NCBI GenBank assembly: GCA_001595385.3
Contig: LVEI03000001.1
Location: 1,579,501-1,643,500 of the forward strand
Direction of reading: 5' to 3'
DNA: 64,000 nucleotides
Source: Deltaproteobacteria bacterium GWC2_55_46
Lineage (GTDB): Bacteria; Desulfobacterota; GWC2-55-46
The notes beneath the pieces were generated by a model. It was not told the DNA's origin. It made no database searches and saw only the letters and a program-made list of their open reading frames with translations. Below are positions 1 to 64,000 of the stretch, one piece after another. Within the stretch, counting starts at the first letter, position 1, and each line of letters starts with the position of its first letter. A program made the translations under genes and the position numbers.

Positions 1-242
1 CGCAATGCCATTCAGAATACAATAAAGTAATTTTGAAGAACGAAGGCGGCAGATGCACATTTAGAGTAGATATCGATAGGTTGCCGCTTAACCCGGCAAA
101 CTACTTTTTGTCTATCATAATTTTTGACAGTTCGAACAGCAGACACCTTGCGTGGCTTTATGCTGCCAGAGAATTCACGGTAGTGGGAGATTTTCATGGA
201 GGTGCCGCGATCCAGCTGAGGGGCTCTTGGGAAAAAATGTAG
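1..242 (+). CDS. Wzt-like polysaccharide ABC transporter ATPase, C-terminal domain (partial, 5' end outside window)
   Basis: The + frame beginning at base 3 is open from the window edge to TAG at 240-242, so this is the end of a gene that starts upstream. The roughly 79 residues visible resemble the C-terminal carbohydrate-binding domain of Wzt-type ATPases: a hydrophobic strand after an L-N-P-A-N-Y turn, and a final strand with E-F-T-V-V-G-D-F. That domain recognises the end of an O-antigen or capsule chain before export. Its position just ahead of a glycan biosynthesis cluster agrees with this. The ATPase part is not visible, so the call rests on the tail and the context. Confidence 0.6.
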   Translation, partial: QCHSEYNKVILKNEGGRCTFRVDIDRLPLNPANYFLSIIIFDSSNSRHLAWLYAAREFTVVGDFHGGAAIQLRGSWEKM

Positions 243-271
243 TCGCAAGGCTTGCGTGAAAAAAATACGGT

Positions 272-1207
272 ATGAGAGATAACGGCGGCAGCCCCGCTAG
301 CGAAGGTCGAATACTGAGTTGTCCGTTTTGCGGCGGAAAACCCGTATTCGCTTATAATATGGGCGCTTATTGCATCGAAAAATGTTGCGTCTGCAATACG
401 GGTTTTGCGAACCCGATGCCTGAGAGAGGAATACTGGCCATGTTTTACGATGGGTTCCTTTTCGAGGCAGATATCAGGAATATGCCAGATATTGCCAAAA
501 ACTCGAGGGAACTATTTTCAGAGCTGAAGCTTGAGAATGGACGTAATCTGGAAATGTTGGATGTCGGAGGAGGCGGCGGGTTTTTCTCTAAATCATTTGA
601 GAACCTTGGCTACGGGAAAAGCACTTATGTGGACCTCGACGCAAAGGCTTGTGATTTTGCAAGAAACAAATTAGGAGTAAGCAATGTGATCAATGCAGAT
701 GCTACTCAAGCCGCATTTGATAAAAAATTTGATTTTATAATGTGCCGTCATATTATAGAGCACCTTCTGAATCCGTCAGAATTTGTTTTGAAAATGACAG
801 GCCTGCTTTCCGAAAAAGGGCTTTTGCTCGTCATGTGCCCTAATGGAGCATCCATTGAGTATTTGGCGTATCCAAGGCTGGGTCTGCTTAACAGAGCGAG
901 GATAATTAAAGGGTCAAATCCGATCCGTTCAATTGCCCTGCTTAGAAAATTTTTGTTCGGGGACATTCTTCACGGAATCGACCCGCCCAGGCATCTTTGG
1001 GCAATAACTGGCAAAGGCATGGAAATTTTTCTAAAAAGGAATTCCCTGAATTTCAAGATATACACGAAAAAACTTACGGACAAATGTTATTCGCCATATT
1101 ACAAGCCGCGCACCTTTTTCGATAAAAAAATAGCTCCATTTCTGGTCGACAAATTTCTTTCCAGGATTCACGGTGGTACGCATCTTATTTTAGAGATAAG
1201 AAAGTAG
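272..1207 (+). CDS. Class I SAM-dependent methyltransferase with N-terminal Cys-rich knuckle
   Basis: 311 residues. Paired cysteines at C17/C20 and C38-C39/C41 could form a zinc knuckle. A Rossmann methyltransferase domain follows, with motif I L-D-V-G-G-G-G-G near residue 95 and an I-I-E-H-L-L-N-P segment near 160, the pattern of Methyltransf_11/23 families. The N-terminal CxxC pairs plus this fold are common in methyltransferases of O-antigen and sugar-modification loci. The substrate is unknown; a sugar hydroxyl or chain terminus is likely from context. It lies 29 bases after the Wzt-like gene and 3 bases before the next start, so it is probably in the same operon. A weaker alternative is a C-methyltransferase of a deoxysugar pathway. 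Confidence 0.75.
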   Translation: MRDNGGSPASEGRILSCPFCGGKPVFAYNMGAYCIEKCCVCNTGFANPMPERGILAMFYDGFLFEADIRNMPDIAKNSRELFSELKLENGRNLEMLDVGGGGGFFSKSFENLGYGKSTYVDLDAKACDFARNKLGVSNVINADATQAAFDKKFDFIMCRHIIEHLLNPSEFVLKMTGLLSEKGLLLVMCPNGASIEYLAYPRLGLLNRARIIKGSNPIRSIALLRKFLFGDILHGIDPPRHLWAITGKGMEIFLKRNSLNFKIYTKKLTDKCYSPYYKPRTFFDKKIAPFLVDKFLSRIHGGTHLILEIRK

Positions 1208-1210
1208 ACC

Positions 1211-3850
1211 GTGGGTAGACCATCACAGACGATCGACATTGTTTTACAGAACAACCTGTGCATAGGCTGCGGCTTATGCGCAGCAGCCTGCCCACATAAT
1301 ACAATCAAAATGGGCTGGCACTCAAAAAGAACCTGGCAGCCGGCTCTTGACAAATCGAAATGTACAAAATGCGGACTTTGCTACGAAGTGTGCCCTCATT
1401 CGCCTGAATGCATAATAGAATATTCGCAAGCCGCGGCAGAAAGCGGGCGCAAATTCGGGCTGCCGCATGGTGCCGACTATTTCATAAGCTACGATATGGA
1501 TGAAAGCAAAAGGATTCTAAGCGCTTCCGGCGGAGCCCTTAGCGTCCTCCTGGGACATCTGCTTGAATCGGGCGTCATCGACGGTGTAGTCGCTTCCGTT
1601 CCGCTGTTCACCGAAATCGGGAAACCGCATTACCAGGTGCAGATCTTTCATTCAAAACAGGAGCTGGAAACCGGAAGAAGTTCTCATTATCACCCCCTGA
1701 ACTATGATGCGGCGATACGGGAGCTTTCCGGGATGAAAGGAAGTTTCGCCATACTCGGCGTGCCATGCATTGTGAGGGGGCTCAAGCGCCTGCCCCAGAA
1801 GATCAGGCAAAAAATCAGGTTTACCATTGCTTTGTGCTGCAGCCATAATGTCACGGGAGCGTTCATCGATTGCCTCGCAGCAAAAGAGGGTATCGGAAAG
1901 AATGAACCCTTTCAGGCCAACTTAAGAGAAAAAAAGGGGATTCCCGACGCAAACAATTTCAACACCTACTTTTGCCTCGAGCAAAGGGAAATTCGCAGAA
2001 ACCGGTTTGAAAGCGCGTTTACCGATATGTGGCGCAATTATTTTTTCGCGCAGGAATGCTGCCTTTATTGCCCTGATTTTTACGGGGTTGATGCCGATTT
2101 GTCAGTCAAGGACGCATGGGGGCGATTGAGCAAAGATCCGCTGGGCATATCGCTCCTGGTCATTCGCAATAAAGAACTCAGCCGCCACCTGACGCAGCTC
2201 AGAGAAACAGGGCGGCTGTATCTCGAAGAATGCAGGGCTGACGAGGTCTTTGATTCGCAAAAGGAGACCCCGGTCTTTAAGCATGAGGGCGTGCATCACC
2301 GTCTGGCGTGGAAAAAAATTATAAGGGCCGATATGAGGAGGAAGAACATTCCTCATATCGCAAAAGACTGGAGTTCCAGGGAGTCTGTCGAGTATTGGCG
2401 TTTCAGGGCTTTTATTTGGCTATCCAACTTTTTTTATTTCAATTTTGGGCGCGTGCCAGTCAAGAGATTGCTTGACATGGTGCGGCCCCGGAAGAAACCC
2501 AACACGATAAATTCGTCCCGTCCAGCAGGGCCTGCTTCATCAGGCGCTCGGTCAGATGCATGGCAGGGTGCTGAAAACCCAAATGTGCTGATAGCTGGCG
2601 GCTACGGGTATGGGAATGTGGGCGACGAGGCCCAGCTCGCCGCTAACATACAGCACTGGAAAAAGGCCTTTCCGTCTTGCCGGATAACGGTCCTGACGCC
2701 ATACCCTGAATACACCAGGGCGACTCATAGAAAGGACATAATAATTGAGCTTGCGCCGAGGGTGTCATTATTCGGCGCGGGCGATGTCCCTTACTTCGGT
2801 TCTGAGGAGATTTTCAAGAAGAAGTTTTTTCCTTTGGCGCTGCGCTTCCTTTTAAATGCGTATTTGATAAGGGCCGGCCTGCCCGCAGTCGGGCTCACCG
2901 CTCGACAGGCCCGGATGTTGAACGTGTTAAGGGGCTCTGATGTCCTGTTTCTCTCCGGCGGAGGTTATTTAACCGGCATGACGCTCAGCAGGCTCTGGGA
3001 AAATATGCTGCTGCTAAGGCTCGCTCGCATTTTTGGGGTCCCTGCCTTCTTGTCCGGCCAGACTATAGGCGTATTTCAAAATCGACTAAACAGGTTTCTT
3101 GCAAAATGGGGCCTGAAGACAGCGGAGCTCATCTATCTGCGCGACCCTGTCAGCTCATCGAAGGCCCTGGCCGAAATAGGTATTACCGCTGAGAGGACAA
3201 AAAGCACTTTTGATGACGCTCTCTTTTATTCGCCGGAATCGCAGGAGAGAATCGATGATTTTCTCAAGGGGCACGGACTCTATGAAAAACCGTACCTGGC
3301 AGTAAATGTCCATTATTGGGGGCAGGCCCCTGAAGAGTCCAGGGTCATCATAAAACAGACGGCCAGTGCGCTCGACAGAATACAATCAGTGCTCGGCCTG
3401 CGGGCAGTGTTTGTGGCGATGCACGCCTCTGACGAGGCGGCTGTCGATGAGACATTGCGCCTGATGCAAAATCCGGGCATTTTTCCGAAGTGCGGCTATG
3501 ACCTGGACCTGACTATCGGCCTCATTCAAAATGCTACGCTTTGTCTTACGATGAAGCATCATCCTATCATTTTTGCAATGGCGGCCGGGGTGCCTACGGT
3601 ATCGATGTGCTTCGATGGTTATTATGAACACAAGAACAGAGGCGCTCAGGACATATTCGGGCAGGGCAAATATGTGATCGCTGGCTGCGAGGAGCTATCT
3701 ATCAAAATAGAGGAAAGCGTCACTGAGGTGTATCGCAGGAGAACTGAGCTATCCGCGCAGATTAGGTCAAAAGTGGAAGAGCTAAGGCCGCTGGCAGGCG
3801 ACGTCATCTATAAGTATAAGTCCGCTCTGCACAGCAAAAGGATACCGTGA
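1211..3850 (+). CDS. Ferredoxin/FrhB-like domain fused to polysaccharide pyruvyl transferase
   Basis: 879 residues starting at GTG. Two 4Fe-4S motifs are seen at C17/C20/C23/C27 and C51/C54/C57/C61. They are followed by FrhB N- and C-terminal domains (coenzyme F420 hydrogenase beta-subunit family, about residues 85-400), including a C-x2-C-P-D-F segment near 282. After a Ser/Pro/Ala-rich linker (about 425-455), a polysaccharide pyruvyl transferase domain (WcaK/AmsJ/CsaB family) begins with a G-G-Y-G-Y-G-N-V-G-D-E loop near 460 and runs to the end. The second half should add a pyruvate ketal to a sugar from phosphoenolpyruvate. The first half is a flavin/FeS oxidoreductase whose role in glycan loci is not established. 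The two families often occur as adjacent genes; here they are one chain. Confidence 0.85.
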   Translation: MGRPSQTIDIVLQNNLCIGCGLCAAACPHNTIKMGWHSKRTWQPALDKSKCTKCGLCYEVCPHSPECIIEYSQAAAESGRKFGLPHGADYFISYDMDESKRILSASGGALSVLLGHLLESGVIDGVVASVPLFTEIGKPHYQVQIFHSKQELETGRSSHYHPLNYDAAIRELSGMKGSFAILGVPCIVRGLKRLPQKIRQKIRFTIALCCSHNVTGAFIDCLAAKEGIGKNEPFQANLREKKGIPDANNFNTYFCLEQREIRRNRFESAFTDMWRNYFFAQECCLYCPDFYGVDADLSVKDAWGRLSKDPLGISLLVIRNKELSRHLTQLRETGRLYLEECRADEVFDSQKETPVFKHEGVHHRLAWKKIIRADMRRKNIPHIAKDWSSRESVEYWRFRAFIWLSNFFYFNFGRVPVKRLLDMVRPRKKPNTINSSRPAGPASSGARSDAWQGAENPNVLIAGGYGYGNVGDEAQLAANIQHWKKAFPSCRITVLTPYPEYTRATHRKDIIIELAPRVSLFGAGDVPYFGSEEIFKKKFFPLALRFLLNAYLIRAGLPAVGLTARQARMLNVLRGSDVLFLSGGGYLTGMTLSRLWENMLLLRLARIFGVPAFLSGQTIGVFQNRLNRFLAKWGLKTAELIYLRDPVSSSKALAEIGITAERTKSTFDDALFYSPESQERIDDFLKGHGLYEKPYLAVNVHYWGQAPEESRVIIKQTASALDRIQSVLGLRAVFVAMHASDEAAVDETLRLMQNPGIFPKCGYDLDLTIGLIQNATLCLTMKHHPIIFAMAAGVPTVSMCFDGYYEHKNRGAQDIFGQGKYVIAGCEELSIKIEESVTEVYRRRTELSAQIRSKVEELRPLAGDVIYKYKSALHSKRIP

Positions 3851-5148
3851 ATATTTACGACGAAATAAAAAGGAAAATAACGGGTAAGAGAGCCACTCAA
3901 TACAGAAAAAGCTGCCTTATCATACCTTGCGGCTGGTTTGGATTTGATTACAAAGAAATACATAAAAGGGCTTCTGAGAACAATTGTCATTTTATAACTT
4001 ACGATTTCAAGGAAGTCGATAGAAGCGAAAAGATCTATTTGGATTATTGTAAATATAAAGAAATAACCTATAGGGGAGTCAATTTATACGAATCATCTAT
4101 TTACAACATTTGCAATGATTTGGAATTAGCGCCAAAATTTTTAGATTTTTCAGATCAAGTTCAAAAAAAAGTTTTAGAAAAATGGTATGAAATAGCAGCA
4201 AGGCATGTTGATTATGCAACACGGCTTTTTGACGAAAACAAAATTGAATTGGTCATTATTCCTCAAGGTTATGTTTTGGAAGCAGCAGTTGTGAGACAAA
4301 TTGCCGTTAATAGGGGCGTTTCTGTTTTGGCGATAGAGAATAGCCTAAGTAAGGACAAGCTCCTTTGGGATAATGTGTCAGGCATTACGGTCAATGCTAA
4401 TCTCGGCAAGAATTATTTTTGGAAATTCAAAAGCAGTATTGATGAGAGGACGGCAATAAAATATAAGGAAGACTTTTTGAGAAATATCAAGCTGTTGAAG
4501 GTAAGCGAGCACTCGTCGCCAAAAACCCAATATCCAAGAAACGGCGGCAGGAAAACCATATTATTCCTTTCCCAGGTTTACTTGGATTCATCGATTATTT
4601 TCGGGATATACGATTTCCCCGATACCGTAAAAATAATTGAGATTCTTTGTAGATTTTGCGAGCGCATGAATTACGAATTGATTGTAAAACTTCATCCAAA
4701 GGAAATTGAGGGCAACAGTATATTGAACAGGCCTTATGACAAAATTACATGGAGGAAAATCAAATCCAACAAGTATCTTGCAGACAAAATAGAGCAGCAA
4801 ACATATGTGCATGTTGATTTCGAGAACAGTTACGACACCTACAGCTTAATAAGCAATGCTGACGTTTGCGTAACTGTGAATTCAATGGCCGGTATCGAAG
4901 CTTTATTGCTTGGGAAAAACGTCATTCTTTGCGGACAAAGCAGCTATGGCGGGCTTGGTTTCACATTTGAAGCCTATAATCAGGAATTTTTAGATTTTTT
5001 TTTAGAGTTGGTAACTACTAAAAATAAAACGATGATTAATGCAGACGCAGACAAATTCTTTTATATCTATTTAGAGAAATATTGTATCGATAAGACTAAT
5101 GGCGCGTTAATAAGCTTGATTGAAAAACAACAATTAGCAAGAAGATAA
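3847..5148 (+). CDS. KpsC/KpsS-like capsular polysaccharide glycosyltransferase
   Basis: 433 residues from GTG 3847, whose last two bases lie in the preceding gene's TGA. The best-recognised part is near residues 337-365: A-D-V-C-V-T-V-N-S, then G-I-E-A-L-L-L-G-K-N-V-I. This matches the C-terminal nucleotide-binding region of the Capsule_synth family (KpsC/KpsS/LipB beta-Kdo-type transferases). The N-terminal half is not recognised. Base composition is clearly AT-richer than in the genes before it, which suggests recent acquisition. The donor sugar cannot be read from the sequence. Any GT-B enzyme acting on a polysaccharide linker or chain would fit. Confidence 0.55.
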   Translation: MNIYDEIKRKITGKRATQYRKSCLIIPCGWFGFDYKEIHKRASENNCHFITYDFKEVDRSEKIYLDYCKYKEITYRGVNLYESSIYNICNDLELAPKFLDFSDQVQKKVLEKWYEIAARHVDYATRLFDENKIELVIIPQGYVLEAAVVRQIAVNRGVSVLAIENSLSKDKLLWDNVSGITVNANLGKNYFWKFKSSIDERTAIKYKEDFLRNIKLLKVSEHSSPKTQYPRNGGRKTILFLSQVYLDSSIIFGIYDFPDTVKIIEILCRFCERMNYELIVKLHPKEIEGNSILNRPYDKITWRKIKSNKYLADKIEQQTYVHVDFENSYDTYSLISNADVCVTVNSMAGIEALLLGKNVILCGQSSYGGLGFTFEAYNQEFLDFFLELVTTKNKTMINADADKFFYIYLEKYCIDKTNGALISLIEKQQLARR

Positions 5149-5150
5149 AA

Positions 5151-6110
5151 ATGCAAAAACCGTTAGTAAGTATAATAATTCCTTCATTTAATTCTGAAAA
5201 ATACATCGCACTTGCTATAGAATCTGTTCTCAAACAGACATATAGAAATTGCGAGATAATTGTAATCGATGACGGATCATCTGATTCTTCATTCAAAATA
5301 GCTTCTGAATATGCAAGGAGAGGACAGATAAAAATTCTACATCATAGTAATTTCGAAAATAAAGGTGTGAGCAAGACCCGGCATTTAGGAATAATGGAAG
5401 CAACTGGAGAATATATTGCATTTTTGGACTCGGATGATTTTTTTGAAGAGGACAAAATTGAAAAACAAATTGTTGCACTGGAGTCAAACAGGAATTATAT
5501 TCTCTGCCACACAGCCATCAAGCCAATTTCCGAAACTGCAGCGCAGGCGGATTTTGTTGGTCATTTTAATATTTCGGAAGATGTTTTGGCGTACAACTAT
5601 CAAGAATGCGAAGATTTCTTATTATCTAATCACGTCTGTAATTCCTCGGTGATGGTTCGCTCTTCGATCCTAAAACAAATAAATTTCTGTTCGCGACAGA
5701 TTTTTCAATATGAAGATTGGGTATTATGGGTGCTTCTTTCTGAGCACGGTAAATTTCTTTATTTACCGGACGAATTGCTTAATTATCGTTTTCATGAAAA
5801 TTCGGCAACATATAAGGTGGTTTCGAATAGGTTAATTAACCACTACTCATCATTGGAATTTTGTCTGATGTTGATTGCAAAAACAAATAACAAAGATATA
5901 GCGTTAAAGGCATTACAGTTATCAAAAAAACAGATTTTAGAAATATGTAAAATCTATGGGAATGGAAAGACGTGCCAATTTGATTCGTTTTTTGAAAATA
6001 CAGAGGAAAAAGAGCGTCAGTTGAACGAACTTCTCTGTTCGTACAGCTGGAAGATAACAGCGCCGCTGCGTGGCATTTTAGATGTTATCACGAAAAGAGG
6101 ACGCGATTAG
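5151..6110 (+). CDS. Family 2 glycosyltransferase
   Basis: 319 residues. The GT-A fold opens with V-S-I-I-I-P-S-F-N at residues 6-14, D40-D41-G-S-S-D for nucleotide binding, and the metal-binding D93-S-D95-D96. The C-terminus carries the short motif S-W-K-I-T-A-P-L-R, which recurs in the next gene. It starts 2 bases after the previous stop and shares its AT-rich composition, so the two probably arrived together. It should transfer one sugar from a nucleotide donor to the growing repeat unit on the cytoplasmic face. Donor and acceptor are unknown. Confidence 0.85.
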   Translation: MQKPLVSIIIPSFNSEKYIALAIESVLKQTYRNCEIIVIDDGSSDSSFKIASEYARRGQIKILHHSNFENKGVSKTRHLGIMEATGEYIAFLDSDDFFEEDKIEKQIVALESNRNYILCHTAIKPISETAAQADFVGHFNISEDVLAYNYQECEDFLLSNHVCNSSVMVRSSILKQINFCSRQIFQYEDWVLWVLLSEHGKFLYLPDELLNYRFHENSATYKVVSNRLINHYSSLEFCLMLIAKTNNKDIALKALQLSKKQILEICKIYGNGKTCQFDSFFENTEEKERQLNELLCSYSWKITAPLRGILDVITKRGRD

Positions 6111-6113
6111 CTT

Positions 6114-7367
6114 ATGGACTACGCCGTTTGCACGATAGTCTCGAAGAACCACCTGCCCTTTGCCAGGGTCTTCGCCGAGTCTTATAAGAAGCATAATAAG
6201 GGCGAGGTGTTCCTGTTATTGGTAGATAGGGTGGACGGCTGCTTCGACCCCGCAAAAGAGCCGTTCAAGATGTACACCATAGAGGACTTCAGGGACCGCA
6301 TCCCTGAATTCGAGAGCTTCTGCTTCAGGTACAGCATCCTTGAGCTTAACTGCGCGATGAAGCCGTACTTCATCGAGTCTCTTTTCAATGAGCATGGCTT
6401 TAAAAAGCTCCTTTACTTCGATTCTGACATTTTAGTAACCGGCAGTGTTGACGAGCTGATAGGCCTGCTGGACAGCCACCCGCTTATAATCACGCCTCAT
6501 TTTACGGCACCGCTTAAAGACGGCTTCCTGCCAAACGAGGTGGGCGTGCTCATGGCCGGGCAGTACAACGCCGGTTTTTTCGGCATTACCAATACGCCTG
6601 CCGCCAGGGGCTTTATAGAGTGGTGGAAGGACAGGCTGTATACCGATTGCATTCAAGCTGTTGAAAAGGGGCTGTGTTCAGACCAGAAGTGGCTCGATTT
6701 CGCGACCAGCTATTTAGACGACGTGCTCATACTTAAGGACCCCGGCTGCAACATCGCCTACTGGAACCTTTTCCGCAGGGAGCTAACGGAAGAGGACGGC
6801 AGGTACTACGTGAACGGCCGCCCGGCAGTATTTTTTCACCTCAGTGGCTTCGACCCGGACAACGCCGAAGTAATATCCCGCCACCAGAACAGGGTTACAT
6901 TGGAAAAACATCCGCAGTACAGGGGAATATTCGAGGAATATGGAAAGCTGGTGAAGTCCAAGGGATGGGCCGAGGCACACGGCTGGCCTTACGCGTTCGG
7001 GCGGTTCGACAACGGCGCTGACATCCCGCCGTTTGCAAGAAGGCTTTTTCATGAGATGAGAGATGACGCCCGGAGGTTCGGCAATCCTTTTGAAACCGCG
7101 CAAGAAGGGTCGTTTTACAATTGGCTGAACGAACCTATGAACCAGGCCCGGCCAGATGTAACGCGCTGGTCTCTTGCAACGCAGGTACGGCAGACTGCGC
7201 CGGGCGTTCAAGAACTTATGGACCTGTTATACCAAAAAGAAGAGGTGATCAGCCAAAAAGAAGAGGTGATCAGCCAAAAAGAAGCAGAAATAAGATTGAT
7301 CCTGAATTCCCTGAGCTGGAAGATAACGGCGCCGTTGAGAAAGACATTGGGATTATTGAAAAGATAG
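6114..7367 (+). CDS. GT-A type glycosyltransferase with heptad-repeat tail
   Basis: 417 residues. A C-T-I-V-S-K-N-H-L start and the metal-binding D103-S-D105 in L-Y-F-D-S-D-I mark a GT-A fold distantly like GT8. The same domain forms the N-terminus of the protein at 10495-13098. Near the C-terminus, two exact copies of Q-K-E-E-V-I-S and a third partial copy form a coiled-coil heptad, encoded by a perfect 21-base tandem repeat. The chain ends in S-W-K-I-T-A-P-L-R, as in the preceding glycosyltransferase. GC content returns to the chromosomal level here. Donor unknown. Confidence 0.75.
   Translation: MDYAVCTIVSKNHLPFARVFAESYKKHNKGEVFLLLVDRVDGCFDPAKEPFKMYTIEDFRDRIPEFESFCFRYSILELNCAMKPYFIESLFNEHGFKKLLYFDSDILVTGSVDELIGLLDSHPLIITPHFTAPLKDGFLPNEVGVLMAGQYNAGFFGITNTPAARGFIEWWKDRLYTDCIQAVEKGLCSDQKWLDFATSYLDDVLILKDPGCNIAYWNLFRRELTEEDGRYYVNGRPAVFFHLSGFDPDNAEVISRHQNRVTLEKHPQYRGIFEEYGKLVKSKGWAEAHGWPYAFGRFDNGADIPPFARRLFHEMRDDARRFGNPFETAQEGSFYNWLNEPMNQARPDVTRWSLATQVRQTAPGVQELMDLLYQKEEVISQKEEVISQKEAEIRLILNSLSWKITAPLRKTLGLLKR
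7233..7284 (+). repeat. 21-base in-frame tandem repeat encoding a coiled-coil heptad
   Basis: Two identical 21-base units (7233-7253 and 7254-7274) are followed by the first 10 bases of a third. Each encodes Q-K-E-E-V-I-S, one heptad of a predicted coiled coil. The unit length lets copies be gained or lost without a frameshift. Confidence 0.9.
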
Positions 7368-7480
7368 ATAACAGAATTTTCGAAATGGAACACAAGACAG
7401 ACTGCAAGAAACGCGTATCTACCGCTAAAGAGGGACCACATCATGAACGACATAAGGCAGTTCCAGAGAGGAAAAATAGA

Positions 7481-8860
7481 ATGACAGCGAATAAGCTTGC
7501 TTCAATAATCATTTTAAATTTGAATGGTGAAGAAATTTTATCAGAATGCCTGGATCGACTGCTTGCGCAAACGTATCAAAATTTTGAGATTCTGATTGTG
7601 GATAATGGTTCCAGTGATGGCAGTGTTGAACTGATTAAAAACAGATATGGCGGATATTCTAATATTATTTTGATAGAAAACGATGAGAATGTTGGCGTAC
7701 CAGAGGGGAGGAATGTAGGGTTAAGAGAGGCAAAAGGCGATATAATCGTTTTTCTCGACAATGATGGGTTTGTTGATAAGGAGTGGCTTGAAAAAGGAAT
7801 AGAGACTTTATACTCGGCCGATGATATCGGTTCAGTTGCATCGCTTGTTTTTTTCGCGGACAAAAAAGACATCCTTAATGGCGCGGGCGGCACAATTAAC
7901 CTCCAAGGTTATGGTGGCGATTTGTGTTCCGATGAGCCGTATAAGTATGCTGATATCCCTAATGAAGTCCTGTATCCAATGGGGTGCGGCATGTTCCTGA
8001 AACGAGAGGTCCTTAAATATACGGGCTTTTTCGACAGCATACTTTTTTATTACTACGAAGATCTTGATTTTGGCATAAGCGTCTGGAGATCGGGATACAG
8101 AATTGTTGTTGCAAAGGAAGCAATAGTTTATCACAAGCTCAGTTACAGCAGCGGCTTCCTCAATTCGAAAAAATTCTATTTGTATCATAGAAATAGGATA
8201 AGAACTGTTTTAAAGCATTTCCCTTTCAACGAAATACTGAGATGGCTTTTCAGAGAATTCAAAATCGAAATCAACCGCAGATTTCCAACTTTTGCAAAGG
8301 CATGGCTATGGAATTTAAGACATCTGAGCTCTCTCTTAAAATTTAGAAGAAGTTTGCCGCCAAATTATGATTTTTTTAATCTTATGGATAAAACTATCGA
8401 TCCATTTTCGCTTGCAAAGCCACAAAATTTACTTTTCCGGCCTGATCCTGAATCGGCATCACTGGAATTTACGATTGGCAAAGGGGATGAAAAATTTCTT
8501 AATTACGGGTGGTATCATTTGGAGAAAGATTTGAGTAAGAATAAGGTTTTTAGATGGAGCTATAAAGCAAGCTCCGTTATTCTCAGAATACCAGAATCGA
8601 TTAAGGCATTGGGTCTGGATATCAGATTTTGTTCTTTAAAAACAAATTCAATAAGGGTCGATATCATAGATTATGATTCTGCGGAAACGATTCAATCTTG
8701 CAAGATAGAAAAAGAAAGCGACGAATGGAAAAAGGTTACGGTACCAACTGCTTTGAAAGCGGGCACCTATGAACTGCAATTCCGCCCTGAATTTACATAT
8801 AAAGAAAGAAGTACAAGACAATTAGGTTTTGCACTTTCCAAAATCGAAGGTGAGGTATAG
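7481..8860 (+). CDS. Family 2 glycosyltransferase (rhamnosyltransferase-like) with C-terminal beta-sandwich domain
   Basis: 459 residues from ATG 7481, chosen because an AGAGAGG ribosome site lies about 10 bases upstream and the GT2 fold begins immediately (A-S-I-I-I-L-N-L-N). The frame is open further upstream but overlaps the previous gene. Motifs are V-D-N-G-S-S-D-G and the metal site L-D-N-D-G. The segment with Y-Y-E-D-L-D-F-G-I-S resembles WbbL-type rhamnosyltransferases. From about residue 310 a separate domain with N-Y-G-W-Y and alternating strands looks like a carbohydrate-binding beta-sandwich. The gene is AT-rich compared with the flanks. It would add a sugar, plausibly rhamnose given the dTDP-rhamnose genes downstream. 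Confidence 0.8.
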   Translation: MTANKLASIIILNLNGEEILSECLDRLLAQTYQNFEILIVDNGSSDGSVELIKNRYGGYSNIILIENDENVGVPEGRNVGLREAKGDIIVFLDNDGFVDKEWLEKGIETLYSADDIGSVASLVFFADKKDILNGAGGTINLQGYGGDLCSDEPYKYADIPNEVLYPMGCGMFLKREVLKYTGFFDSILFYYYEDLDFGISVWRSGYRIVVAKEAIVYHKLSYSSGFLNSKKFYLYHRNRIRTVLKHFPFNEILRWLFREFKIEINRRFPTFAKAWLWNLRHLSSLLKFRRSLPPNYDFFNLMDKTIDPFSLAKPQNLLFRPDPESASLEFTIGKGDEKFLNYGWYHLEKDLSKNKVFRWSYKASSVILRIPESIKALGLDIRFCSLKTNSIRVDIIDYDSAETIQSCKIEKESDEWKKVTVPTALKAGTYELQFRPEFTYKERSTRQLGFALSKIEGEV

Positions 8861-8861
8861 C

Positions 8862-10139
8862 ATGAGATGCGCACATATTTTCCCTCTTTTTGGGAAGGAA
8901 TTGATAAATGGATCAGAATACTATGAATTAATGCTTTCGTCCCATTTGACCAAATTAGGAATGGAAGTTGATATTTATGCAACCACATCGAATTCAATTC
9001 AGATCAAGTCTGCTTTTTGTATCGCATGGAAAGGACATTATAGAAGCGGTCTTGAAAAAATTGATAACCTCAATGTCTATAGGTATCCAACTTGGACCTG
9101 TCCTGAAAAATTGGGAGCAGTATTTTCCAAATTAATTGTAGATAGACTTAATAAGGAAGGGGTTCTCTCAACAAAGAAATCTCACAAGTTATATTATGAA
9201 AAAGCTCTGGAGAGACCCAAAATATATGATTTGCTGGCAAGGGTGGGCCGCGGCCCTTATTCAAGGGATTTACTGAAAGCACTCAAGGCAAATATTAACA
9301 AATACGATATTGTTTTAACTGGGTTTCTTCCATTTTCATTGTCACATCAGGTAATCACAATTGCAAAAAAAGCGCGTAAAAAGGTCGTTCTTCTGCCCTT
9401 ATTCCATCCAGATGATTTGTATCATCATTGGAATTATCTTTATCGATATTTCGAAAAATCTGATGCCGTATTGACTTTAACTGATCATTCTCAAAAAATC
9501 ATTCGCGACCTTTTCTCTGAAAAAGTAAAAAATGTCAAAACAGTAGGCGCTGGCGTTGATTTGAAATCCTTTTTGGATAAAGGAATTTCCGGCAGCAGAT
9601 TCAGAGCGAAATACGGACTTGAATCAAAAAAAATAGTTTTGTTTGTAGGCCGCAAAGAGAAATTCAAGGGATATGAAACGGCAATACAGGCTATAAAAAA
9701 TATAAAAAATCCCGATATTAAATTGGTAATGATAGGTTCTGATGCGGACAAAAAACCAATTAATGATGATTTTGTTTTATATTTGAACAAGCTGGATAGA
9801 AATGAACTTATTGATGGTTACGATAGCTGTGACTTGTTTATACTTCCTTCAGAGCACGAAAGTTTCGGGATGGTTTTTTTAGAGGCTTGGGCAAGAAAAA
9901 AGCCTGTGATTGGAAATGGAAATTGTGGACCGGTTACTTCGCTGATTGATGATGGTGTAAATGGTCTGTTATGCAAGAATGTCGATGAATTCAGTCAGGC
10001 CATTGTGAAGCTCTTATTAAACAGAGATACAGCAAAAAAATTTGGGGAGAATGGCTTTGAAAAGGTGAATATGGAATATACCTGGGATGTGGTGGCCCGC
10101 AAAACCGCCGATATCTACAATGGATTATTGAGCGAATAA
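8862..10139 (+). CDS. Family 4 glycosyltransferase (GT-B)
   Basis: 425 residues from ATG 8862, immediately after the previous stop; an in-frame TTG at 8829 would only add overlap. The C-terminal GT-B domain carries V-L-F-V-G-R-K-E-K-F-K-G and, near residue 331, E-H-E-S-F-G-M-V-F-L-E-A, the EX7E element that binds the donor phosphate and sugar. It retains anomeric configuration by family rule; mannose or glucose donors are common but cannot be assigned. It shares the AT-rich composition of the gene before it and stops just before the recombination scar. Confidence 0.85.
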   Translation: MRCAHIFPLFGKELINGSEYYELMLSSHLTKLGMEVDIYATTSNSIQIKSAFCIAWKGHYRSGLEKIDNLNVYRYPTWTCPEKLGAVFSKLIVDRLNKEGVLSTKKSHKLYYEKALERPKIYDLLARVGRGPYSRDLLKALKANINKYDIVLTGFLPFSLSHQVITIAKKARKKVVLLPLFHPDDLYHHWNYLYRYFEKSDAVLTLTDHSQKIIRDLFSEKVKNVKTVGAGVDLKSFLDKGISGSRFRAKYGLESKKIVLFVGRKEKFKGYETAIQAIKNIKNPDIKLVMIGSDADKKPINDDFVLYLNKLDRNELIDGYDSCDLFILPSEHESFGMVFLEAWARKKPVIGNGNCGPVTSLIDDGVNGLLCKNVDEFSQAIVKLLLNRDTAKKFGENGFEKVNMEYTWDVVARKTADIYNGLLSE

Positions 10140-10145
10140 ATCCTT

Positions 10146-10300
10146 ATGAGCGCGACCGTTTCAATCAGACTGAGATTATTCCAGCTTGTCAGGGAATCCG
10201 CCGCTATGGCGGCCTCTGTCCTGAAGCCCGTTTTTCAAAGGCACACAAGGATAATGGGGCTGCTTCTCAAAATAAACGAGCGTGTCCTCGCCCTGCCGAC
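10146..10300 (+). repeat. 155-base direct duplication, copy 1
   Basis: This segment aligns without gaps to 11800-11954, offset 1654 bases. It includes a perfect 43-base match (10189-10231 against 11843-11885) and only scattered differences elsewhere. It encodes the same linker peptide in both places. Confidence 0.9.
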
Positions 10301-10517
10301 TATTTGCCTCTTCTCAAGCACCAAACCCGCGAATTCGGACGCGCCTGTATCTGAAAGATATCTCTACCTTGAAAAGGGGGTATCCTGTAGGCCGTGCGGT
10401 GCAATGGAACAATGTCCTAAAAATCAAAAAAATTATTGCGAGAATTTTGTTGAGCCTGAATCGGTCTCAGAGGAAATAATGAGGATGCTGTCAAATGTCT
10501 ATGGGACAAACATCTAA
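10146..10517 (+). pseudogene. Chimeric remnant: duplicated linker fused to a family 9 glycosyltransferase tail
   Basis: A 123-codon open frame made of two unrelated pieces. Codons 1-52 duplicate the linker of the next gene, including R-E-S-A-A-M-A-A-S-V-L-K-P and I-N-E-R-V-L-A-L-P. The remaining 70 or so codons look like the end of a GT9 (heptosyltransferase-type) protein: C-R-P-C, then C-P-K-N, then C-E-N, then P-E-S-V-S-E-E-I. The GT9 catalytic domains are absent, so no enzyme activity is expected. The join falls at about 10300, where the nucleotide duplication also ends. The simplest reading is a leftover of recombination at the shared linker. It could still be translated. Confidence 0.7.
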
Positions 10518-13098
10518 TAAAACGGTCTTCTGCACCATCGCGAGCGCGAACTATCTATCACGGGTACAGGTGCTCGAAAACTCGTTGAAAAGCCATAGCC
10601 CCGACTATGACTTGAAGATACTCCTGTGTGAAAACCCGGAGGTTTGTGAAGAACTCGCCAGGCGAACAGGCCGTAAATTCTATTCCCCCGCTGATATCGG
10701 GTGTACTGATTGGCTGCATATGGCCTTCTATTACAATCTAATCGAGTACAATACCGCGCTTAAGCCGTATTTTATCGAAACACTGATAAAAGAAGGGTAC
10801 GCTTCTGTTTTTTATTTCGACCCTGATATAGAAATATTTTCTTCATTAGATGAAATGACAGGGCTCATCCCAAAAAATGATATCGTTTTGACGCCGCACG
10901 TCTGTAAGCCCCTCCGGGATGATCTCAAATATCCTGCTATGGAATATCTTATGCAAGCTGGGCAATTCAACCTCGGGTTTGCTGGTTTTTCCAACAGCAA
11001 TGAATCCCTTGAGCTCTTGAGATGGTGGCAGAGTGTCTGCCATGAAAAGTGCGTTTTTGATGTTAATCGCGGGTATTTCGTGGACCAGTCCTGGGCTGGC
11101 ATCTTCCCTTCTTTTGTTGAAAAGACATATATATTACGCGACCCTGCGTATAATGTCGCCTACTGGAATATCTTCCAGAGAGATCTGAAATTTTCTGATG
11201 GGAGATGGATGGTCGATGGAAAGGAGCTAAAGTTTTTCCATTTCAGCGGTCTGTCTAAAGATGATCTGACCAAGGTGTCGATATACCAAAATCGCGTGAC
11301 CGCGCCCATGGGAAGCGCCCTCCATTCTCTTTTGACGCAGTATTTTGAAAAGATAAAGGCCCAGGGATGGGCGGAGTTTAATGATCTCGCGTACTCATTT
11401 TCGAAATACTCGAACGGGGAGCCCATTACCGAGGCTGATAGAAAAAAGTTTCTGCTCTTGAGCGCTGAGGAGAGAAAAGAATTTGGTGACCCTTTTGAAA
11501 AATTTTCAGAGGTCAAAGAAGATCAAAAAAATTGCGATGGTTTTGATATGTATATCGAGTCATTGAGAACGGAAGGCTTTCTGGTCGCGAACCTGAAGGC
11601 TATCCGCGCTTTAAAAAGAAGATATTCCGAGAAGATGAAAATCACCAACCCGGTTTCAAGCACGAATGTTTTCAGCCTGTATCTCGAAGTCTTGAAAAAA
11701 GAAGGCTTTATTATAACCAATTTAAAAATGTTGCGATCTCTTTCGAGGGCTGTAAAACAAAAGGTCGGTTTTAAAAAAATTACTGATTGCAAATACTATA
11801 TGAGAGCGGCCCTTTCAATCAAACTTAAGTTCTCCCATTTTATCAGGGAATCCGCCGCTATGGCGGCCTCTGTCCTGAAGCCCGTACTCCAAAGGCACAC
11901 AAGGATAATGGGTCTCCTTCTCAGGATAAACGAGCGTGTCCTCGCCCTGCCAACCGACGCGTGCGGCAATGATGATTTTGAAAAGAGTACGAAGGATTTC
12001 AGTGGGGAACCAGGCGTCAATCTGATCGGCTACATAAACGCGGAAAGTGGGGTTGGCGAAGGCGCGCGGGCGAATATAAGGTCGTTTGAGCGCGCTGGCG
12101 TGCCTTTCGCCTTGAACAACCTGAAATGCCAGTCAAGGCAGGGGGACGCGACCTATACGAATTTTACGGAGACTAATCCTTACCGGGTCAATCTGGCGCA
12201 TGTCAATGCCGATATGGTGCCGTCACTCATTCAGGCCAAGGGCCTCGATTACCTGAGGGGCAAGTACAATATAGGCTTCTGGTATTGGGAGCTCTCCAAA
12301 TTCCCTGAGATATGGTTTGACAGGTTCAGGTTCTTCAACGAGATATGGGTTGCCACCGGTTTCTGCCAGGAATCGATTTCGGCTGTAGCCCCGGTGCCGG
12401 TTACGAAGATACCGCCTTCGGTAGTGGTCGAGAATATAAAAGAGATGACCAGGGGCGATTTCGGCCTTAAGGAAGGCGAGTTCGTCTTCCTTTTCGCCTT
12501 CGACATCTTCAGTTTTTTGGAACGGAAAAACCCCTTTGCCCTGATACGGGCGTTCAGGGACGCCTTCCCTGCGGAGAAGGACGTAAGGCTGGTACTCAAG
12601 TGCTCCAACATGGAGCGCGCCCCTGACGCAAGGGAAAGGCTTCTTAAAGAGACAGAGGGGCTCAACGTCAAATTCATCGACCGGTATCTGGATAAGGACG
12701 AGATAAACGCGCTCTTGAAGTTGAGCGATTGCTATGTCTCACTTCATCGTTCCGAAGGCTTCGGGCTGCCGCTTGCCGAGGCCATGTACCTCGGGAAGCC
12801 CGTAATAGCTACAGGGTACTCGGGCAATACCGATTTCATGAACGCAAACAACAGCTTTCCTGTAAAATACAGGCTTGTAGAAATAGAGAAGAGCATGGGC
12901 CCTTACAAAAAAGGCAATATATGGGCTGACCCGGACCATGCGCACGCCGTCGAATTGATGCGGCTTGTCTATAATGATAAAAAGCTCGCCGCGCAAATAG
13001 GAAAAAAGGCGTCGGAAGACATAAAGGCGCATTTAAGCCCGGAAGTCATCGGCAAGATGATATCCGAGAGGTTTGAAAAATTGCGGATATGGAATTAA
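10495..13098 (+). CDS. Bifunctional glycosyltransferase: GT-A domain, repeat linker, GT4 domain
   Basis: 867 residues. Residues 1-330 are a GT-A domain with the metal site D109-P-D111, homologous to the protein at 6114-7367. Residues 353-381 and 395-423 are two copies of a helical unit built on Y-I/L-E-x-L-x-x-E-G-F. The duplicated linker follows. From about residue 505 (V-N-L-I-G-Y-I, then G-V-G-E-G-A-R) a GT4 enzyme runs to the end, with H-R-S-E-G-F-G-L-P-L-A-E near 750. It probably adds two successive sugars. The ATG at 10495 overlaps the remnant upstream by 23 bases; ATG 10501 is an alternative start. Confidence 0.8.
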   Translation: MSMGQTSNKTVFCTIASANYLSRVQVLENSLKSHSPDYDLKILLCENPEVCEELARRTGRKFYSPADIGCTDWLHMAFYYNLIEYNTALKPYFIETLIKEGYASVFYFDPDIEIFSSLDEMTGLIPKNDIVLTPHVCKPLRDDLKYPAMEYLMQAGQFNLGFAGFSNSNESLELLRWWQSVCHEKCVFDVNRGYFVDQSWAGIFPSFVEKTYILRDPAYNVAYWNIFQRDLKFSDGRWMVDGKELKFFHFSGLSKDDLTKVSIYQNRVTAPMGSALHSLLTQYFEKIKAQGWAEFNDLAYSFSKYSNGEPITEADRKKFLLLSAEERKEFGDPFEKFSEVKEDQKNCDGFDMYIESLRTEGFLVANLKAIRALKRRYSEKMKITNPVSSTNVFSLYLEVLKKEGFIITNLKMLRSLSRAVKQKVGFKKITDCKYYMRAALSIKLKFSHFIRESAAMAASVLKPVLQRHTRIMGLLLRINERVLALPTDACGNDDFEKSTKDFSGEPGVNLIGYINAESGVGEGARANIRSFERAGVPFALNNLKCQSRQGDATYTNFTETNPYRVNLAHVNADMVPSLIQAKGLDYLRGKYNIGFWYWELSKFPEIWFDRFRFFNEIWVATGFCQESISAVAPVPVTKIPPSVVVENIKEMTRGDFGLKEGEFVFLFAFDIFSFLERKNPFALIRAFRDAFPAEKDVRLVLKCSNMERAPDARERLLKETEGLNVKFIDRYLDKDEINALLKLSDCYVSLHRSEGFGLPLAEAMYLGKPVIATGYSGNTDFMNANNSFPVKYRLVEIEKSMGPYKKGNIWADPDHAHAVELMRLVYNDKKLAAQIGKKASEDIKAHLSPEVIGKMISERFEKLRIWN
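11800..11954 (+). repeat. 155-base direct duplication, copy 2
   Basis: This is the partner of 10146-10300, lying inside the bifunctional glycosyltransferase gene between its two catalytic halves. Recombination between the copies would delete or duplicate about 1.65 kb, including most of the N-terminal glycosyltransferase domain. Confidence 0.9.
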
Positions 13099-13102
13099 CG
13101 TT

Positions 13103-13738
13103 ATGAACAACAAGAACGAGCAGACAGACGACTACCGCTCTTTGCAGCTCCTTGACGAGATATCGAGGAACCACGAGCTTACCCAGAGGGACTTAAGCCA
13201 CAAGCTCGGGGTCGCCCTCGGCCTCATAAACTCATATCTCAAGAACCTCACCCAGAAGGGCTATATCACCATTTCCACCATTCCCAGAAAGAGGTACACT
13301 TATTACCTTACGCCGCACGGCTTCGCGGAAAAGACCCGCCTCACCTACCAGCACCTCCAGAACTTTACCTCTTTGTACAGGGTGGCGAGAAGGGATTTCC
13401 ATGACCTTTTCGACGAGTTGCGCGGCTCAGATGTAAAAAGGGTCGCCTTCTGCGGTGTGGACGAGGTCACAGAAATAGCCTATCTGTCATTAAAAGAGGC
13501 CGAGCTTGAGCTTGCCGGGATAGTCGATGGCTCTCCTTCTAAAGCCAAGTTTTTCGGCCATGACGTCCTGAAGATCGATGATATAATGACGCTCGATTTC
13601 GACGTGGTCGTCATCACGAACTTCAATGATGACCAGGGGCTTAAGGCAAGGCTTTTTGAGGCCGGGGTAGAGGAGAAAAGGGTCTGCTCGATAAGCTCAG
13701 GCGGATGGCTTAAAAAGATTGAGAATCCAAAGATATGA
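13103..13738 (+). CDS. Winged-helix transcriptional regulator with Rossmann-like sensor domain (EPS-locus type)
   Basis: 211 residues from ATG 13103, 4 bases after the previous stop. The N-terminal 75 residues form a MarR/ArsR-like winged helix (L-T-Q-R-D-L-S-H-K-L-G-V-A-L-G, then K-G-Y-I). The C-terminal half, from about residue 110, has alternating strands and helices like a nucleotide-sugar or CoA-binding domain (V-A-F-C-G-V-D-E-V, then V-V-V-I-T-N). Regulators of this build are found inside exopolysaccharide clusters, where they may sense a sugar intermediate. Here it separates the variable glycosyltransferase block from the nucleotide-sugar genes. Its target promoter was not identified. 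Confidence 0.75.
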   Translation: MNNKNEQTDDYRSLQLLDEISRNHELTQRDLSHKLGVALGLINSYLKNLTQKGYITISTIPRKRYTYYLTPHGFAEKTRLTYQHLQNFTSLYRVARRDFHDLFDELRGSDVKRVAFCGVDEVTEIAYLSLKEAELELAGIVDGSPSKAKFFGHDVLKIDDIMTLDFDVVVITNFNDDQGLKARLFEAGVEEKRVCSISSGGWLKKIENPKI

Positions 13739-13765
13739 GAAGTTTGATATTTTTGTTTTTCTGTT

Positions 13766-14829
<1,064 letters not shown>

Positions 14830-14855
14830 TCGGAACAAAAAAGGAGTCCGGACAT

Positions 14856-15929
14856 ATGTCGCAGATGAAGGCCCTTGTATTAAGCGGAGGGAAAGGAACA
14901 AGGCTCAGGCCCCTTACCTATACCGGCGCGAAGCAGCTGGTGCCTATCGCCAACCGTCCCATACTCTGGTACGTGCTCGACAATATCGCGAAGGTAGGCA
15001 TAAAGGAGGTCGGGATAATAATCTCCCCTGAGACCGGCGCGGAAGTACAGGATACCATGGGCGACGGCTCCAAGTGGGGCGTTAAGATAACCTACATAAT
15101 GCAAAAAGAGCCCAAAGGGCTCGCCCATGCCGTTGTGACCGGCCACGACTTCCTCGGCGACAGCCCCTTTGTCATGTACCTCGGGGACAACCTCATAGGC
15201 TGCGGTATAGATTCCTTCGTTGGCACGTTCACCTCGACCGGCTCCGACGCCGTTATACTCCTCAAGCCCGTAGATAACCCACAGTCCTTCGGGGTGGCTC
15301 AAGCAGATGATAAAGGGCGGATAGTCTGCCTCGAGGAGAAGCCGAAGAACCCGAAGAGCAATCTCGCCCTCGTCGGCGTATATATATTCTCAAACGAGAT
15401 ACACAAGGCCATTGCGAGGATCAAGCCCTCCCCCAGGGGGGAGCTTGAGATAACAGACGCCATACAGGAGCTTATAAACCAGGGCAGGCCCGTCCACAGC
15501 CACGTGCTCGATACATGGTGGCTCGACACGGGGAAAAAGGACGACCTCCTTGCCGCGAACACCATCGTGCTCGACGAATGGTTCAAAAGGGACCTGAAGG
15601 GGAAGATAGAGAATTCCGAGATTATCGGAAGGGTCACGGTAGAGGAAGGCGCGGTTGTAAGGAACTCGACGCTACGCGGTCCCATGGTGATAGGAAGCGG
15701 GGCGCTTGTTGAGAACAGCTTTATCGGGCCTTACACGAGCATTGGCTCTAATACCAGGATACTCAAGTCCATCGTCGAGCACTGCGTCATACTCTCCGGC
15801 TCAGAGGTCGACCATGTGAACAGGCTTGAGGACAGCTTGATCGGCAGGAACGCGAAGGTCAAGAAGTGCCATAACAAGCATGAGGCCCTCCGTTTGATGA
15901 TAGGCGACGATTCCGTGGTGGAGGTATAA
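14856..15929 (+). CDS. rfbA: Glucose-1-phosphate thymidylyltransferase, long (StrD-type) form
   Basis: 357 residues, longer than the roughly 290 of the short RmlA form. The nucleotidyltransferase signature G-G-K-G-T-R-L-R-P-L-T is at residues 11-21. The C-terminal 110 residues are rich in hexapeptide-type I-G/V-E-N turns, forming a left-handed beta-helix cap as in StrD-like enzymes. It makes dTDP-glucose from dTTP and glucose-1-phosphate, the first step of dTDP-rhamnose synthesis. AAGGAG lies 9 bases before the ATG. It is followed 2 bases later by rfbC. Confidence 0.9.
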   Translation: MSQMKALVLSGGKGTRLRPLTYTGAKQLVPIANRPILWYVLDNIAKVGIKEVGIIISPETGAEVQDTMGDGSKWGVKITYIMQKEPKGLAHAVVTGHDFLGDSPFVMYLGDNLIGCGIDSFVGTFTSTGSDAVILLKPVDNPQSFGVAQADDKGRIVCLEEKPKNPKSNLALVGVYIFSNEIHKAIARIKPSPRGELEITDAIQELINQGRPVHSHVLDTWWLDTGKKDDLLAANTIVLDEWFKRDLKGKIENSEIIGRVTVEEGAVVRNSTLRGPMVIGSGALVENSFIGPYTSIGSNTRILKSIVEHCVILSGSEVDHVNRLEDSLIGRNAKVKKCHNKHEALRLMIGDDSVVEV

Positions 15930-15931
15930 GG

Positions 15932-16405
15932 ATGTTCAAAGAGGGAAAGATCGAGGGGATAGTGGTAAAGGAGCTTAAGAGGTATGCGGACGAACGTGGG
16001 TGGCTCATGGAGCTATTCCGCACCGACGAAGTCGAAAGGGAATATCACCCCGTGATGACCTATGTCTCGCTCACAAGGCCCGGCATCGCCAGGGGGCCCC
16101 ATGAGCATATCGACCAGGCCGATTACTTCTGTTTTGCCGGGCCATCGGATTTCAAGGTATTTTTATGGGATAACAGGCCAGAGTCGCCGACGTACAGGCA
16201 CAAGATGACCTTCATAGCCGGAGAGTCAAATCCGGCCGTGGTGATCGTCCCCAAGAACGTGGTCCATGCCTACAAGAACGTGGGGGAAAGCGAAGGCCTT
16301 GTAATAAACTGCCCCAACAGGCTCTTTAAGGGAGAAGGGAAAAGGGAGCCGGTCGACGAGGTCCGGCATGAAAGCGATTCGGCCTCTCTCTACAGGCTTG
16401 ATTGA
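15932..16405 (+). CDS. rfbC: dTDP-4-dehydrorhamnose 3,5-epimerase family protein (short)
   Basis: 157 residues, some 25 shorter than classical RmlC. The cupin core keeps R-G-P-H-E-H, equivalent to the RGLH segment holding the catalytic histidine, followed by the F-L-W-D-N-R-P-E-S-P-T-Y strand. It should epimerise C3 and C5 of dTDP-4-keto-6-deoxyglucose. The rfbA, rfbD and rfbB genes around it support the pathway. Because the protein is short, a 3-epimerase or related isomerase is possible. Its TGA overlaps the next ATG by one base. Confidence 0.8.
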   Translation: MFKEGKIEGIVVKELKRYADERGWLMELFRTDEVEREYHPVMTYVSLTRPGIARGPHEHIDQADYFCFAGPSDFKVFLWDNRPESPTYRHKMTFIAGESNPAVVIVPKNVVHAYKNVGESEGLVINCPNRLFKGEGKREPVDEVRHESDSASLYRLD

Positions 16406-17295
16406 TGAAGGTACTTGTAACAGGCGCAAAAGGACAGCTCGGAGCCGACCTAGTCCGGCGGCTTAAGGCTGAGGGCATCGAGGCGGCCTGCTTCGGCTCC
16501 GCAGAGCTTGACGTAAGCGACGCTGACGTTGTATCGGGCGCGGTTAAAAAAGAGAGGCCAGGCATAATTATTAATTGCGCCGCCTATACGAAGGTAGACC
16601 TCGCTGAAAAGGAGCGATTGAGGGCCTTCGCCGTAAACGCCGTTGGCGCGGCAAACCTCGCGAGGTCCGCTAAGGAGGCAGGGGCAAGGCTCATCCACGT
16701 ATCGACGGACTTTGTCTTTGACGGATCGAGCTCAACCCCGTACTCCGAGACCGACGGCACTAACCCCCTTGGCGTATATGGGGAATCAAAGCTCGCGGGC
16801 GAGGCCGAGATCACGAGCGAACTTCCCGAGCACGTGATAGTGCGCACCTCATGGCTCTACGGAGTAACAGGACAGAACTTCGTCAAGACGATGCTCAGGC
16901 TCGCCTCGGAACGGGAGGCCTTAAGGGTGGTCTACGACCAGGTAGGCACGCCCACGTGGAGCGCGGACCTCGCGGGTGTCCTGGTAGATATATCAAAGGC
17001 CATTTCAGCCGGAGGGAGCCCCTGGGGCGCCTACCATTATTCGAACGAAGGTGTTGCGAGCTGGTTTGACTTTACGGTAGCCATATGCGAGGAGGCGGCT
17101 GCGCTCGGGGCGTCGCTCAAGTGCTCTACGATAGACCCGATACGCACCCATGAATATCCAACGCCTGCCAGGAGGCCCGCCTACTCTGTCATGGACAAGG
17201 CAAAGATAAAAAAGACGTTCGGAGTAAAGGTCCCTCATTGGAGGGTCTCTTTACGGAATATGCTAAAAGAACTATACGGGGGTACTCATGCGTAA
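16405..17295 (+). CDS. rfbD: dTDP-4-dehydrorhamnose reductase
   Basis: 296 residues from ATG 16405, which shares a base with the rfbC stop (TGATG). SDR fold with G-A-K-G-Q-L-G at the N-terminus, S-T-D-F-V-F-D-G, and the Y-G-E-S-K-L-A-G catalytic Tyr-Lys pair, all diagnostic of RmlD. It reduces dTDP-4-keto-L-rhamnose to dTDP-L-rhamnose with NAD(P)H, completing the donor for rhamnosyltransferases in this locus. It overlaps rfbB by 8 bases, so translation is coupled. Confidence 0.93.
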   Translation: MKVLVTGAKGQLGADLVRRLKAEGIEAACFGSAELDVSDADVVSGAVKKERPGIIINCAAYTKVDLAEKERLRAFAVNAVGAANLARSAKEAGARLIHVSTDFVFDGSSSTPYSETDGTNPLGVYGESKLAGEAEITSELPEHVIVRTSWLYGVTGQNFVKTMLRLASEREALRVVYDQVGTPTWSADLAGVLVDISKAISAGGSPWGAYHYSNEGVASWFDFTVAICEEAAALGASLKCSTIDPIRTHEYPTPARRPAYSVMDKAKIKKTFGVKVPHWRVSLRNMLKELYGGTHA

Positions 17296-18388
17296 GGTAC
17301 TGATCACCGGAGGCGCTGGTTTCATCGGGGCCAACTTCGTCCTTCTTATGAGAAAGGCTCACCCGGAGGACAGGCTCATAGTCCTCGACAAGCTCACATA
17401 CGCCGGGAACCTCGAGAACCTGGCCTCTTTAAAGGAAGGGCCTCTTTACAGGTTCGTAAAGGGCGACATTAACGACGCGACGCTTGTTGACAGGCTCTTC
17501 GGGGACGAAGATATAGATACGGTCGTCAACTTCGCGGCAGAGTCCCACGTTGACCGCTCGATACTCGGCCCCAGGGACTTTATAGAGACGAACGTCTTCG
17601 GCACATTCACTCTTTTGGAGGCCGCGAGGAAGCACTGGTTGCCATCAAATGGCGATGGGAAGAGGTTCCTTCACGTGTCAACGGATGAGGTCTACGGGTC
17701 GCTCGGGCCAACAGGCTTTTTTACCGAGTCCACGGCCTACAGCCCGAATTCGCCATACGCCGCGTCCAAGGCCTCTTCAGACCACCTCGTGCGGGCCTAC
17801 TTCCATACGTACGGCCTTCCGGTTGTCACCACAAACTGCTCGAACAACTACGGCCCGTACCAGTTCCCGGAAAAGCTCATACCGCTTATGGTCATAAACG
17901 CCCTCAAGGGTAAACAGCTCCCTGTATATGGCGACGGGCAGAATGTAAGGGACTGGCTCTACGTCGAGGACCACTGCACGGCTATCGACACGGTGCTTGA
18001 AAGAGGAAGGCTTGGAGAGACTTACAACGTAGGCGGCAGGAATGAGAAAAAGAACCTGGATATCGTAAAGCTCATCTGCTCTATCGTGGATGAGAGGACG
18101 GGCAGCGGTAGCGAGCTGAAACGGGAGTTCCCTTTCGATGGGAGCCGGGCAAAGCTCATCAACTTCGTAAAGGACAGGCCGGGCCACGACCGCAGGTACG
18201 CTATCGACTGCGCGAAGATGGAAAAAGAGCTTGGGTGGAGCCCAGCCCACCGCTTTGAAGACGGTATAAAAAAGACGGTCGACTGGTATCTGTCGAACCG
18301 CAGGTGGTGGGAGCGGATAATCTCAGGAGAGTATGTGGAGTATTACAGCCTGCAGTATAGTGGAAGGTTCACTGGACAGGTGGAATAA
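17288..18388 (+). CDS. rfbB: dTDP-glucose 4,6-dehydratase
   Basis: 366 residues. G-G-A-G-F-I-G-A-N at the N-terminus binds NAD+. A-A-E-S-H-V-D-R-S, the S-T-D-E-V-Y-G segment and Y-A-A-S-K-A-S-S-D are the RmlB signatures holding the catalytic Asp-Glu and Tyr-Lys. The family also carries [14 protein letters not shown], which is present. It converts dTDP-glucose to the 4-keto-6-deoxy sugar. The gene order A-C-D-B differs from the common B-D-A-C. Confidence 0.95.
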
Positions 18389-18414
18389 GAAGACGGAAAG
18401 AGAGGGGCAGTTCG

Positions 18415-18960
18415 ATGCGGAAGGGCTTCACGGTCTGGTTCACAGGTCTTTCGGGGGCGGGAAAGACTACTCTTTCGAGCCTCCTGCACCATCAGCTGCA
18501 GGACAAGGGCATCACCAACGTCGAGGTGCTTGACGGAGACGTGGTAAGGACGCACCTTTCAAAGGGGCTCGGCTTCACCAAGGAGGATAGGGACACCAAC
18601 ATCAGGCGGATAGGCTGGGTAGCGCATCTGCTGACCAAGAACAAGGTGCCTAACCTCGTCTCGGCGATATCGCCTTACAGGGACGTGAGGGACGAGGTCA
18701 GAAAAATGGTAGAGCAGACCGCCGGGGAAGGGACCTTCATAGAGGTCTTTGTCGATTGCCCGGTAGAGGTCTGCGAGGGAAGGGACGTCAAGGGCCTTTA
18801 CGCGAAGGCTCGCAAGGGAGAGATAAGGCAGTTCACCGGCATCGACGACCCTTACGAGGCCCCCCACAGGCCCGAAGTCCATATAAGGACCGACCATGTG
18901 ACGGCACGGCAGGGGGTTGAGATGATCCTGGGTCATCTTGCTGGAAAGGGACTGGTCTAA
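18415..18960 (+). CDS. cysC: Adenylylsulfate (APS) kinase
   Basis: 181 residues. The P-loop G-L-S-G-A-G-K-T-T spans residues 11-19, followed by L-D-G-D-V-V-R-T and [12 protein letters not shown], all characteristic of CysC. It phosphorylates adenosine 5'-phosphosulfate to PAPS. No ATP sulfurylase, PAPS reductase or sulfotransferase is in the window, so its presence inside a polysaccharide locus suggests PAPS for glycan sulfation rather than cysteine synthesis. That role is inference. It sits 26 bases after rfbB, in the same transcription unit. Confidence 0.92.
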
Positions 18961-18971
18961 AGAGCTTTATT

Positions 18972-21092
18972 ATGAAGCAGGCCGCAGATAATATTCTGTC
19001 CATAATCAAAGGATATGACTTAAGCCGGGCCATTCCTGATATCAGGAGATACGGCATAAGGACGTTTCTGCGCAAGGCGGTCGCTGAATTGACCAGGGGA
19101 ACACGCCACGAGCTGCTGTCCCAACCGGTCAGCCCGGAACGCTCGCAGTGGCGGAAAGATTACCTGGCGATGTCAAAGATGATAGAAGACGTCTGCGCTC
19201 TGGCTATCCAAAAACAGGTAAAGCCGGTATCGTCGATAAAGGTCGGCGATAATGAGATCGAAGATAGGATACCGGGACTTACGCCTGACAAAAATGATAG
19301 ACCACTGGTTTCCATCATAATACCTGTCTACAACAATATCAGGTCCACCGTCGAATGCTTGCTCTCTATCCGGAAGTATAAGGGTGAGACGTCTTTTGAG
19401 ATAATCGTGGTCGACGACTGCTCGACCGACGACACCAGCAAGGTACTTTCCTCCGTCAAAAACCTCAAATACCTGAGGAATACAGAAAGCCTCGGTTTTG
19501 TCCCTACCTGCAATCGCGGCGCCGAAGCCGCGGAAGGAAAGTACCTGCTTTTCCTGACGAGCAGCGCGCAGGTGACCGCCGGTTGGCTTGACGAGCTTGT
19601 AAAGACATTCGAAGACAATGAAAACGTTGGGGCCGCCGGGCCCAGGATTCTCTATCCTGACGGCAGGCTCAAAGAGGCCGGCTCGCTTATACAAAAGGAC
19701 GGTTCAGCGGTCTTCATAGGCAATGGGGACAGCCCTGGCCTGCCGAGATACAATTACGCGAGGGAGGCAGACTATTGCTCCGGGGTCTGCCTGCTGGTCG
19801 AGGCGGAAAGATTCCGCGCCCTCAGGGGCTTTGACCCTGAGTTTGCCCCTGACTGCGCTGACGCGGACCTGTGCCTCAAGTTAAGAGATGCTGGCCTGAG
19901 GATAATGTACAATCCCAAATCTGTTATCGTCCATCACCCGAGCGTCACCTCCGGGAGTGTGGAAGGCGCTTATAAGATGCGCTCAGCGAGAGCAAAACTC
20001 GCCCTTAAATGGCGTAACGAGATCGACTCGCTCAACAGCACCCGCCTGATAGCGTTTTATCTGCCCCAGTTCCATCCGTTCCCTGAAAACGACCTCTGGT
20101 GGGGTAAGGGCTTCACCGAATGGACAAACGTATCCAAGGCAAAACCGAACTTCACGGGCCACTATCAGCCGCATCTCCCGGCTGACCTGGGTTTTTATGA
20201 CCTGCGCGTGGAAGAGGTGATGGTGGAGCAGGCGAAGCTCGCAAAAAGTTACGGCATATACGGCTTTTGCTTCTATTATTACTGGTTCGGGGGAAAACGC
20301 CTGCTGGAGATGCCGATAGAAAGGATGCTCAAGACCAATAAGCCCGATATCCCGTTCTGCCTTTGCTGGTCAAACGAGAACTGGACCCGCAGGTGGGACG
20401 GCAAGGAGAACGAGGTCCTGGTGGGGCAGAAACATTCGGACGAGGACGATAAGGCCGTTATCCTGGATATTATCCGCTACATGCGCCACCATAACTATAT
20501 AAGGATAAGCGGCAAGCCCCTCTTTCTTGTCTATCGCCCGGGCCTTTTCCCTGATATAAGGAGGACCATCGGCATATGGCGCGAGCTCTGCCGCAAAGAG
20601 GGGATAGGTGAGATCTATCTTTCGATGGTAGGCTCATTCGAGAACGCGGGCGCTTACGCATGCCCTTCGGAATACGGGTTCGACAGCTCCGTTGAATTCC
20701 CGCCTCACGGGATGGCAACACCGTGCAAGATGCCGGGCCAGTCCCTGAACCATGAGTATGCAGGTACAGTAAGCGACTATCGCTCCCTTGCGCTCAACTA
20801 CGTTAAGCAGGATCTACCGGGTTATACGAGATTTCGCGGGGTCGTGCCTTCATGGGACAATACGCCCCGTCGCCAGAACGACCCGCTGGTTTTCATAAAT
20901 TCGTCGCCTGGCCCGTACGAGGCATGGCTTGAGTTCACCGTAAGGCAGACCCGTGAACAGAACTTCGGGGGTGAGCGTATCGTATTCATAAACGCGTGGA
21001 ACGAATGGGCGGAAGGGGCGCACCTGGAGCCTGACAGGCTCTTCGGGCGCGGCTATCTCGAGGCAACGCGGAGCGCCCTTGACCGGGCCTGA
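18972..21092 (+). CDS. Bifunctional family 2 glycosyltransferase / WbsX-type glycosyltransferase
   Basis: 706 residues. After a 100-residue N-terminal region, a GT2 domain starts near 110 (V-S-I-I-I-P-V-Y-N-N) with V-D-D-C-S-T-D-D. From about 358 a WbsX domain begins with F-Y-L-P-Q-F-H-P and W-W-G-K-G-F-T-E-W-T-N-V, then W-S-N-E-N-W-T-R-R-W-D-G, and closes with N-A-W-N-E-W-A-E-G-A-H-L-E-P. WbsX proteins are glycosyltransferase-associated and resemble GH99-like barrels. The combined protein is typical of O-antigen loci. Whether both halves are catalytic is unknown. Confidence 0.85.
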   Translation: MKQAADNILSIIKGYDLSRAIPDIRRYGIRTFLRKAVAELTRGTRHELLSQPVSPERSQWRKDYLAMSKMIEDVCALAIQKQVKPVSSIKVGDNEIEDRIPGLTPDKNDRPLVSIIIPVYNNIRSTVECLLSIRKYKGETSFEIIVVDDCSTDDTSKVLSSVKNLKYLRNTESLGFVPTCNRGAEAAEGKYLLFLTSSAQVTAGWLDELVKTFEDNENVGAAGPRILYPDGRLKEAGSLIQKDGSAVFIGNGDSPGLPRYNYAREADYCSGVCLLVEAERFRALRGFDPEFAPDCADADLCLKLRDAGLRIMYNPKSVIVHHPSVTSGSVEGAYKMRSARAKLALKWRNEIDSLNSTRLIAFYLPQFHPFPENDLWWGKGFTEWTNVSKAKPNFTGHYQPHLPADLGFYDLRVEEVMVEQAKLAKSYGIYGFCFYYYWFGGKRLLEMPIERMLKTNKPDIPFCLCWSNENWTRRWDGKENEVLVGQKHSDEDDKAVILDIIRYMRHHNYIRISGKPLFLVYRPGLFPDIRRTIGIWRELCRKEGIGEIYLSMVGSFENAGAYACPSEYGFDSSVEFPPHGMATPCKMPGQSLNHEYAGTVSDYRSLALNYVKQDLPGYTRFRGVVPSWDNTPRRQNDPLVFINSSPGPYEAWLEFTVRQTREQNFGGERIVFINAWNEWAEGAHLEPDRLFGRGYLEATRSALDRA

Positions 21093-21110
21093 CTATAATC
21101 GGGTATCAGG

Positions 21111-22040
21111 ATGTCTTTAAAGGTATATGTAGTACTCCTCAACTGGAACGGGCTCAAGGACACCTCCGAGTGTCTTGAGTCGCTTGAGAAGGCCGCATGC
21201 CCCGGGCTTGAGATTATAGTCGTCGATAACGGCTCCACGGACGGCTCTTTGGAGGCGCTGAAAAAAAGGTTCGGCGCAGCGGTAAGGTTCATCGAGAACA
21301 GGACGAACCTGGGCTTTGCGGGCGGGTGCAACGCTGGTTTAAGGCAGGCCCTGTCCGAAGGGGCGGAATATGTCATCCTGCTCAACAATGATACGGTAGT
21401 GGACGCGGATTTCGCGCGAGAGCTTTTAAAGGCCGCTGAAACGGAGCCGGAAGCCGGCATCATCTGCTCAAAGATATTTTTTCATGACAGGCCGGATGTG
21501 ATCTGGTATGCAGGGGCTTTTTTTAATGAGCGGCTCGGCTGGGGCAGGCATCGAGGCTACAACGACAGCGGCGACAAGTATCGCTCAACCGAAGAGACAG
21601 GCCGCCCGACAGGCTGTTCGATGATGGTGACAAGGGAGCTTTGCGGCAAGATCGGGCTTTTCGATGAGGAGTACTTCTGTTATTGCGAGGACCTTGACTG
21701 GGGCTTGCGCGCCAGAAAGGCCGGGTTCAAGGTCCTCTTCGCGCCTGCCTCAAAGGTCTGGCATAAGGTATCGAGCTCCAGCGGAGGCAGGTCCACGGCC
21801 GTCTCCCTTTATTACTCCACAAGGAATATGCTGATGTGCGTCGATAAGAACAGTCCGCTCTCCTTCCCGCTGAGACAGCTGAGATATCTTTCGATAGCCG
21901 CTGCCTCTTTGTTAAGCCTCTTTACGATGGGGGTACCTTATGCGGCAGGCTTGAAGATGGTCTTCAAGGGCTTTCAGGATTATTTCAGGGGCGTAAAAGG
22001 CGAGCTTTGCTTGCAGAAACTCTATAAGGGGGTAGCGTGA
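21111..22040 (+). CDS. Family 2 glycosyltransferase (rhamnosyltransferase-like)
   Basis: 309 residues. V-V-L-L-N-W-N-G opens the GT-A fold, with V-D-N-G-S-T-D-G and the metal site L-L-N-N-D-T. Y-C-E-D-L-D-W-G-L-R-A is the WbbL-like acceptor loop. A hydrophobic stretch near residue 265-285 may dock it to the membrane. It overlaps the next gene by four bases (GTGA). A rhamnosyl donor is plausible because this family includes many rhamnosyltransferases. Confidence 0.85.
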   Translation: MSLKVYVVLLNWNGLKDTSECLESLEKAACPGLEIIVVDNGSTDGSLEALKKRFGAAVRFIENRTNLGFAGGCNAGLRQALSEGAEYVILLNNDTVVDADFARELLKAAETEPEAGIICSKIFFHDRPDVIWYAGAFFNERLGWGRHRGYNDSGDKYRSTEETGRPTGCSMMVTRELCGKIGLFDEEYFCYCEDLDWGLRARKAGFKVLFAPASKVWHKVSSSSGGRSTAVSLYYSTRNMLMCVDKNSPLSFPLRQLRYLSIAAASLLSLFTMGVPYAAGLKMVFKGFQDYFRGVKGELCLQKLYKGVA

Positions 22041-23002
22041 AGGTACTTCTTACAGGCGGCGCCGGGTTCATAGGCTCTAACGTGGCGGACGCGTATATAG
22101 AGGCCGGCCATGAGGTGGTGATCCTTGATAACCTCTTTACCGGGAAGCGGGAGAATATAAACCCGAAGGCCAGGTTCTATCTGATGGACGTACGCTCCCC
22201 GGAGGTGGCAAAGGTATTCGAGTACGAGCGTCCGGATATGGTGAACCATCACGCGGCCCAGATGTCGGTGCCCGCCTCTGTCGCGGACCCGGCCTTCGAC
22301 GCCGACGTGAACGTAAGGGGCCTTCTGAACGTACTTGAGGCGGCAAGGAAGAACGGCACCAGGAAGGTCATATTCATCTCATCGGGTGGAGCTGTCTACG
22401 GAGAGGCCAGGGAGTTTCCAACCAGCGAATCCTGCTATCCTGAGCCGGCTTCTCCATACGCCATAACAAAGTACGTCTCAGAAAAATATCTCGCCTTCTA
22501 CAAGCGGCAGTACGGGCTCGATTATACGGCGTTGAGGTACGCGAACGTATACGGCCCCAGGCAGGTCCCGCACGGAGAGGCTGGCGTTGTGGCGATATTC
22601 ATGGAGAGGCTCCTCACAGGCTCTCCATGCACCGTCAACAGCTTCAATGACGAGCCCAGGGGCATGACCAGGGACTACTGCTTTGTCGGCGACGTTGCCA
22701 GGGCCAACCTGCTCGCCCTTGATAAAGGGAGCGCCCAGGCTTACAATATCGGGACCGGCGTGGCCACGCACACCCTTGACCTTTTTAATACCATATACTT
22801 GGCGATAAAAAGCAGGGCCGCCATCTCCTCTGAGCTTGAAAGGCCTGAAAAGGGGGAGGCAAGGCCCGGGGACCTGAGGCAAAGCTGCCTTAAGGCGGAA
22901 AAGGCCAGGGCAGGGCTTGGCTGGACGCCTGAGGTCGGACTTGCGCAAGGCATATCGATGACGTTGGACTGGAGGGCCGGAAGGCCGCTCCAGAAGATAT
23001 GA
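22037..23002 (+). CDS. NAD-dependent sugar epimerase (UDP-glucose 4-epimerase-like)
   Basis: 321 residues from GTG 22037. Extended SDR fold: G-G-A-G-F-I-G-S at residues 7-14, A-A-Q-M-S-V-P-A-S, S-S-G-G-A-V-Y-G, and the catalytic Y141 and K145 in P-Y-A-I-T-K. These are the markers of short GalE-type 4-epimerases (UDP-glucose or UDP-GlcNAc). The exact sugar cannot be determined. It would supply a galactose-type donor to the cluster. Confidence 0.8.
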   Translation: MKVLLTGGAGFIGSNVADAYIEAGHEVVILDNLFTGKRENINPKARFYLMDVRSPEVAKVFEYERPDMVNHHAAQMSVPASVADPAFDADVNVRGLLNVLEAARKNGTRKVIFISSGGAVYGEAREFPTSESCYPEPASPYAITKYVSEKYLAFYKRQYGLDYTALRYANVYGPRQVPHGEAGVVAIFMERLLTGSPCTVNSFNDEPRGMTRDYCFVGDVARANLLALDKGSAQAYNIGTGVATHTLDLFNTIYLAIKSRAAISSELERPEKGEARPGDLRQSCLKAEKARAGLGWTPEVGLAQGISMTLDWRAGRPLQKI

Positions 23003-24934
<1,932 letters not shown>

Positions 24935-24938
<4 letters not shown>

Positions 24939-26068
24939 GGATAGGAATAAACGCCCTCTATCTTTTGCCCGGCAGAGTGGGAGGAAGCGAGATCTACCTT
25001 AGGAACCTCGTCAAATGGCTTCCCAGGGTAGCACCGGAAAACGAGTTCCTGCTTTACGTGAACAAGGAATCAGAGGGCGTTCTGGGAGCAGAAGGGGTAA
25101 GGGTCGTGGCCTGCAATGTGAGGGCGGAGAGCCGCCCGATGAGGATATTGTACGAGCAGACCGTTTTGCCCGTCCTTGCCATGAGGCACAGGCTCGATGC
25201 CCTCCTTTCAGCTGGTATGACAGCCCCTTTTTTCTGCCCTGTGCACTCTGTACTTATGGTCTATGACATGCAGCACATAAACGAACCTCAGAACTTCAAC
25301 AGGTGGTATCTTCTCTTTCTTAAATCGATAATCGGCTTAAGCGCGAAGAGATCGAAGGCCGTGCTTACATTATCCGGAAAATCCAAACAGGATATCCTTG
25401 AGTTTTACGGCCTGAGCCCTGGAAAAGTGGCTGTCACATATCTTGCCGCTGACAGGTCGGTCTTTTACAGAAGGGCGGATCCGGAGGTAGCCGCCCTGAG
25501 GAATAAATACGGCCTGCCTCAAGAGTTCGTCCTCTATATAGCATCTTCCCTGCCCCATAAGAACTATGAGCGGCTTCTGTCTGCTTTCGCCGAAGTAAAG
25601 AGGGTGAGGCCGGAGCTTAAGCTGGTGCTCATCGGAGCCCGTGATTACGGCCGTGAGGCGATCAAGGCAAAGATAGCCTCGCTCGGGCTGGAAGAAGGCG
25701 TCCTGTTTCTCGGATGGCTGCCGTTTGAGGATATACCAGGGATATACTCGGCGGCAAGCCTCTTTGTATTCCCGTCGCTGCACGAAGGCTTTGGCATACC
25801 GGTCCTTGAGGCGTTTGCCTCAGGCGTGCCTGTGGTATGCTCGGGGATCGGCCCCCTTGACGAGGTCGCGGGAGACGCCGCGCTCTTTGTTGACCCGTTG
25901 AGCGTGGAGAGCATAGTGGGGGGCATGCTCAAGGTCCTCGGCGACAGTCGATTGAGGGAGTCGCTTATAGCAAAGGGGCTCAAGAGGGCATTGGATTTCA
26001 GCTGGGAGAGGACGGCATCCGAAACACTTGCCTTTATCGAAAAGACGAAACGCGGGGGGCTCCATTGA
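24935..26068 (+). CDS. Family 4 glycosyltransferase (mannosyltransferase-like)
   Basis: 377 residues overlapping the preceding gene by four bases. The N-terminal G-G-S-E-I-Y-L-R-N-L loop, A-S-S-L-P-H-K-N-Y-E-R-L-L and the donor-binding S-L-H-E-G-F-G-I-P-V-L-E-A mark a retaining GT-B enzyme of GT4. Together with gmd, rmd and manC it probably handles GDP-mannose or a GDP-deoxyhexose, but this is inferred only from position. Confidence 0.85.
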
Positions 26069-26859
26069 GAAAGCCCCCGAGGATAACGGTCATAACACCT
26101 TCCTTTAACCAGGGGCGCTTCATCGAGGAGACGATCAAAAGTGTCCTCGACCAGGACTATCCCGACCTCGAGTACATAGTCATGGACGGCGGGTCAAAGG
26201 ACAATACGGTCGAGATACTCAGGAAATACGAACCGAGGCTCAAGTGGGTATCAGAGCGCGACAGGGGGCAGTCGGACGCCATCAATAAAGGCATAGGAAA
26301 GGCCACAGGAGATATAATCGCCTATCTAAACTCCGACGACCACTATGAGCCGGGCGCGCTCGAGAAGGTAGCCCGTTTTTTTGTAAAGAACCCGGAAAAG
26401 GTCTGGGTTACAGGCAGGTGCAGGATAATCGATACCGATGGCAAAGAGGTAAGGCGATTCATAACCGAGTATAAAAATTTTTTGCTTGGCAGATACAGTT
26501 ATAATATACTCCTTGTCACGAACTTCATCTCGCAGCCGGCCACTTTCCTGAGGAAAGAGGCCTTTGACAGCTTCGGGCTCTTTGACGAGACGCAGCACCG
26601 TGTTATGGACTATGACTTCTGGCTGAGGATGGGGGCAAACCATGCGCCGGGCATACTCGCTGATTATCTCGCCTCGTTCAGGGTGCACCCGGCTTCCAAG
26701 ACCTCAAGCTCATTCCACAGCACCTTTAAAGAAGAATTAGAGGTCGCAAGAAAGTACTCCGGTTCTGCGTTCTTGAACGCCATCCATTACTTGAGCTATC
26801 TTGGCATCCGCGCAGCCTACACGGCGCTTGATTCGGCCGCGAGGCGCAAGCGCGCATAG
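26065..26859 (+). CDS. Family 2 glycosyltransferase
   Basis: 264 residues from TTG 26065, which overlaps the previous TGA. GT-A motifs are T-V-I-T-P-S-F-N-Q-G, M-D-G-G-S-K-D-N-T and the metal site L-N-S-D-D-H-Y. The region V-M-D-Y-D-F-W-L-R-M is the conserved acceptor loop of this subgroup. It is the last transferase of the locus and lies directly before manC. Sugar specificity is unknown. Confidence 0.85.
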   Translation: MRKPPRITVITPSFNQGRFIEETIKSVLDQDYPDLEYIVMDGGSKDNTVEILRKYEPRLKWVSERDRGQSDAINKGIGKATGDIIAYLNSDDHYEPGALEKVARFFVKNPEKVWVTGRCRIIDTDGKEVRRFITEYKNFLLGRYSYNILLVTNFISQPATFLRKEAFDSFGLFDETQHRVMDYDFWLRMGANHAPGILADYLASFRVHPASKTSSSFHSTFKEELEVARKYSGSAFLNAIHYLSYLGIRAAYTALDSAARRKRA

Positions 26860-26874
26860 GAAAGGGTATCTCGT

Positions 26875-28404
26875 ATGTCACGCAATCAAGGTGTTAGCGG
26901 AAAAAAGGCGGCCTCAAGAATTGCCGCTTCTGCGGTCCTGCCAAAGCCATTAAAAAGAAGGGCTTCCCCGGGCGCCGCGCTCAAGCGAAGGGGCGGCGGC
27001 AAGCTCTATGCGACAATACTGGCCGGGGGCATAGGGACGAGGTTCTGGCCCCTGAGCCGCGAGACCACCCCGAAGCAGGTGCTCAAGGTCGTAGGCGACG
27101 AAAGCCTTCTCAAGTCCACCATCAAAAGGCTCAGTCCGCTCGTTCCCCCGGATAGGGTGATGATAGTCACCAACGCGAGGCAGGCCGAGATAATAAGGCT
27201 CCACCTTGCCTCTGACCGCGCCTCTGAGGCTCCTGGCTATATCATAGAGCCGATGGGCAGGAATACCGCCGCGGCAATAGCGCTCGCGGCCTTCGAGCTT
27301 TACAGGAAGGAGCCCGATGCGGTGATGGCCGTCCTTCCTGCCGATCACGTGATAGAGGACGGCAGGCCCTTCAGGGCAGCCATGAAGGCCGCGCTCAAGG
27401 TCGCCAGGGAAGGGCGCCTCGTTACCTTCGGCATAGTGCCGACACGTCCTGAGACAGGGTACGGCTACATAAAGGCCATGCCCAGGGCCTTTAAGAATAT
27501 AGATGGCTTCGGCGTTCGAAATGTTGAGAGGTTCGTCGAGAAGCCCGACATAAGAAAGGCCAGGAGATACCTTAAAGAGGGTGGCTATTACTGGAACTCC
27601 GGCATATTCATCTGGAAGGCCGAAAGGATTCTCGATGAGATAAAGGAGCACCTCCCCGATCTTTACGCGAGCCTTTCCGAATGCGCTGACGTGGAGGGCA
27701 TAACCGAGGCCTACAAGAATCTCAAGGACATCTCCATAGACCACGGCATCCTCGAGAAGGCCAGAGGCGTGGTCGTCATCCCCGCCAGCTTCGCCTGGTC
27801 TGACATGGGAACATGGAGTTCCTTTAACACTATCCTTAAGCCCGACCTGGATGGCAACATCATAAGGGGCCGGGTCGTGGATATAGGTTCGAGCAACTCG
27901 CTAATCCTCGGCTGCGACAGGGCTGTGGCAACGATAGGGCTGAAGGACATCATACTGGTAGACACTCCTGATGCAACGCTTGTCTGCCCCAGGGAGCGCG
28001 CCCAGGAGGTCAAGGACGTCGTAAGCATCCTCAAGAAGAAGAAGTACACGGAGCACGAGGTACATAGGACCGTAGATAGGCCATGGGGCTCTTACACCCT
28101 TCTTGAGTCTGGCGAGGGATACAAGATAAAGAAGATAAGGGTAGAGCCAAGAAGGCGGCTTTCCCTCCAGATGCACCATCACAGGAGCGAGCACTGGGTG
28201 GTCATCTCAGGCACCGCCCGCGTGCAAAGGGGCGAAGAGGTCGTGGATATCAGCATAAACCAGTCCACGTACATCCCCAGGGGCGTGAGGCACAGGCTTG
28301 AGAACCCCGGGGATACCCCGCTTGAGATAATCGAGGTGCAAAACGGCGAGTATGTCGAGGAAGAGGACATAGTGCGCTTCGAGGACGACTTCCAGAGGAA
28401 ATAA
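26875..28404 (+). CDS. manC: Mannose-1-phosphate guanylyltransferase / mannose-6-phosphate isomerase, with basic N-terminal extension
   Basis: 509 residues. An unusual Lys/Arg/Ala-rich extension of about 42 residues precedes L-A-G-G-I-G-T-R-F-W-P-L-S-R, the GDP-mannose pyrophosphorylase signature. The C-terminal 110 residues are the cupin isomerase domain, with Q-M-H-H-H-R-S-E-H-W-V-V. It forms GDP-mannose, substrate of gmd. A GGAAAGGG site lies 8 bases before the ATG and no other start occurs in the extension, so the extension appears real. It closes the polysaccharide locus. Confidence 0.92.
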   Translation: MSRNQGVSGKKAASRIAASAVLPKPLKRRASPGAALKRRGGGKLYATILAGGIGTRFWPLSRETTPKQVLKVVGDESLLKSTIKRLSPLVPPDRVMIVTNARQAEIIRLHLASDRASEAPGYIIEPMGRNTAAAIALAAFELYRKEPDAVMAVLPADHVIEDGRPFRAAMKAALKVAREGRLVTFGIVPTRPETGYGYIKAMPRAFKNIDGFGVRNVERFVEKPDIRKARRYLKEGGYYWNSGIFIWKAERILDEIKEHLPDLYASLSECADVEGITEAYKNLKDISIDHGILEKARGVVVIPASFAWSDMGTWSSFNTILKPDLDGNIIRGRVVDIGSSNSLILGCDRAVATIGLKDIILVDTPDATLVCPRERAQEVKDVVSILKKKKYTEHEVHRTVDRPWGSYTLLESGEGYKIKKIRVEPRRRLSLQMHHHRSEHWVVISGTARVQRGEEVVDISINQSTYIPRGVRHRLENPGDTPLEIIEVQNGEYVEEEDIVRFEDDFQRK

Positions 28405-28411
28405 GATAAAG

Positions 28412-28768
28412 ATGGGCCTGCATACCGGCATAGACGTCGTCTCCATCAGCAGGATAAGGGACGCGGCGGCAAGGGTCCGCTTTCTTGAAAGGGTCTTTAC
28501 CCCCGATGAGCTTCGCTATTCGTTCGGCAGGAGGGACCCTTACAGGCACCTTGCCGGCAGGTTTGCCGCAAAGGAGGCGTGCATGAAGGCCTTGAGGGGC
28601 CTTTCCCCGGGGCTCGGCTGGAAGGATATAGAGGTCAAGAGGGATAAGGACGGCAGGCCAGGTCTCGTCTTGCGCCCAGAGGCGGAAAGACTCCTCGGGA
28701 AGACAAGCGCCCTTGTGAGCATATCCTATTCAGGGGACATGGCCTTTGCGTTGGTCTCCGTCGGTTAA
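28412..28768 (+). CDS. acpS: Holo-[acyl-carrier-protein] synthase
   Basis: 118 residues. D8 in G-I-D-V-V and E55 in F-A-A-K-E-A are the magnesium ligands of AcpS; F-T-P-D-E-L-R-Y matches the family. It transfers 4'-phosphopantetheine from CoA to acyl carrier protein. It follows manC by 7 bases, so it may be cotranscribed with the polysaccharide genes, an uncommon setting. A short hairpin (CAGGCT-TTAT-AGCCTG) without a T-run lies just downstream. Confidence 0.92.
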   Translation: MGLHTGIDVVSISRIRDAAARVRFLERVFTPDELRYSFGRRDPYRHLAGRFAAKEACMKALRGLSPGLGWKDIEVKRDKDGRPGLVLRPEAERLLGKTSALVSISYSGDMAFALVSVG

Positions 28769-28849
28769 GCGGTTCTCAAAACGCAGGCTTTATAGCCTGA
28801 ATGTGATGTGAGTTTTTAAGTAAAAATCCGGAAACTCAAGGGTAGCGCC

Positions 28850-30391
28850 ATGAAACAACGTGAGCAATGGGGGTCGAGGATAGGGCTTATCCTTGCAATG
28901 GCGGGAAACGCGATAGGCCTCGGCAATTTTTTGAGGTTCCCGGTCCAGGCCGCCGACAACGGCGGCGGGGCCTTCATGATCCCGTACTTCATCTCGCTGC
29001 TGGTCCTTGGCATCCCGCTCATGTGGGTCGAGTGGGGCATAGGCCGGTACGGCGGCTCGCTCGGCCACGGCACGGCGCCCGGCATGTTCGATGCCCTGTG
29101 GAAGAGCCGGCTTGCCAAGTACGTCGGCGTACTCGGTGTCTTTTTGCCGCTCGTCATAGTCATATATTACACATACATCTGTTCATGGACCCTGGCCTTC
29201 AGCCTTTTTTCGGTCCTGGGCAACTACCCGAGCCCGGATAGCATCGCTACAGCGGCATCTGCCTCAGAATACCTTAAGCCATACCAGGCGTTCCTCTACG
29301 ATTATATAGGCGCCTCCGGCGGCGGGGGCATGCTGACGCCATCGCCGATAGCCTACGTCTTCTTTCTCGTGACCCTTCTTCTGGGGCTCTGGATATTGGG
29401 CAAGGGCGTATCCGGAGGCATCGAGATATTGAACAAGCTCGCCATACCGGCCCTGTTCGCGATGGGCCTCATACTTTTCATAAAGGTCTTTACTCTTGCA
29501 TCTCCCACAGACCCGTCGGTCAACATAACGGAAGGGCTCGCCTTCCTGTGGGAGCCGGACTTCAGCGGCCTCCTGAGCGCGAAGGTCTGGCTTGCGGCCG
29601 CCGGCCAGATATTCTTTACCCTGTCTCTGGGCATCGGGGCCATCCTCACCTACGCGAGCTATGTGAAAAAGGACGAGGACATAGCCCTTGACGGCCTCTC
29701 GACCGCGAGCCTTAACGAGTTCGCCGAGGTGGTATTCGGGTCGACCATAGCGCTGGCCTCCGCCGTCATCTTCTTTGGCACCCAGGGGGCCTCAGAGATA
29801 GCTTCAGGAGGGGCCTTCAAGCTCGGCTTCATCAGCATGCCGGCGATCTTCACGCACATGAGCTACGGCCAGTTCTACGGTTTTCTTTGGTTCATGCTCC
29901 TTTTCTTCGCTGGGCTTACATCCATGGTGGCCCTTTCGCAGCCGGTGGTCGCCTTTTTCGAGGACGAGTTCGGATGGGAGAGAAGGAGGTCGGTCATCGT
30001 CCTTGGCGCCATCTTCTTCGTCTCCGCGCACCTGCCGATATTCGTAAACGGCGCGCTCGATGAGATGGACTTCTGGGCCGGGACATTCGGCCTGGTGATA
30101 CTCGCTCTCCTTGAGATGATAATCTTTTTCTGGATATTCGGCGCGGACAAGGCGTGGGAGGAGATAACAAGGGGGGCGCACATAAAGATACCGAGGGTCT
30201 TCTTTTATGTGATGAAGTACGTGACCCCGGCCTTCCTCATAGTAATACTCGCGGCGTGGACGTACGAGCAGCTTCCAACGGTGCTCGCAAAGGGAGACGC
30301 CGGGGTATGGGTTACGAGGGCATTTCTCGCGCTCCTTCTGCTGGCCAATATAGCGGGGGTGAGGTACGCGTGGAAAAGGAGGCGGGCATGA
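28850..30391 (+). CDS. Sodium-dependent NSS-family transporter (MetP-like)
   Basis: 513 residues with about twelve hydrophobic segments. The first helix holds G-N-A-I-G-L-G-N-F-L-R-F-P, the sodium and substrate site of neurotransmitter:sodium symporters. It imports an amino acid with Na+ across the inner membrane. The overlapping 34-residue gene downstream resembles MetS, which points to methionine or alanine as substrate, as in the MetPS system. AAGGG precedes the ATG by 7 bases. Confidence 0.92.
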   Translation: MKQREQWGSRIGLILAMAGNAIGLGNFLRFPVQAADNGGGAFMIPYFISLLVLGIPLMWVEWGIGRYGGSLGHGTAPGMFDALWKSRLAKYVGVLGVFLPLVIVIYYTYICSWTLAFSLFSVLGNYPSPDSIATAASASEYLKPYQAFLYDYIGASGGGGMLTPSPIAYVFFLVTLLLGLWILGKGVSGGIEILNKLAIPALFAMGLILFIKVFTLASPTDPSVNITEGLAFLWEPDFSGLLSAKVWLAAAGQIFFTLSLGIGAILTYASYVKKDEDIALDGLSTASLNEFAEVVFGSTIALASAVIFFGTQGASEIASGGAFKLGFISMPAIFTHMSYGQFYGFLWFMLLFFAGLTSMVALSQPVVAFFEDEFGWERRRSVIVLGAIFFVSAHLPIFVNGALDEMDFWAGTFGLVILALLEMIIFFWIFGADKAWEEITRGAHIKIPRVFFYVMKYVTPAFLIVILAAWTYEQLPTVLAKGDAGVWVTRAFLALLLLANIAGVRYAWKRRRA

Positions 30392-30492
30392 CCGCAGGCG
30401 GCTGGATATTCCTGGCGCTATCATGGGGTACTGTAAGCGTCTTCGTGGCTTTTTGCTTTTATAAGGTCTTCAAGAAGATCGGTTTCCGGTAG
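30388..30492 (+). CDS. metS: MetS-like small subunit of NSS transporter (34 residues)
   Basis: ATG 30388 overlaps the transporter's TGA (ATGA). The 34-residue peptide is one hydrophobic helix (W-I-F-L-A-L-S-W-G-T-V-S-V-F-V) followed by a short positive tail (K-V-F-K-K). Small single-span subunits of this kind (MetS family) partner NSS-type methionine/alanine importers. Assignment rests on size, topology and position. Confidence 0.7.
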   Translation: MTAGGWIFLALSWGTVSVFVAFCFYKVFKKIGFR

Positions 30493-30494
30493 GC

Positions 30495-31016
30495 TTAGCG
30501 TTCAAGCTTGCGAAGGAGCCTCTCGGCCTTTCTCCTCCTGTGCCGGATGACCGCGTATTTTACAGCATAGTAGGTAGCAAACGTGCTAACGGCCGAGACT
30601 ATGACGTTGCCGACAAGAAAGACCACGTAGGCCCAGCCTGCTCCTGTAAGAAACCCCTCAGCCTTTACCTTGTCTACTATGGTCGAGTAATCCTCCCTCA
30701 TGATAAAGCTCCCCACGACAACGCTCATGGTCCAGAAAAAAGGTGATGTGAGCGGGTTTGCTATGAGGGTGCCGAGGACCGCTGATGCCTTGTTGGCCTT
30801 GAGGACGAAGGCTGCGGCAAGGGAAAATATCATACCCAGGCCGAAGGTCGGGAGCACACCCATCAGTACGCCGATGGATGCCCCGCGCGCGATCCTCTCA
30901 GGCGGGTCGTCGATGCGAAGTATCCTGAGATAGATAAGCTTCGCCCTCCTCCTTATCCAGACAAGGGGGTGCTTCTTGTCTATCCCGTTCCTGTATTTTC
31001 CGTCTGTTTTTTCCAT
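30495..31016 (-). CDS. DUF2062 inner-membrane protein
   Basis: 173 residues from ATG 31016; an in-frame TTG at 31043 would add 9 residues, and neither has a clear ribosome site. Pattern: a basic N-terminus, then A-R-G-A-S-I-G-V-L-M-G-V-L-P-T-F-G and N-P-L-T-S-P-F-F-W, both hallmarks of DUF2062, with three to four membrane spans and a basic tail. Function is unknown; the domain is often near glycosyltransferases and envelope genes. It is convergent with the transporter genes. Confidence 0.8.
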   Translation of the reverse strand: MEKTDGKYRNGIDKKHPLVWIRRRAKLIYLRILRIDDPPERIARGASIGVLMGVLPTFGLGMIFSLAAAFVLKANKASAVLGTLIANPLTSPFFWTMSVVVGSFIMREDYSTIVDKVKAEGFLTGAGWAYVVFLVGNVIVSAVSTFATYYAVKYAVIRHRRRKAERLLRKLER

Positions 31017-31192
31017 TTCAGGCGGGCCGGAGATGCTTGGCAAGGAAACTCATATAAATAAGTTACCACACGCCTTCCAGGCAAGTCAATCTACGCTGGG
31101 AGGGGGTCTGGAAGAAAATCCTGCGCTGAATGCGTACCTGGGGGACCCGGTCTATCTATTTGTAAAATCAAGCGAAGCCAGACTCTTTAGGG

Positions 31193-31218
31193 TAAATATG
31201 CTAAATAAGACCTAAATA
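31193..31218 (+). promoter_or_regulatory. Repeated TAAATA half-sites upstream of cupin promoter
   Basis: TAAATA occurs at 31193, 31202 and 31213, the last two as CTAAATA copies 11 bases apart. They lie 15-40 bases ahead of the -35 box of the cupin promoter, a position suited to a regulator binding one DNA face. No regulator is identified. Confidence 0.35.
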
Positions 31219-31232
31219 GTCCAAAATTTTCC

Positions 31233-31260
31233 TTGCGCTCCTTACGGCTTTGTGTATAAT
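31233..31260 (+). promoter_or_regulatory. Sigma70-type promoter of the cupin gene
   Basis: TTGCGC (31233-31238), 16-base spacer, TATAAT (31255-31260). Transcription would begin near 31267, giving a leader of about 70 bases with GAGGAGGG before the ATG at 31336. Confidence 0.65.
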
Positions 31261-31335
31261 TACACGTAAGCTGCTTAAAGAGAGCGCGGCTGATAAAAAT
31301 CACGACATAAAGATAAAACTGAGGAGGGTTTTTCG

Positions 31336-31674
31336 ATGCAGCAGGCAAACGTGAGCACAAGCAGGGAGTTCAAGGACGACGCGGTCAACAAGGTCACATT
31401 CATAAAGACTGAGCAGCTGGTGCAGGATACCTATTATTTCAAGCCAGGCCAGGTGCTCGACTATCACAGGCATCCGGGCGGAGACCAGATATTCTTCGTG
31501 CACGAGGGAGAGGGCACCTATTATATCGATAACGGCAAGGAGTCGACAACAACTCTTAAGCCCGGTGTGGTCGTGCTCGCGCCCAAGGGCGTTTGGCACA
31601 AGATCGTGGCAAAGGGCGAGCTTGTCGTATCTCAGGCAACCGGCCAGCCGGCGGGCTTCGAAAAGAGGGCTTAA
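31336..31674 (+). CDS. Small cupin-domain protein
   Basis: 112 residues. A single cupin barrel: motif 1 with H-R-H-P-G-G-D-Q-I-F-F-V-H and motif 2 around P-K-G-V-W-H-K, giving a metal site of three histidines and a glutamine in place of the usual glutamate. A strong GAGGAGGG site precedes the ATG. It has its own promoter and terminator, so it is monocistronic. Possible roles are metal or small-ligand sensing, or a small isomerase; the sequence does not decide. The repeated half-sites upstream suggest tight regulation. Confidence 0.75.
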   Translation: MQQANVSTSREFKDDAVNKVTFIKTEQLVQDTYYFKPGQVLDYHRHPGGDQIFFVHEGEGTYYIDNGKESTTTLKPGVVVLAPKGVWHKIVAKGELVVSQATGQPAGFEKRA

Positions 31675-31697
31675 GCCAACGAGTCAAAGAAACTGCA

Positions 31698-31730
31698 AAG
31701 GGCAGGGGAAAATCCCCCTGCCCTTTTTTT
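31698..31730 (+). terminator. Rho-independent terminator after the cupin gene
   Basis: GGGCAGGGG, short A-rich loop, CCCCTGCCC, then seven T. Confidence 0.9.
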
Positions 31731-31916
31731 GATACAACGGAACAGGCCGCGCCAAAAAGAGCAGCTCCCTTCCCTTGACAATAACTCACTCAAACAGCTA
31801 AAATGTCTCGCCTTCCTGAAGATGCACGCGGGCAGTCCCCGTATTTTCACCGCGGTGAGCATCGACTTTCAGGGGCAGAGGGCAATATACTCCAGGTCCA
31901 TCTGGTTCAGGTAAAA

Positions 31917-33242
31917 ATGACCTCTCGGCCACGCTATTATGCCTTTTTGAAACTCTCCGTAATCTTAAGCGCGATAGTCTTCCTCGTACTTACCTTATTC
32001 ATCGACCCGCGAAAGGATATAATAGGCACCAACGACGACGGCAGTTATTTCTCGTACGTGAGGTCCGTTGTGGTCGACAGGGACCTTGACCTCGCAAACG
32101 AGTACGAGAGCCTTAAGATAACAAACTTCAAGTACTCTCCCATCGGCCGTCCGGAAAACAAGTATTCGGTGGGGTTTCCACTTACCGTCCTCCCGTTCTA
32201 CCTTTTGACTCATATATTCGTGCTCATCCTTAACTTCCTCGGGGCAGGTCTTGACGCTACGGGCTATTCCGTCATTTATCAGCTCTCGTTCAGCCTGGGG
32301 GCTCTGGTCTACGGATATGCCGGGCTTGTCATCTCCTGTAAGCTCGCGAAAAGATACTTTTCTGATAGGATCTCCTTCCTGTCGGTCCTCGCGATCTTTT
32401 CAAGCTCGAACATAATCTATTACTTCATGCGGGAACCCTTCATGTCGCACCTTTCCTCCTTTTTCTCGGTGGCGCTCTTTCTATATATGTGGAGCATCGT
32501 GAGGGATGGAGAAGGCGGCAAGGGCGCCTGTTTCACTCTGGGGGCGGCGGCCGGCCTCATGATAATCATCCGGCAGCAGGACGTGACCTTCCTGGCGGTG
32601 CCTCTGGTGGACGCCCTTATCGGGTATGCGAGAGAAAGGAAGGCCCCGTGGTTTCTGTCAGCGGGTAAGCTCGTTGCCGCGCTCGCGGGTTTTCTTCCGT
32701 TAATAGCGGTGCAGCTTTTCGTGTGGAAGGCGGTCTTTGGCTCTTTCCTGGTCTATTCATACTCCGGAGAATCGTTCATATATGCCGCCTCTCCAAAGAT
32801 ACTGGAGGTCCTCTTTTCGTCGAAACACGGCCTAATAAGCTGGAACCCCATAATACTGGCCGCCCTTGCCGGACTTGTTCTGTTCATGAAGGCGCGACCA
32901 CGCGCGGGGTGGCTGCTGCTCGCGGCCTTTCTCATGCAGCTTTACGTGAACGCTTCATGGCACATGTGGTGGTTCGGGAACTCATTCGGCCACAGGGCGT
33001 TCATAAGCTCTACCCCGATATTCGTGATCGGCCTTTCAGCCTTGATGGACAAGGCCAATAGCAGAGGCAGGACCGCCTGGGCAGTCCTCGGGGTAAGCAT
33101 CCTCGCGGCATGGAACATGGTAATGGTCCTTGCCTACCTTTCAGAGATGATCCCATATGCCGATTACTTCAGCTGGTGGGAGTTAATACTCAAGCTCAAG
33201 GAGCTGCCGGCGGCGGTCTTAAGGAAGATAGCGTCGCTGTAA
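31917..33242 (+). CDS. Polytopic membrane protein, GT39/ArnT-like
   Basis: 441 residues from ATG 31917; the longer frame from 31803 has a non-hydrophobic, arginine- and histidine-rich start and no ribosome site. About ten membrane helices. After the first helix comes a periplasmic-loop segment G-T-N-D-D-G-S-Y-F-S-Y, similar in position to the catalytic acidic loop of GT39-type lipid-linked sugar transferases. Later loops contain R-E-P-F-M-S-H and W-H-M-W-W-F-G-N-S-F-G-H-R. Probably a glycosyltransferase using polyprenyl-phosphate sugars; acceptor unknown. It ends five bases before the convergent glycerate kinase gene. Confidence 0.6.
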   Translation: MTSRPRYYAFLKLSVILSAIVFLVLTLFIDPRKDIIGTNDDGSYFSYVRSVVVDRDLDLANEYESLKITNFKYSPIGRPENKYSVGFPLTVLPFYLLTHIFVLILNFLGAGLDATGYSVIYQLSFSLGALVYGYAGLVISCKLAKRYFSDRISFLSVLAIFSSSNIIYYFMREPFMSHLSSFFSVALFLYMWSIVRDGEGGKGACFTLGAAAGLMIIIRQQDVTFLAVPLVDALIGYARERKAPWFLSAGKLVAALAGFLPLIAVQLFVWKAVFGSFLVYSYSGESFIYAASPKILEVLFSSKHGLISWNPIILAALAGLVLFMKARPRAGWLLLAAFLMQLYVNASWHMWWFGNSFGHRAFISSTPIFVIGLSALMDKANSRGRTAWAVLGVSILAAWNMVMVLAYLSEMIPYADYFSWWELILKLKELPAAVLRKIASL

Positions 33243-33247
33243 GGGGA

Positions 33248-34585
33248 TTACCTGACGAGGCCTATCATGACGTCCATCACATTGGCGCCAGTCGGCCCTG
33301 TTATGAAAAGCCCATTGACCGGTTTGAAGAAGTTGTAGGAATCGTTCGCGACGAGATATTTTTCAGGGTCAAGACCCAACGCTTGAGCCTTTTTAAGCGT
33401 ATCGGGCATCGAGAAGGCCCCTGCGGCAACTGTAGGGCCGTCTGTGCCGTCAGTTCCGGCGGCAAGCACTGATACTCCTGTTGCGCCGGCGAGTGTGATC
33501 GCGCATGCAAGCGCGAACTCCTGGTTCCTTCCGCCTTTGCCTCTGCCTGTTACCTTCAAGGTAGTCTCACCTCCCATGAGCACGCACGCTGGCCGGCTTA
33601 CGGGGTTGCCGGAGCCTTTTATCTCTTTCAGGATGGAGGCAAAAAATCCGGCGGCTTCCCTGGTATTGCCGGTTATCGTCGACGAGAGTATGAGTGTCTT
33701 GAGGCCCAAAGAGGCGCCCTTCTTTTTCGCCGCCGCAAGGGCTGTAGCGTTGTCGGTAAGTATGACGTTAACGCATCTTTCGAACGCCCTGTGCCCCGGT
33801 TTGGGGGTTTCAACAACCGCGCCCTTCGCGCCTTTTCGGAGAAAGGCCGTTATATCCCGCGGGGCCCTGGAGTAGATGGCGTACCTCTTTAGTATCTTCA
33901 AGGCCCCTTTAAAGGTCGTCGGGTCAGGGGCTGTCGGGCCGGAGCCGATTGAAGACATGTCGCTTCCGACAACGTCAGAGACGATAAGGGTCAAAACCTT
34001 CGCCGGAAAGGCGGTCTCGGCCAGGCGTCCGCCCTTTATCCGCGAGAGGTGCTTTCTTACTACGTTTATCTCGTCTATCGTCGCGCCGGAGTTTACGAGG
34101 AGCCTTGTCACCTTCTGCTTGTCAGTCAGGCTTATGCCCCCGGCAGGCGAGGGCACAAGGGCGGAGGCGCCGCCTGTGAGAAGGAAGATGACAAGGTCGT
34201 CTTCGCCGGCCCTCTCCGCTATCTTTATTATCCTTTCGGCTGCCGCAACGCCGCTCGCGTCGGGTATGGGGTGTCCGGCCTCCAGGACCTCGATACGTTT
34301 GAGCGTCAAGGAGTGTCCGTACCTGGTCACAACCAGGCCGCCTGTTATGCTCTCACCCAATATCTCCTCGACCGCCTTTGCCATCGGGCATACGCCCTTG
34401 CCGGCTCCTATGACAAAGATACGCCTGTATGGTCTGAGGTCCAGGGAGATTTGTTTTTTGATCGTGAGTTTTTTTGAAGAAGCTGAAAAACGCAGGTTAT
34501 TTCGGACGGCGCTATATGGCGAGGCGGCCTCAACGGCCGCGTAGAAGAGCTCCTGGAGAATAGCCTTATCTGCCCCCGTTCTCAT
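33248..34585 (-). CDS. Glycerate 2-kinase (DUF4147/MOFRL family)
   Basis: 445 residues. I-G-A-G-K-G-V-C-P-M-A near residue 58, L-L-T-G-G-A-S-A-L-V-P-S-P and S-D-V-V-G-S-D-M-S-S-I-G-S-G-P are the markers of the GckA/TtuD-like family, and the C-terminal MOFRL domain has G-T-D-G-T-D-G-P. It phosphorylates D-glycerate to 2-phosphoglycerate in the cytoplasm. It overlaps the end of nadE by 20 bases, so the two are cotranscribed. A hydroxypyruvate reductase annotation is common for this family but less well supported. Confidence 0.88.
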   Translation of the reverse strand: MRTGADKAILQELFYAAVEAASPYSAVRNNLRFSASSKKLTIKKQISLDLRPYRRIFVIGAGKGVCPMAKAVEEILGESITGGLVVTRYGHSLTLKRIEVLEAGHPIPDASGVAAAERIIKIAERAGEDDLVIFLLTGGASALVPSPAGGISLTDKQKVTRLLVNSGATIDEINVVRKHLSRIKGGRLAETAFPAKVLTLIVSDVVGSDMSSIGSGPTAPDPTTFKGALKILKRYAIYSRAPRDITAFLRKGAKGAVVETPKPGHRAFERCVNVILTDNATALAAAKKKGASLGLKTLILSSTITGNTREAAGFFASILKEIKGSGNPVSRPACVLMGGETTLKVTGRGKGGRNQEFALACAITLAGATGVSVLAAGTDGTDGPTVAAGAFSMPDTLKKAQALGLDPEKYLVANDSYNFFKPVNGLFITGPTGANVMDVMIGLVR

Positions 34586-36299
34586 ATCTGTTGGTTATGG
34601 GCATGCGCCTGTCCTTGCCGAGGGCCCTGGGGGTTATCTTGACCCCCGGGGGCGCCTGCCTTCTCTTGTATTCGCTACTGTCTACCATCGAGGCCACCTT
34701 CCTTACAAGCTCTTTTCCAAAGCCCATCATGGCGATTTCCTCTATTGACCTGTCCTCCTCGACGTAGGCCTTGAGTATCCTGTCGAGCGTATCATAAGGA
34801 GGGAGCGTGTCCTGGTCGGTCTGGTCCGGCCTCAGCTCCGCCGTAGGCGCCTTTGTGAATACCCTTTGCGGGATGAGCTCGCTGCCTTCAAGCTCGTTTA
34901 ACTTTTGAGAGACCCTGTAGACGAGGGTCTTTGGCACGTCTTTTATCACCGCGAAGCCCCCGGCCATGTCCCCGTAGAGTGTAGCGTACCCGACGCTCAT
35001 TTCGCTCTTGTTCCCGGTCGTAAGGACAAGCCAGCCGAACTTGTTGCTCAAGGCCATGAGGATATTGCCCCTTATCCTGGCCTGCATATTCTCCTCCGCC
35101 TCGTTGGGCCTTGTGCCGGAGAAGGCCTTGCGCATCATGTCAAGGTATCTCTGGTAGGTATCGTCTATGGGTATGGTCATCTTCTTTATGCCGAGGTTTC
35201 TGGCCAGAGATGCCGCGTCATCGATACTCTCTTTCGATGTATACCTCGAAGGCATGAGAACTCCGGTGATGTTCTCTTTGCCGAGGGCGAGGCAGGCGAC
35301 AGAGGCGACAAGTGAAGAGTCTATCCCGCCGCTCAAGCCGACTACCACGTGGTTGAAGCCGTTTTTCCTTACGTAGTCTCCTGTGCCGAGTATGAGCGCC
35401 TTTAGTACTTCTTCAGACTCGTTCAAAGGCCCGGCCTCTTTTTTTGCAAGGCGCTGGAGCTTCGTTTTTTTAGGCAGGGCCCCAAGGTCGACGGTTTTGA
35501 CCTCCTGGGGGGCCATCCTTTTGGCCTCGCGCCTTCTCGGGTCGTGGAGACGGACCATCGATATCGAATCGATATCCAGGTCGGTTATTATCAGGTCCTC
35601 TTCGAAGGCCCTGCCCCTGGCGATTATCTCTCCCCTTTCATCGACGACCATGCCCCTGCCGTCAAATACCAGCTCGTCCTGCCCGCCTACGGTGTTGTTG
35701 TAGGCGATAATCACCTCGTTGTCCCTCGCCCTTGTGACGAGCATCTCCTCCCTGGCCACGGCCTTGCCAGTGTGGTAAGGGGAGGCGTTTATGTTCACGA
35801 TGAGCTCGGCCCCTGCAAGGCACTGCGCCCTGGCGGGGCCGTCCGGGTACCAGATGTCCTCGCATATCTCTATGCCTATGGTTATGCCGCCCAGGACGAA
35901 GTTCAAAGGATCCGTGCCCGCCTGGAAATACCTCTGCTCGTCAAAGACGCCGTAGTTTGGCAGGTACATCTTGTGATAGACGGCCGCGACCTTGCCGCCA
36001 TGCACTATCGCCGCCGCGTTGTATATATCGGCCTTCCTGTCGACGAAGCCTACTATGGCGGTTATGCCGCTTATCTTTCTGGCGAGGACTTTGAGGGCCT
36101 TGAGGTTGTCGTCTATGAAGCCGGGCTTCAAGAGCAGGTCTTCAGGCGGATATCCCGTAAGGGAGAGTTCAGGGAAGAGGATAAGCCCTGCCCCGGCCTT
36201 CTTCGCCTTCCCGGTATAGGAGAGTATCTTTTTTGCGTTGCCCCTGATATCGCCCACGGTTGGGTTTATCTGGGCCATGGCGAGCCTTAATCTGCGCAT
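34566..36299 (-). CDS. nadE: Glutamine-dependent NAD+ synthetase
   Basis: 577 residues. The N-terminal nitrilase-fold glutaminase has Glu in F-P-E-L-S-L-T-G-Y, Lys in Y-H-K-M-Y-L-P-N-Y and Cys in I-E-I-C-E-D-I-W. The C-terminal synthetase has the ATP loop G-L-S-G-G-I-D-S-S near residue 325 and T-T-G-N-K-S-E. It amidates deamido-NAD+. The ATG at 36299 has only 9 bases after a plausible -10 box, and the first strand L-R-L-A-M-A-Q requires this start rather than the ATG seven codons later. Confidence 0.95.
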   Translation of the reverse strand: MRRLRLAMAQINPTVGDIRGNAKKILSYTGKAKKAGAGLILFPELSLTGYPPEDLLLKPGFIDDNLKALKVLARKISGITAIVGFVDRKADIYNAAAIVHGGKVAAVYHKMYLPNYGVFDEQRYFQAGTDPLNFVLGGITIGIEICEDIWYPDGPARAQCLAGAELIVNINASPYHTGKAVAREEMLVTRARDNEVIIAYNNTVGGQDELVFDGRGMVVDERGEIIARGRAFEEDLIITDLDIDSISMVRLHDPRRREAKRMAPQEVKTVDLGALPKKTKLQRLAKKEAGPLNESEEVLKALILGTGDYVRKNGFNHVVVGLSGGIDSSLVASVACLALGKENITGVLMPSRYTSKESIDDAASLARNLGIKKMTIPIDDTYQRYLDMMRKAFSGTRPNEAEENMQARIRGNILMALSNKFGWLVLTTGNKSEMSVGYATLYGDMAGGFAVIKDVPKTLVYRVSQKLNELEGSELIPQRVFTKAPTAELRPDQTDQDTLPPYDTLDRILKAYVEEDRSIEEIAMMGFGKELVRKVASMVDSSEYKRRQAPPGVKITPRALGKDRRMPITNRYENGGR

Positions 36300-36308
36300 G
36301 GGTAGAAG

Positions 36309-36335
36309 ATTATCAGAAGGGCTTTTACGTGTAAA
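36309..36335 (-). promoter_or_regulatory. Putative nadE promoter, close to start codon
   Basis: On the minus strand: TTTACA (36335-36330), 15-base spacer, GATAAT (36314-36309). The ATG begins 9 bases later, so the transcript would be nearly leaderless. The spacer is shorter than ideal. Confidence 0.45.
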
Positions 36336-36376
36336 GGGAGAATGGAACAGAAAAGAGGGAAGGCCCCTTCTTCTTC

Positions 36377-36405
36377 TTTACAACCTTGCGCAAGGGGTCT
36401 ATAAT
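36377..36405 (+). promoter_or_regulatory. Promoter of the TPR gene with palindrome in spacer
   Basis: TTTACA (36377-36382), 17-base spacer, TATAAT (36400-36405). The spacer contains the perfect palindrome CCTTGCGCAAGG (36384-36395). The ATG is only 8 bases after the -10 box, implying a leaderless mRNA. Confidence 0.6.
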
Positions 36406-36413
36406 CTCCGGCC

Positions 36414-37442
36414 ATGAGCAACCCTTACGCGATATTCGATCGAGCCGAGAGGAAGAGGTCGGTCTCCAGGTTCCTCGAAGCGATACCGCTTTACCTCGAG
36501 GCCAAGAGGCTCTCCGGTGTAGATGACGAGCTTAAAAGCGCCTGCTTTTTCTCCCTCGGGGATACCTACCGGATGGTCGGCGAGTTCTCCAAGGCTGGAA
36601 GATGCTATCTCTCCTCACGTAAGCTCCTCCTCGCCATGGGAGATGAGGTAAGGGCCATCGACTCGATGGTCGGCCTGGGTCTTAGCCTCAGGGCTACCGG
36701 AGAGGTGAGGGAATCGCTTGCGCTCTTTAACGAGGCCCTCAAGAGCTACAAAAAGCTGGGGGACAGGGCCGGGGTGGCCTTTACGCTCTGGGCAAGGTCA
36801 GGGGCGCTTCGCCTGAAGGGCGATCTTTTGGGCACGATAGCCGGCTTCAAGGAGGCAAGAGCGAGCTTTTCGCGCCTGCGCGATAAGAGCGGGGTTGGAT
36901 ATTGCCTCACAGGCCTCGGCGGGGCCTCCCGCGTGGCGGGCAAGCACAGGGACTCGAACAGGTACTATACAGAGGCGAATAAGCTTTTCAGGGAGTTAAA
37001 GGATACCTTCGGTGTCGCGTACTCCTACTGCGGCATAGCGAACTCGATGAGGATGGTCGGGGACCTCCGTGGCTCTCTAAAGTTTTTCAAGTTGGCCAAG
37101 GAAAATTACAGGAAGATAGGCGACAAGGTGAGCTACGCCTATACCCTTTGGGGTGAGGGGACCGCTTTGCAGATGCTCGGCAAGGATAGCGCCGCGCTCT
37201 ATGACTTCAAAGAGGCGCTCTCTCTTTTCAAAGAGACAAGGGACAGGCGGGGGCTCATCTACTGTATTATGTCAATCGGCGAGATAGATTTTGGAATCAA
37301 CCCTAAAAAGGGGCTAAGGGCCTTCAGCTCTGCCCTAAAAAAAGCGGAAGCGCTTGGCCTCGGCGTTGAGGCCCGCTATGCCAGGATGCTTCTGGATAAA
37401 GCGAAAAAAGATCCGGGGGCGATCCCGCTAAACCTCGCATAG
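36414..37442 (+). CDS. Tetratricopeptide-repeat protein
   Basis: 342 residues made of about eight helical-pair repeats of roughly 40 residues, each with G-D/L-x-x-x-Y/F and a terminal Y-x-x-A-x-x-L-F/Y. No signal peptide or extra domain is seen, so it is a cytoplasmic scaffold of unknown partner. There is no ribosome site before the ATG, which lies 8 bases after a TATAAT box. It is followed 3 bases later by uppP, which suggests a role linked to envelope lipid cycling. Confidence 0.8.
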   Translation: MSNPYAIFDRAERKRSVSRFLEAIPLYLEAKRLSGVDDELKSACFFSLGDTYRMVGEFSKAGRCYLSSRKLLLAMGDEVRAIDSMVGLGLSLRATGEVRESLALFNEALKSYKKLGDRAGVAFTLWARSGALRLKGDLLGTIAGFKEARASFSRLRDKSGVGYCLTGLGGASRVAGKHRDSNRYYTEANKLFRELKDTFGVAYSYCGIANSMRMVGDLRGSLKFFKLAKENYRKIGDKVSYAYTLWGEGTALQMLGKDSAALYDFKEALSLFKETRDRRGLIYCIMSIGEIDFGINPKKGLRAFSSALKKAEALGLGVEARYARMLLDKAKKDPGAIPLNLA

Positions 37443-37445
37443 AGA

Positions 37446-38255
37446 ATGGATATCACCCAGGCCCTTGTCCTCGCCATAATACAGGGCATAACCGAATTCC
37501 TCCCGATATCCTCCACCGCGCACCTGATACTGGTCCCGCTCATCACAGGGTGGCCTGACCAGGGGCTTTCCTTCGACGTGGCCCTCAATACCGCGACCTG
37601 GCTCGCGGTGGTCGTCTATTTCCGCAAGGACATAATAGCGATAAGCCGCGGCTTCGTAAGGAGCCTTGGTGAAAGGTCGCTTAAGGGCAACCACGAAGGC
37701 GCGCTCGCGTGGATGGCGCTTTTGGGCACCATACCAGTCGGCCTGGCCGGGGTGCTCGCCCACGATGTCGTAGCAGGCGAGCTTCGCACCCTTGAGGTGA
37801 TAGGCTGGTCGTCAATAATCTGGGGGCTTGTCCTTTGGGTGGCTGACAGGAACCCCGGCAGAACGGATATCAAAGAGGTCGGATGGAAGGCTGCGATCGC
37901 CGTAGGCCTGGCCCAGGCCATAGCCCTCGTGCCCGGCACAAGCCGGTCGGGCATTACCATGACGGCCGGGCTTTTTATGGGTCTATCGCGCATGGCCGCG
38001 GCGAGGTTCTCATTCCTTCTTGCTATCGTTGTCGGGGCCTTGGCCGGGGCGAAGGAGGGGGCCGATATGGTAAAGGCCGGGGTCGACACGCCCTGGACCG
38101 CCGTCCTCATAGGCGGGTCCGTGGCATTTGTCTCAGCCTACCTTGCGATACATTACTTCCTTAAGATCATCTCCCGCTCGTCGATGGTGCCGTTCGTCGT
38201 ATACCGTGTCGCCCTCGGCGTCGTCATCTTAGCCTACGCATATTACAATCTTTAA
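37446..38255 (+). CDS. uppP: Undecaprenyl-diphosphatase (bacitracin resistance)
   Basis: 269 residues, about eight membrane spans. The two signature loops are present: G14-I-T-E17-F-L-P-I-S-S-T-A-H26 and P-G-T-S-R-S-G-I-T-M. They hold the catalytic Glu, Ser, His and Arg. It dephosphorylates undecaprenyl pyrophosphate at the inner membrane, recycling the carrier used by peptidoglycan and by polysaccharide units such as those of the locus upstream. Confidence 0.95.
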   Translation: MDITQALVLAIIQGITEFLPISSTAHLILVPLITGWPDQGLSFDVALNTATWLAVVVYFRKDIIAISRGFVRSLGERSLKGNHEGALAWMALLGTIPVGLAGVLAHDVVAGELRTLEVIGWSSIIWGLVLWVADRNPGRTDIKEVGWKAAIAVGLAQAIALVPGTSRSGITMTAGLFMGLSRMAAARFSFLLAIVVGALAGAKEGADMVKAGVDTPWTAVLIGGSVAFVSAYLAIHYFLKIISRSSMVPFVVYRVALGVVILAYAYYNL

Positions 38256-38271
38256 GGAAGCTCTGATTGCT

Positions 38272-38363
38272 GGTCCCCCTCTTTCCTGAAGAGGGGTCAG
38301 GGGAGATTATCTTTGAATGGTTTATAATCCCCCTTAGTCCCCCTTTAGAAAAGGGGGAGATTT
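38272..38363. repeat. Dispersed palindromic repeat (CCCCCT / AGGGGG type)
   Basis: Two C-rich/G-rich hairpins: GTCCCCCTCTTTCCTGAAG with AGGGG and CAGGGGAGATT, then AATCCCCCTTAGTCCCCC with AAAAGGGGGAGATT. This is a common intergenic element of many Gram-negative genomes. It separates uppP from the convergent aminopeptidase gene and could act as a bidirectional transcript end. Confidence 0.65.
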
Positions 38364-38368
38364 CAGCC

Positions 38369-39439
38369 TCAGATGAGAAACTTCCCGTTCTTCTGAATCG
38401 CCTTCCCGTCGAGGTATATGGCCCCGCCCCGCCTCAGGTCCTTTATCATGTCCCAGTGTATGGCGGATGAGTTCTTGCCCCCGGCCCGCTCGTAAGACCT
38501 GCCGACCGCGAGGTGGACCGTGCCGCCTATCTTCTCGTCGAAGAGGATGTCCTTGGTGAACTTCTGTATGCCGTAGTTTACGCCTATCCCCAGCTCGCCC
38601 AGGAAGCGCGCCCCCTTGTCCGTGCCGAGCATGGCCATGAGGAAGTCTTCGTTCTTGTCGGCGCTCGCCTCCACTACCTTCCCGCCCCTGAACCTCAAGC
38701 GTATGCCGGTGACCTCTCTACCCTGGTAGATGGCTGGCATCTCATAGTATATGTAGCCTTCTGCGCTCGTCTCTTCAGGGGAGAGGAATACCTCCCCGTC
38801 GGGCATGTTCCTTTCGCCGTAGCAGGGGATGGCCTTGCGGCCGCGTATGCCTATCTTGATATCCGTATCCGTGCCGACTATCCTTACCTCGTTGGCCCTG
38901 TCGAGGGCCGCCTTGAGCTTCATCTCCTTCTGCTTTACCTTCTTCCAGTCTATGTTCGTGGCGCCGTAGACAAAATCCTCGTACTCTTCGAGGCTCATAT
39001 CGGCCTCCTGGGCGAGGCCGTTGGTGGGGAAGTTGCAGAGGACCCATCTCTTGCGGTTGACTATCTCCTCGCTTATCGGGCGGAGCACCTTTGTCCGCTT
39101 GCCGACGACCCTGGGGTCGGCGTTGGAGAGCGCCTTCTTGTTGGCCGAGGCCCTTATGTTCACGAAGCAGTCGATTTTTTTGGCCTCGAATAGCCTGGTC
39201 GTGGGGAAGAAGGCTATCTGCTCCGGGCTTGCCGTATCGAAGAATATGCTGGATGTCTCCTCGAAGCCTATGCTCGTGAGCGGGTGCCCCCCGGCCTTAA
39301 GTACCTCCCTGAAGACTTCGAGCACCAGCGGCTTTGCGAGCTCTGTTGTGGAGCTTATGAGGACGGTGTCGCCCTTTTTTACCCCGATGGAATGATTTAC
39401 AAGGATGGAAGCGAGCTTTTTTTGGCGCGGGTCGGCCAT
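38369..39439 (-). CDS. M29-family aminopeptidase (AmpS/aminopeptidase T-like)
   Basis: 356 residues from ATG 39439, preceded by GGAGGG 9 bases upstream; the frame continues upstream only through a repeat element. Family features are the N-terminal half with V-K-K-G-D-T-V-L-I-S-S, then E-T-S-A-E-G near the substrate site, and the C-terminal metal-binding region with L-G-E-L-G-I-G-V-N, then H-L-A-V-G-R-S-Y and I-H-W-D-M-I. It removes N-terminal residues from peptides using a co-catalytic metal pair. It is the last gene of a minus-strand run. Confidence 0.85.
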   Translation of the reverse strand: MADPRQKKLASILVNHSIGVKKGDTVLISSTTELAKPLVLEVFREVLKAGGHPLTSIGFEETSSIFFDTASPEQIAFFPTTRLFEAKKIDCFVNIRASANKKALSNADPRVVGKRTKVLRPISEEIVNRKRWVLCNFPTNGLAQEADMSLEEYEDFVYGATNIDWKKVKQKEMKLKAALDRANEVRIVGTDTDIKIGIRGRKAIPCYGERNMPDGEVFLSPEETSAEGYIYYEMPAIYQGREVTGIRLRFRGGKVVEASADKNEDFLMAMLGTDKGARFLGELGIGVNYGIQKFTKDILFDEKIGGTVHLAVGRSYERAGGKNSSAIHWDMIKDLRRGGAIYLDGKAIQKNGKFLI

Positions 39440-39467
39440 TATACGGACCCTCCGGTCTTTTTTTTGG

Positions 39468-39590
39468 CAGGCTGCTGAAAAAGGCCAATCTGCGGTGTCG
39501 TCTTCAAAATTCGTCATTGCGGCGTACAGAAAAGTACGCCTCATTCCTCATTTTTCGACTCCTTGCATCTTGACCTTTTTGAGCAGCCTG
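39468..39590. repeat. MITE-like palindromic element with 21-base terminal inverted repeats
   Basis: The ends 39468-39488 and 39570-39590 are inverted repeats of 21 bases with two mismatches (CAGGCTGCTnAAAAAGGnCAA). The centre is a perfect hairpin GGCGTAC-AGAAAA-GTACGCC at 39521-39540. The 123-base element has no coding capacity of its own and fits a non-autonomous, mobilised repeat. Confidence 0.75.
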
Positions 39591-39656
39591 AACCTGATTT
39601 TGAGTTTTTTAGCAACCTGTTGGATTCCACCCCATAAAGGAGTGGAAGTCGTTGCT

Positions 39657-39917
39657 TCAGTTCATCTGGAACTTATCGATGAGGACCCTTCTCAGCCTCG
39701 GCGCGTATACAAGGTCAAAGACCACTTCCTTGCCGGGGAAGAGCTTTAGCGCGTACTCCCTTACCGCCGCGACGTGCCCCGAGGCCTCAACAGGGGTCAT
39801 CTCCGGTGTCTCAAGGATGAGGGCTATGGTAAATTCGATCATCCTGCGTAGATGCCTGATCCTCTTGTCCTCGTCCTTTATCTCTTCGTTTGTCGGGGGC
39901 CTTTCAATCGCCGCCAT
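39657..39917 (-). CDS. Hypothetical protein, 86 residues
   Basis: A short, charged protein that I do not recognise. It begins with an acidic/basic helix (E-E-I-K-D-E-D-K-R-I-R-H-L-R-R-M) and ends in strand-like V-V-F-D-L-V-Y-A-P-R-L. No cysteines, signal peptide or membrane span. It follows the radical SAM gene by 10 bases and matches its codon use, so it is probably expressed and part of that operon. Confidence 0.55.
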   Translation of the reverse strand: MAAIERPPTNEEIKDEDKRIRHLRRMIEFTIALILETPEMTPVEASGHVAAVREYALKLFPGKEVVFDLVYAPRLRRVLIDKFQMN

Positions 39918-39927
39918 ATCGTTTCCT

Positions 39928-40857
39928 TCAAGCGCCCGCCGGGATATAAAGCGCGCCCTGCCGCGTCCGCCTTTCCCGCAGAAGCCCTTCTATTTTGTCT
40001 ATGATCATGAACTTATTTACGCCCCATACAGGGGCGAGGAGAAGCCGCCTGGGGACATCCCCGCACAGGCGGTGGATGATCATCTCCGGGGGCAGCCGCT
40101 CAAGGCATTTTACCACCATATCCGCGTACTCTTCAAGGCTGAGGGTCTTTACCTCGCCTCTTCTCCAATCCTCTTCAAGGCGCGTGCCCTTTATTACCTG
40201 AAGCTGATGGAATTTTATGCCGCTTACGGGCAAGGCGCTTACAAAGTCCATGGTATTGAGGATATCAGCCAACCCCTCCCCCGGCAAACCGACTATCACA
40301 TGGGCGCAGACCTCTATCCCCCGCTTTGCCGCCCTCCCGCAGGCGTCGGCGAATTCGGCCGCGGTATGGCCCCTGTTTATCCTTTCAAGCGTTGAGTCAT
40401 TGGCCGACTGAAGCCCAAGCTCAATCCAAAGATGTTTTTTTGATCCAAGCTCACAAAGGAGGTCAAGGACCTCTTCTGCAAGGCAGTCCGGCCTGGTCGA
40501 GACCGCTATCGCGGCGACCTCCGGGATGAGGGCCTCTTCGTAGAGCCTCTTGAGTTCCTCCACGGGGGCGTGGGTATTCGTATTCACCTGGAAGTATGCT
40601 ATGAAGCTATCCGCCTTGTGGCGCTTTCTTACATACTCGATGCCGCTCAGAAGCTGTTCCCTTACACGGGAGCCGGAGATGAAATCCTTTGGAAGGAGGG
40701 TGGAAGAGTCGCAGTAGGCGCAGCCGCCTTTGCCTTTTGCCCCGTCCCTGTTCGGGCAGGAAAGGCCGGTATTTATGCTCACCTTGAAGAGCTTGCAGCC
40801 GAAGGTGGATCTAAGGTGGCTGGAAAGGGAGTTGTAGAGTCTGGTTTCTTGCGTCAT
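39928..40857 (-). CDS. Radical SAM protein, YhcC/TIGR01212 family
   Basis: 309 residues from ATG 40857, which gives the family length; the frame runs 33 codons further upstream into the preceding gene. The variant FeS motif C-P-N-R-D-G, then G-G-C-A-Y-C-D near residues 30-45 binds the cluster that cleaves SAM. The pattern L-W-I-E-L-G-L-Q-S and H-V-I-V-G-L-P-G-E are conserved in this family. The reaction is not established. It lies downstream of an RqcH-type gene in the same run. Confidence 0.88.
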   Translation of the reverse strand: MTQETRLYNSLSSHLRSTFGCKLFKVSINTGLSCPNRDGAKGKGGCAYCDSSTLLPKDFISGSRVREQLLSGIEYVRKRHKADSFIAYFQVNTNTHAPVEELKRLYEEALIPEVAAIAVSTRPDCLAEEVLDLLCELGSKKHLWIELGLQSANDSTLERINRGHTAAEFADACGRAAKRGIEVCAHVIVGLPGEGLADILNTMDFVSALPVSGIKFHQLQVIKGTRLEEDWRRGEVKTLSLEEYADMVVKCLERLPPEMIIHRLCGDVPRRLLLAPVWGVNKFMIIDKIEGLLRERRTRQGALYIPAGA

Positions 40858-40900
40858 GTGAGTATTGGCAGGACAAAATCTGTGTTTTTCATCAGCCTGC

Positions 40901-41359
40901 TTAGTGCAGCCCTTCTCTTCGCACAAGCTCCGCCGCCCATGAGGATATCTTTTCATTGTCCTTGAAGACGAAGCCCCGGCTCCGGTAATGGTAGTCCGAG
41001 ACCTTGACGACGTATTCGATCCCGGAGACCGTTCCGTCCTCGGAGGATATGGTAGAGATGATGGAATCGTCGACTATCACGAAAAGGCCCGCGAGCTTCC
41101 CGAGGACCGGATTGCTCGAGGCCCAGCCTGTATAGTCCTTGCCCTCCTCAAAGGGCTTTATCTCGTAGTTGTTCTGGAACTCAACTACACCGCCACCCAT
41201 TTGTTCAAGCCTCATCGTGCCCTGGCACCTCCAGAGCTCTTCTCCGTGGGTTATCCTCGCGGACCCGTCCATCTGCATGGGGTTGCCTTGCTGGTCGAAG
41301 AACTCGCCTTTTGTGGCCCAGAGCCCTTCCTCGAGAAGGAACGTGTGAGTTATCTTCAT
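40901..41359 (-). CDS. Hypothetical protein, 152 residues
   Basis: The start ATG overlaps the RqcH stop (ATGA), so it is translationally coupled. The predicted structure is nearly all beta: repeated strands such as L-W-A-T-K-G-E-F-F-D and Y-V-V-K-V-S-D-Y-H-Y-R-S-R-G-F-V-F. This suggests a small lipocalin-like barrel, but no family signature is seen. It has no signal peptide or membrane span. Confidence 0.6.
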   Translation of the reverse strand: MKITHTFLLEEGLWATKGEFFDQQGNPMQMDGSARITHGEELWRCQGTMRLEQMGGGVVEFQNNYEIKPFEEGKDYTGWASSNPVLGKLAGLFVIVDDSIISTISSEDGTVSGIEYVVKVSDYHYRSRGFVFKDNEKISSWAAELVRREGLH

Positions 41360-42828
41360 CCGCGCCCTTCCCCGGCGGCCCCGTCGTCTCCCACGCCTTT
41401 AGGAAGCCCGGGCCTTACGACAACGCTCTTGTATTCCTTGACCGTTACCATGCCGGGCTTGGCGCCCCTGGGTTTTTTCACGTTCCTGGCCTCCGAGTAT
41501 ATCACCTCCACCTTGCCTGCGTTCTTCGCCTTGCTGTAGAACGCGGCTATGGAGGCGGCCTCCTCGATAGTCCGTTTCGTAAGCTCGCCGCCCTTTCCCG
41601 CTATCTTTATAAGGGCGTGAGAGCCGGGCGAGCCCTTGACATGGAACCAGAGGTCGTCGCCTGACGCGTATTTCGCCACAAGGAGGTCGTTGCCGAGCCC
41701 GCTTTTTCCGCAGAGTATCTCAAAACCTTCTGTCGAGGAGAACCTCCTTACAGGCTCAACCCTCTCGACTTCCTTTACAGCCGCTTTTTCCACCTTTTTA
41801 AGATAGCCCCCTCTCGCAAGCTCGTCATCAAGGTCCTGAAGCCCTTCAAGGTCCCCTGCCGCCTCCCATTCATAGACGAGCGTTTCGATGTAATTTATCT
41901 CTTCCTCAACGGCAGGCATACGCTCCTTAAGGAGAAGAAGAGCCTTTTTCCCTTTCCTGGCGCGCTTGAAGTACTTCTCTACATTCTCCTTCGCCCCGAG
42001 CCTCTCGTCGAGCTTGACCTTGACCATCTCCGGAGGGTCTTTAGTATAGTCTATCAACTCGGCCTCTTTCAAACCCCTTTTAAGGAGATGGAAGTTCGAT
42101 GTAAGAAGCTCCCCGTTCTTATAGTTTTCGACCTCGGCAAGGGCCCTCATCCGGTCGCCTTCGAGGTTTACAAGTTTTCTCCTTAGTTTCTTCTCCGCCT
42201 CCGAGATCACCCGTCTGAGGCCGGTTTTACGCGCTGTAAAAATTTCTCCATCCACAAGCCTTGAGTAGAACCTGTCTGCCGCCATGTTCCAGCTTTCGCC
42301 TTCGGTCCTTTCAACGGCCGCCTCCTTAGGGCGCGCTCCGGGGGGCAGGGCTTCGAGCTTCAATCCAGGGAGAACGCCCCTCACAGAGCTTTCAGGGGGG
42401 AAGTACCTGAGGGCGTCAAGGACGACTCCCCGCCCGTCGACCAGGATTATATTGCTCGATTTTCCGGTTAGCTCGCAGACGAGCCGCAACGACTCCCTTT
42501 CGCCTGAATCTGTTTTTTTACTGAGGTCTATAATGGCTATGCGCTCGAGGTCCTGCTGGCGGATATCCTCTATGCGGGCGTTCGTTATCCTGCTCCTCAG
42601 GAAGGCGCAAAAGCGCAAGGGGGCAGGGGGGTTCTCAAAAGGCCTTTCGGTTATATGGATCCTCGAGAGGCTGTGGTGCGCGGAAATGATAAGAGAAGCT
42701 TGCGCCCCCCGCGCGAATATCTTCAAGATGATATTGCGCTCGTCAGGCTCAAATACCTTTGATACGACCCCGCCCATGAGCATCTCTTCCAGCTCAGAGA
42801 CGACCTCTTTTAACAATAGCGGCCCCAT
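41356..42828 (-). CDS. rqcH: NFACT-family protein (RqcH/FbpA-like)
   Basis: 490 residues. The N-terminal NFACT-N domain (from L-L-K-E-V-V-S-E-L) is followed by a coiled-coil region rich in K/E (about 200-350) and a C-terminal NFACT-R domain with D-L-W-F-H-V-K-G-S-P-G-S-H-A-L-I. RqcH binds 60S-like split ribosomal subunits with stuck peptidyl-tRNA and adds alanine tails for degradation; the Clp unfoldase at 54245 would suit that pathway. The gene starts a minus-strand operon. The older name is fibronectin-binding protein. Confidence 0.85.
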   Translation of the reverse strand: MGPLLLKEVVSELEEMLMGGVVSKVFEPDERNIILKIFARGAQASLIISAHHSLSRIHITERPFENPPAPLRFCAFLRSRITNARIEDIRQQDLERIAIIDLSKKTDSGERESLRLVCELTGKSSNIILVDGRGVVLDALRYFPPESSVRGVLPGLKLEALPPGARPKEAAVERTEGESWNMAADRFYSRLVDGEIFTARKTGLRRVISEAEKKLRRKLVNLEGDRMRALAEVENYKNGELLTSNFHLLKRGLKEAELIDYTKDPPEMVKVKLDERLGAKENVEKYFKRARKGKKALLLLKERMPAVEEEINYIETLVYEWEAAGDLEGLQDLDDELARGGYLKKVEKAAVKEVERVEPVRRFSSTEGFEILCGKSGLGNDLLVAKYASGDDLWFHVKGSPGSHALIKIAGKGGELTKRTIEEAASIAAFYSKAKNAGKVEVIYSEARNVKKPRGAKPGMVTVKEYKSVVVRPGLPKGVGDDGAAGEGRG

Positions 42829-42939
42829 GATTTAAAGATTATAACATCTTGAGCGTTCCGACAGAATGCTTAAATAAACCAACACTTGATGGTCTGCCAG
42901 GGCCGGATCCAGCACTGGATACTGTATACGAAAACCAGC

Positions 42940-42967
42940 TTGACAACACAGTGGCGATTGTTATATT
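42940..42967 (+). promoter_or_regulatory. Sigma70-type promoter of the FeS/NrfD/cytochrome operon
   Basis: Consensus TTGACA (42940-42945), 16-base spacer, TATATT (42962-42967); TATTAT two bases later gives an 18-base spacer. The first gene starts at 43105, so a leader of about 130 bases is expected. It diverges from rqcH. Confidence 0.7.
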
Positions 42968-43104
42968 ATCAAACAATAAATTACAATCGGCGTAAAGTCG
43001 GTCTGTCTCACGCTTCAGATCTTTCCAATGCGGTCCACAGTCGTACCGCGCTTCAGCTCCTGATACAGCTTCTACGGGTTTTAAAAGACCGGAGGAAACG
43101 GCCA

Positions 43105-43410
43105 ATGGATAAGAAGGATAAAGACTCAAAAGGTCAAGCCGCTATAGATGTCAGGCAAGAGGCCAGGACGTCCAGGCGCGGTTTTCTCAGGAAGGCCATC
43201 GTCACAGGCGTCGCCGTTACCGCTACAGCGGGCCTTGCCAAAAAGACCAGCGACCTTCTTCTCAAGGAAGACTGCCAGAAGGCATATCTCGACGACGTGC
43301 TCCCCGGGGACAAGGTCCTCGCGGCAAGGAGCTACGTAGTGATGACGAAAGAAGAGAAGGATGCCCTCGTAGAGCGCATGATCCAGTTTCACAAGAACCC
43401 GGAGGCCTGA
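43105..43410 (+). CDS. Small TAT-signal protein of a respiratory operon
   Basis: 101 residues from ATG 43105 with GGAGGA 8 bases upstream; the open frame reaches further back but without a start site. A twin-arginine signal S-R-R-G-F-L-R-K is followed by an Ala/Val-rich helix. The rest is soluble, with Y-V-V-M-T-K-E-E-K near the end. The next protein has the same layout at its N-terminus. It has one cysteine and no cofactor motif, so it may be an assembly or anchor partner of the FeS subunit. Not otherwise recognised. Confidence 0.75.
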   Translation: MDKKDKDSKGQAAIDVRQEARTSRRGFLRKAIVTGVAVTATAGLAKKTSDLLLKEDCQKAYLDDVLPGDKVLAARSYVVMTKEEKDALVERMIQFHKNPEA

Positions 43411-43474
43411 TTCCTGGCCTGGTTGAGATATCCGTAGAATATCATGCATGATGCTCAGAACGGATGGAGGGAAC

Positions 43475-44515
43475 GTGTCTGAAATAACGGACAAAGATAA
43501 GTCGAACGAGCAGGCGGGCCCTGAGGGGAACTCCCGCCGCGAGTTCTTGAGCAAGGCCGCGAAAGGCACAGTTGCCGCCGCTGCGGTCGCCGGCGCTGGA
43601 GCGCTCCTCGCCAACTCCGACACCGCCGAGGCGAAGGCCTCCTGGGGCGAGTGGTTTCAGAAAAACTACCGCCTCATGACCGATGAGGAGAAAAAAGAAT
43701 CGATAGCCAGGCTTGAGAAGAGGTACACCGAGGAGTTCGGCAAGAAGACCACGGTAGACGGCACGCCTGCCCAGGAAGGGGTGCTCTTCGGCTACGCCCT
43801 CAATATCCAGAAGTGCATCGGCTGCAGAAGATGCGTCCACGCCTGCGTCAAGGAGAATAACCAGTCCCGCGACAACCCAGAGATACAGTGGATCAGGGTC
43901 TTGAAGATGGAGAAGGGCAACTTCCTCGCCGAGAACATGGACAAGGGCTACCCCGACCCCGTTGGCATCCAGGTCGGCGGGAACGCCTATCAGAACGCCG
44001 GGGTTACTCTCGAAGGAGAGCACTACTACGAGCCTGAACAGGTGCCTGAGAAGGGCCATTTCTACCTCCCCATGCAGTGCATGCAGTGCGAGAAGCCGCC
44101 CTGCGTAAAGGTCTGCCCCGTGCGCACCACCTACAGGGAGCCGGACGGCATAGTTGTCATCGACTACAACTGGTGCATAGGCTGCAGGATGTGTGTCTCG
44201 GCCTGCCCATACTGGGCCAGGAGGTTCAACTGGGGCGAGCCCAACCTCCCGAAAGAGGAGATGAACCCGAACACCCATTACCTGGGCAACCGCCCGAGGA
44301 TGAAGGGCGTTACCGAGAAGTGCACCTTCTGCATGCAGAGGACAAGGCAGGGAAGATACACCGCCTGCGTGGAGGTCTGCCCGGTCGGGGCGAGGAAGTT
44401 CGGCAACCTCCTCGACCCTGAAAGCGAAGTCAGGAAGGTACTGGAGAAGAAGAGGGTCTTTAGGCTCAAGGCAGAGCTCAATACCTACCCGAAGTTCTTC
44501 TACTTCATAGATTAG
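43475..44515 (+). CDS. TAT-exported 4Fe-4S ferredoxin-type subunit (DsrO/HybA/PsrB-like)
   Basis: 346 residues from GTG 43475 with GGAGGG just upstream; ATGs at 43448 and 43451 are alternatives without a ribosome site. The TAT motif S-R-R-E-F-L-S-K is followed by four cysteine clusters: C-I-G-C-R-R-C-V-H-A-C, C-M-Q-C-x4-C-V-K-V-C, C-I-G-C-R-M-C-V-S-A-C and C-T-F-C-x9-C-V-E-V-C, enough for four 4Fe-4S centres. It would pass electrons in the periplasm between the NrfD subunit and the cytochrome. No molybdopterin catalytic subunit is adjacent. Confidence 0.92.
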   Translation: MSEITDKDKSNEQAGPEGNSRREFLSKAAKGTVAAAAVAGAGALLANSDTAEAKASWGEWFQKNYRLMTDEEKKESIARLEKRYTEEFGKKTTVDGTPAQEGVLFGYALNIQKCIGCRRCVHACVKENNQSRDNPEIQWIRVLKMEKGNFLAENMDKGYPDPVGIQVGGNAYQNAGVTLEGEHYYEPEQVPEKGHFYLPMQCMQCEKPPCVKVCPVRTTYREPDGIVVIDYNWCIGCRMCVSACPYWARRFNWGEPNLPKEEMNPNTHYLGNRPRMKGVTEKCTFCMQRTRQGRYTACVEVCPVGARKFGNLLDPESEVRKVLEKKRVFRLKAELNTYPKFFYFID

Positions 44516-44524
44516 GGGAATAAG

Positions 44525-45802
44525 ATGAAGCCTGTTATCCGTTTTGCCCTGGATTCGTTCCTTTATCTTGTAAGGGGGAGCGCCAGGTACTATGCCTGGC
44601 TCATGTTCCTGGGGTTCCTCATGCTCCTCATGTTCTACGGGGCATTCGAGCAGTTCACCAAGGGCATGATAGTCACCAACTACAACGACCAGGTCAGCTG
44701 GGGCCTTTACGAGGCCCAGTTCATCTTCCTTGTCGGCGTGGCGGCCGCGGCGGTGACGGTCGTCTTCCCTTCCTATGTCTATCACCATAAGAAGCTTAAA
44801 GAGATAGTGGTCCTTGGAGAGATGCTGGCCATCGCCGCCGTCTCCATGGTCATGATATTCATAATGTTCCACATGGGCCGCCCGGACAGGTTCTGGCACC
44901 TTATCCCCGTGATAGGGATATTCAACTGGCCGAATTCCTTGCTCACCTGGGACGTCATCGTCCTGAACGGCTATCTCGGCCTCAACGCCATCTGCGGCTT
45001 CTACTACCTCTACAAGAGGTATACCGGCCAGGAGGTCAATAAGCTCTTCTACATGCCGCTGGTCTATATATCGATAGTCTGGGCGCTCTCCATACACACC
45101 GTGACGGCATTCCTCATCAACACCATGCCATCGAGGCCGATGTGGTTCCATTCGATGATGCCGATCAAGTTCATCTCTACGGCCTTTGCCGCCGGTCCGG
45201 CGATGATAATACTCGCCTTCCTGGCGATAAGGAAATACACGAAGCTCAAGATAGCCGATGAGGCGATAGAGACCCTCGCGCAGATAGTCACATGGTGCCT
45301 GGGGATCGCCATATTCCTCGGGATCTCGGAGGTCGTAACCGAGTTGTATCCGGCAACCGAGCATTCTTTCTCGCTCCAGTATCTCATCATGGGCAAGCAC
45401 GGCCTCTCCGGTCTGGTGCTCTGGTACTGGTCCTCGGTGCTTTTCCTTCTGGCGGGCTTTTTCATGCTCCTTTGCCCGCCCTTGAGGAAAAATCACAAGT
45501 TCTGGCTCCCTCTGGCCTGCGTCCTGACATTCGCGGGCATATGGATAGACAAGGGCATGGGCCTCGTGGTCCCGGCCTTCATCCCGTCCCCAGTGGGCGA
45601 GTTTTCAGAGTATACGCCTTCGGCGATCGAGATAATAAATACCCTCGGCGGCTGGGCAACCGGCCTCTTTATCTTCACGCTGCTCGCGAAGGTCTCCATC
45701 GGGGTCCTGCTTGGCGAGTTGAAGTACTCAGAGGATGAGGGCTGGAGCCCCTCAGGCGAGTGGGAGCCCATAGTCCACTCGAACGAGGAGGTGTACAAAT
45801 GA
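44525..45802 (+). CDS. NrfD/PsrC-family membrane subunit
   Basis: 425 residues with about nine to ten membrane helices. The first helix and W-G-L-Y-E-A-Q-F-I-F-L-V-G-V-A loop, H-M-G-R-P-D-R-F-W and N-S-L-L-T-W-D-V-I-V-L-N-G-Y-L match the NrfD family, whose members exchange electrons with the quinone pool through a partner FeS protein. It starts 9 bases after the FeS gene and overlaps the cytochrome gene by four bases. Confidence 0.92.
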   Translation: MKPVIRFALDSFLYLVRGSARYYAWLMFLGFLMLLMFYGAFEQFTKGMIVTNYNDQVSWGLYEAQFIFLVGVAAAAVTVVFPSYVYHHKKLKEIVVLGEMLAIAAVSMVMIFIMFHMGRPDRFWHLIPVIGIFNWPNSLLTWDVIVLNGYLGLNAICGFYYLYKRYTGQEVNKLFYMPLVYISIVWALSIHTVTAFLINTMPSRPMWFHSMMPIKFISTAFAAGPAMIILAFLAIRKYTKLKIADEAIETLAQIVTWCLGIAIFLGISEVVTELYPATEHSFSLQYLIMGKHGLSGLVLWYWSSVLFLLAGFFMLLCPPLRKNHKFWLPLACVLTFAGIWIDKGMGLVVPAFIPSPVGEFSEYTPSAIEIINTLGGWATGLFIFTLLAKVSIGVLLGELKYSEDEGWSPSGEWEPIVHSNEEVYK

Positions 45803-46608
45803 GAAAGCCTTTCGCTTCTGTATTGACCTACGGCCTCGCCCTGGGGCTTTTCTTCACGGCCTCCCCGCTCCATTCAGAAGATACGTATATTTATAACCTC
45901 AAGAATAAGCAGGAGCCCGCGGAATGCTTTGAGAGCAGGGAAGGCTATTCTACCGTGCAGCGCTCCGAGACAACGCCCGGCGCGCCGAACGTGAAGTGCT
46001 CGAACAAGACAGGCGGTGTCCTCTGGTGGGGAGACCCGTTTGACGGCACAGAGCCCATGGGGCAGATGCCGGTCGAGGCCGACTACAGCCGTGAAGAGGC
46101 GGTCGTAAAGCCCAGACAATCGCAGCTTAAGTACTTCATGCCATGTACCGCCTGCCACAACGGGGAGACGGTGCCCTATCCGAAGAGCAAGAACCCGAGG
46201 GCCCTTGCCATGCATCAGGACATAGTGCCTGACGCGATGGATCTGCAGCACGGCAGGGGCGCGATATGGTGCCTCGACTGCCATAATTCGAGGAACAGGG
46301 ATACGCTCATAGATCACAGGGGCGCCGAAATAAGCTTTAACCAGCCCCAGAAGCTCTGCGGCAAATGTCACGGAGAGGTCTACGGCGACTGGAGGGACGG
46401 CATCCACGGCAAGAGGATAGGCATGTGGGATAAGGGCGGCAAGAAGAGGTGGTGGGTTTGCACCGAATGCCATAACCCGCACATGGTGCAGACGAACAGG
46501 TTCCAGCCGATCACGCCTGAACCCAGGCCGCAATATCCGAGGACACGCACCAACGCCGATCATGAAAAAAGCCACGGCAGCGAGGCGGCTGCAAAGACAG
46601 GCCACTGA
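45799..46608 (+). CDS. Periplasmic tetrahaem cytochrome c
   Basis: 269 residues from ATG 45799, overlapping the NrfD stop. A cleavable signal peptide (L-A-L-G-L-F-F-T-A-S-P-L-H-S) is followed by four haem-binding motifs: C116-T-A-C-H, C158-L-D-C-H, C187-G-K-C-H and C221-T-E-C-H. Spaced histidines could provide distal ligands. It is not recognisably NrfA, NrfH or a known reductase, so it is read as the electron carrier of the module. A strong terminator follows. Confidence 0.9.
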   Translation: MRKPFASVLTYGLALGLFFTASPLHSEDTYIYNLKNKQEPAECFESREGYSTVQRSETTPGAPNVKCSNKTGGVLWWGDPFDGTEPMGQMPVEADYSREEAVVKPRQSQLKYFMPCTACHNGETVPYPKSKNPRALAMHQDIVPDAMDLQHGRGAIWCLDCHNSRNRDTLIDHRGAEISFNQPQKLCGKCHGEVYGDWRDGIHGKRIGMWDKGGKKRWWVCTECHNPHMVQTNRFQPITPEPRPQYPRTRTNADHEKSHGSEAAAKTGH

Positions 46609-46623
46609 TACGGTTTCAATCAG

Positions 46624-46653
46624 GGCCGGGCGGTTTTCCGCCCGGCCTTTTTT
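46624..46653 (+). terminator. Rho-independent terminator of the FeS/NrfD/cytochrome operon
   Basis: GGCCGGGCGG, loop TTTT, CCGCCCGGCC, then six T. Confidence 0.93.
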
Positions 46654-46745
46654 ATTTTGCTTTTAGTACGTAAAAAATGAATAGCTATAGCTTTATCGGC
46701 TTGCAAATTGATAGAATAACGCATCCCGTCTGAACGAGGAATTTC

Positions 46746-48023
46746 ATGTCTTTTGAGGCGCTGATTCCGGTCATAGAGAAATACAAATCAGACAAGGAAT
46801 CTGTCTACAATACCTGGTTTGTCGAAGGGCAGGAAAGGCTTTGCGCTTTCCGGGCCATTAAGACGGGGTTAAGGCAGGTGATCGAAGAGATAAAAAGCGG
46901 CACATTCGGGAACGATTTCAAAGGGTCATCTCTCGAAGTCGTATTGAATTCGATAACCGAGCAGAAGCAGGTCTTCAAAGGGGCTTCCCACGCCTTTTTC
47001 TGGAAGCCGAAGCTCCGTATCCCTGATATATACGAGAATGAGCAGAATAAAAGATTCTTTGGACAGTTCCTCGAAACCTGCCTGTGCGCCTGTAAAGAGG
47101 AACAACTCCTGTCGGAGATAATCAAGCTCTCTGAAAAGAAGATAAAAGGGCTCGGCCCAGCGGCTGCGAACATATTGTATTTTCTGCACCCGACTATCAT
47201 ACCGCCTTTCAATACCGCTATCCTTGGAGGTTATAATGCCCTTTTCAAGGAAAAGAAAAAACTCGGATCATGGCAGAGCTATCTTGAGATGAGGGAGGTA
47301 ATCTTTAAGGCTAACAACGAACTTAAGGCACACCTCTCAAAGGACCTTGGCGCTATCTCAGGGCTTCTGTTCGAGATTGGCGTAAACAGGGTCCTTATAG
47401 ACGGCAATTCGGAAGAGGTGCTTGAAAAAGAGACGGCCAGGGCAGCCTCGATCGTAAAAAAACGCCATGAAGAAGTTTTGCTCGACAAAAAAGAAGACGA
47501 TGCGCACACAAGGATGCAGTATCTTCTCGTTAAAGCAGGCAAGGCACTTGGTTATGACGTAGCGGTAGCGTCCAATGACCGGTCCAGGGAGTATAATGGA
47601 GAGAAGTTTTCGTTCCTTACTCTGCCTGCTTTGCCAAAGATGGAAATATCCGATGATGTCATGGAAGTAGTGAATTTCATCGATGTGCTATGGTTTAAAA
47701 AAGGGACGAACGACATCGAATGCGCCTTTGAGGTCGAAAAGACAACGTCTATCTATTCGGGGCTCTTAAGGCTTAAGGACCTGATATATTCGATATCAGA
47801 TAATAACGAATACCATGTGTTCGTGCTTATCCCTGATGAGAGGGAGCAGGAGATGCTGGCGCAATTGAAAAGGCCCGCTTTTTTCGATCTCAGGGAGAAA
47901 AATGTAAGCTATATCCTTTTTGGCGACCTCTGCTGCCATGCCGAAGCGATATGCAAGCTCGGGGATGATTATAGGATATTGAAGAAGATCTGCAGGGATT
48001 TGGCAGGGGCCAAGTGCAGTTGA
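46746..48023 (+). CDS. Orphan helix-hairpin-helix protein with nuclease-like C-terminus
   Basis: 425 residues, AT-richer than its neighbours. Near residue 131, [16 protein letters not shown] resembles the helix-hairpin-helix of DNA repair enzymes. The C-terminal third has I-D313-V-L-W-F, then A-F-E329-V-E331-K332-T-T-S-I-Y-S, a spacing compatible with a PD-(D/E)XK restriction-type fold; the K follows E331 rather than fitting the strict pattern. Similar proteins are described as type II restriction-like, but no methyltransferase lies nearby. It is flanked by a terminator and the Rieske gene, so it looks like an inserted single-gene islet. Function not proven. Confidence 0.6.
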
Positions 48024-48212
48024 GGAATTTTAAAACATAGTGATATCATCCAAAGGGAGCTTAGACGGGAATTCCAATTGCCAGAGTGGCCTCTGAAGAG
48101 TGTTGTTCGGAAGTCCGTGAGAACCCATAATCAACCCAGCCCCTTTATAACCTTACCATCAAGTCTGTTTTCCTTTTTTCTGCTATACTCCGAATAGTCA
48201 AACCAGAACGCA

Positions 48213-48803
48213 ATGTCCAAGATAACAGAGCAGATATTGAGCCGCCGGGGCTTTTTGACCGCCGCCGCCGCCTTTTTAGGGGCCATTGGCGCGGCCTTCG
48301 CCGCGGTGCCCTTTATCCGGGCTATGAGCCCCACAAAGGACATCCTCGCGGCCGGCACGCTCGAGGTGGACATCTCCTCGATCCCTGAAGGTGGTACCAA
48401 GACCGTCATCTGGAGAAAACAGCCGGTATTTATCCTGAGGCGCACGCCCCAGATGATAGAAGAGGCGAATAGAATCGACCCGCATACCCTTTCAGACCCG
48501 GCAAATCCGGAAGAACGGGTCGTGGACCCGAAGATCTTCGTGGCGATAGCCATATGCACGCACCTGGGCTGCATACCCAAGTTCATGGATAGGATGCCGG
48601 ATACCGGCGTTGCGGGTTTTTACTGCCCGTGCCACGGCGGCAAGTACGACAACCTCGGCAGGAGGCTCGGCGGCCCGCCCCCGGAAAACCTGCACCTTGT
48701 GCCATATGCCCTTATCGATTCCAACAGGCTTTTAATCGGCACGGAGCGCTTCGCCGGGTATGGGGAGAACGTCAGGAAGGTACAGGAGCTGCCGAAGGTA
48801 TAA
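48213..48803 (+). CDS. petA: Rieske iron-sulfur subunit of a bc complex
   Basis: 196 residues. An N-terminal TAT-like S-R-R-G-F-L-T with one membrane anchor is followed by the Rieske centre C115-T-H-L-G-C120 and C138-P-C140-H141-G-G, the four 2Fe-2S ligands. Q-cycle bc complexes use this subunit to accept electrons from quinol and pass them to cytochrome c1. Cytochrome b and a haem c protein follow. An in-frame ATG at 48213 fits the TAT signal; a weak TATACT lies at 48184. Confidence 0.93.
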   Translation: MSKITEQILSRRGFLTAAAAFLGAIGAAFAAVPFIRAMSPTKDILAAGTLEVDISSIPEGGTKTVIWRKQPVFILRRTPQMIEEANRIDPHTLSDPANPEERVVDPKIFVAIAICTHLGCIPKFMDRMPDTGVAGFYCPCHGGKYDNLGRRLGGPPPENLHLVPYALIDSNRLLIGTERFAGYGENVRKVQELPKV

Positions 48804-49064
48804 GGAGAGGTTGAAAATCACCTGCCTCTGTTCCAGGGAGGGGCGCTCAGGATATTCGCAGATCTTGTTTTTGAAAAATCATGGGCGCAGGCGTTGCGAG
48901 CATGAGGTTTGGGGTGGGACGAGCGAGCCTTATGCCCAAAAAAACCCGGCAGGGCGCAAAAGGTATTTCGATACAGAACTGAAGACCAGGTTCTTTGCTC
49001 AGAATAACGGCAAGATGATTTTTGTAAGCACGTTTTCGGTCAAATAACAGCGCAAGGTTGGCAA
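48804..49064. other. Unexplained non-coding stretch between Rieske and cytochrome b genes
   Basis: This interval of 261 bases has no convincing gene; a frame across it begins inside the Rieske gene and has no ribosome site. I see no clear hairpin or known repeat. It may be a dispersed element or a degraded sequence within what is normally a tight operon. Confidence 0.5.
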
Positions 49065-50267
49065 ATGGCCCGTTACCTCGACTGGATAAACCAGAGGCTT
49101 CCGGTCTCCGAGTTCATCGACAAGCACATAACCGGCTATCCTACGCCCAGGAACCTCAACTATTTCTGGAACTTCGGCTCTGTCCTCGGCGTCTTCTTCG
49201 CGCTCCAGATCATAACGGGCGTATGGCTCTCCATGTACTACAAGCCCGATACCAACGCGGCCTTCGACAGCATCCAGCACATAATGCGGGATGTGAACTA
49301 CGGCTGGCTCATCCGTTATCTCCACGCCATAGGCGCAACAGGCATATTCTTCTCCCTCTACGTGCATACCGGGAGGGGCATTTATTACGGCTCGTATAAC
49401 AAGCCGAGGGAGCTCCTCTGGTGGATAGGCCTTCTCATACTGCTCTTTTTCATGTCAGAGGCCTTCTTCGGCTATCTCCTTCCATGGGGGCAGATGTCAT
49501 TCTGGGGGGCCACCGTCATAACCAACCTCTTTACAGCGATACCGCTTGTAGGCCAGGACCTCGCGGTCTGGCTGAGAGGTGACTTCGCGGTCGGCGACGC
49601 TACACTCACGAGGTTCTACTCCTTTCACACTACCCTTGTTCCTTTCGCAATACTGGGCGTGCTGGTAGTACTTCACCTCTCGGCCCTCCACAAGGTGGGC
49701 TCGAATAACCCCGAGGGGGTAGAGCTCGACAAGAAGGGTCCTCAAATGGTCCCCTTCTCGCCGTATTACATAACAAAGGACGCGTGGTTTTTAAGCCTGG
49801 TCCTGACCATCTTCTTCTATTTTGTCTTCTTCCGTCCCGACGCGTTCATAGAGCCCATAAACAACGAGACAGCGAACCCTATGAAGACGCCCCTTCATAT
49901 CGTGCCTGAATGGTACTTTCTCCCCTTTTACGCAATCCTCCGGTCGATACCGGATAAGCTCGGAGGGGTTATCGCCATGGGCGGGTCGGTTTTGATACTC
50001 TTTCTCCTTCCCTTTATCGACCGCTCGAAGGTCAAAAGCTCAAGGTACAGGCCCGTTAAAAAGGTCCTGACCTGGGTCTTCTACATAGATTTCATACTGC
50101 TTGGCTATGTTGGCATGCACGCGCCCGATTCGATCTCGCCGGTGGGCTTCAAGATGGCAACACTCGGGATGATATTCACTGTCATCTATTTTCTGTACTT
50201 CGCCTTCCTGCCGGTGCTCCCGTACTTTGAAAGGGCGAAGCTTCCACGGGAGGATAAGCATGTTTAA
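49065..50267 (+). CDS. petB: Cytochrome b of a bc complex (fused full-length form)
   Basis: 400 residues: both the N-terminal b-haem half and the subunit IV-like half are in one chain. Helix segments carry R-Y-L-H-A-I-G-A-T-G and F-H-T-T-L-V-P-F-A-I-L-G-V-L-V-V-L-H for the two b haems, and the quinone-site P-E-W-Y motif appears as V-P-E-W-Y-F-L-P. It oxidises quinol and returns electrons to the quinone pool. It overlaps the cytochrome c gene by 8 bases. Confidence 0.95.
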   Translation: MARYLDWINQRLPVSEFIDKHITGYPTPRNLNYFWNFGSVLGVFFALQIITGVWLSMYYKPDTNAAFDSIQHIMRDVNYGWLIRYLHAIGATGIFFSLYVHTGRGIYYGSYNKPRELLWWIGLLILLFFMSEAFFGYLLPWGQMSFWGATVITNLFTAIPLVGQDLAVWLRGDFAVGDATLTRFYSFHTTLVPFAILGVLVVLHLSALHKVGSNNPEGVELDKKGPQMVPFSPYYITKDAWFLSLVLTIFFYFVFFRPDAFIEPINNETANPMKTPLHIVPEWYFLPFYAILRSIPDKLGGVIAMGGSVLILFLLPFIDRSKVKSSRYRPVKKVLTWVFYIDFILLGYVGMHAPDSISPVGFKMATLGMIFTVIYFLYFAFLPVLPYFERAKLPREDKHV

Positions 50268-50853
50268 GATACTGCTCCTTGTCATTATGCTCTTTTCTGT
50301 GCCTGCCCATGTCAGGGGCGAGGACCTTTCTATAGATATGAGCAGGGAGGCCAAAGAACGGGGCATGGCTGTTTTCATGCAGCATTGCGTTGCCTGCCAC
50401 GGCGTTAAATACTACCGGGCACCAGGGTCGTCAACAGGCATAGCCCCGCTCATGGACCCCAGGGCGGCTGAAGCATCTTTCGGTGTTGCCCCGGCCGACT
50501 TAAGCCTCATGACATCTTCAAGGGGAAAGGGGGTTGAGGGGGCGGAGTACATATACAGTCTTCTTACGACTTATTACACGGAGAACGGCCGGACGATGAA
50601 CAGGGCCTTTGCCGAGCAGACCCATACAGATGGGATGATAGCCATGCCCCCGCCCATCCCCATGGACGACCCGGAGCTTACCCAAAAGGCAAATGACGTC
50701 TCAGCCTTCCTCTTCGAGGTCTCTAACCCTGACCTCGAAGAGAGAAGGTCGCTCGGCCCCTGGGTCCTCATCTACATGGCCATCCTGACAGCCGTACTCT
50801 ATGCCCTCAACCGGTATACCTGGAGGGAGCAGAAAAAGAAGATGAAGGGCTGA
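50260..50853 (+). CDS. Membrane-anchored monohaem cytochrome c of the bc complex
   Basis: 197 residues from ATG 50260, overlapping the cytochrome b gene. Signal peptide, then the haem site C43-V-A-C46-H47, a c1-like region with M-A-M-P-P-P, and a C-terminal anchor helix (W-V-L-I-Y-M-A-I-L-T-A-V). The gene replaces classical cytochrome c1; sequence similarity to c1 is limited, so it could also be a c-type substitute found in bacterial bc complexes. Confidence 0.88.
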   Translation: MFKILLLVIMLFSVPAHVRGEDLSIDMSREAKERGMAVFMQHCVACHGVKYYRAPGSSTGIAPLMDPRAAEASFGVAPADLSLMTSSRGKGVEGAEYIYSLLTTYYTENGRTMNRAFAEQTHTDGMIAMPPPIPMDDPELTQKANDVSAFLFEVSNPDLEERRSLGPWVLIYMAILTAVLYALNRYTWREQKKKMKG

Positions 50854-50946
50854 CGTGTTGCGCGCGCTTTAAAGATATCAACAGACCCCCGGACACCCCA
50901 TAGAGACCGCCTTTCCTGGAAAAAATAAAAAATTCGAGCGCTTTCC

Positions 50947-50975
50947 TTGACAAAGGCCGCCCCCGTACCTATATT
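50947..50975 (+). promoter_or_regulatory. Consensus sigma70-type promoter of dnaK
   Basis: TTGACA (50947-50952), exactly 17 bases, TATATT (50970-50975). dnaK starts at 51076, with GGAGGAG at its ribosome site. No CIRCE inverted repeat and no sigma32-type -10 is evident in the leader. Confidence 0.8.
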
Positions 50976-51075
50976 AACCTTAAAGCCGGGGTATGGGCGG
51001 GTCATCCGCCAGGACCAAGTACCTGGTTTAAAAGATAAATTTTAAAACGCAGATCAACAGCAGGAGGAGCATAAG

Positions 51076-52962
51076 ATGGGAAAGATTATCGGCATTGACC
51101 TCGGCACCACCAACTCGGTTGTCGCGGTAATGGAGGCCGGGGAGCCGAAGGTCATCGTCAACGAGGAGGGGAGCCGCATAACCCCCTCTGTGGTCGCCTT
51201 CACCAGGGATAAGGAGATACTCGTCGGCCAGGTCGCCAAGAGGCAGGCTGTTACCAACCCGGAGAACACGGTATTTTCCATAAAGAGGTTCATGGGGCGG
51301 AACTTCGAGGAAGTCAACGAAGAGATGAAGATGGTCCCCTACAAGGTACAGAAGGACGACCAGGGCAGGGCGGTAGTCGTATCCGGGAACATGGGCAGGA
51401 CATTTACCCCGCCAGAGGTATCGGCGATGATACTCCAGAAGCTCAAGAGGTCGGCTGAGGCGTATCTCGGCGAGCCTGTAACAGAGGCGGTCATAACGGT
51501 CCCCGCGTACTTTAACGACGCCCAGAGGCAGGCTACAAAGGACGCCGGCAAGATAGCCGGCCTCGACGTAAAGAGGATAATAAACGAGCCTACGGCATCT
51601 TCGTTGGCCTACGGCCTTGAGAAGAAGAAAGAGGAGAAGATAGCGGTCTACGACTTCGGCGGCGGCACCTTCGACGTCTCCGTACTCGAGGTAGGCGATG
51701 GCGTCTTCGAGGTCAAGTCCACCAACGGAGATACCCACCTTGGCGGAGACAACTTCGACCACAAGATAATCGACTGGCTCGTTTCCGAGTTCAAGAAGGA
51801 CCAGGGAATAGACCTCTCAAAGGACAGGATGGCCCTCCAGAGGCTCAAGGAGGCCGCTGAAAAGGCGAAGATAGAGCTCTCCTCTACCATGGAGACCGAG
51901 ATAAACCTGCCCTTCATCACCGCTGACGCCACAGGCCCCAAGCACCTTGTGATGAGGCTTTCGAGGGCAAAGCTTGAGCAGCTCTGCGGCGACCTGATCG
52001 ACAGGAGCAAAAGGCCGTGCGAGCAGGCCCTGAGGGACGCGGGACTAAAGCCCTCTGACATAGACGAGGTCGTGCTCGTCGGCGGCATGACAAGGATGCC
52101 CGCCATACAGAAGCTCGTAAAAGAGTTCTTCGGCAAGGAGCCCCACAAGGGCGTGAACCCGGACGAGGTTGTGGCTATTGGCGCGGCCATACAGGGAGCG
52201 GTCCTGGCCGGAGAGGTGAAGGATGTCGTTTTGCTTGACGTAACGCCTCTTTCGCTCGGCCTGGAGACGCTCGGCGGGGTCATGACTACCCTTATAAACA
52301 GGAACACGACCATACCGGCGAGGAAGAAAGAGACATTTACCACGGCCGCCGACAACCAGACTCAGGTCGAGATACACGTCATGCAGGGCGAGAGGCAGAT
52401 GGCCCGCGACAACAGGACGCTCGGGAAGTTCCACTTGATGGGCATGCCTCCAGCGCCTCGTGGCGTGCCTCAGATAGAGGTGGCGTTCGATATTGACGCC
52501 AACGGGATTCTCCACGTCTCGGCAAAGGACATGGCCACAGGCAAGGAGCAGAACATAACCATCACGGCTTCGAGCGGACTGGCCAAGGACGAGGTCGAGA
52601 ATATGGTCAAGGAGGCTGAATCCCACGCCGATGAGGACAAGAAGAGGCGGGAGGTCATCGAGACCAGGAACCAGCTCGACACTCTTATCTACTCGACCGA
52701 GAAGCTCCTTGGCGAGAACCGGGCCAAGATACCTGAGGCCGATGCCAAGGGCGTTGAGGATGCGGTAGCTGAGGCCAAAAAGGCCCTTGAGACCAACGAA
52801 CTTGAAGCGCTCAAGGAGGCGATAAACAGGATAAACACGGCCTCTCATAAGATAGCAGAGGTCATGTACAAGAGCGCCTCAGAGGCCCCGGGAGCAGGGG
52901 GCGAAGGGAAAAAAGAGGGCGATGTAGTGGAGGCGGAGGTCGTTGACGACCAGAATAAATGA
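51076..52962 (+). CDS. dnaK: Chaperone DnaK (Hsp70)
   Basis: 628 residues. [10 protein letters not shown] at the N-terminus, [14 protein letters not shown] near 195, and [10 protein letters not shown] are the Hsp70 ATPase signatures. The substrate domain and the acidic C-terminal tail (E-V-V-D-D) follow. It folds nascent and misfolded proteins with DnaJ and GrpE; grpE is not adjacent here. An ideal promoter precedes it. Confidence 0.98.
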
Positions 52963-53016
52963 CCTGCCGTAAAAACCTGAAAAGTCCGCTTCATCGATTT
53001 AAGGCAGCTTGATATG

Positions 53017-53043
53017 GCCGGGGCCCGCAACCGGGGCCCCGGC
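53017..53043 (+). other. GC-rich hairpin between dnaK and dnaJ
   Basis: GCCGGGGCCC, a 7-base loop, then GGGCCCCGGC: a 10-base perfect stem. There is no T-run after it, so it is more likely an mRNA-processing or attenuation structure than an intrinsic terminator. Confidence 0.6.
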
Positions 53044-53084
53044 GTTCATGCGCCCCTTTCCAGCCGAAAATTCTCTTCTGAGAC

Positions 53085-53113
53085 TTGCCCAATACCAATC
53101 ATGCTTGTAGAAT
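53085..53113 (+). promoter_or_regulatory. Putative promoter of dnaJ
   Basis: TTGCCC (53085-53090), 17-base spacer, TAGAAT (53108-53113). The ATG at 53181 has AAGGA 10 bases upstream. It could give DnaJ expression independent of dnaK. Confidence 0.45.
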
Positions 53114-53180
53114 TAAGTAGTGGCCGATTTGCCAATAACGGGGCTTCCCGGGAATCGAAAGGCTTAAGGATGTGCTGAAT

Positions 53181-54074
53181 ATGGCCAGAGACTACTATGA
53201 GATCCTCGGTATTCCCAGGAACGCGTCCGAAGATGAAATAAAAAAAGCGTACAGAAATCTCGCCAGGCAGTTCCACCCAGACCTCCATCCGGACAAAAGA
53301 AAGGAGATGGAAGCCAAGTTCAAGGAGATAAACGAGGCCTATCATGTCCTTAGCAACCCCAAGAAGCGCTCAGACTACGACCTTACCGGCAAGGTGGGCT
53401 TCGAGACCGGTACGGGCGCGCCTGGATACGCGCCTGGGGGCGTCAACTTCGAGGAGTTCGGCTTCGGCTTCGGCGGCTTTGAGGACATCTTCAGCGACCT
53501 CTTCGGCCGTGGCGCGAGGAGAAGGGCCGCCCAGAGAGGGGCTGACATCGAGTACTCCATTGAGCTGGATTTCATGCGGGCCGTAAAGGGCGCGGACGTG
53601 AGGGTAAGCCTGCAAAGGATGTCAGGGCCGGAGGTGCTTACCGTGAAGGTCCCGGCCGGGATAAGGACCGGCTCACGGGTGAGGGTGACCGGTAAAGGCG
53701 AGGAAGGCCTTGCCGGGGGGCCGCCCGGTGACCTCTACATAATCACCTCCGTGAGGCCGCACCCGTATTTCCGCCGTGAGGACAATGATATCTACGTTGA
53801 CGTGCCGATAACCTTAAAGGAAGCGCTCTTGGGCGCCGAAATAGAAGTGCCGACAATAGACGGCCCGTCCAGGATAAAGATACCCTCCGGCACACAGGGA
53901 GGGCAGAAGCTCAGGGTCAAAGGCAAGGGGGTGCAGGGCCCAAGAGGGGAGCGCGGAGACGAATATGTGGTCGTGAAGATCGCGGTCCCAAAAAAGATAG
54001 ATGATAAGTCACGGAAACTTATAGAAGAATTCGAAGAGCAAAATCCATATGAACCCCGAAAAGGACTGTGGTAG
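53181..54074 (+). CDS. DnaJ/CbpA-type co-chaperone without zinc finger
   Basis: 297 residues from ATG 53181 (a GTG at 53172 has no usable ribosome site). The J domain (residues 1-70) has H-P-D at the expected turn (F-H-P-D-L-H-P-D-K). A Gly/Phe-rich stretch follows (F-G-F-G-F-G-G-F-E-D-I-F). The C-terminal domains lack the C-x2-C-x-G-x-G zinc modules of classical DnaJ, so it is of the CbpA type. It would stimulate DnaK ATPase activity. Confidence 0.92.
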   Translation: MARDYYEILGIPRNASEDEIKKAYRNLARQFHPDLHPDKRKEMEAKFKEINEAYHVLSNPKKRSDYDLTGKVGFETGTGAPGYAPGGVNFEEFGFGFGGFEDIFSDLFGRGARRRAAQRGADIEYSIELDFMRAVKGADVRVSLQRMSGPEVLTVKVPAGIRTGSRVRVTGKGEEGLAGGPPGDLYIITSVRPHPYFRREDNDIYVDVPITLKEALLGAEIEVPTIDGPSRIKIPSGTQGGQKLRVKGKGVQGPRGERGDEYVVVKIAVPKKIDDKSRKLIEEFEEQNPYEPRKGLW

Positions 54075-54084
54075 AATCAATTAG

Positions 54085-54244
54085 GCGAAAGACCCGTCTG
54101 TCCCGGTGAAACTGAAAGGCGTGAGCCGCCATTGTGGCGGCACAGAAAAGGCGATTAGGTAGGTAAACCGAACCTAATGAGCTGAACGGCTTGTCAGGAC
54201 CAAACCCGGTCCGCGGAACTCCGGCGGACTTCAAGAGGCTAACA
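54085..54244 (+). other. Structured leader before the Clp unfoldase gene
   Basis: About 160 bases between dnaJ and the Clp gene contain several stems: GCCGCC-ATTGT-GGCGGC at about 54127-54143; ATTAGGT...ACCTAAT enclosing GTAAACCG; GGACC/GGTCC; and GTCCGC/GCGGAC nearer the start codon. A plausible ribosome site (AAGAGG) sits beyond the last stem. This looks like a regulatory RNA leader. It does not match a riboswitch class I know. Confidence 0.5.
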
Positions 54245-56527
54245 ATGACCGAACTTGAAGAGATAAAAGAGAAGCTTACACCAGCCGCTCGCAGGGTCCT
54301 GGACGCCGCCATCGAGGAGAGTAAAAACCGCCAGCACTATTACCTCGGTGTTGAGCATCTGTTCCTTGCGTTCTCCAAGGTCGAAGAACACTTCTTCCGC
54401 GAGGTTATGGAAGACCTTAACCTCGACGTCTACCACGTAATCAACTTCCTCAACGAACACTTGAACGTATCCAGGCAGTACATCGGCCTGGGCCTAAAGA
54501 TACCCCCGGCTACAAGGAACGTATTCAGGCTCGCCCGTGAGGAGGCCCAGAGGTGGGGGCGCGACGAGCTTGATTCCACCGACCTCTTCATCGCCATATT
54601 CCAGGAGAACCACAGCCTTCCGGCAAAGGTCTTCAGGAGCTTCGGCCTCGATCCAGACTACGTTATGCGGAGGATCACCGTCAAGGTCCGGAGCAAGGAG
54701 GAGATGGAAGAGGAGCTCAAGAAGAAATACGAGCTGCCGCCTAATCTTAAGCATTTCGCCGTGAACCTCAATAAGCTCGCCCGCTTCGACAAGCTCCCTG
54801 TCATTATAGGCAGGGACGACGAGATAGACCAGGTTATGGAGATACTCTGCCACGTAGACCGGTCCAACTCCGTCATGATAATAGGCGAGCCGGGCGTGGG
54901 CAAGACCGCCGTGGTGGAAGGGCTCGCGAGGAGGATAGAGCTCGACCCGAAGAGGGTGCCGAAACGCTTACGCGACAAGCAGATAGTGAACCTGCAGATG
55001 AATTCCATTGTGGCGGGCACCATCTTCAGGGGCATGTTCGAGGACAGGATAGAGAAGATAATAAAGGAGATAAAGGAGAGGAAGAACATCATATTCTTCA
55101 TCGACGAGGCCCACACGCTCATAGGCGCGGGCTCGGCGATGGGGGTGCCTTCGGACGCAGCCAATATTTTCAAGTCGACCCTTTCCAGGGGCGAGGTGCA
55201 GATAATAGGAGCGACCACGCTCTCCGAGTACAAGGAGTTCATAGCCGAGGACGAGGCGCTCGCCAGGCGCTTCAGGCTCGTGAATATAAAGGAGCCTTCC
55301 GTAGAGGAGACCAGGAAGATACTCTACGGCATCAAGCCGAGGCTTGAGAGGAGCTACTCGGTCAAGATAACGAACGAGGCGGTAGAGACCTCCCTTGACA
55401 TGAGCCAGAGGTACATGAGGGGCCTCAAGATGCCTGACAAGGTCATCGGATGGCTCGATACCTCCTGCGTAAAGGTAGAGATAAACAGGCCCACGGAGCC
55501 GGTAAAGTCTGACGACGTGATCGAGGTCATCTCCCAGGAGACCCGGATACCCAGGGACATGATATTCAGGGATACCGTCGGCAGGTTCAAGGATATGGAG
55601 AAGACGCTGACGAAGAGGATCGTAGGGCAGAAAGAGGCCATCGCGGCTCTCTCCAAGAGGCTCAGGCTCAACAAGGGGCCTTTAAAAGAGAACTTCTCCA
55701 GGCCCGACGGCGTGCTCCTTTTCCTCGGCCCCACCGGGGTTGGAAAGACGGAGCTGGCCAAATCTCTCGCGGATTTCCTCTTCGGCGACGAGAAGAAGAT
55801 GATACGCATCGACATGAGCGAATATAAGGATTCCGCCATAGCGGTCGACAAGCTCATAGGCATGCCGAGGGGCATAGTCGGTTCTGAAAGAGGCGGGCTC
55901 CTCAGTAACCCCGTGCGCGAGAACCCCTACTCGGTAGTCCTTCTCGACGAGATAGAGAAGGCGCATCCCTTCGTCCTGAACCTCTTCCTGCAGGTATTTG
56001 ACGAGGGCTGGCTCACCGACGGCAGGGGCAAGAGGGTCTACTTCAGCGACACGGTCATCATAATGACCAGCAACCTCGGTTCCGACGTCTTCAAGAAGTA
56101 CGTAAAGCCCCTCGGCTTCATGCCGGAGAGCGAGGTCGACGCCAGGTCGTACAAGAAAGATATAATGAAAGAGGTCGAGAACGCCCTTAGCCCCGAGTTC
56201 CTTAACCGCATCGACGACATAATCGTCTTTACGCCTCTTACCATGGGCGAGGTGAGGGAGCTTACATACATGTACCTGGAGAAGATCCGCGAGCACATGG
56301 AGGGCTACGGCAAGCACCTCGCGCTCTCGGACAGGGCGATAGACCTCCTGGTCGAAAAGGGATATAATCAAAAATATGGAGCAAGGTTCCTGAAGAGGCA
56401 CGTAGACGAGCTGGTCAAGGTCCCCGTGACCCTTAAGTGGAAGGAAGGGGATTACTTCAGGATAGACGTGAACGAGGACGAGATAATGGTAGAGGTCTCC
56501 AACATAAACGAGCCGGCGCTGGCATGA
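54245..56527 (+). CDS. ClpA/ClpC-type AAA+ unfoldase
   Basis: 760 residues from ATG 54245. An N-terminal double Clp-N domain is followed by two AAA+ modules: Walker A G214-E-P-G-V-G-K-T with Walker B I-I-F-F-I-D-E-A-H, and Walker A G495-P-T-G-V-G-K-T with V-V-L-L-D-E-I-E-K-A-H. There is no long ClpB middle coiled coil. The tripeptide L623-G-F625 sits where ClpA and ClpC carry their ClpP-docking loop, so it should feed substrates to ClpP, which is not in the window. ATPase-dependent unfolding is certain by family; the ClpP pairing is inferred. It overlaps the usp gene by four bases. Confidence 0.9.
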   Translation: MTELEEIKEKLTPAARRVLDAAIEESKNRQHYYLGVEHLFLAFSKVEEHFFREVMEDLNLDVYHVINFLNEHLNVSRQYIGLGLKIPPATRNVFRLAREEAQRWGRDELDSTDLFIAIFQENHSLPAKVFRSFGLDPDYVMRRITVKVRSKEEMEEELKKKYELPPNLKHFAVNLNKLARFDKLPVIIGRDDEIDQVMEILCHVDRSNSVMIIGEPGVGKTAVVEGLARRIELDPKRVPKRLRDKQIVNLQMNSIVAGTIFRGMFEDRIEKIIKEIKERKNIIFFIDEAHTLIGAGSAMGVPSDAANIFKSTLSRGEVQIIGATTLSEYKEFIAEDEALARRFRLVNIKEPSVEETRKILYGIKPRLERSYSVKITNEAVETSLDMSQRYMRGLKMPDKVIGWLDTSCVKVEINRPTEPVKSDDVIEVISQETRIPRDMIFRDTVGRFKDMEKTLTKRIVGQKEAIAALSKRLRLNKGPLKENFSRPDGVLLFLGPTGVGKTELAKSLADFLFGDEKKMIRIDMSEYKDSAIAVDKLIGMPRGIVGSERGGLLSNPVRENPYSVVLLDEIEKAHPFVLNLFLQVFDEGWLTDGRGKRVYFSDTVIIMTSNLGSDVFKKYVKPLGFMPESEVDARSYKKDIMKEVENALSPEFLNRIDDIIVFTPLTMGEVRELTYMYLEKIREHMEGYGKHLALSDRAIDLLVEKGYNQKYGARFLKRHVDELVKVPVTLKWKEGDYFRIDVNEDEIMVEVSNINEPALA

Positions 56528-57357
56528 TAAAGACGATACTCGTACCGCAGGACGGGTCAACATACGGCAAGGCCGCGCTGGACTACTCCAAATGGCTTTC
56601 GGGGAGGTTCGGCGCCGGCCTTGTCGGGCTTCACGTGGTCGATGTGGTCTCTCTCGAAGGGCCGTTCCTTCACGACATATCCGGCTCGCTCGGCTTCGAG
56701 CCGTTCCTTAACTTCTCTACGAAGATGAGGGAGGCGCTCGAGGCCAGGGGCAAGACCATACTCGCCGCCTTCGAGGAGGCCTGCAGGGAGACCAAGGCGC
56801 CCTGCGAAAGCCAGATAGCCTTCGGCATAGTCGCCAACGAGATAGTGGACAGGGCCAGGGTCGCCGACCTCGTCGTTGTTGGCAGGCGCGGGGTCAACGC
56901 CAAATTCGAGTACGGCCTGCTGGGCTCTACCACGGAGAGCGTCCTCCGGAGGTCGCCCAAGCCGGTCCTCATCGTGCCGGAGCGCTTTACAGAGCCGAAA
57001 AATCCGCTGCTGGCCTATGACGGCAGCGCGAACGCGAGCAGGGCCATGCACTCTGCCGCAGAATGGGCCGCAACGCTAAATCTGCCGCTTACGGTCCTTG
57101 CTGTATCTTCAACAGAGGCTGAAGACCCGATCATGAACGACGCGAGGAGCTATCTTAAGCCCTACGGCATAAAACCTGTTTTCGTCTACCACAAAGGCGA
57201 CCCGCCCATCGTGATAGAGAACTTCTACAGGGACAACGGCCACGACCTTCTTTTCATGGGCACATCCCACCATTCGAGGCTCGTGGAGATGGTCCTCGGC
57301 TCCACCACCGAGCATGTCATGCGGACCGTTGCCGGGCCGTTCTTTCTGGAGAGGTAA
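56524..57357 (+). CDS. Universal stress protein with two Usp domains
   Basis: 277 residues from ATG 56524, sharing its start with the Clp stop (ATGA). Domain 1 starts I-L-V-P-Q-D-G-S and has the ATP-binding pattern V-G-R-R-G-V-N, then L-L-G-S-T-T-E-S-V. Domain 2 starts L-L-A-Y-D-G-S and ends with M-G-T-S-H, then V-L-G-S-T-T-E-H-V. Such tandem proteins respond to stress and bind ATP. Being cotranslated with the Clp unfoldase suggests a shared stress response. Confidence 0.9.
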   Translation: MIKTILVPQDGSTYGKAALDYSKWLSGRFGAGLVGLHVVDVVSLEGPFLHDISGSLGFEPFLNFSTKMREALEARGKTILAAFEEACRETKAPCESQIAFGIVANEIVDRARVADLVVVGRRGVNAKFEYGLLGSTTESVLRRSPKPVLIVPERFTEPKNPLLAYDGSANASRAMHSAAEWAATLNLPLTVLAVSSTEAEDPIMNDARSYLKPYGIKPVFVYHKGDPPIVIENFYRDNGHDLLFMGTSHHSRLVEMVLGSTTEHVMRTVAGPFFLER

Positions 57358-57363
57358 GAAAGC

Positions 57364-57507
57364 ATGCTGATTCTGTTCTTGACGCTCGCGGGTCTTTTTC
57401 CTGTTTTCTTTACTCTTCTTCTATTGCAGGTTCAAAAAGAAACTTACCTGGAAAGCGGCCTAAAAGAAATGGCATGGGATATCCTCGTCCAGCTTGTCCC
57501 ACCTTAG
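57364..57507 (+). CDS. Possible small single-span membrane peptide
   Basis: 47 residues: an N-terminal hydrophobic run (L-I-L-F-L-T-L-A-G-L-F-P-V-F-F-T-L-L-L-L) then a polar tail. A GAGG lies about 9 bases before the ATG. It has no known relative that I recognise and may be chance. The rest of the 330-base gap holds the mgtE promoter candidate. Confidence 0.25.
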   Translation: MLILFLTLAGLFPVFFTLLLLQVQKETYLESGLKEMAWDILVQLVPP

Positions 57508-57553
57508 ACCCATAGGATTTTTTTTATTTCTAACTTATCCCCCTATTCCCCTG

Positions 57554-57582
57554 TTGACTTATCCCGCCTCTGGTGCTAATTT
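57554..57582 (+). promoter_or_regulatory. Putative promoter of mgtE
   Basis: TTGACT (57554-57559), 17-base spacer, TAATTT (57577-57582), about 105 bases before the mgtE ATG. The -10 box is weak. Confidence 0.35.
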
Positions 57583-57687
57583 TTTTAGAAGGCTGCAGAA
57601 CGTGAATCCGCCTGCCGGTTTTTGCCGAAGGACCGCGCGAATCCTGTTCCGGACCAAAAAAAACATCATCATTCAAGGGCTTTGACC

Positions 57688-59046
57688 ATGGGCGTCGAGG
57701 TCAAAAACGACCACATAGACGAGGTCAGGGGCTACCTCGAGGCCGACCGGGAAGAGGAGATAAGCGCTCTTCTTTCCACCCTCCATTCCTCTGACATCGG
57801 AAGGCTTCTCAAGTCGCTCGATGACGAGGAGGCTCAAAGGGTCTTTAAGCTCCTCTCCCCTGAGCAGGCCTCGGCCGTCCTCCTTGAGATAGACGAGCGT
57901 CTCCGTAAGGCCCTCATCTCATCCATATCCTCGGAAGAGCTCATCGAGGTCGTCCATGAGATGGAGACCGACGACGCGGCTGACGTCATCTCAGAGCTGC
58001 CGGTCGAGGACGCCAAGCAGGTACTCGAAGGCATCGACAGGCACGAGGCCATCGCGGTACAGAAGCTCCTTGTCTATCCAGAGGACACCGCCGGCGGAAA
58101 GATGCAGGCCGAGCTCGTCTCCGTGCACGAGACAGCCACGGTGGAAGAGACCATCGAGGAGGTCAGGAAGAAGGCCCGGGAGATAGATAACATATCAAAC
58201 GTCTTCGTCGTCGACCACGAAGGCGTTCTCATGGGGGTAGCTCCGCTCGACAAGCTCATCCTGGCCAGGCCGAAGACCAGGATACTTGAAATAACCAACA
58301 GGGACGCGGTAAGGGTGGCGACAGACATGGACCAGGAGGAGGTCGCCAAGCTCTTCCAGAAATACGACCTCGTCGCCGTGCCCGTCGTAGACCATGACGG
58401 CAAGCTCGTCGGCAGGATAACGGTAGACGATATAGTGGACGTCCTCGAAGAGGAGATATTCGAGGACTTCTACAAGATGGCCGGGTTGAACGTAGAGGAC
58501 CGGGCGCTCGACCCGGCTAACCGCTCCATCAGGATGCGCGTGCCATGGCTCCTCGTTAACCTCGCCACCGCCTTCCTGGCCGCGAGCGTGGTAAAGCTCT
58601 TCCAGGAGACGATAGCGCAGCTGGTAGTACTCGCGGTGCTCATGCCCATAGTCGCAGGCATGGGCGGGAACGCCGCCACCCAGACTATCACGGTAGTGGT
58701 AAGGGGGCTTGCCCTGGGCGAGCTTACGCTCAAGAACGCCAAGTGGGTGCTCTTCAAGGAGGCGCTTGTGGGCCTCTCGAACGGGTTCGTTACAGGGGCT
58801 GTGGCTGCCCTTGCCGTATATATCTTCGGGGGCAAACCGATTGTGGGGCTCATCCTTTTCCTCGCGATGACGGCGAACCTCTTTATAGCAGGCTTTATCG
58901 GGTCCCTCATACCTATTGTGCTTACAAAACTCAAGTTCGACCCTGCCATCTCATCGAGCATCTTCGTTACGACATTTACCGACATAGGCGGGTTTTTTAC
59001 CTTCCTCGGCCTCGCGACCATCTTCATGAAGATGGGCTTGCTGTGA
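57688..59046 (+). CDS. mgtE: MgtE-family magnesium transporter
   Basis: 452 residues from ATG 57688; the frame further upstream is not convincing. The N-terminal MgtE-N superhelix (about 10-130) is followed by a CBS pair with A-T-D-M-D-Q-E-E-V-A-K and V-P-V-V-D-H-D-G-K-L, then five membrane spans with P-I-V-A-G-M-G-G-N-A-A-T-Q-T and the magnesium-site region F-I-G-S-L-I-P. It is a magnesium channel gated by cytoplasmic Mg2+. Its TGA overlaps the recO GTG. Confidence 0.95.
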   Translation: MGVEVKNDHIDEVRGYLEADREEEISALLSTLHSSDIGRLLKSLDDEEAQRVFKLLSPEQASAVLLEIDERLRKALISSISSEELIEVVHEMETDDAADVISELPVEDAKQVLEGIDRHEAIAVQKLLVYPEDTAGGKMQAELVSVHETATVEETIEEVRKKAREIDNISNVFVVDHEGVLMGVAPLDKLILARPKTRILEITNRDAVRVATDMDQEEVAKLFQKYDLVAVPVVDHDGKLVGRITVDDIVDVLEEEIFEDFYKMAGLNVEDRALDPANRSIRMRVPWLLVNLATAFLAASVVKLFQETIAQLVVLAVLMPIVAGMGGNAATQTITVVVRGLALGELTLKNAKWVLFKEALVGLSNGFVTGAVAALAVYIFGGKPIVGLILFLAMTANLFIAGFIGSLIPIVLTKLKFDPAISSSIFVTTFTDIGGFFTFLGLATIFMKMGLL

Positions 59047-59810
59047 AGCGCGGGCTCTACAGGGGGCGCGCCGTTGTCCTCAACTCGCTCGACTACGGGG
59101 AATCGGACAGGATACTCACCTTCTGTACCCTTGAGCACGGCAAGCTCCGTGGCATAGCCAAGGGCGCGCGCAGGTCGAGGAAAAGGTTCGTCGGAAACCT
59201 CGACCCGCTCTCGCATATCGACCTCATATTTTTCCATAACGACGGCAGCGACCTGGTGCGCGTCGAGGACGCGAAGCTCGCAGATGCCTTCGCGCCGCTC
59301 AAGGCCGATATAGAAAGCCTCGCCGACTCATGCTATCTGCTGGAGCTTACCTCGGAGATGACAAGGGAGGGGCAGTCCCTCCCTGCCGTCTATCATCTGC
59401 TGGTAGAGTTTTTAAAGATGCTCGAGGCGAAATCCATCGGGCAGGAGGCCTTGAGGTTCTTCGAGATACGGCTGCTGGCCATTACCGGCTACCTGCCGCA
59501 CCTCGGCGGGTGCGTCTCTTGCAGGGAGAAGACAGACGGGCAGAGGATATATTTCAGCTCGGAGAGGGGCGGGCTGGTCTGCAGGAGGTGTTCAAGCGGC
59601 CTCATTGGTCTTATCCCGCTCTCTCCCGGCACGGCGGGCCTTCTTTCAATGGCCGCGCGCCTCGATGGCGAGAAGCTAAAGCGCCTTAAGCCGGGGCAGG
59701 CGTTTCTTGACGAGAGCGAGCGGCTTCTATATGACTTCATAAAATTCCAGATAGGGAAGGAGCTTAAGACCAGGCGCTTTATGATCAAGCTCAAAAGCGC
59801 CTGGGCCTGA
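59043..59810 (+). CDS. recO: DNA repair protein RecO
   Basis: 255 residues from GTG 59043, overlapping the mgtE stop. The OB-fold N-terminus includes V-V-L-N-S-L-D-Y-G-E-S-D-R-I. The C-terminal zinc site has C-V-S-C and C-R-R-C. RecO anneals ssDNA and loads RecA with RecR in gap repair. Position behind mgtE is not functionally telling. Confidence 0.9.
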   Translation: MKRGLYRGRAVVLNSLDYGESDRILTFCTLEHGKLRGIAKGARRSRKRFVGNLDPLSHIDLIFFHNDGSDLVRVEDAKLADAFAPLKADIESLADSCYLLELTSEMTREGQSLPAVYHLLVEFLKMLEAKSIGQEALRFFEIRLLAITGYLPHLGGCVSCREKTDGQRIYFSSERGGLVCRRCSSGLIGLIPLSPGTAGLLSMAARLDGEKLKRLKPGQAFLDESERLLYDFIKFQIGKELKTRRFMIKLKSAWA

Positions 59811-59823
59811 AGGGGGAAGCAGG

Positions 59824-60027
59824 ATGGAGGCAAACGCGATACCGGTATTTATCATTGCTTACGTGCTTGTAGTGGTCTTCTCTCTTATCGGCGATGTCAC
59901 GGCCAGAAAAGAGGGCGCGCTAAAACTGCCTAACATAGGAAAGAAGATGCTCAGGAGCGCGGCCTATCTCGCGCTCATCGTAGGGGCTTTCGTGGCGTAT
60001 ACATGGCTGACGGGCCAGTGGAAGTGA
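59824..60027 (+). CDS. Small two-span membrane protein of unknown function
   Basis: 67 residues with two hydrophobic helices (I-P-V-F-I-I-A-Y-V-L-V-V-V-F-S-L-I and A-A-Y-L-A-L-I-V-G-A-F-V-A-Y) joined by a basic cytoplasmic loop. Fourteen bases after recO with a ribosome site (GAAGCAGG). No family recognised. Confidence 0.6.
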   Translation: MEANAIPVFIIAYVLVVVFSLIGDVTARKEGALKLPNIGKKMLRSAAYLALIVGAFVAYTWLTGQWK

Positions 60028-60137
60028 AGCCGCGAATCTTCCGCCATACGCTTTAAGCGTGAAATTCCGTTTTTGACTTCCATGTGCTCTTTTTTGTAGA
60101 ATGTATTTTTAGATAACCCTCGTTGGAGGAACTGAAC

Positions 60138-61028
60138 ATGTATTTCCAGGACGTTATCTTGAATCTCCAGAGGTTCTGGTCTGAAAGGGGCTGTGTACTG
60201 ATGCAGCCCTATGACATGGAAAAGGGCGCGGGAACCTTCCACCCGGCTACCTTCTTAAAGGTGCTCGGGCCAGAGCCATGGAAGGCCGCTTACGTCGAGC
60301 CTTCGAGGAGGCCGACCGACGGCAGGTACGGCGAGAACCCGAACAGGCTGCAGCATTACTATCAGTTCCAGGTGATCCTGAAGCCCTCGCCGGAGGAGAT
60401 ACAGGAGCTATACCTCGATAGCCTCAAAACGCTCGGCATCGACCCTCTCGCCCATGACATAAGGTTTGTCGAGGATGACTGGGAGTCGCCCACTCTCGGC
60501 GCCTGGGGGCTCGGCTGGGAGGTCTGGCTCGACGGCATGGAGATAACACAGTTCACCTACTTCCAGCAGGCGGGTGGCATTGACCTCAAGCCGGTCGCGG
60601 GCGAGATAACCTACGGCCTCGAGAGGATAACCATGTACCTTCAGGGCGTCGACAATGTCTACGACCTCCAGTGGTCTAAGGACGTGAAGTATGGAGACGT
60701 CCATAAGCAGACCGAGATAGAGTACTCGAAGCACAACTTCGAAGAGGCGGATACGAAGATGCTCTTCACCCTCTTCGATATGTATGAAAAGGAGAGCTTT
60801 AGCCTCCAGGAGAAGGGCTTGTATCTTCCGGCCTATGACTATTGCCTCAAGTGCTCGCACACTTTTAACCTCCTTGACGCGAGGGGGGCGATAAGTGTGG
60901 CGGAGCGGACCCGCTTCATCGGCAGGGTGAGGGCGCTCGCCAGGGGCTGCGCCGAGGGGTATCTCAAGACGAGGGAGGCTCTCGGCTTCCCGCTCCTCAA
61001 GGGAGAAGGGGTAAAGGCGGGGGCGTAA
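60138..61028 (+). CDS. glyQ: Glycyl-tRNA synthetase alpha subunit
   Basis: 296 residues from ATG 60138 with GGAGGA 7 bases upstream. The N-terminus M-Y-F-Q-D-V-I-L, then [12 protein letters not shown], and [14 protein letters not shown] are highly conserved GlyQ segments. It holds the aminoacylation site and works as an alpha2beta2 tetramer with GlyS. The glyS gene, usually directly downstream, is not present; repeats and the convergent phoU follow. Confidence 0.97.
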
Positions 61029-61071
61029 ATCGTCGGAGACCGGATAATAATAGCGGGTTCAGGTTTTAATA

Positions 61072-61164
61072 TGTCATTCTGAGCGTAGCGAAGAATCTTG
61101 TGGTTTGATAAAAATGTGAAAGCACTTATAGATTCTTCGTCGCCTTCGGCTCCTCAGAATGACA
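61072..61164. repeat. Dispersed palindromic repeat (TGTCATTCTGAG...AGAATCT type)
   Basis: The left arm TGTCATTCTGAGCGTAGC through AGAATCT and the right arm AGATTCTTCG through CAGAATGACA are near-inverted repeats about 93 bases overall. This is the widespread TCATTCTGAGCG intergenic palindrome. A CCCTCACCC / CCTCTCC element follows at 61172-61210. Confidence 0.7.
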
Positions 61165-61217
61165 GACTTCCCTCACCCCGCGCTTCGCTTCCCTCTCCGA
61201 GGGGAGAGGGTCAAAAT

Positions 61218-61248
61218 AAAAAGGCGAGGTCTTTGACCTCGCCTTTTT
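61218..61248. terminator. Bidirectional rho-independent terminator between glyQ and phoU
   Basis: AAAAAGGCGAGGTC, loop TTT, GACCTCGCCTTTTT: a perfect 14-base stem with A- and T-rich ends on both sides, suited to stopping both convergent transcripts. Confidence 0.9.
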
Positions 61249-61295
61249 CAGTTTAGCAATCGACCTGATCAGGAACGTAAGAAATGGCTTTAGAC

Positions 61296-61385
61296 AAGGC
61301 GGACGACGAGGAAAACCGCAGGCGTACCCTCTGCGGTACGTCGAGGATTTTCCGAGGAGTACAACGCAGTATAAAGACATTTATT
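61296..61385. repeat. Dispersed imperfect palindrome with CGTACC/GGTACG core
   Basis: The core CGTACC-CTCTGC-GGTACG is flanked by GAGGAAAACC and the roughly complementary GGATTTTCC. The layout resembles the core of the element at 39468-39590. It lies in the 3' region of phoU. Confidence 0.45.
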
Positions 61386-61394
61386 GCGTTCGGG

Positions 61395-62060
61395 TCAATA
61401 CTTCGAGACGTTCATCTCCTCCATCTTGCCCGTTACCATATAAACGACCCTCTCCGCTATGTTCGTCACCCTGTCCGCTATCCTCTCTATATTGTGCGCG
61501 GCCCAGATGAGATAGGTGGCGTCCTTTATGAGCTTCGGGTTCTCTATCATTAGAAGCACAAGGTCGTTATATATCGTGTCATAGTAGGCGTCCACCACGT
61601 CGTCCTCGTTGCAGATATTCCGGGCCGTCTCGATGTCCCTTTCGATGAAGGCCTTCATGCACCGTTCAAGCATCGAGGTCGCCTTCTCGGCCATCTTCGG
61701 CATATCGACGAGCGGCTTAACAAGCGGTTCGTTCCCGATGGCGAGGCTTATCTTCGCTATGCCCTCGGCGTGGTCGCCGATGCGCTCGAGGTCGGTTATG
61801 ATGTTTATTATCGCCGCGAGTATGCGCAGATCTACGGCCATCGGCTGCTGTGTCGCTATCAACCGGATGCACTTCTCCTCTATCTCGAAGCGCTTCCGGT
61901 TCACCTCGATGTCGTTTTGGACTATCTGCCGGGACCTCTCAAGGTCCCTCGCCTTCAACGCCTCTATCGAGCCTTTTATGGCTGTATCGACCATTGCGGC
62001 CATGCGCTGAACCTCGCCTTCAAGCTCGGTAATAGCCCTGTGGTATGCCTCGCGGGTCAT
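61395..62060 (-). CDS. phoU: Phosphate transport system regulator PhoU
   Basis: 221 residues in two similar three-helix halves. The metal-binding signature D-L-E-R-I-G-D-H-A-E-G-I appears near residue 90 and H-N-I-E-R-I-A-D-R-V-T-N-I-A-E in the second half. PhoU links the Pst transporter to the PhoR kinase and restrains uptake when phosphate is plentiful. It is last in the minus-strand pst run. Confidence 0.95.
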   Translation of the reverse strand: MTREAYHRAITELEGEVQRMAAMVDTAIKGSIEALKARDLERSRQIVQNDIEVNRKRFEIEEKCIRLIATQQPMAVDLRILAAIINIITDLERIGDHAEGIAKISLAIGNEPLVKPLVDMPKMAEKATSMLERCMKAFIERDIETARNICNEDDVVDAYYDTIYNDLVLLMIENPKLIKDATYLIWAAHNIERIADRVTNIAERVVYMVTGKMEEMNVSKY

Positions 62061-62090
62061 CTTCCCTCCTTAATGCCGGGGCTTCAACCC

Positions 62091-62846
62091 CTAGCCGAAA
62101 CGTCCTGTGATGTAGTCTTCCGTTAGCTTGTTCGCCGGGGCGGTAAAGATCTTCTCGGTCGTGTCGAACTCGACCACCTCCCCGAGCATGAAGAACCCTG
62201 TATATTGAGAGACCCTGGCGGCCTGTTGCATGTTATGGGTGACGATGACGACCGTGTAGTCATGCTTGAGCTCGGTCATCAGGTCCTCTATCTTTGCCGT
62301 GGCTACTGGATCGAGCGCTGAGCAGGGCTCGTCCATGAGTATCACATCCGGCTCTACGGCCACGGCCCTCGCGATGCAGAGCCTCTGCTGCTGGCCGCCC
62401 GAAAGGGAGAGCGCGGGCTCATGGAGCCTTTCGCTTATCTCGTCCCAGAGGGCAGAGTCCTTCAAGGCCTTCTCGACCCTTCCGGAGACCTCGCTCTTGC
62501 TCTTTATGCCTATGAGCTTCAAGCCGAAGGCGATGTTCTCGTATATGGACATTGGAAAGGGCGTGGGCTTCTGGAAGACCATGCCGACCTTGCTCCGAAG
62601 CTTTATGAGGTCGAGACCCTTCTCAAGGAGGTTCTTTCCGTCGAGCAGCACCTCGCCCTCGTACCTGTTCCCCGGGTAGAGGTCGTGCATCCTGTTGAGG
62701 CACCGTAAGAAGGTCGTCTTGCCGCACCCGGACGGGCCTATGAGGGCGGTTATTTCCTTGTCCTTTACGTAAAGGCTTACGTCCTTGAGGGCGTGCTTTT
62801 CGCCGTACCAGAAGTTGAGCTTGTTTATCGTGAACTTGTATTTCAT
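62091..62846 (-). CDS. pstB: Phosphate ABC transporter ATP-binding protein
   Basis: 251 residues. Walker [10 protein letters not shown], the ABC signature L-S-G-G-Q-Q-Q-R and Walker B V-I-L-M-D-E-P are intact. [10 protein letters not shown] is specific to PstB. It powers high-affinity phosphate import. It lies 30 bases before phoU in the direction of transcription. Confidence 0.97.
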
Positions 62847-62847
62847 G

Positions 62848-63690
62848 CTAGCCTGCCTTGCCTCTCACTATTATCCTCGAAAATATCGTTACAAGCAACA
62901 CCATAGCCGTAATAAGGAGGGCCGCCCCCCATGCCTTCTGGTGCCAGTCGTCGTAAGGCCCCATCGCGTAGTTGAATATGGTGACCGTAAGCGTTGCCGT
63001 TGGCTCTGAAAGGTTGAAGTTCCAGAAGGAGTTGTTGAAAGATGTGAAGAGCAATGGCGCCGTCTCTCCTGAGACCCTTGCCACCGCCAGCATGACCCCG
63101 GTCACTATGCCCCTTATCGCCCCCCTGTAGACGACCTGCACCGTCACTTTCCAGTGGGGCGCGCCAAGGGCAAGGGCGGCCTCCCTGGTGGCGTCAGGCA
63201 CGAGCTTGAGCATCTCTTCCGCCGTGCGTATGACGACAGGGAGCATTATTATCGATAAGGCCACGGCGCCCGCTATGGCCGAGAAGCCGCCCAGGGGTTT
63301 CACGAGAAGGGCGTAGACGAATACGCCGATGACTATGGAAGGGGCGCTTACGAGTATGTCGGAGGTGAACCTCACGACAGAGGCCATCCTGCTCTTGCGG
63401 CCGTACTCTGAAAGGTATGTGCCAGCCAATATGCCTGCCGGAACGCCTATGGCGGTGGCGATAAAGGTGATGAGGACCGTGCCGAAAATGGCGTTCGCGA
63501 GCCCCCCGCCTTCCATGCCAGGGGGAGCCGGAAGCTCGGTAAAGAAGTCCAGGTTTATCGCCTTGAAGCCGAATACGAAGACGTCTTTCAATATCCAGAA
63601 AAGGAAGAATATGCCGAATACGGCTGAAAGGAGCGATACCGTGAGCGCGGCGTAGTTGGCTGTTTTTCTTTTGAGGTAATGTAGGTACAT
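62848..63690 (-). CDS. pstA: Phosphate ABC transporter permease PstA
   Basis: 280 residues with six membrane spans. The permease loop [16 protein letters not shown] and [24 protein letters not shown] match PstA. It ends one base before the pstB start. It forms the channel with PstC. Confidence 0.95.
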
Positions 63691-63694
63691 GTTC

Positions 63695-64000
63695 TTAAAA
63701 CTGCCCGCCCTTGTATGAGTATTTGGCGATAAGGAGCTTGGCGATAGCGAGCACCACGAAGGTTATGAGGAAGAGGATGAGCCCCAGCTCCACGAGGCTT
63801 GAAAGATAGAGGTCCTCGACCGCCTCCGTGAACTCGTTCGCGAGTGTTGCCGATATGGACGTGGCAGGCTCTAAAAGCGACATGCGTATCTTCTGGGCGT
63901 TGCCGATGACGAAGGTTACGGCCATCGTCTCTCCAAGGGCCCTGCCGAGCCCGAGGATCACCGCCCCGACTATCCCGGAGCGGGTGTACGGGAGGACGAT
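63695..64000 (-). CDS. pstC: Phosphate ABC transporter permease PstC (partial, 5' end outside window)
   Basis: The minus-strand frame is open through the window edge; only the C-terminal 101 residues are visible. The segment R-S-G-I-V-G-A-V-I-L-G-L-G-R-A-L-G-E-T-M-A-V is the conserved permease loop of PstC, and two final membrane helices follow. A GTG within that loop is not the true start. It ends 4 bases before pstA. The phosphate-binding protein gene is expected beyond the window. Confidence 0.93.
   Translation of the reverse strand: MVLPYTRSGIVGAVILGLGRALGETMAVTFVIGNAQKIRMSLLEPATSISATLANEFTEAVEDLYLSSLVELGLILFLITFVVLAIAKLLIAKYSYKGGQF

Follow-up and report, generated by a model that had tools for sequence, protein, structure and literature searches.

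Bacterial copper resistance has so far been described in terms of export, oxidation and binding. Among the genes named in this context is copL, from the copper cluster of plasmid pMOL30 of Cupriavidus metallidurans, which has its own start site with a putative shared CopR1 motif upstream and whose product is described as a Cys-rich cytosolic protein (PMC7563307). The same gene is listed elsewhere as 'type II enzyme restriction' (PMC12029693). The evidence for its expression is mixed: it is listed among the metal-upregulated cop genes (PMC11647585), it was not upregulated after acute copper (PMC7563307) and the CopL protein went undetected in a proteome of metal-stressed cells (PMC11647595). 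No biochemistry or genetics was found for any member of the CopL family. A second group of relevance is formed by proteins in which an EVE domain is joined to a PD-(D/E)XK nuclease, which have been proposed to act as type IV restriction enzymes (PMC7641849).

The CopL family and its distribution

The window analysed here is a stretch of 64,000 nucleotides from the genome of Deltaproteobacteria bacterium GWC2_55_46. ORF reading and homologue alignment delimited within it a CDS for a putative two-domain protein of 425 amino acids (46746–48023; this gene, its parts and the terminator in front of it all lie on the + strand). Judged by sequence similarity, the gene belongs to the CopL family, named from the pMOL30 cluster. 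The window protein shares 46% identity with pMOL30 CopL over 97% of the query, and the pMOL30 homologue sits at the position described for copL, divergent from copOF and adjoining copQH, in a direction that matches the published cluster.

Full-length relatives at 37–60% identity were found in the Bacteroidota, Pseudomonadota, Cyanobacteriota, Bacillota and Actinomycetota as well as in the window's own phylum. The initial annotation had called the gene an orphan, which is true within the window but not beyond it, where a wide family exists. Even genome samples of three phyla held full-length copies in 14/398, 15/395 and 3/299 genomes and the window's own phylum in 7/395, which corresponds to about 1–4% of the genomes sampled in the four phyla. 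One of the three copy-bearing genomes of the 3/299 sample (Clostridia) also has a short form of the gene. Plasmid records with the family gene number 179, of which 84 are predicted to be conjugative, and no copy was detected in phage and viral collections at the sensitivities used. It should also be noted that a Lactococcus plasmid copy in a copper operon region (locus L029, 6001–7218) has a broken frame, with a 157-aa ORF and no annotated gene.

No Pfam or NCBIfam model covering the family matched any of 47 members, and hits to Pfam VEGF_C and, among PDB profiles, to coronavirus spike were dismissed as due to chance. The PADLOC model REase_II matched 47/47 members; in the window protein this match (E = 7.7e-9) covers residues 236–390 only, in the C-terminal part.

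Domain architecture

A full-length model of the protein was built from ten aligned sequences and reached a mean pLDDT of 68, which is moderate. A Foldseek search with this model gave mostly helical-bundle noise, which was resolved using VIA alignment and a separate model of the N-terminal domain. On these models the protein very probably combines an HhH-GPD-like domain with a PD-(D/E)XK nuclease.

The C-terminal domain (residues 241–420; 47466–48005) is predicted to be a PD-(D/E)XK nuclease of the ExE type from the PADLOC match and the structure model. Modelled residues 241–425 follow the helix–strand order of a PD-(D/E)XK core, with a mixed sheet between helices. The top VIA rows for this part were the restriction nucleases Nt.BspD6I (Z 7.8), EcoT38I (7.1) and BsaWI (7.0), with further rows for a NucS-like repair endonuclease (6.8) and FokI (6.6). 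Structure prediction and the REase_II match thus agree with the nuclease core first suspected from the letters of the DNA. The motif D-x15-E-V-E-K on which that suspicion was based holds in part. The predicted metal ligand D313 (47682–47684) and both Glu residues of the predicted ExE active-site motif E329-V330-E331 (47730–47738; read from the DNA, E329 is at 47730–47732 and E331 at 47736–47738) are invariant, D313-x15-E329-x-E331 being kept in 47/47 homologues, but position 332 is Lys in 37 and His in ten of them. Since Lys is replaced by His in these ten, the form of the active site would be D...ExE and not a strict (D/E)xK.

Two other explanations come from the literature and the databases. 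The description 'Cys-rich' (PMC7563307) might suggest that CopL is a cytosolic metal-binding or regulatory protein with an inactive nuclease-like domain. C112 alone is nearly invariant (44/47), C403 is found in 35/47 and the other cysteines of the window protein are poorly conserved, and it is the nuclease residues that are invariant instead. The metal-binding identity was rejected on this poor conservation and is considered quite improbable. Product names in some plasmid records and the listing of copL in PMC12029693 point to an ordinary type II restriction enzyme whose methyltransferase has been lost. A solitary active enzyme of this kind would cut its own host, and one conserved family is found in distant hosts. 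Moreover, inspection by eye of the ORFs at 43–53 kb of the window revealed no methyltransferase gene, which agrees with the initial annotation, and none was recurrent among the neighbours listed. This explanation can be given hardly any weight.

The N-terminal domain (residues 1–216; 46746–47393) is predicted to adopt an HhH-GPD glycosylase-like fold from the structure model, VIA and Foldseek. All 50 of the 50 VIA rows listed for it were HhH-GPD DNA glycosylases, spanning residues 2–216, the best being MjOgg, an 8-oxoguanine glycosylase of the Ogg2 type (Z 7.7 over 163 residues); Z values below 8 are middling by VIA's own note, and it is the uniformity of the listed rows that persuades. Foldseek agreed with this fold, with weak E-values. 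None of the 47 members had an HhH-GPD Pfam match, and comparing sequence profiles with Ogg in hhalign gave no significant match (prob 1.3%). Three Clostridium species (L007–L009) have the domain by itself, as a 225-aa protein, and this stand-alone protein models better (pLDDT 81, pTM 0.82). C. folliculivorans carries both the short form and a full-length copy. In one of the Clostridium loci (L007, 6549–8678) the gene of the stand-alone domain is divergent from a gene encoding a HEAT-repeat (DNA alkylation repair-like) protein.

A family signature is located at residues 86–98 (47001–47039), with W86, K87, P88, K89 and R91–E97 invariant in 47 homologues. The helix-hairpin-helix lies at residues 133–143, or 131–148 (47136–47189) in a wider delimitation, in the homologue alignment, with G135, L136, G137 and P138 invariant among homologues; the DNA-binding type of hairpin noticed at the outset is therefore present, in a domain that matches HhH-GPD DNA glycosylases. 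Catalytic positions were assigned by motif alignment with Ogg2 proteins (IKGIxYKEGSHFLRN...AILDKHV). This alignment placed A139 (47160–47162; 46/47 members) where Ogg2 has its catalytic Lys and an invariant Asn, N156 (47211–47213; 47/47 members), where HhH-GPD glycosylases have their catalytic Asp. Asp-to-Asn mutants of HhH-GPD-type glycosylases lose base removal. With both catalytic residues replaced, the domain is likely to read DNA without excising bases; it is expected to bind DNA and probably to flip out or inspect a base without glycosylase catalysis.

In other genomes the same nuclease module (37–41% identity over about 150 residues) was found fused to an EVE domain, which is a reader domain for modified bases. 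No EVE match was obtained in the CopL family, the domain being found in these sister proteins, and when 200 genomes of the Mariprofundus phylum were searched with the EVE-nuclease, all the places listed were CopL copies known already. This sister architecture supports a design of base reader plus nuclease for CopL. It also speaks for a modification-dependent, type IV-like restriction, the EVE-PD-(D/E)XK proteins being proposed enzymes of that type (PMC7641849). In such a system the HhH-GPD-like domain would recognise a modified base in the invading DNA of phages or plasmids, which the nuclease would cut, with copper islands carrying the gene as protection of their mobile element. The plasmid location of the family, the REase_II match of every member and the replaced glycosylase residues, which suit a reader, are in line with this.

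Position and acquisition of the window gene

The gene is flanked by a multihaem cytochrome gene and by a Rieske/cytochrome b operon. The cytochrome gene ends in a strong intrinsic terminator (at 46622–46649; annotated as 46622–46653), which sits between it and the ORF, as the initial annotation had described. No Rfam families were matched around the window gene. Its GC content is 46.4% against 53–59% in seven neighbouring genes and its GC3 is 57% against 68–82%; the atypical composition reported before was confirmed, but the gene is only mildly AT-rich. A separate low-GC stretch (about 33–45%) at 3847–12000 carries glycosyltransferase and surface-polysaccharide genes and is unlike the remaining window.

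In five congeners the cytochrome and Rieske genes flank the same site without this gene, which excludes a stable synteny with the respiratory genes. Neighbouring genes are 62–85% identical within the genus, and the nearest homologue of the window gene, in another genus of the same family and at a different location, is 90% identical. A tree of the family placed copies from the window's phylum intermixed with copies from other phyla. The 90% identity across genera, the empty sites in congeners and the mixed tree indicate that the gene moved horizontally. It is a recent horizontal acquisition which arrived here as a single gene without other copper genes, and the foreign origin first suspected from composition is upheld. 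In one of the five congeners (L114, 3912–4757) a gene for a TerC-like membrane protein fills the cytochrome–Rieske gap at the same site, so this gap has taken in different single genes; no Rfam families were matched upstream of the TerC-like gene.

Arrival as a single gene, both here and at another place in G026, together with the patchy distribution of the family, could be read as the behaviour of a selfish or hitch-hiking nuclease gene that spreads itself and is merely kept in mobile metal islands. However, the preference for copper loci in different phyla and the overlap with copper operons described below call for a functional reason, and such a gene is considered unlikely.

Linkage to copper resistance

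The surroundings of 43 genome loci were compared with 38 control stretches, all from genomes carrying the gene. P1B-type ATPase, CusA and multicopper oxidase were used as copper markers, with the marker proteins taken from annotated plasmid loci. A copper marker was present within about 9 kb in 26/43 genome loci and in 3/38 control regions (Fisher p = 5.5e-7). One of the positive controls, L104, shares its contig with a family copy at a distance of about 20 kb, and without this control p = 1.1e-7. Seven of ten plasmid loci had a copper marker, or eight if DUF2933 is counted. The window copy and 17/43 of the sampled genome loci are without a copper marker nearby; inspection by eye showed no P1B-ATPase, CusA or oxidase gene near the window gene, and two P1B-type ATPases are located elsewhere in the same genome, more than 250 kb from it.

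Independently of these markers, Pfam families were tallied among the 143 proteins encoded nearest to the gene in other genomes. The tally was led by P-type ATPase (14), HMA (11) and heavy-metal-binding domains (11), with YHS, DUF3347, CopB and multicopper oxidase as further leading families, and no defence family matched more than one of these proteins among the matches listed. The family gene begins 6 bp downstream of CopA in Mariprofundus; it overlaps or abuts CopB in three other genomes and follows CusB or CopA by 14–29 bp in others. A search for CopY operators detected no box immediately preceding the Enterococcus and Listeria copies. The CopY box of Lactococcus precedes copY, and the copper genes downstream of it share the strand of copL. 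When the label 'copper' was placed on the tree at least nine changes were needed, so the linkage recurs in distant branches and is not the habit of one clade. A similar FAD-dependent oxidoreductase (FHGDFQG.ENW motif) was observed near the family gene in two distant genomes (L006, 2375–3697; L032, 7512–8696), one of them without the copper markers used.

The CopL family is thus almost certainly associated with copper islands, and it spreads by horizontal transfer as an accessory of islands and plasmids for copper and silver resistance. This linkage is not visible from the window, which is why it was missed in the initial annotation. A gene of defence islands, in line with the defence function considered there, is not supported, as metal-resistance families dominate the neighbours, no defence family recurs among the matches listed and no phage copy is known from the collections searched. 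The DNA repair function considered beside it may hold. Defence reader domains usually diverge fast, and the reader domain of CopL is highly conserved between phyla. This conservation, the copper neighbours found in place of repeated defence neighbours and the operon coupling with copper genes all argue against the type IV-like restriction outlined above, which is conceivable but doubtful.

Proposed function

The preferred reading is a base-reading nuclease tied to copper stress that acts most likely on damaged DNA, for which a probability of roughly 0.45 is suggested. The N-terminal domain would recognise an abnormal base or lesion arising under metal stress and the PD-(D/E)XK domain would cut the DNA near the recognised lesion, starting its repair. 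Base reading, cutting and the lesion as substrate are what we infer from the analysis. The role in metal stress is favoured by the copper linkage, the operon overlap and the lack of recurrent defence neighbours among the matches listed, while damage as the substrate fits a fold near that of oxidised-guanine enzymes. As E. coli is killed by copper also without oxygen radicals (PMC9040851), 8-oxoguanine is a less likely substrate. The damage-directed mechanism is weakened by the mixed expression data for copL and by the window copy lying apart from copper genes.

A bolder form of this reading is a DNA-damage nuclease dedicated to copper resistance, whose glycosylase domain, stripped of its catalytic residues, locates a base lesion or an adduct caused by copper and whose fused nuclease cuts at that spot. 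Mobile copper islands of at least five phyla would then carry their own DNA-repair arm beside efflux pumps and oxidases. This is tentative and on balance rather unlikely.

The presence of the family in copper-resistance clusters across many phyla suggests that metal resistance may have a DNA-handling arm which has been overlooked. With a conserved reader-plus-nuclease encoded in copper operons from Cyanobacteria to Bacillota, a DNA-directed function would join those already described, and CopL would reopen, in a testable way, the question of whether copper damages DNA inside cells. A predicted architecture and a function-linked context can now be given to a gene so far known as copL or 'type II restriction endonuclease'.

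Comparison with known systems

The nuclease domains of Nt.BspD6I, EcoT38I, FokI and NucS share their predicted fold with the C-terminal domain of the window protein, but they have other partner domains and only 6–13% identity to it. For the N-terminal domain the nearest predicted fold is that of Ogg2 (MjOgg, TmOgg) and MutY, with the helix-hairpin-helix in the same place. The window family differs from these in having A139 and N156 for the catalytic Lys and Asp, in showing no significant sequence match to them and in being fused to a nuclease.

EVE-PD-(D/E)XK proteins (PADLOC REase_II, PDLC03534) have the same nuclease module and likewise consist of one reader and one nuclease. Their reader is EVE, of the PUA clan, whereas that of CopL would be a glycosylase-like domain, and inspection by eye showed no copper gene near the four copies seen. 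The closest described system is CopL itself (Rmet_6120) in the cop1 cluster of pMOL30 from C. metallidurans CH34. Although it lies between copQ and copOF in a cluster of 21 copper genes, whereas the window gene is without copper genes nearby, CopL has the same two predicted domains and the same invariant residues as the window protein.
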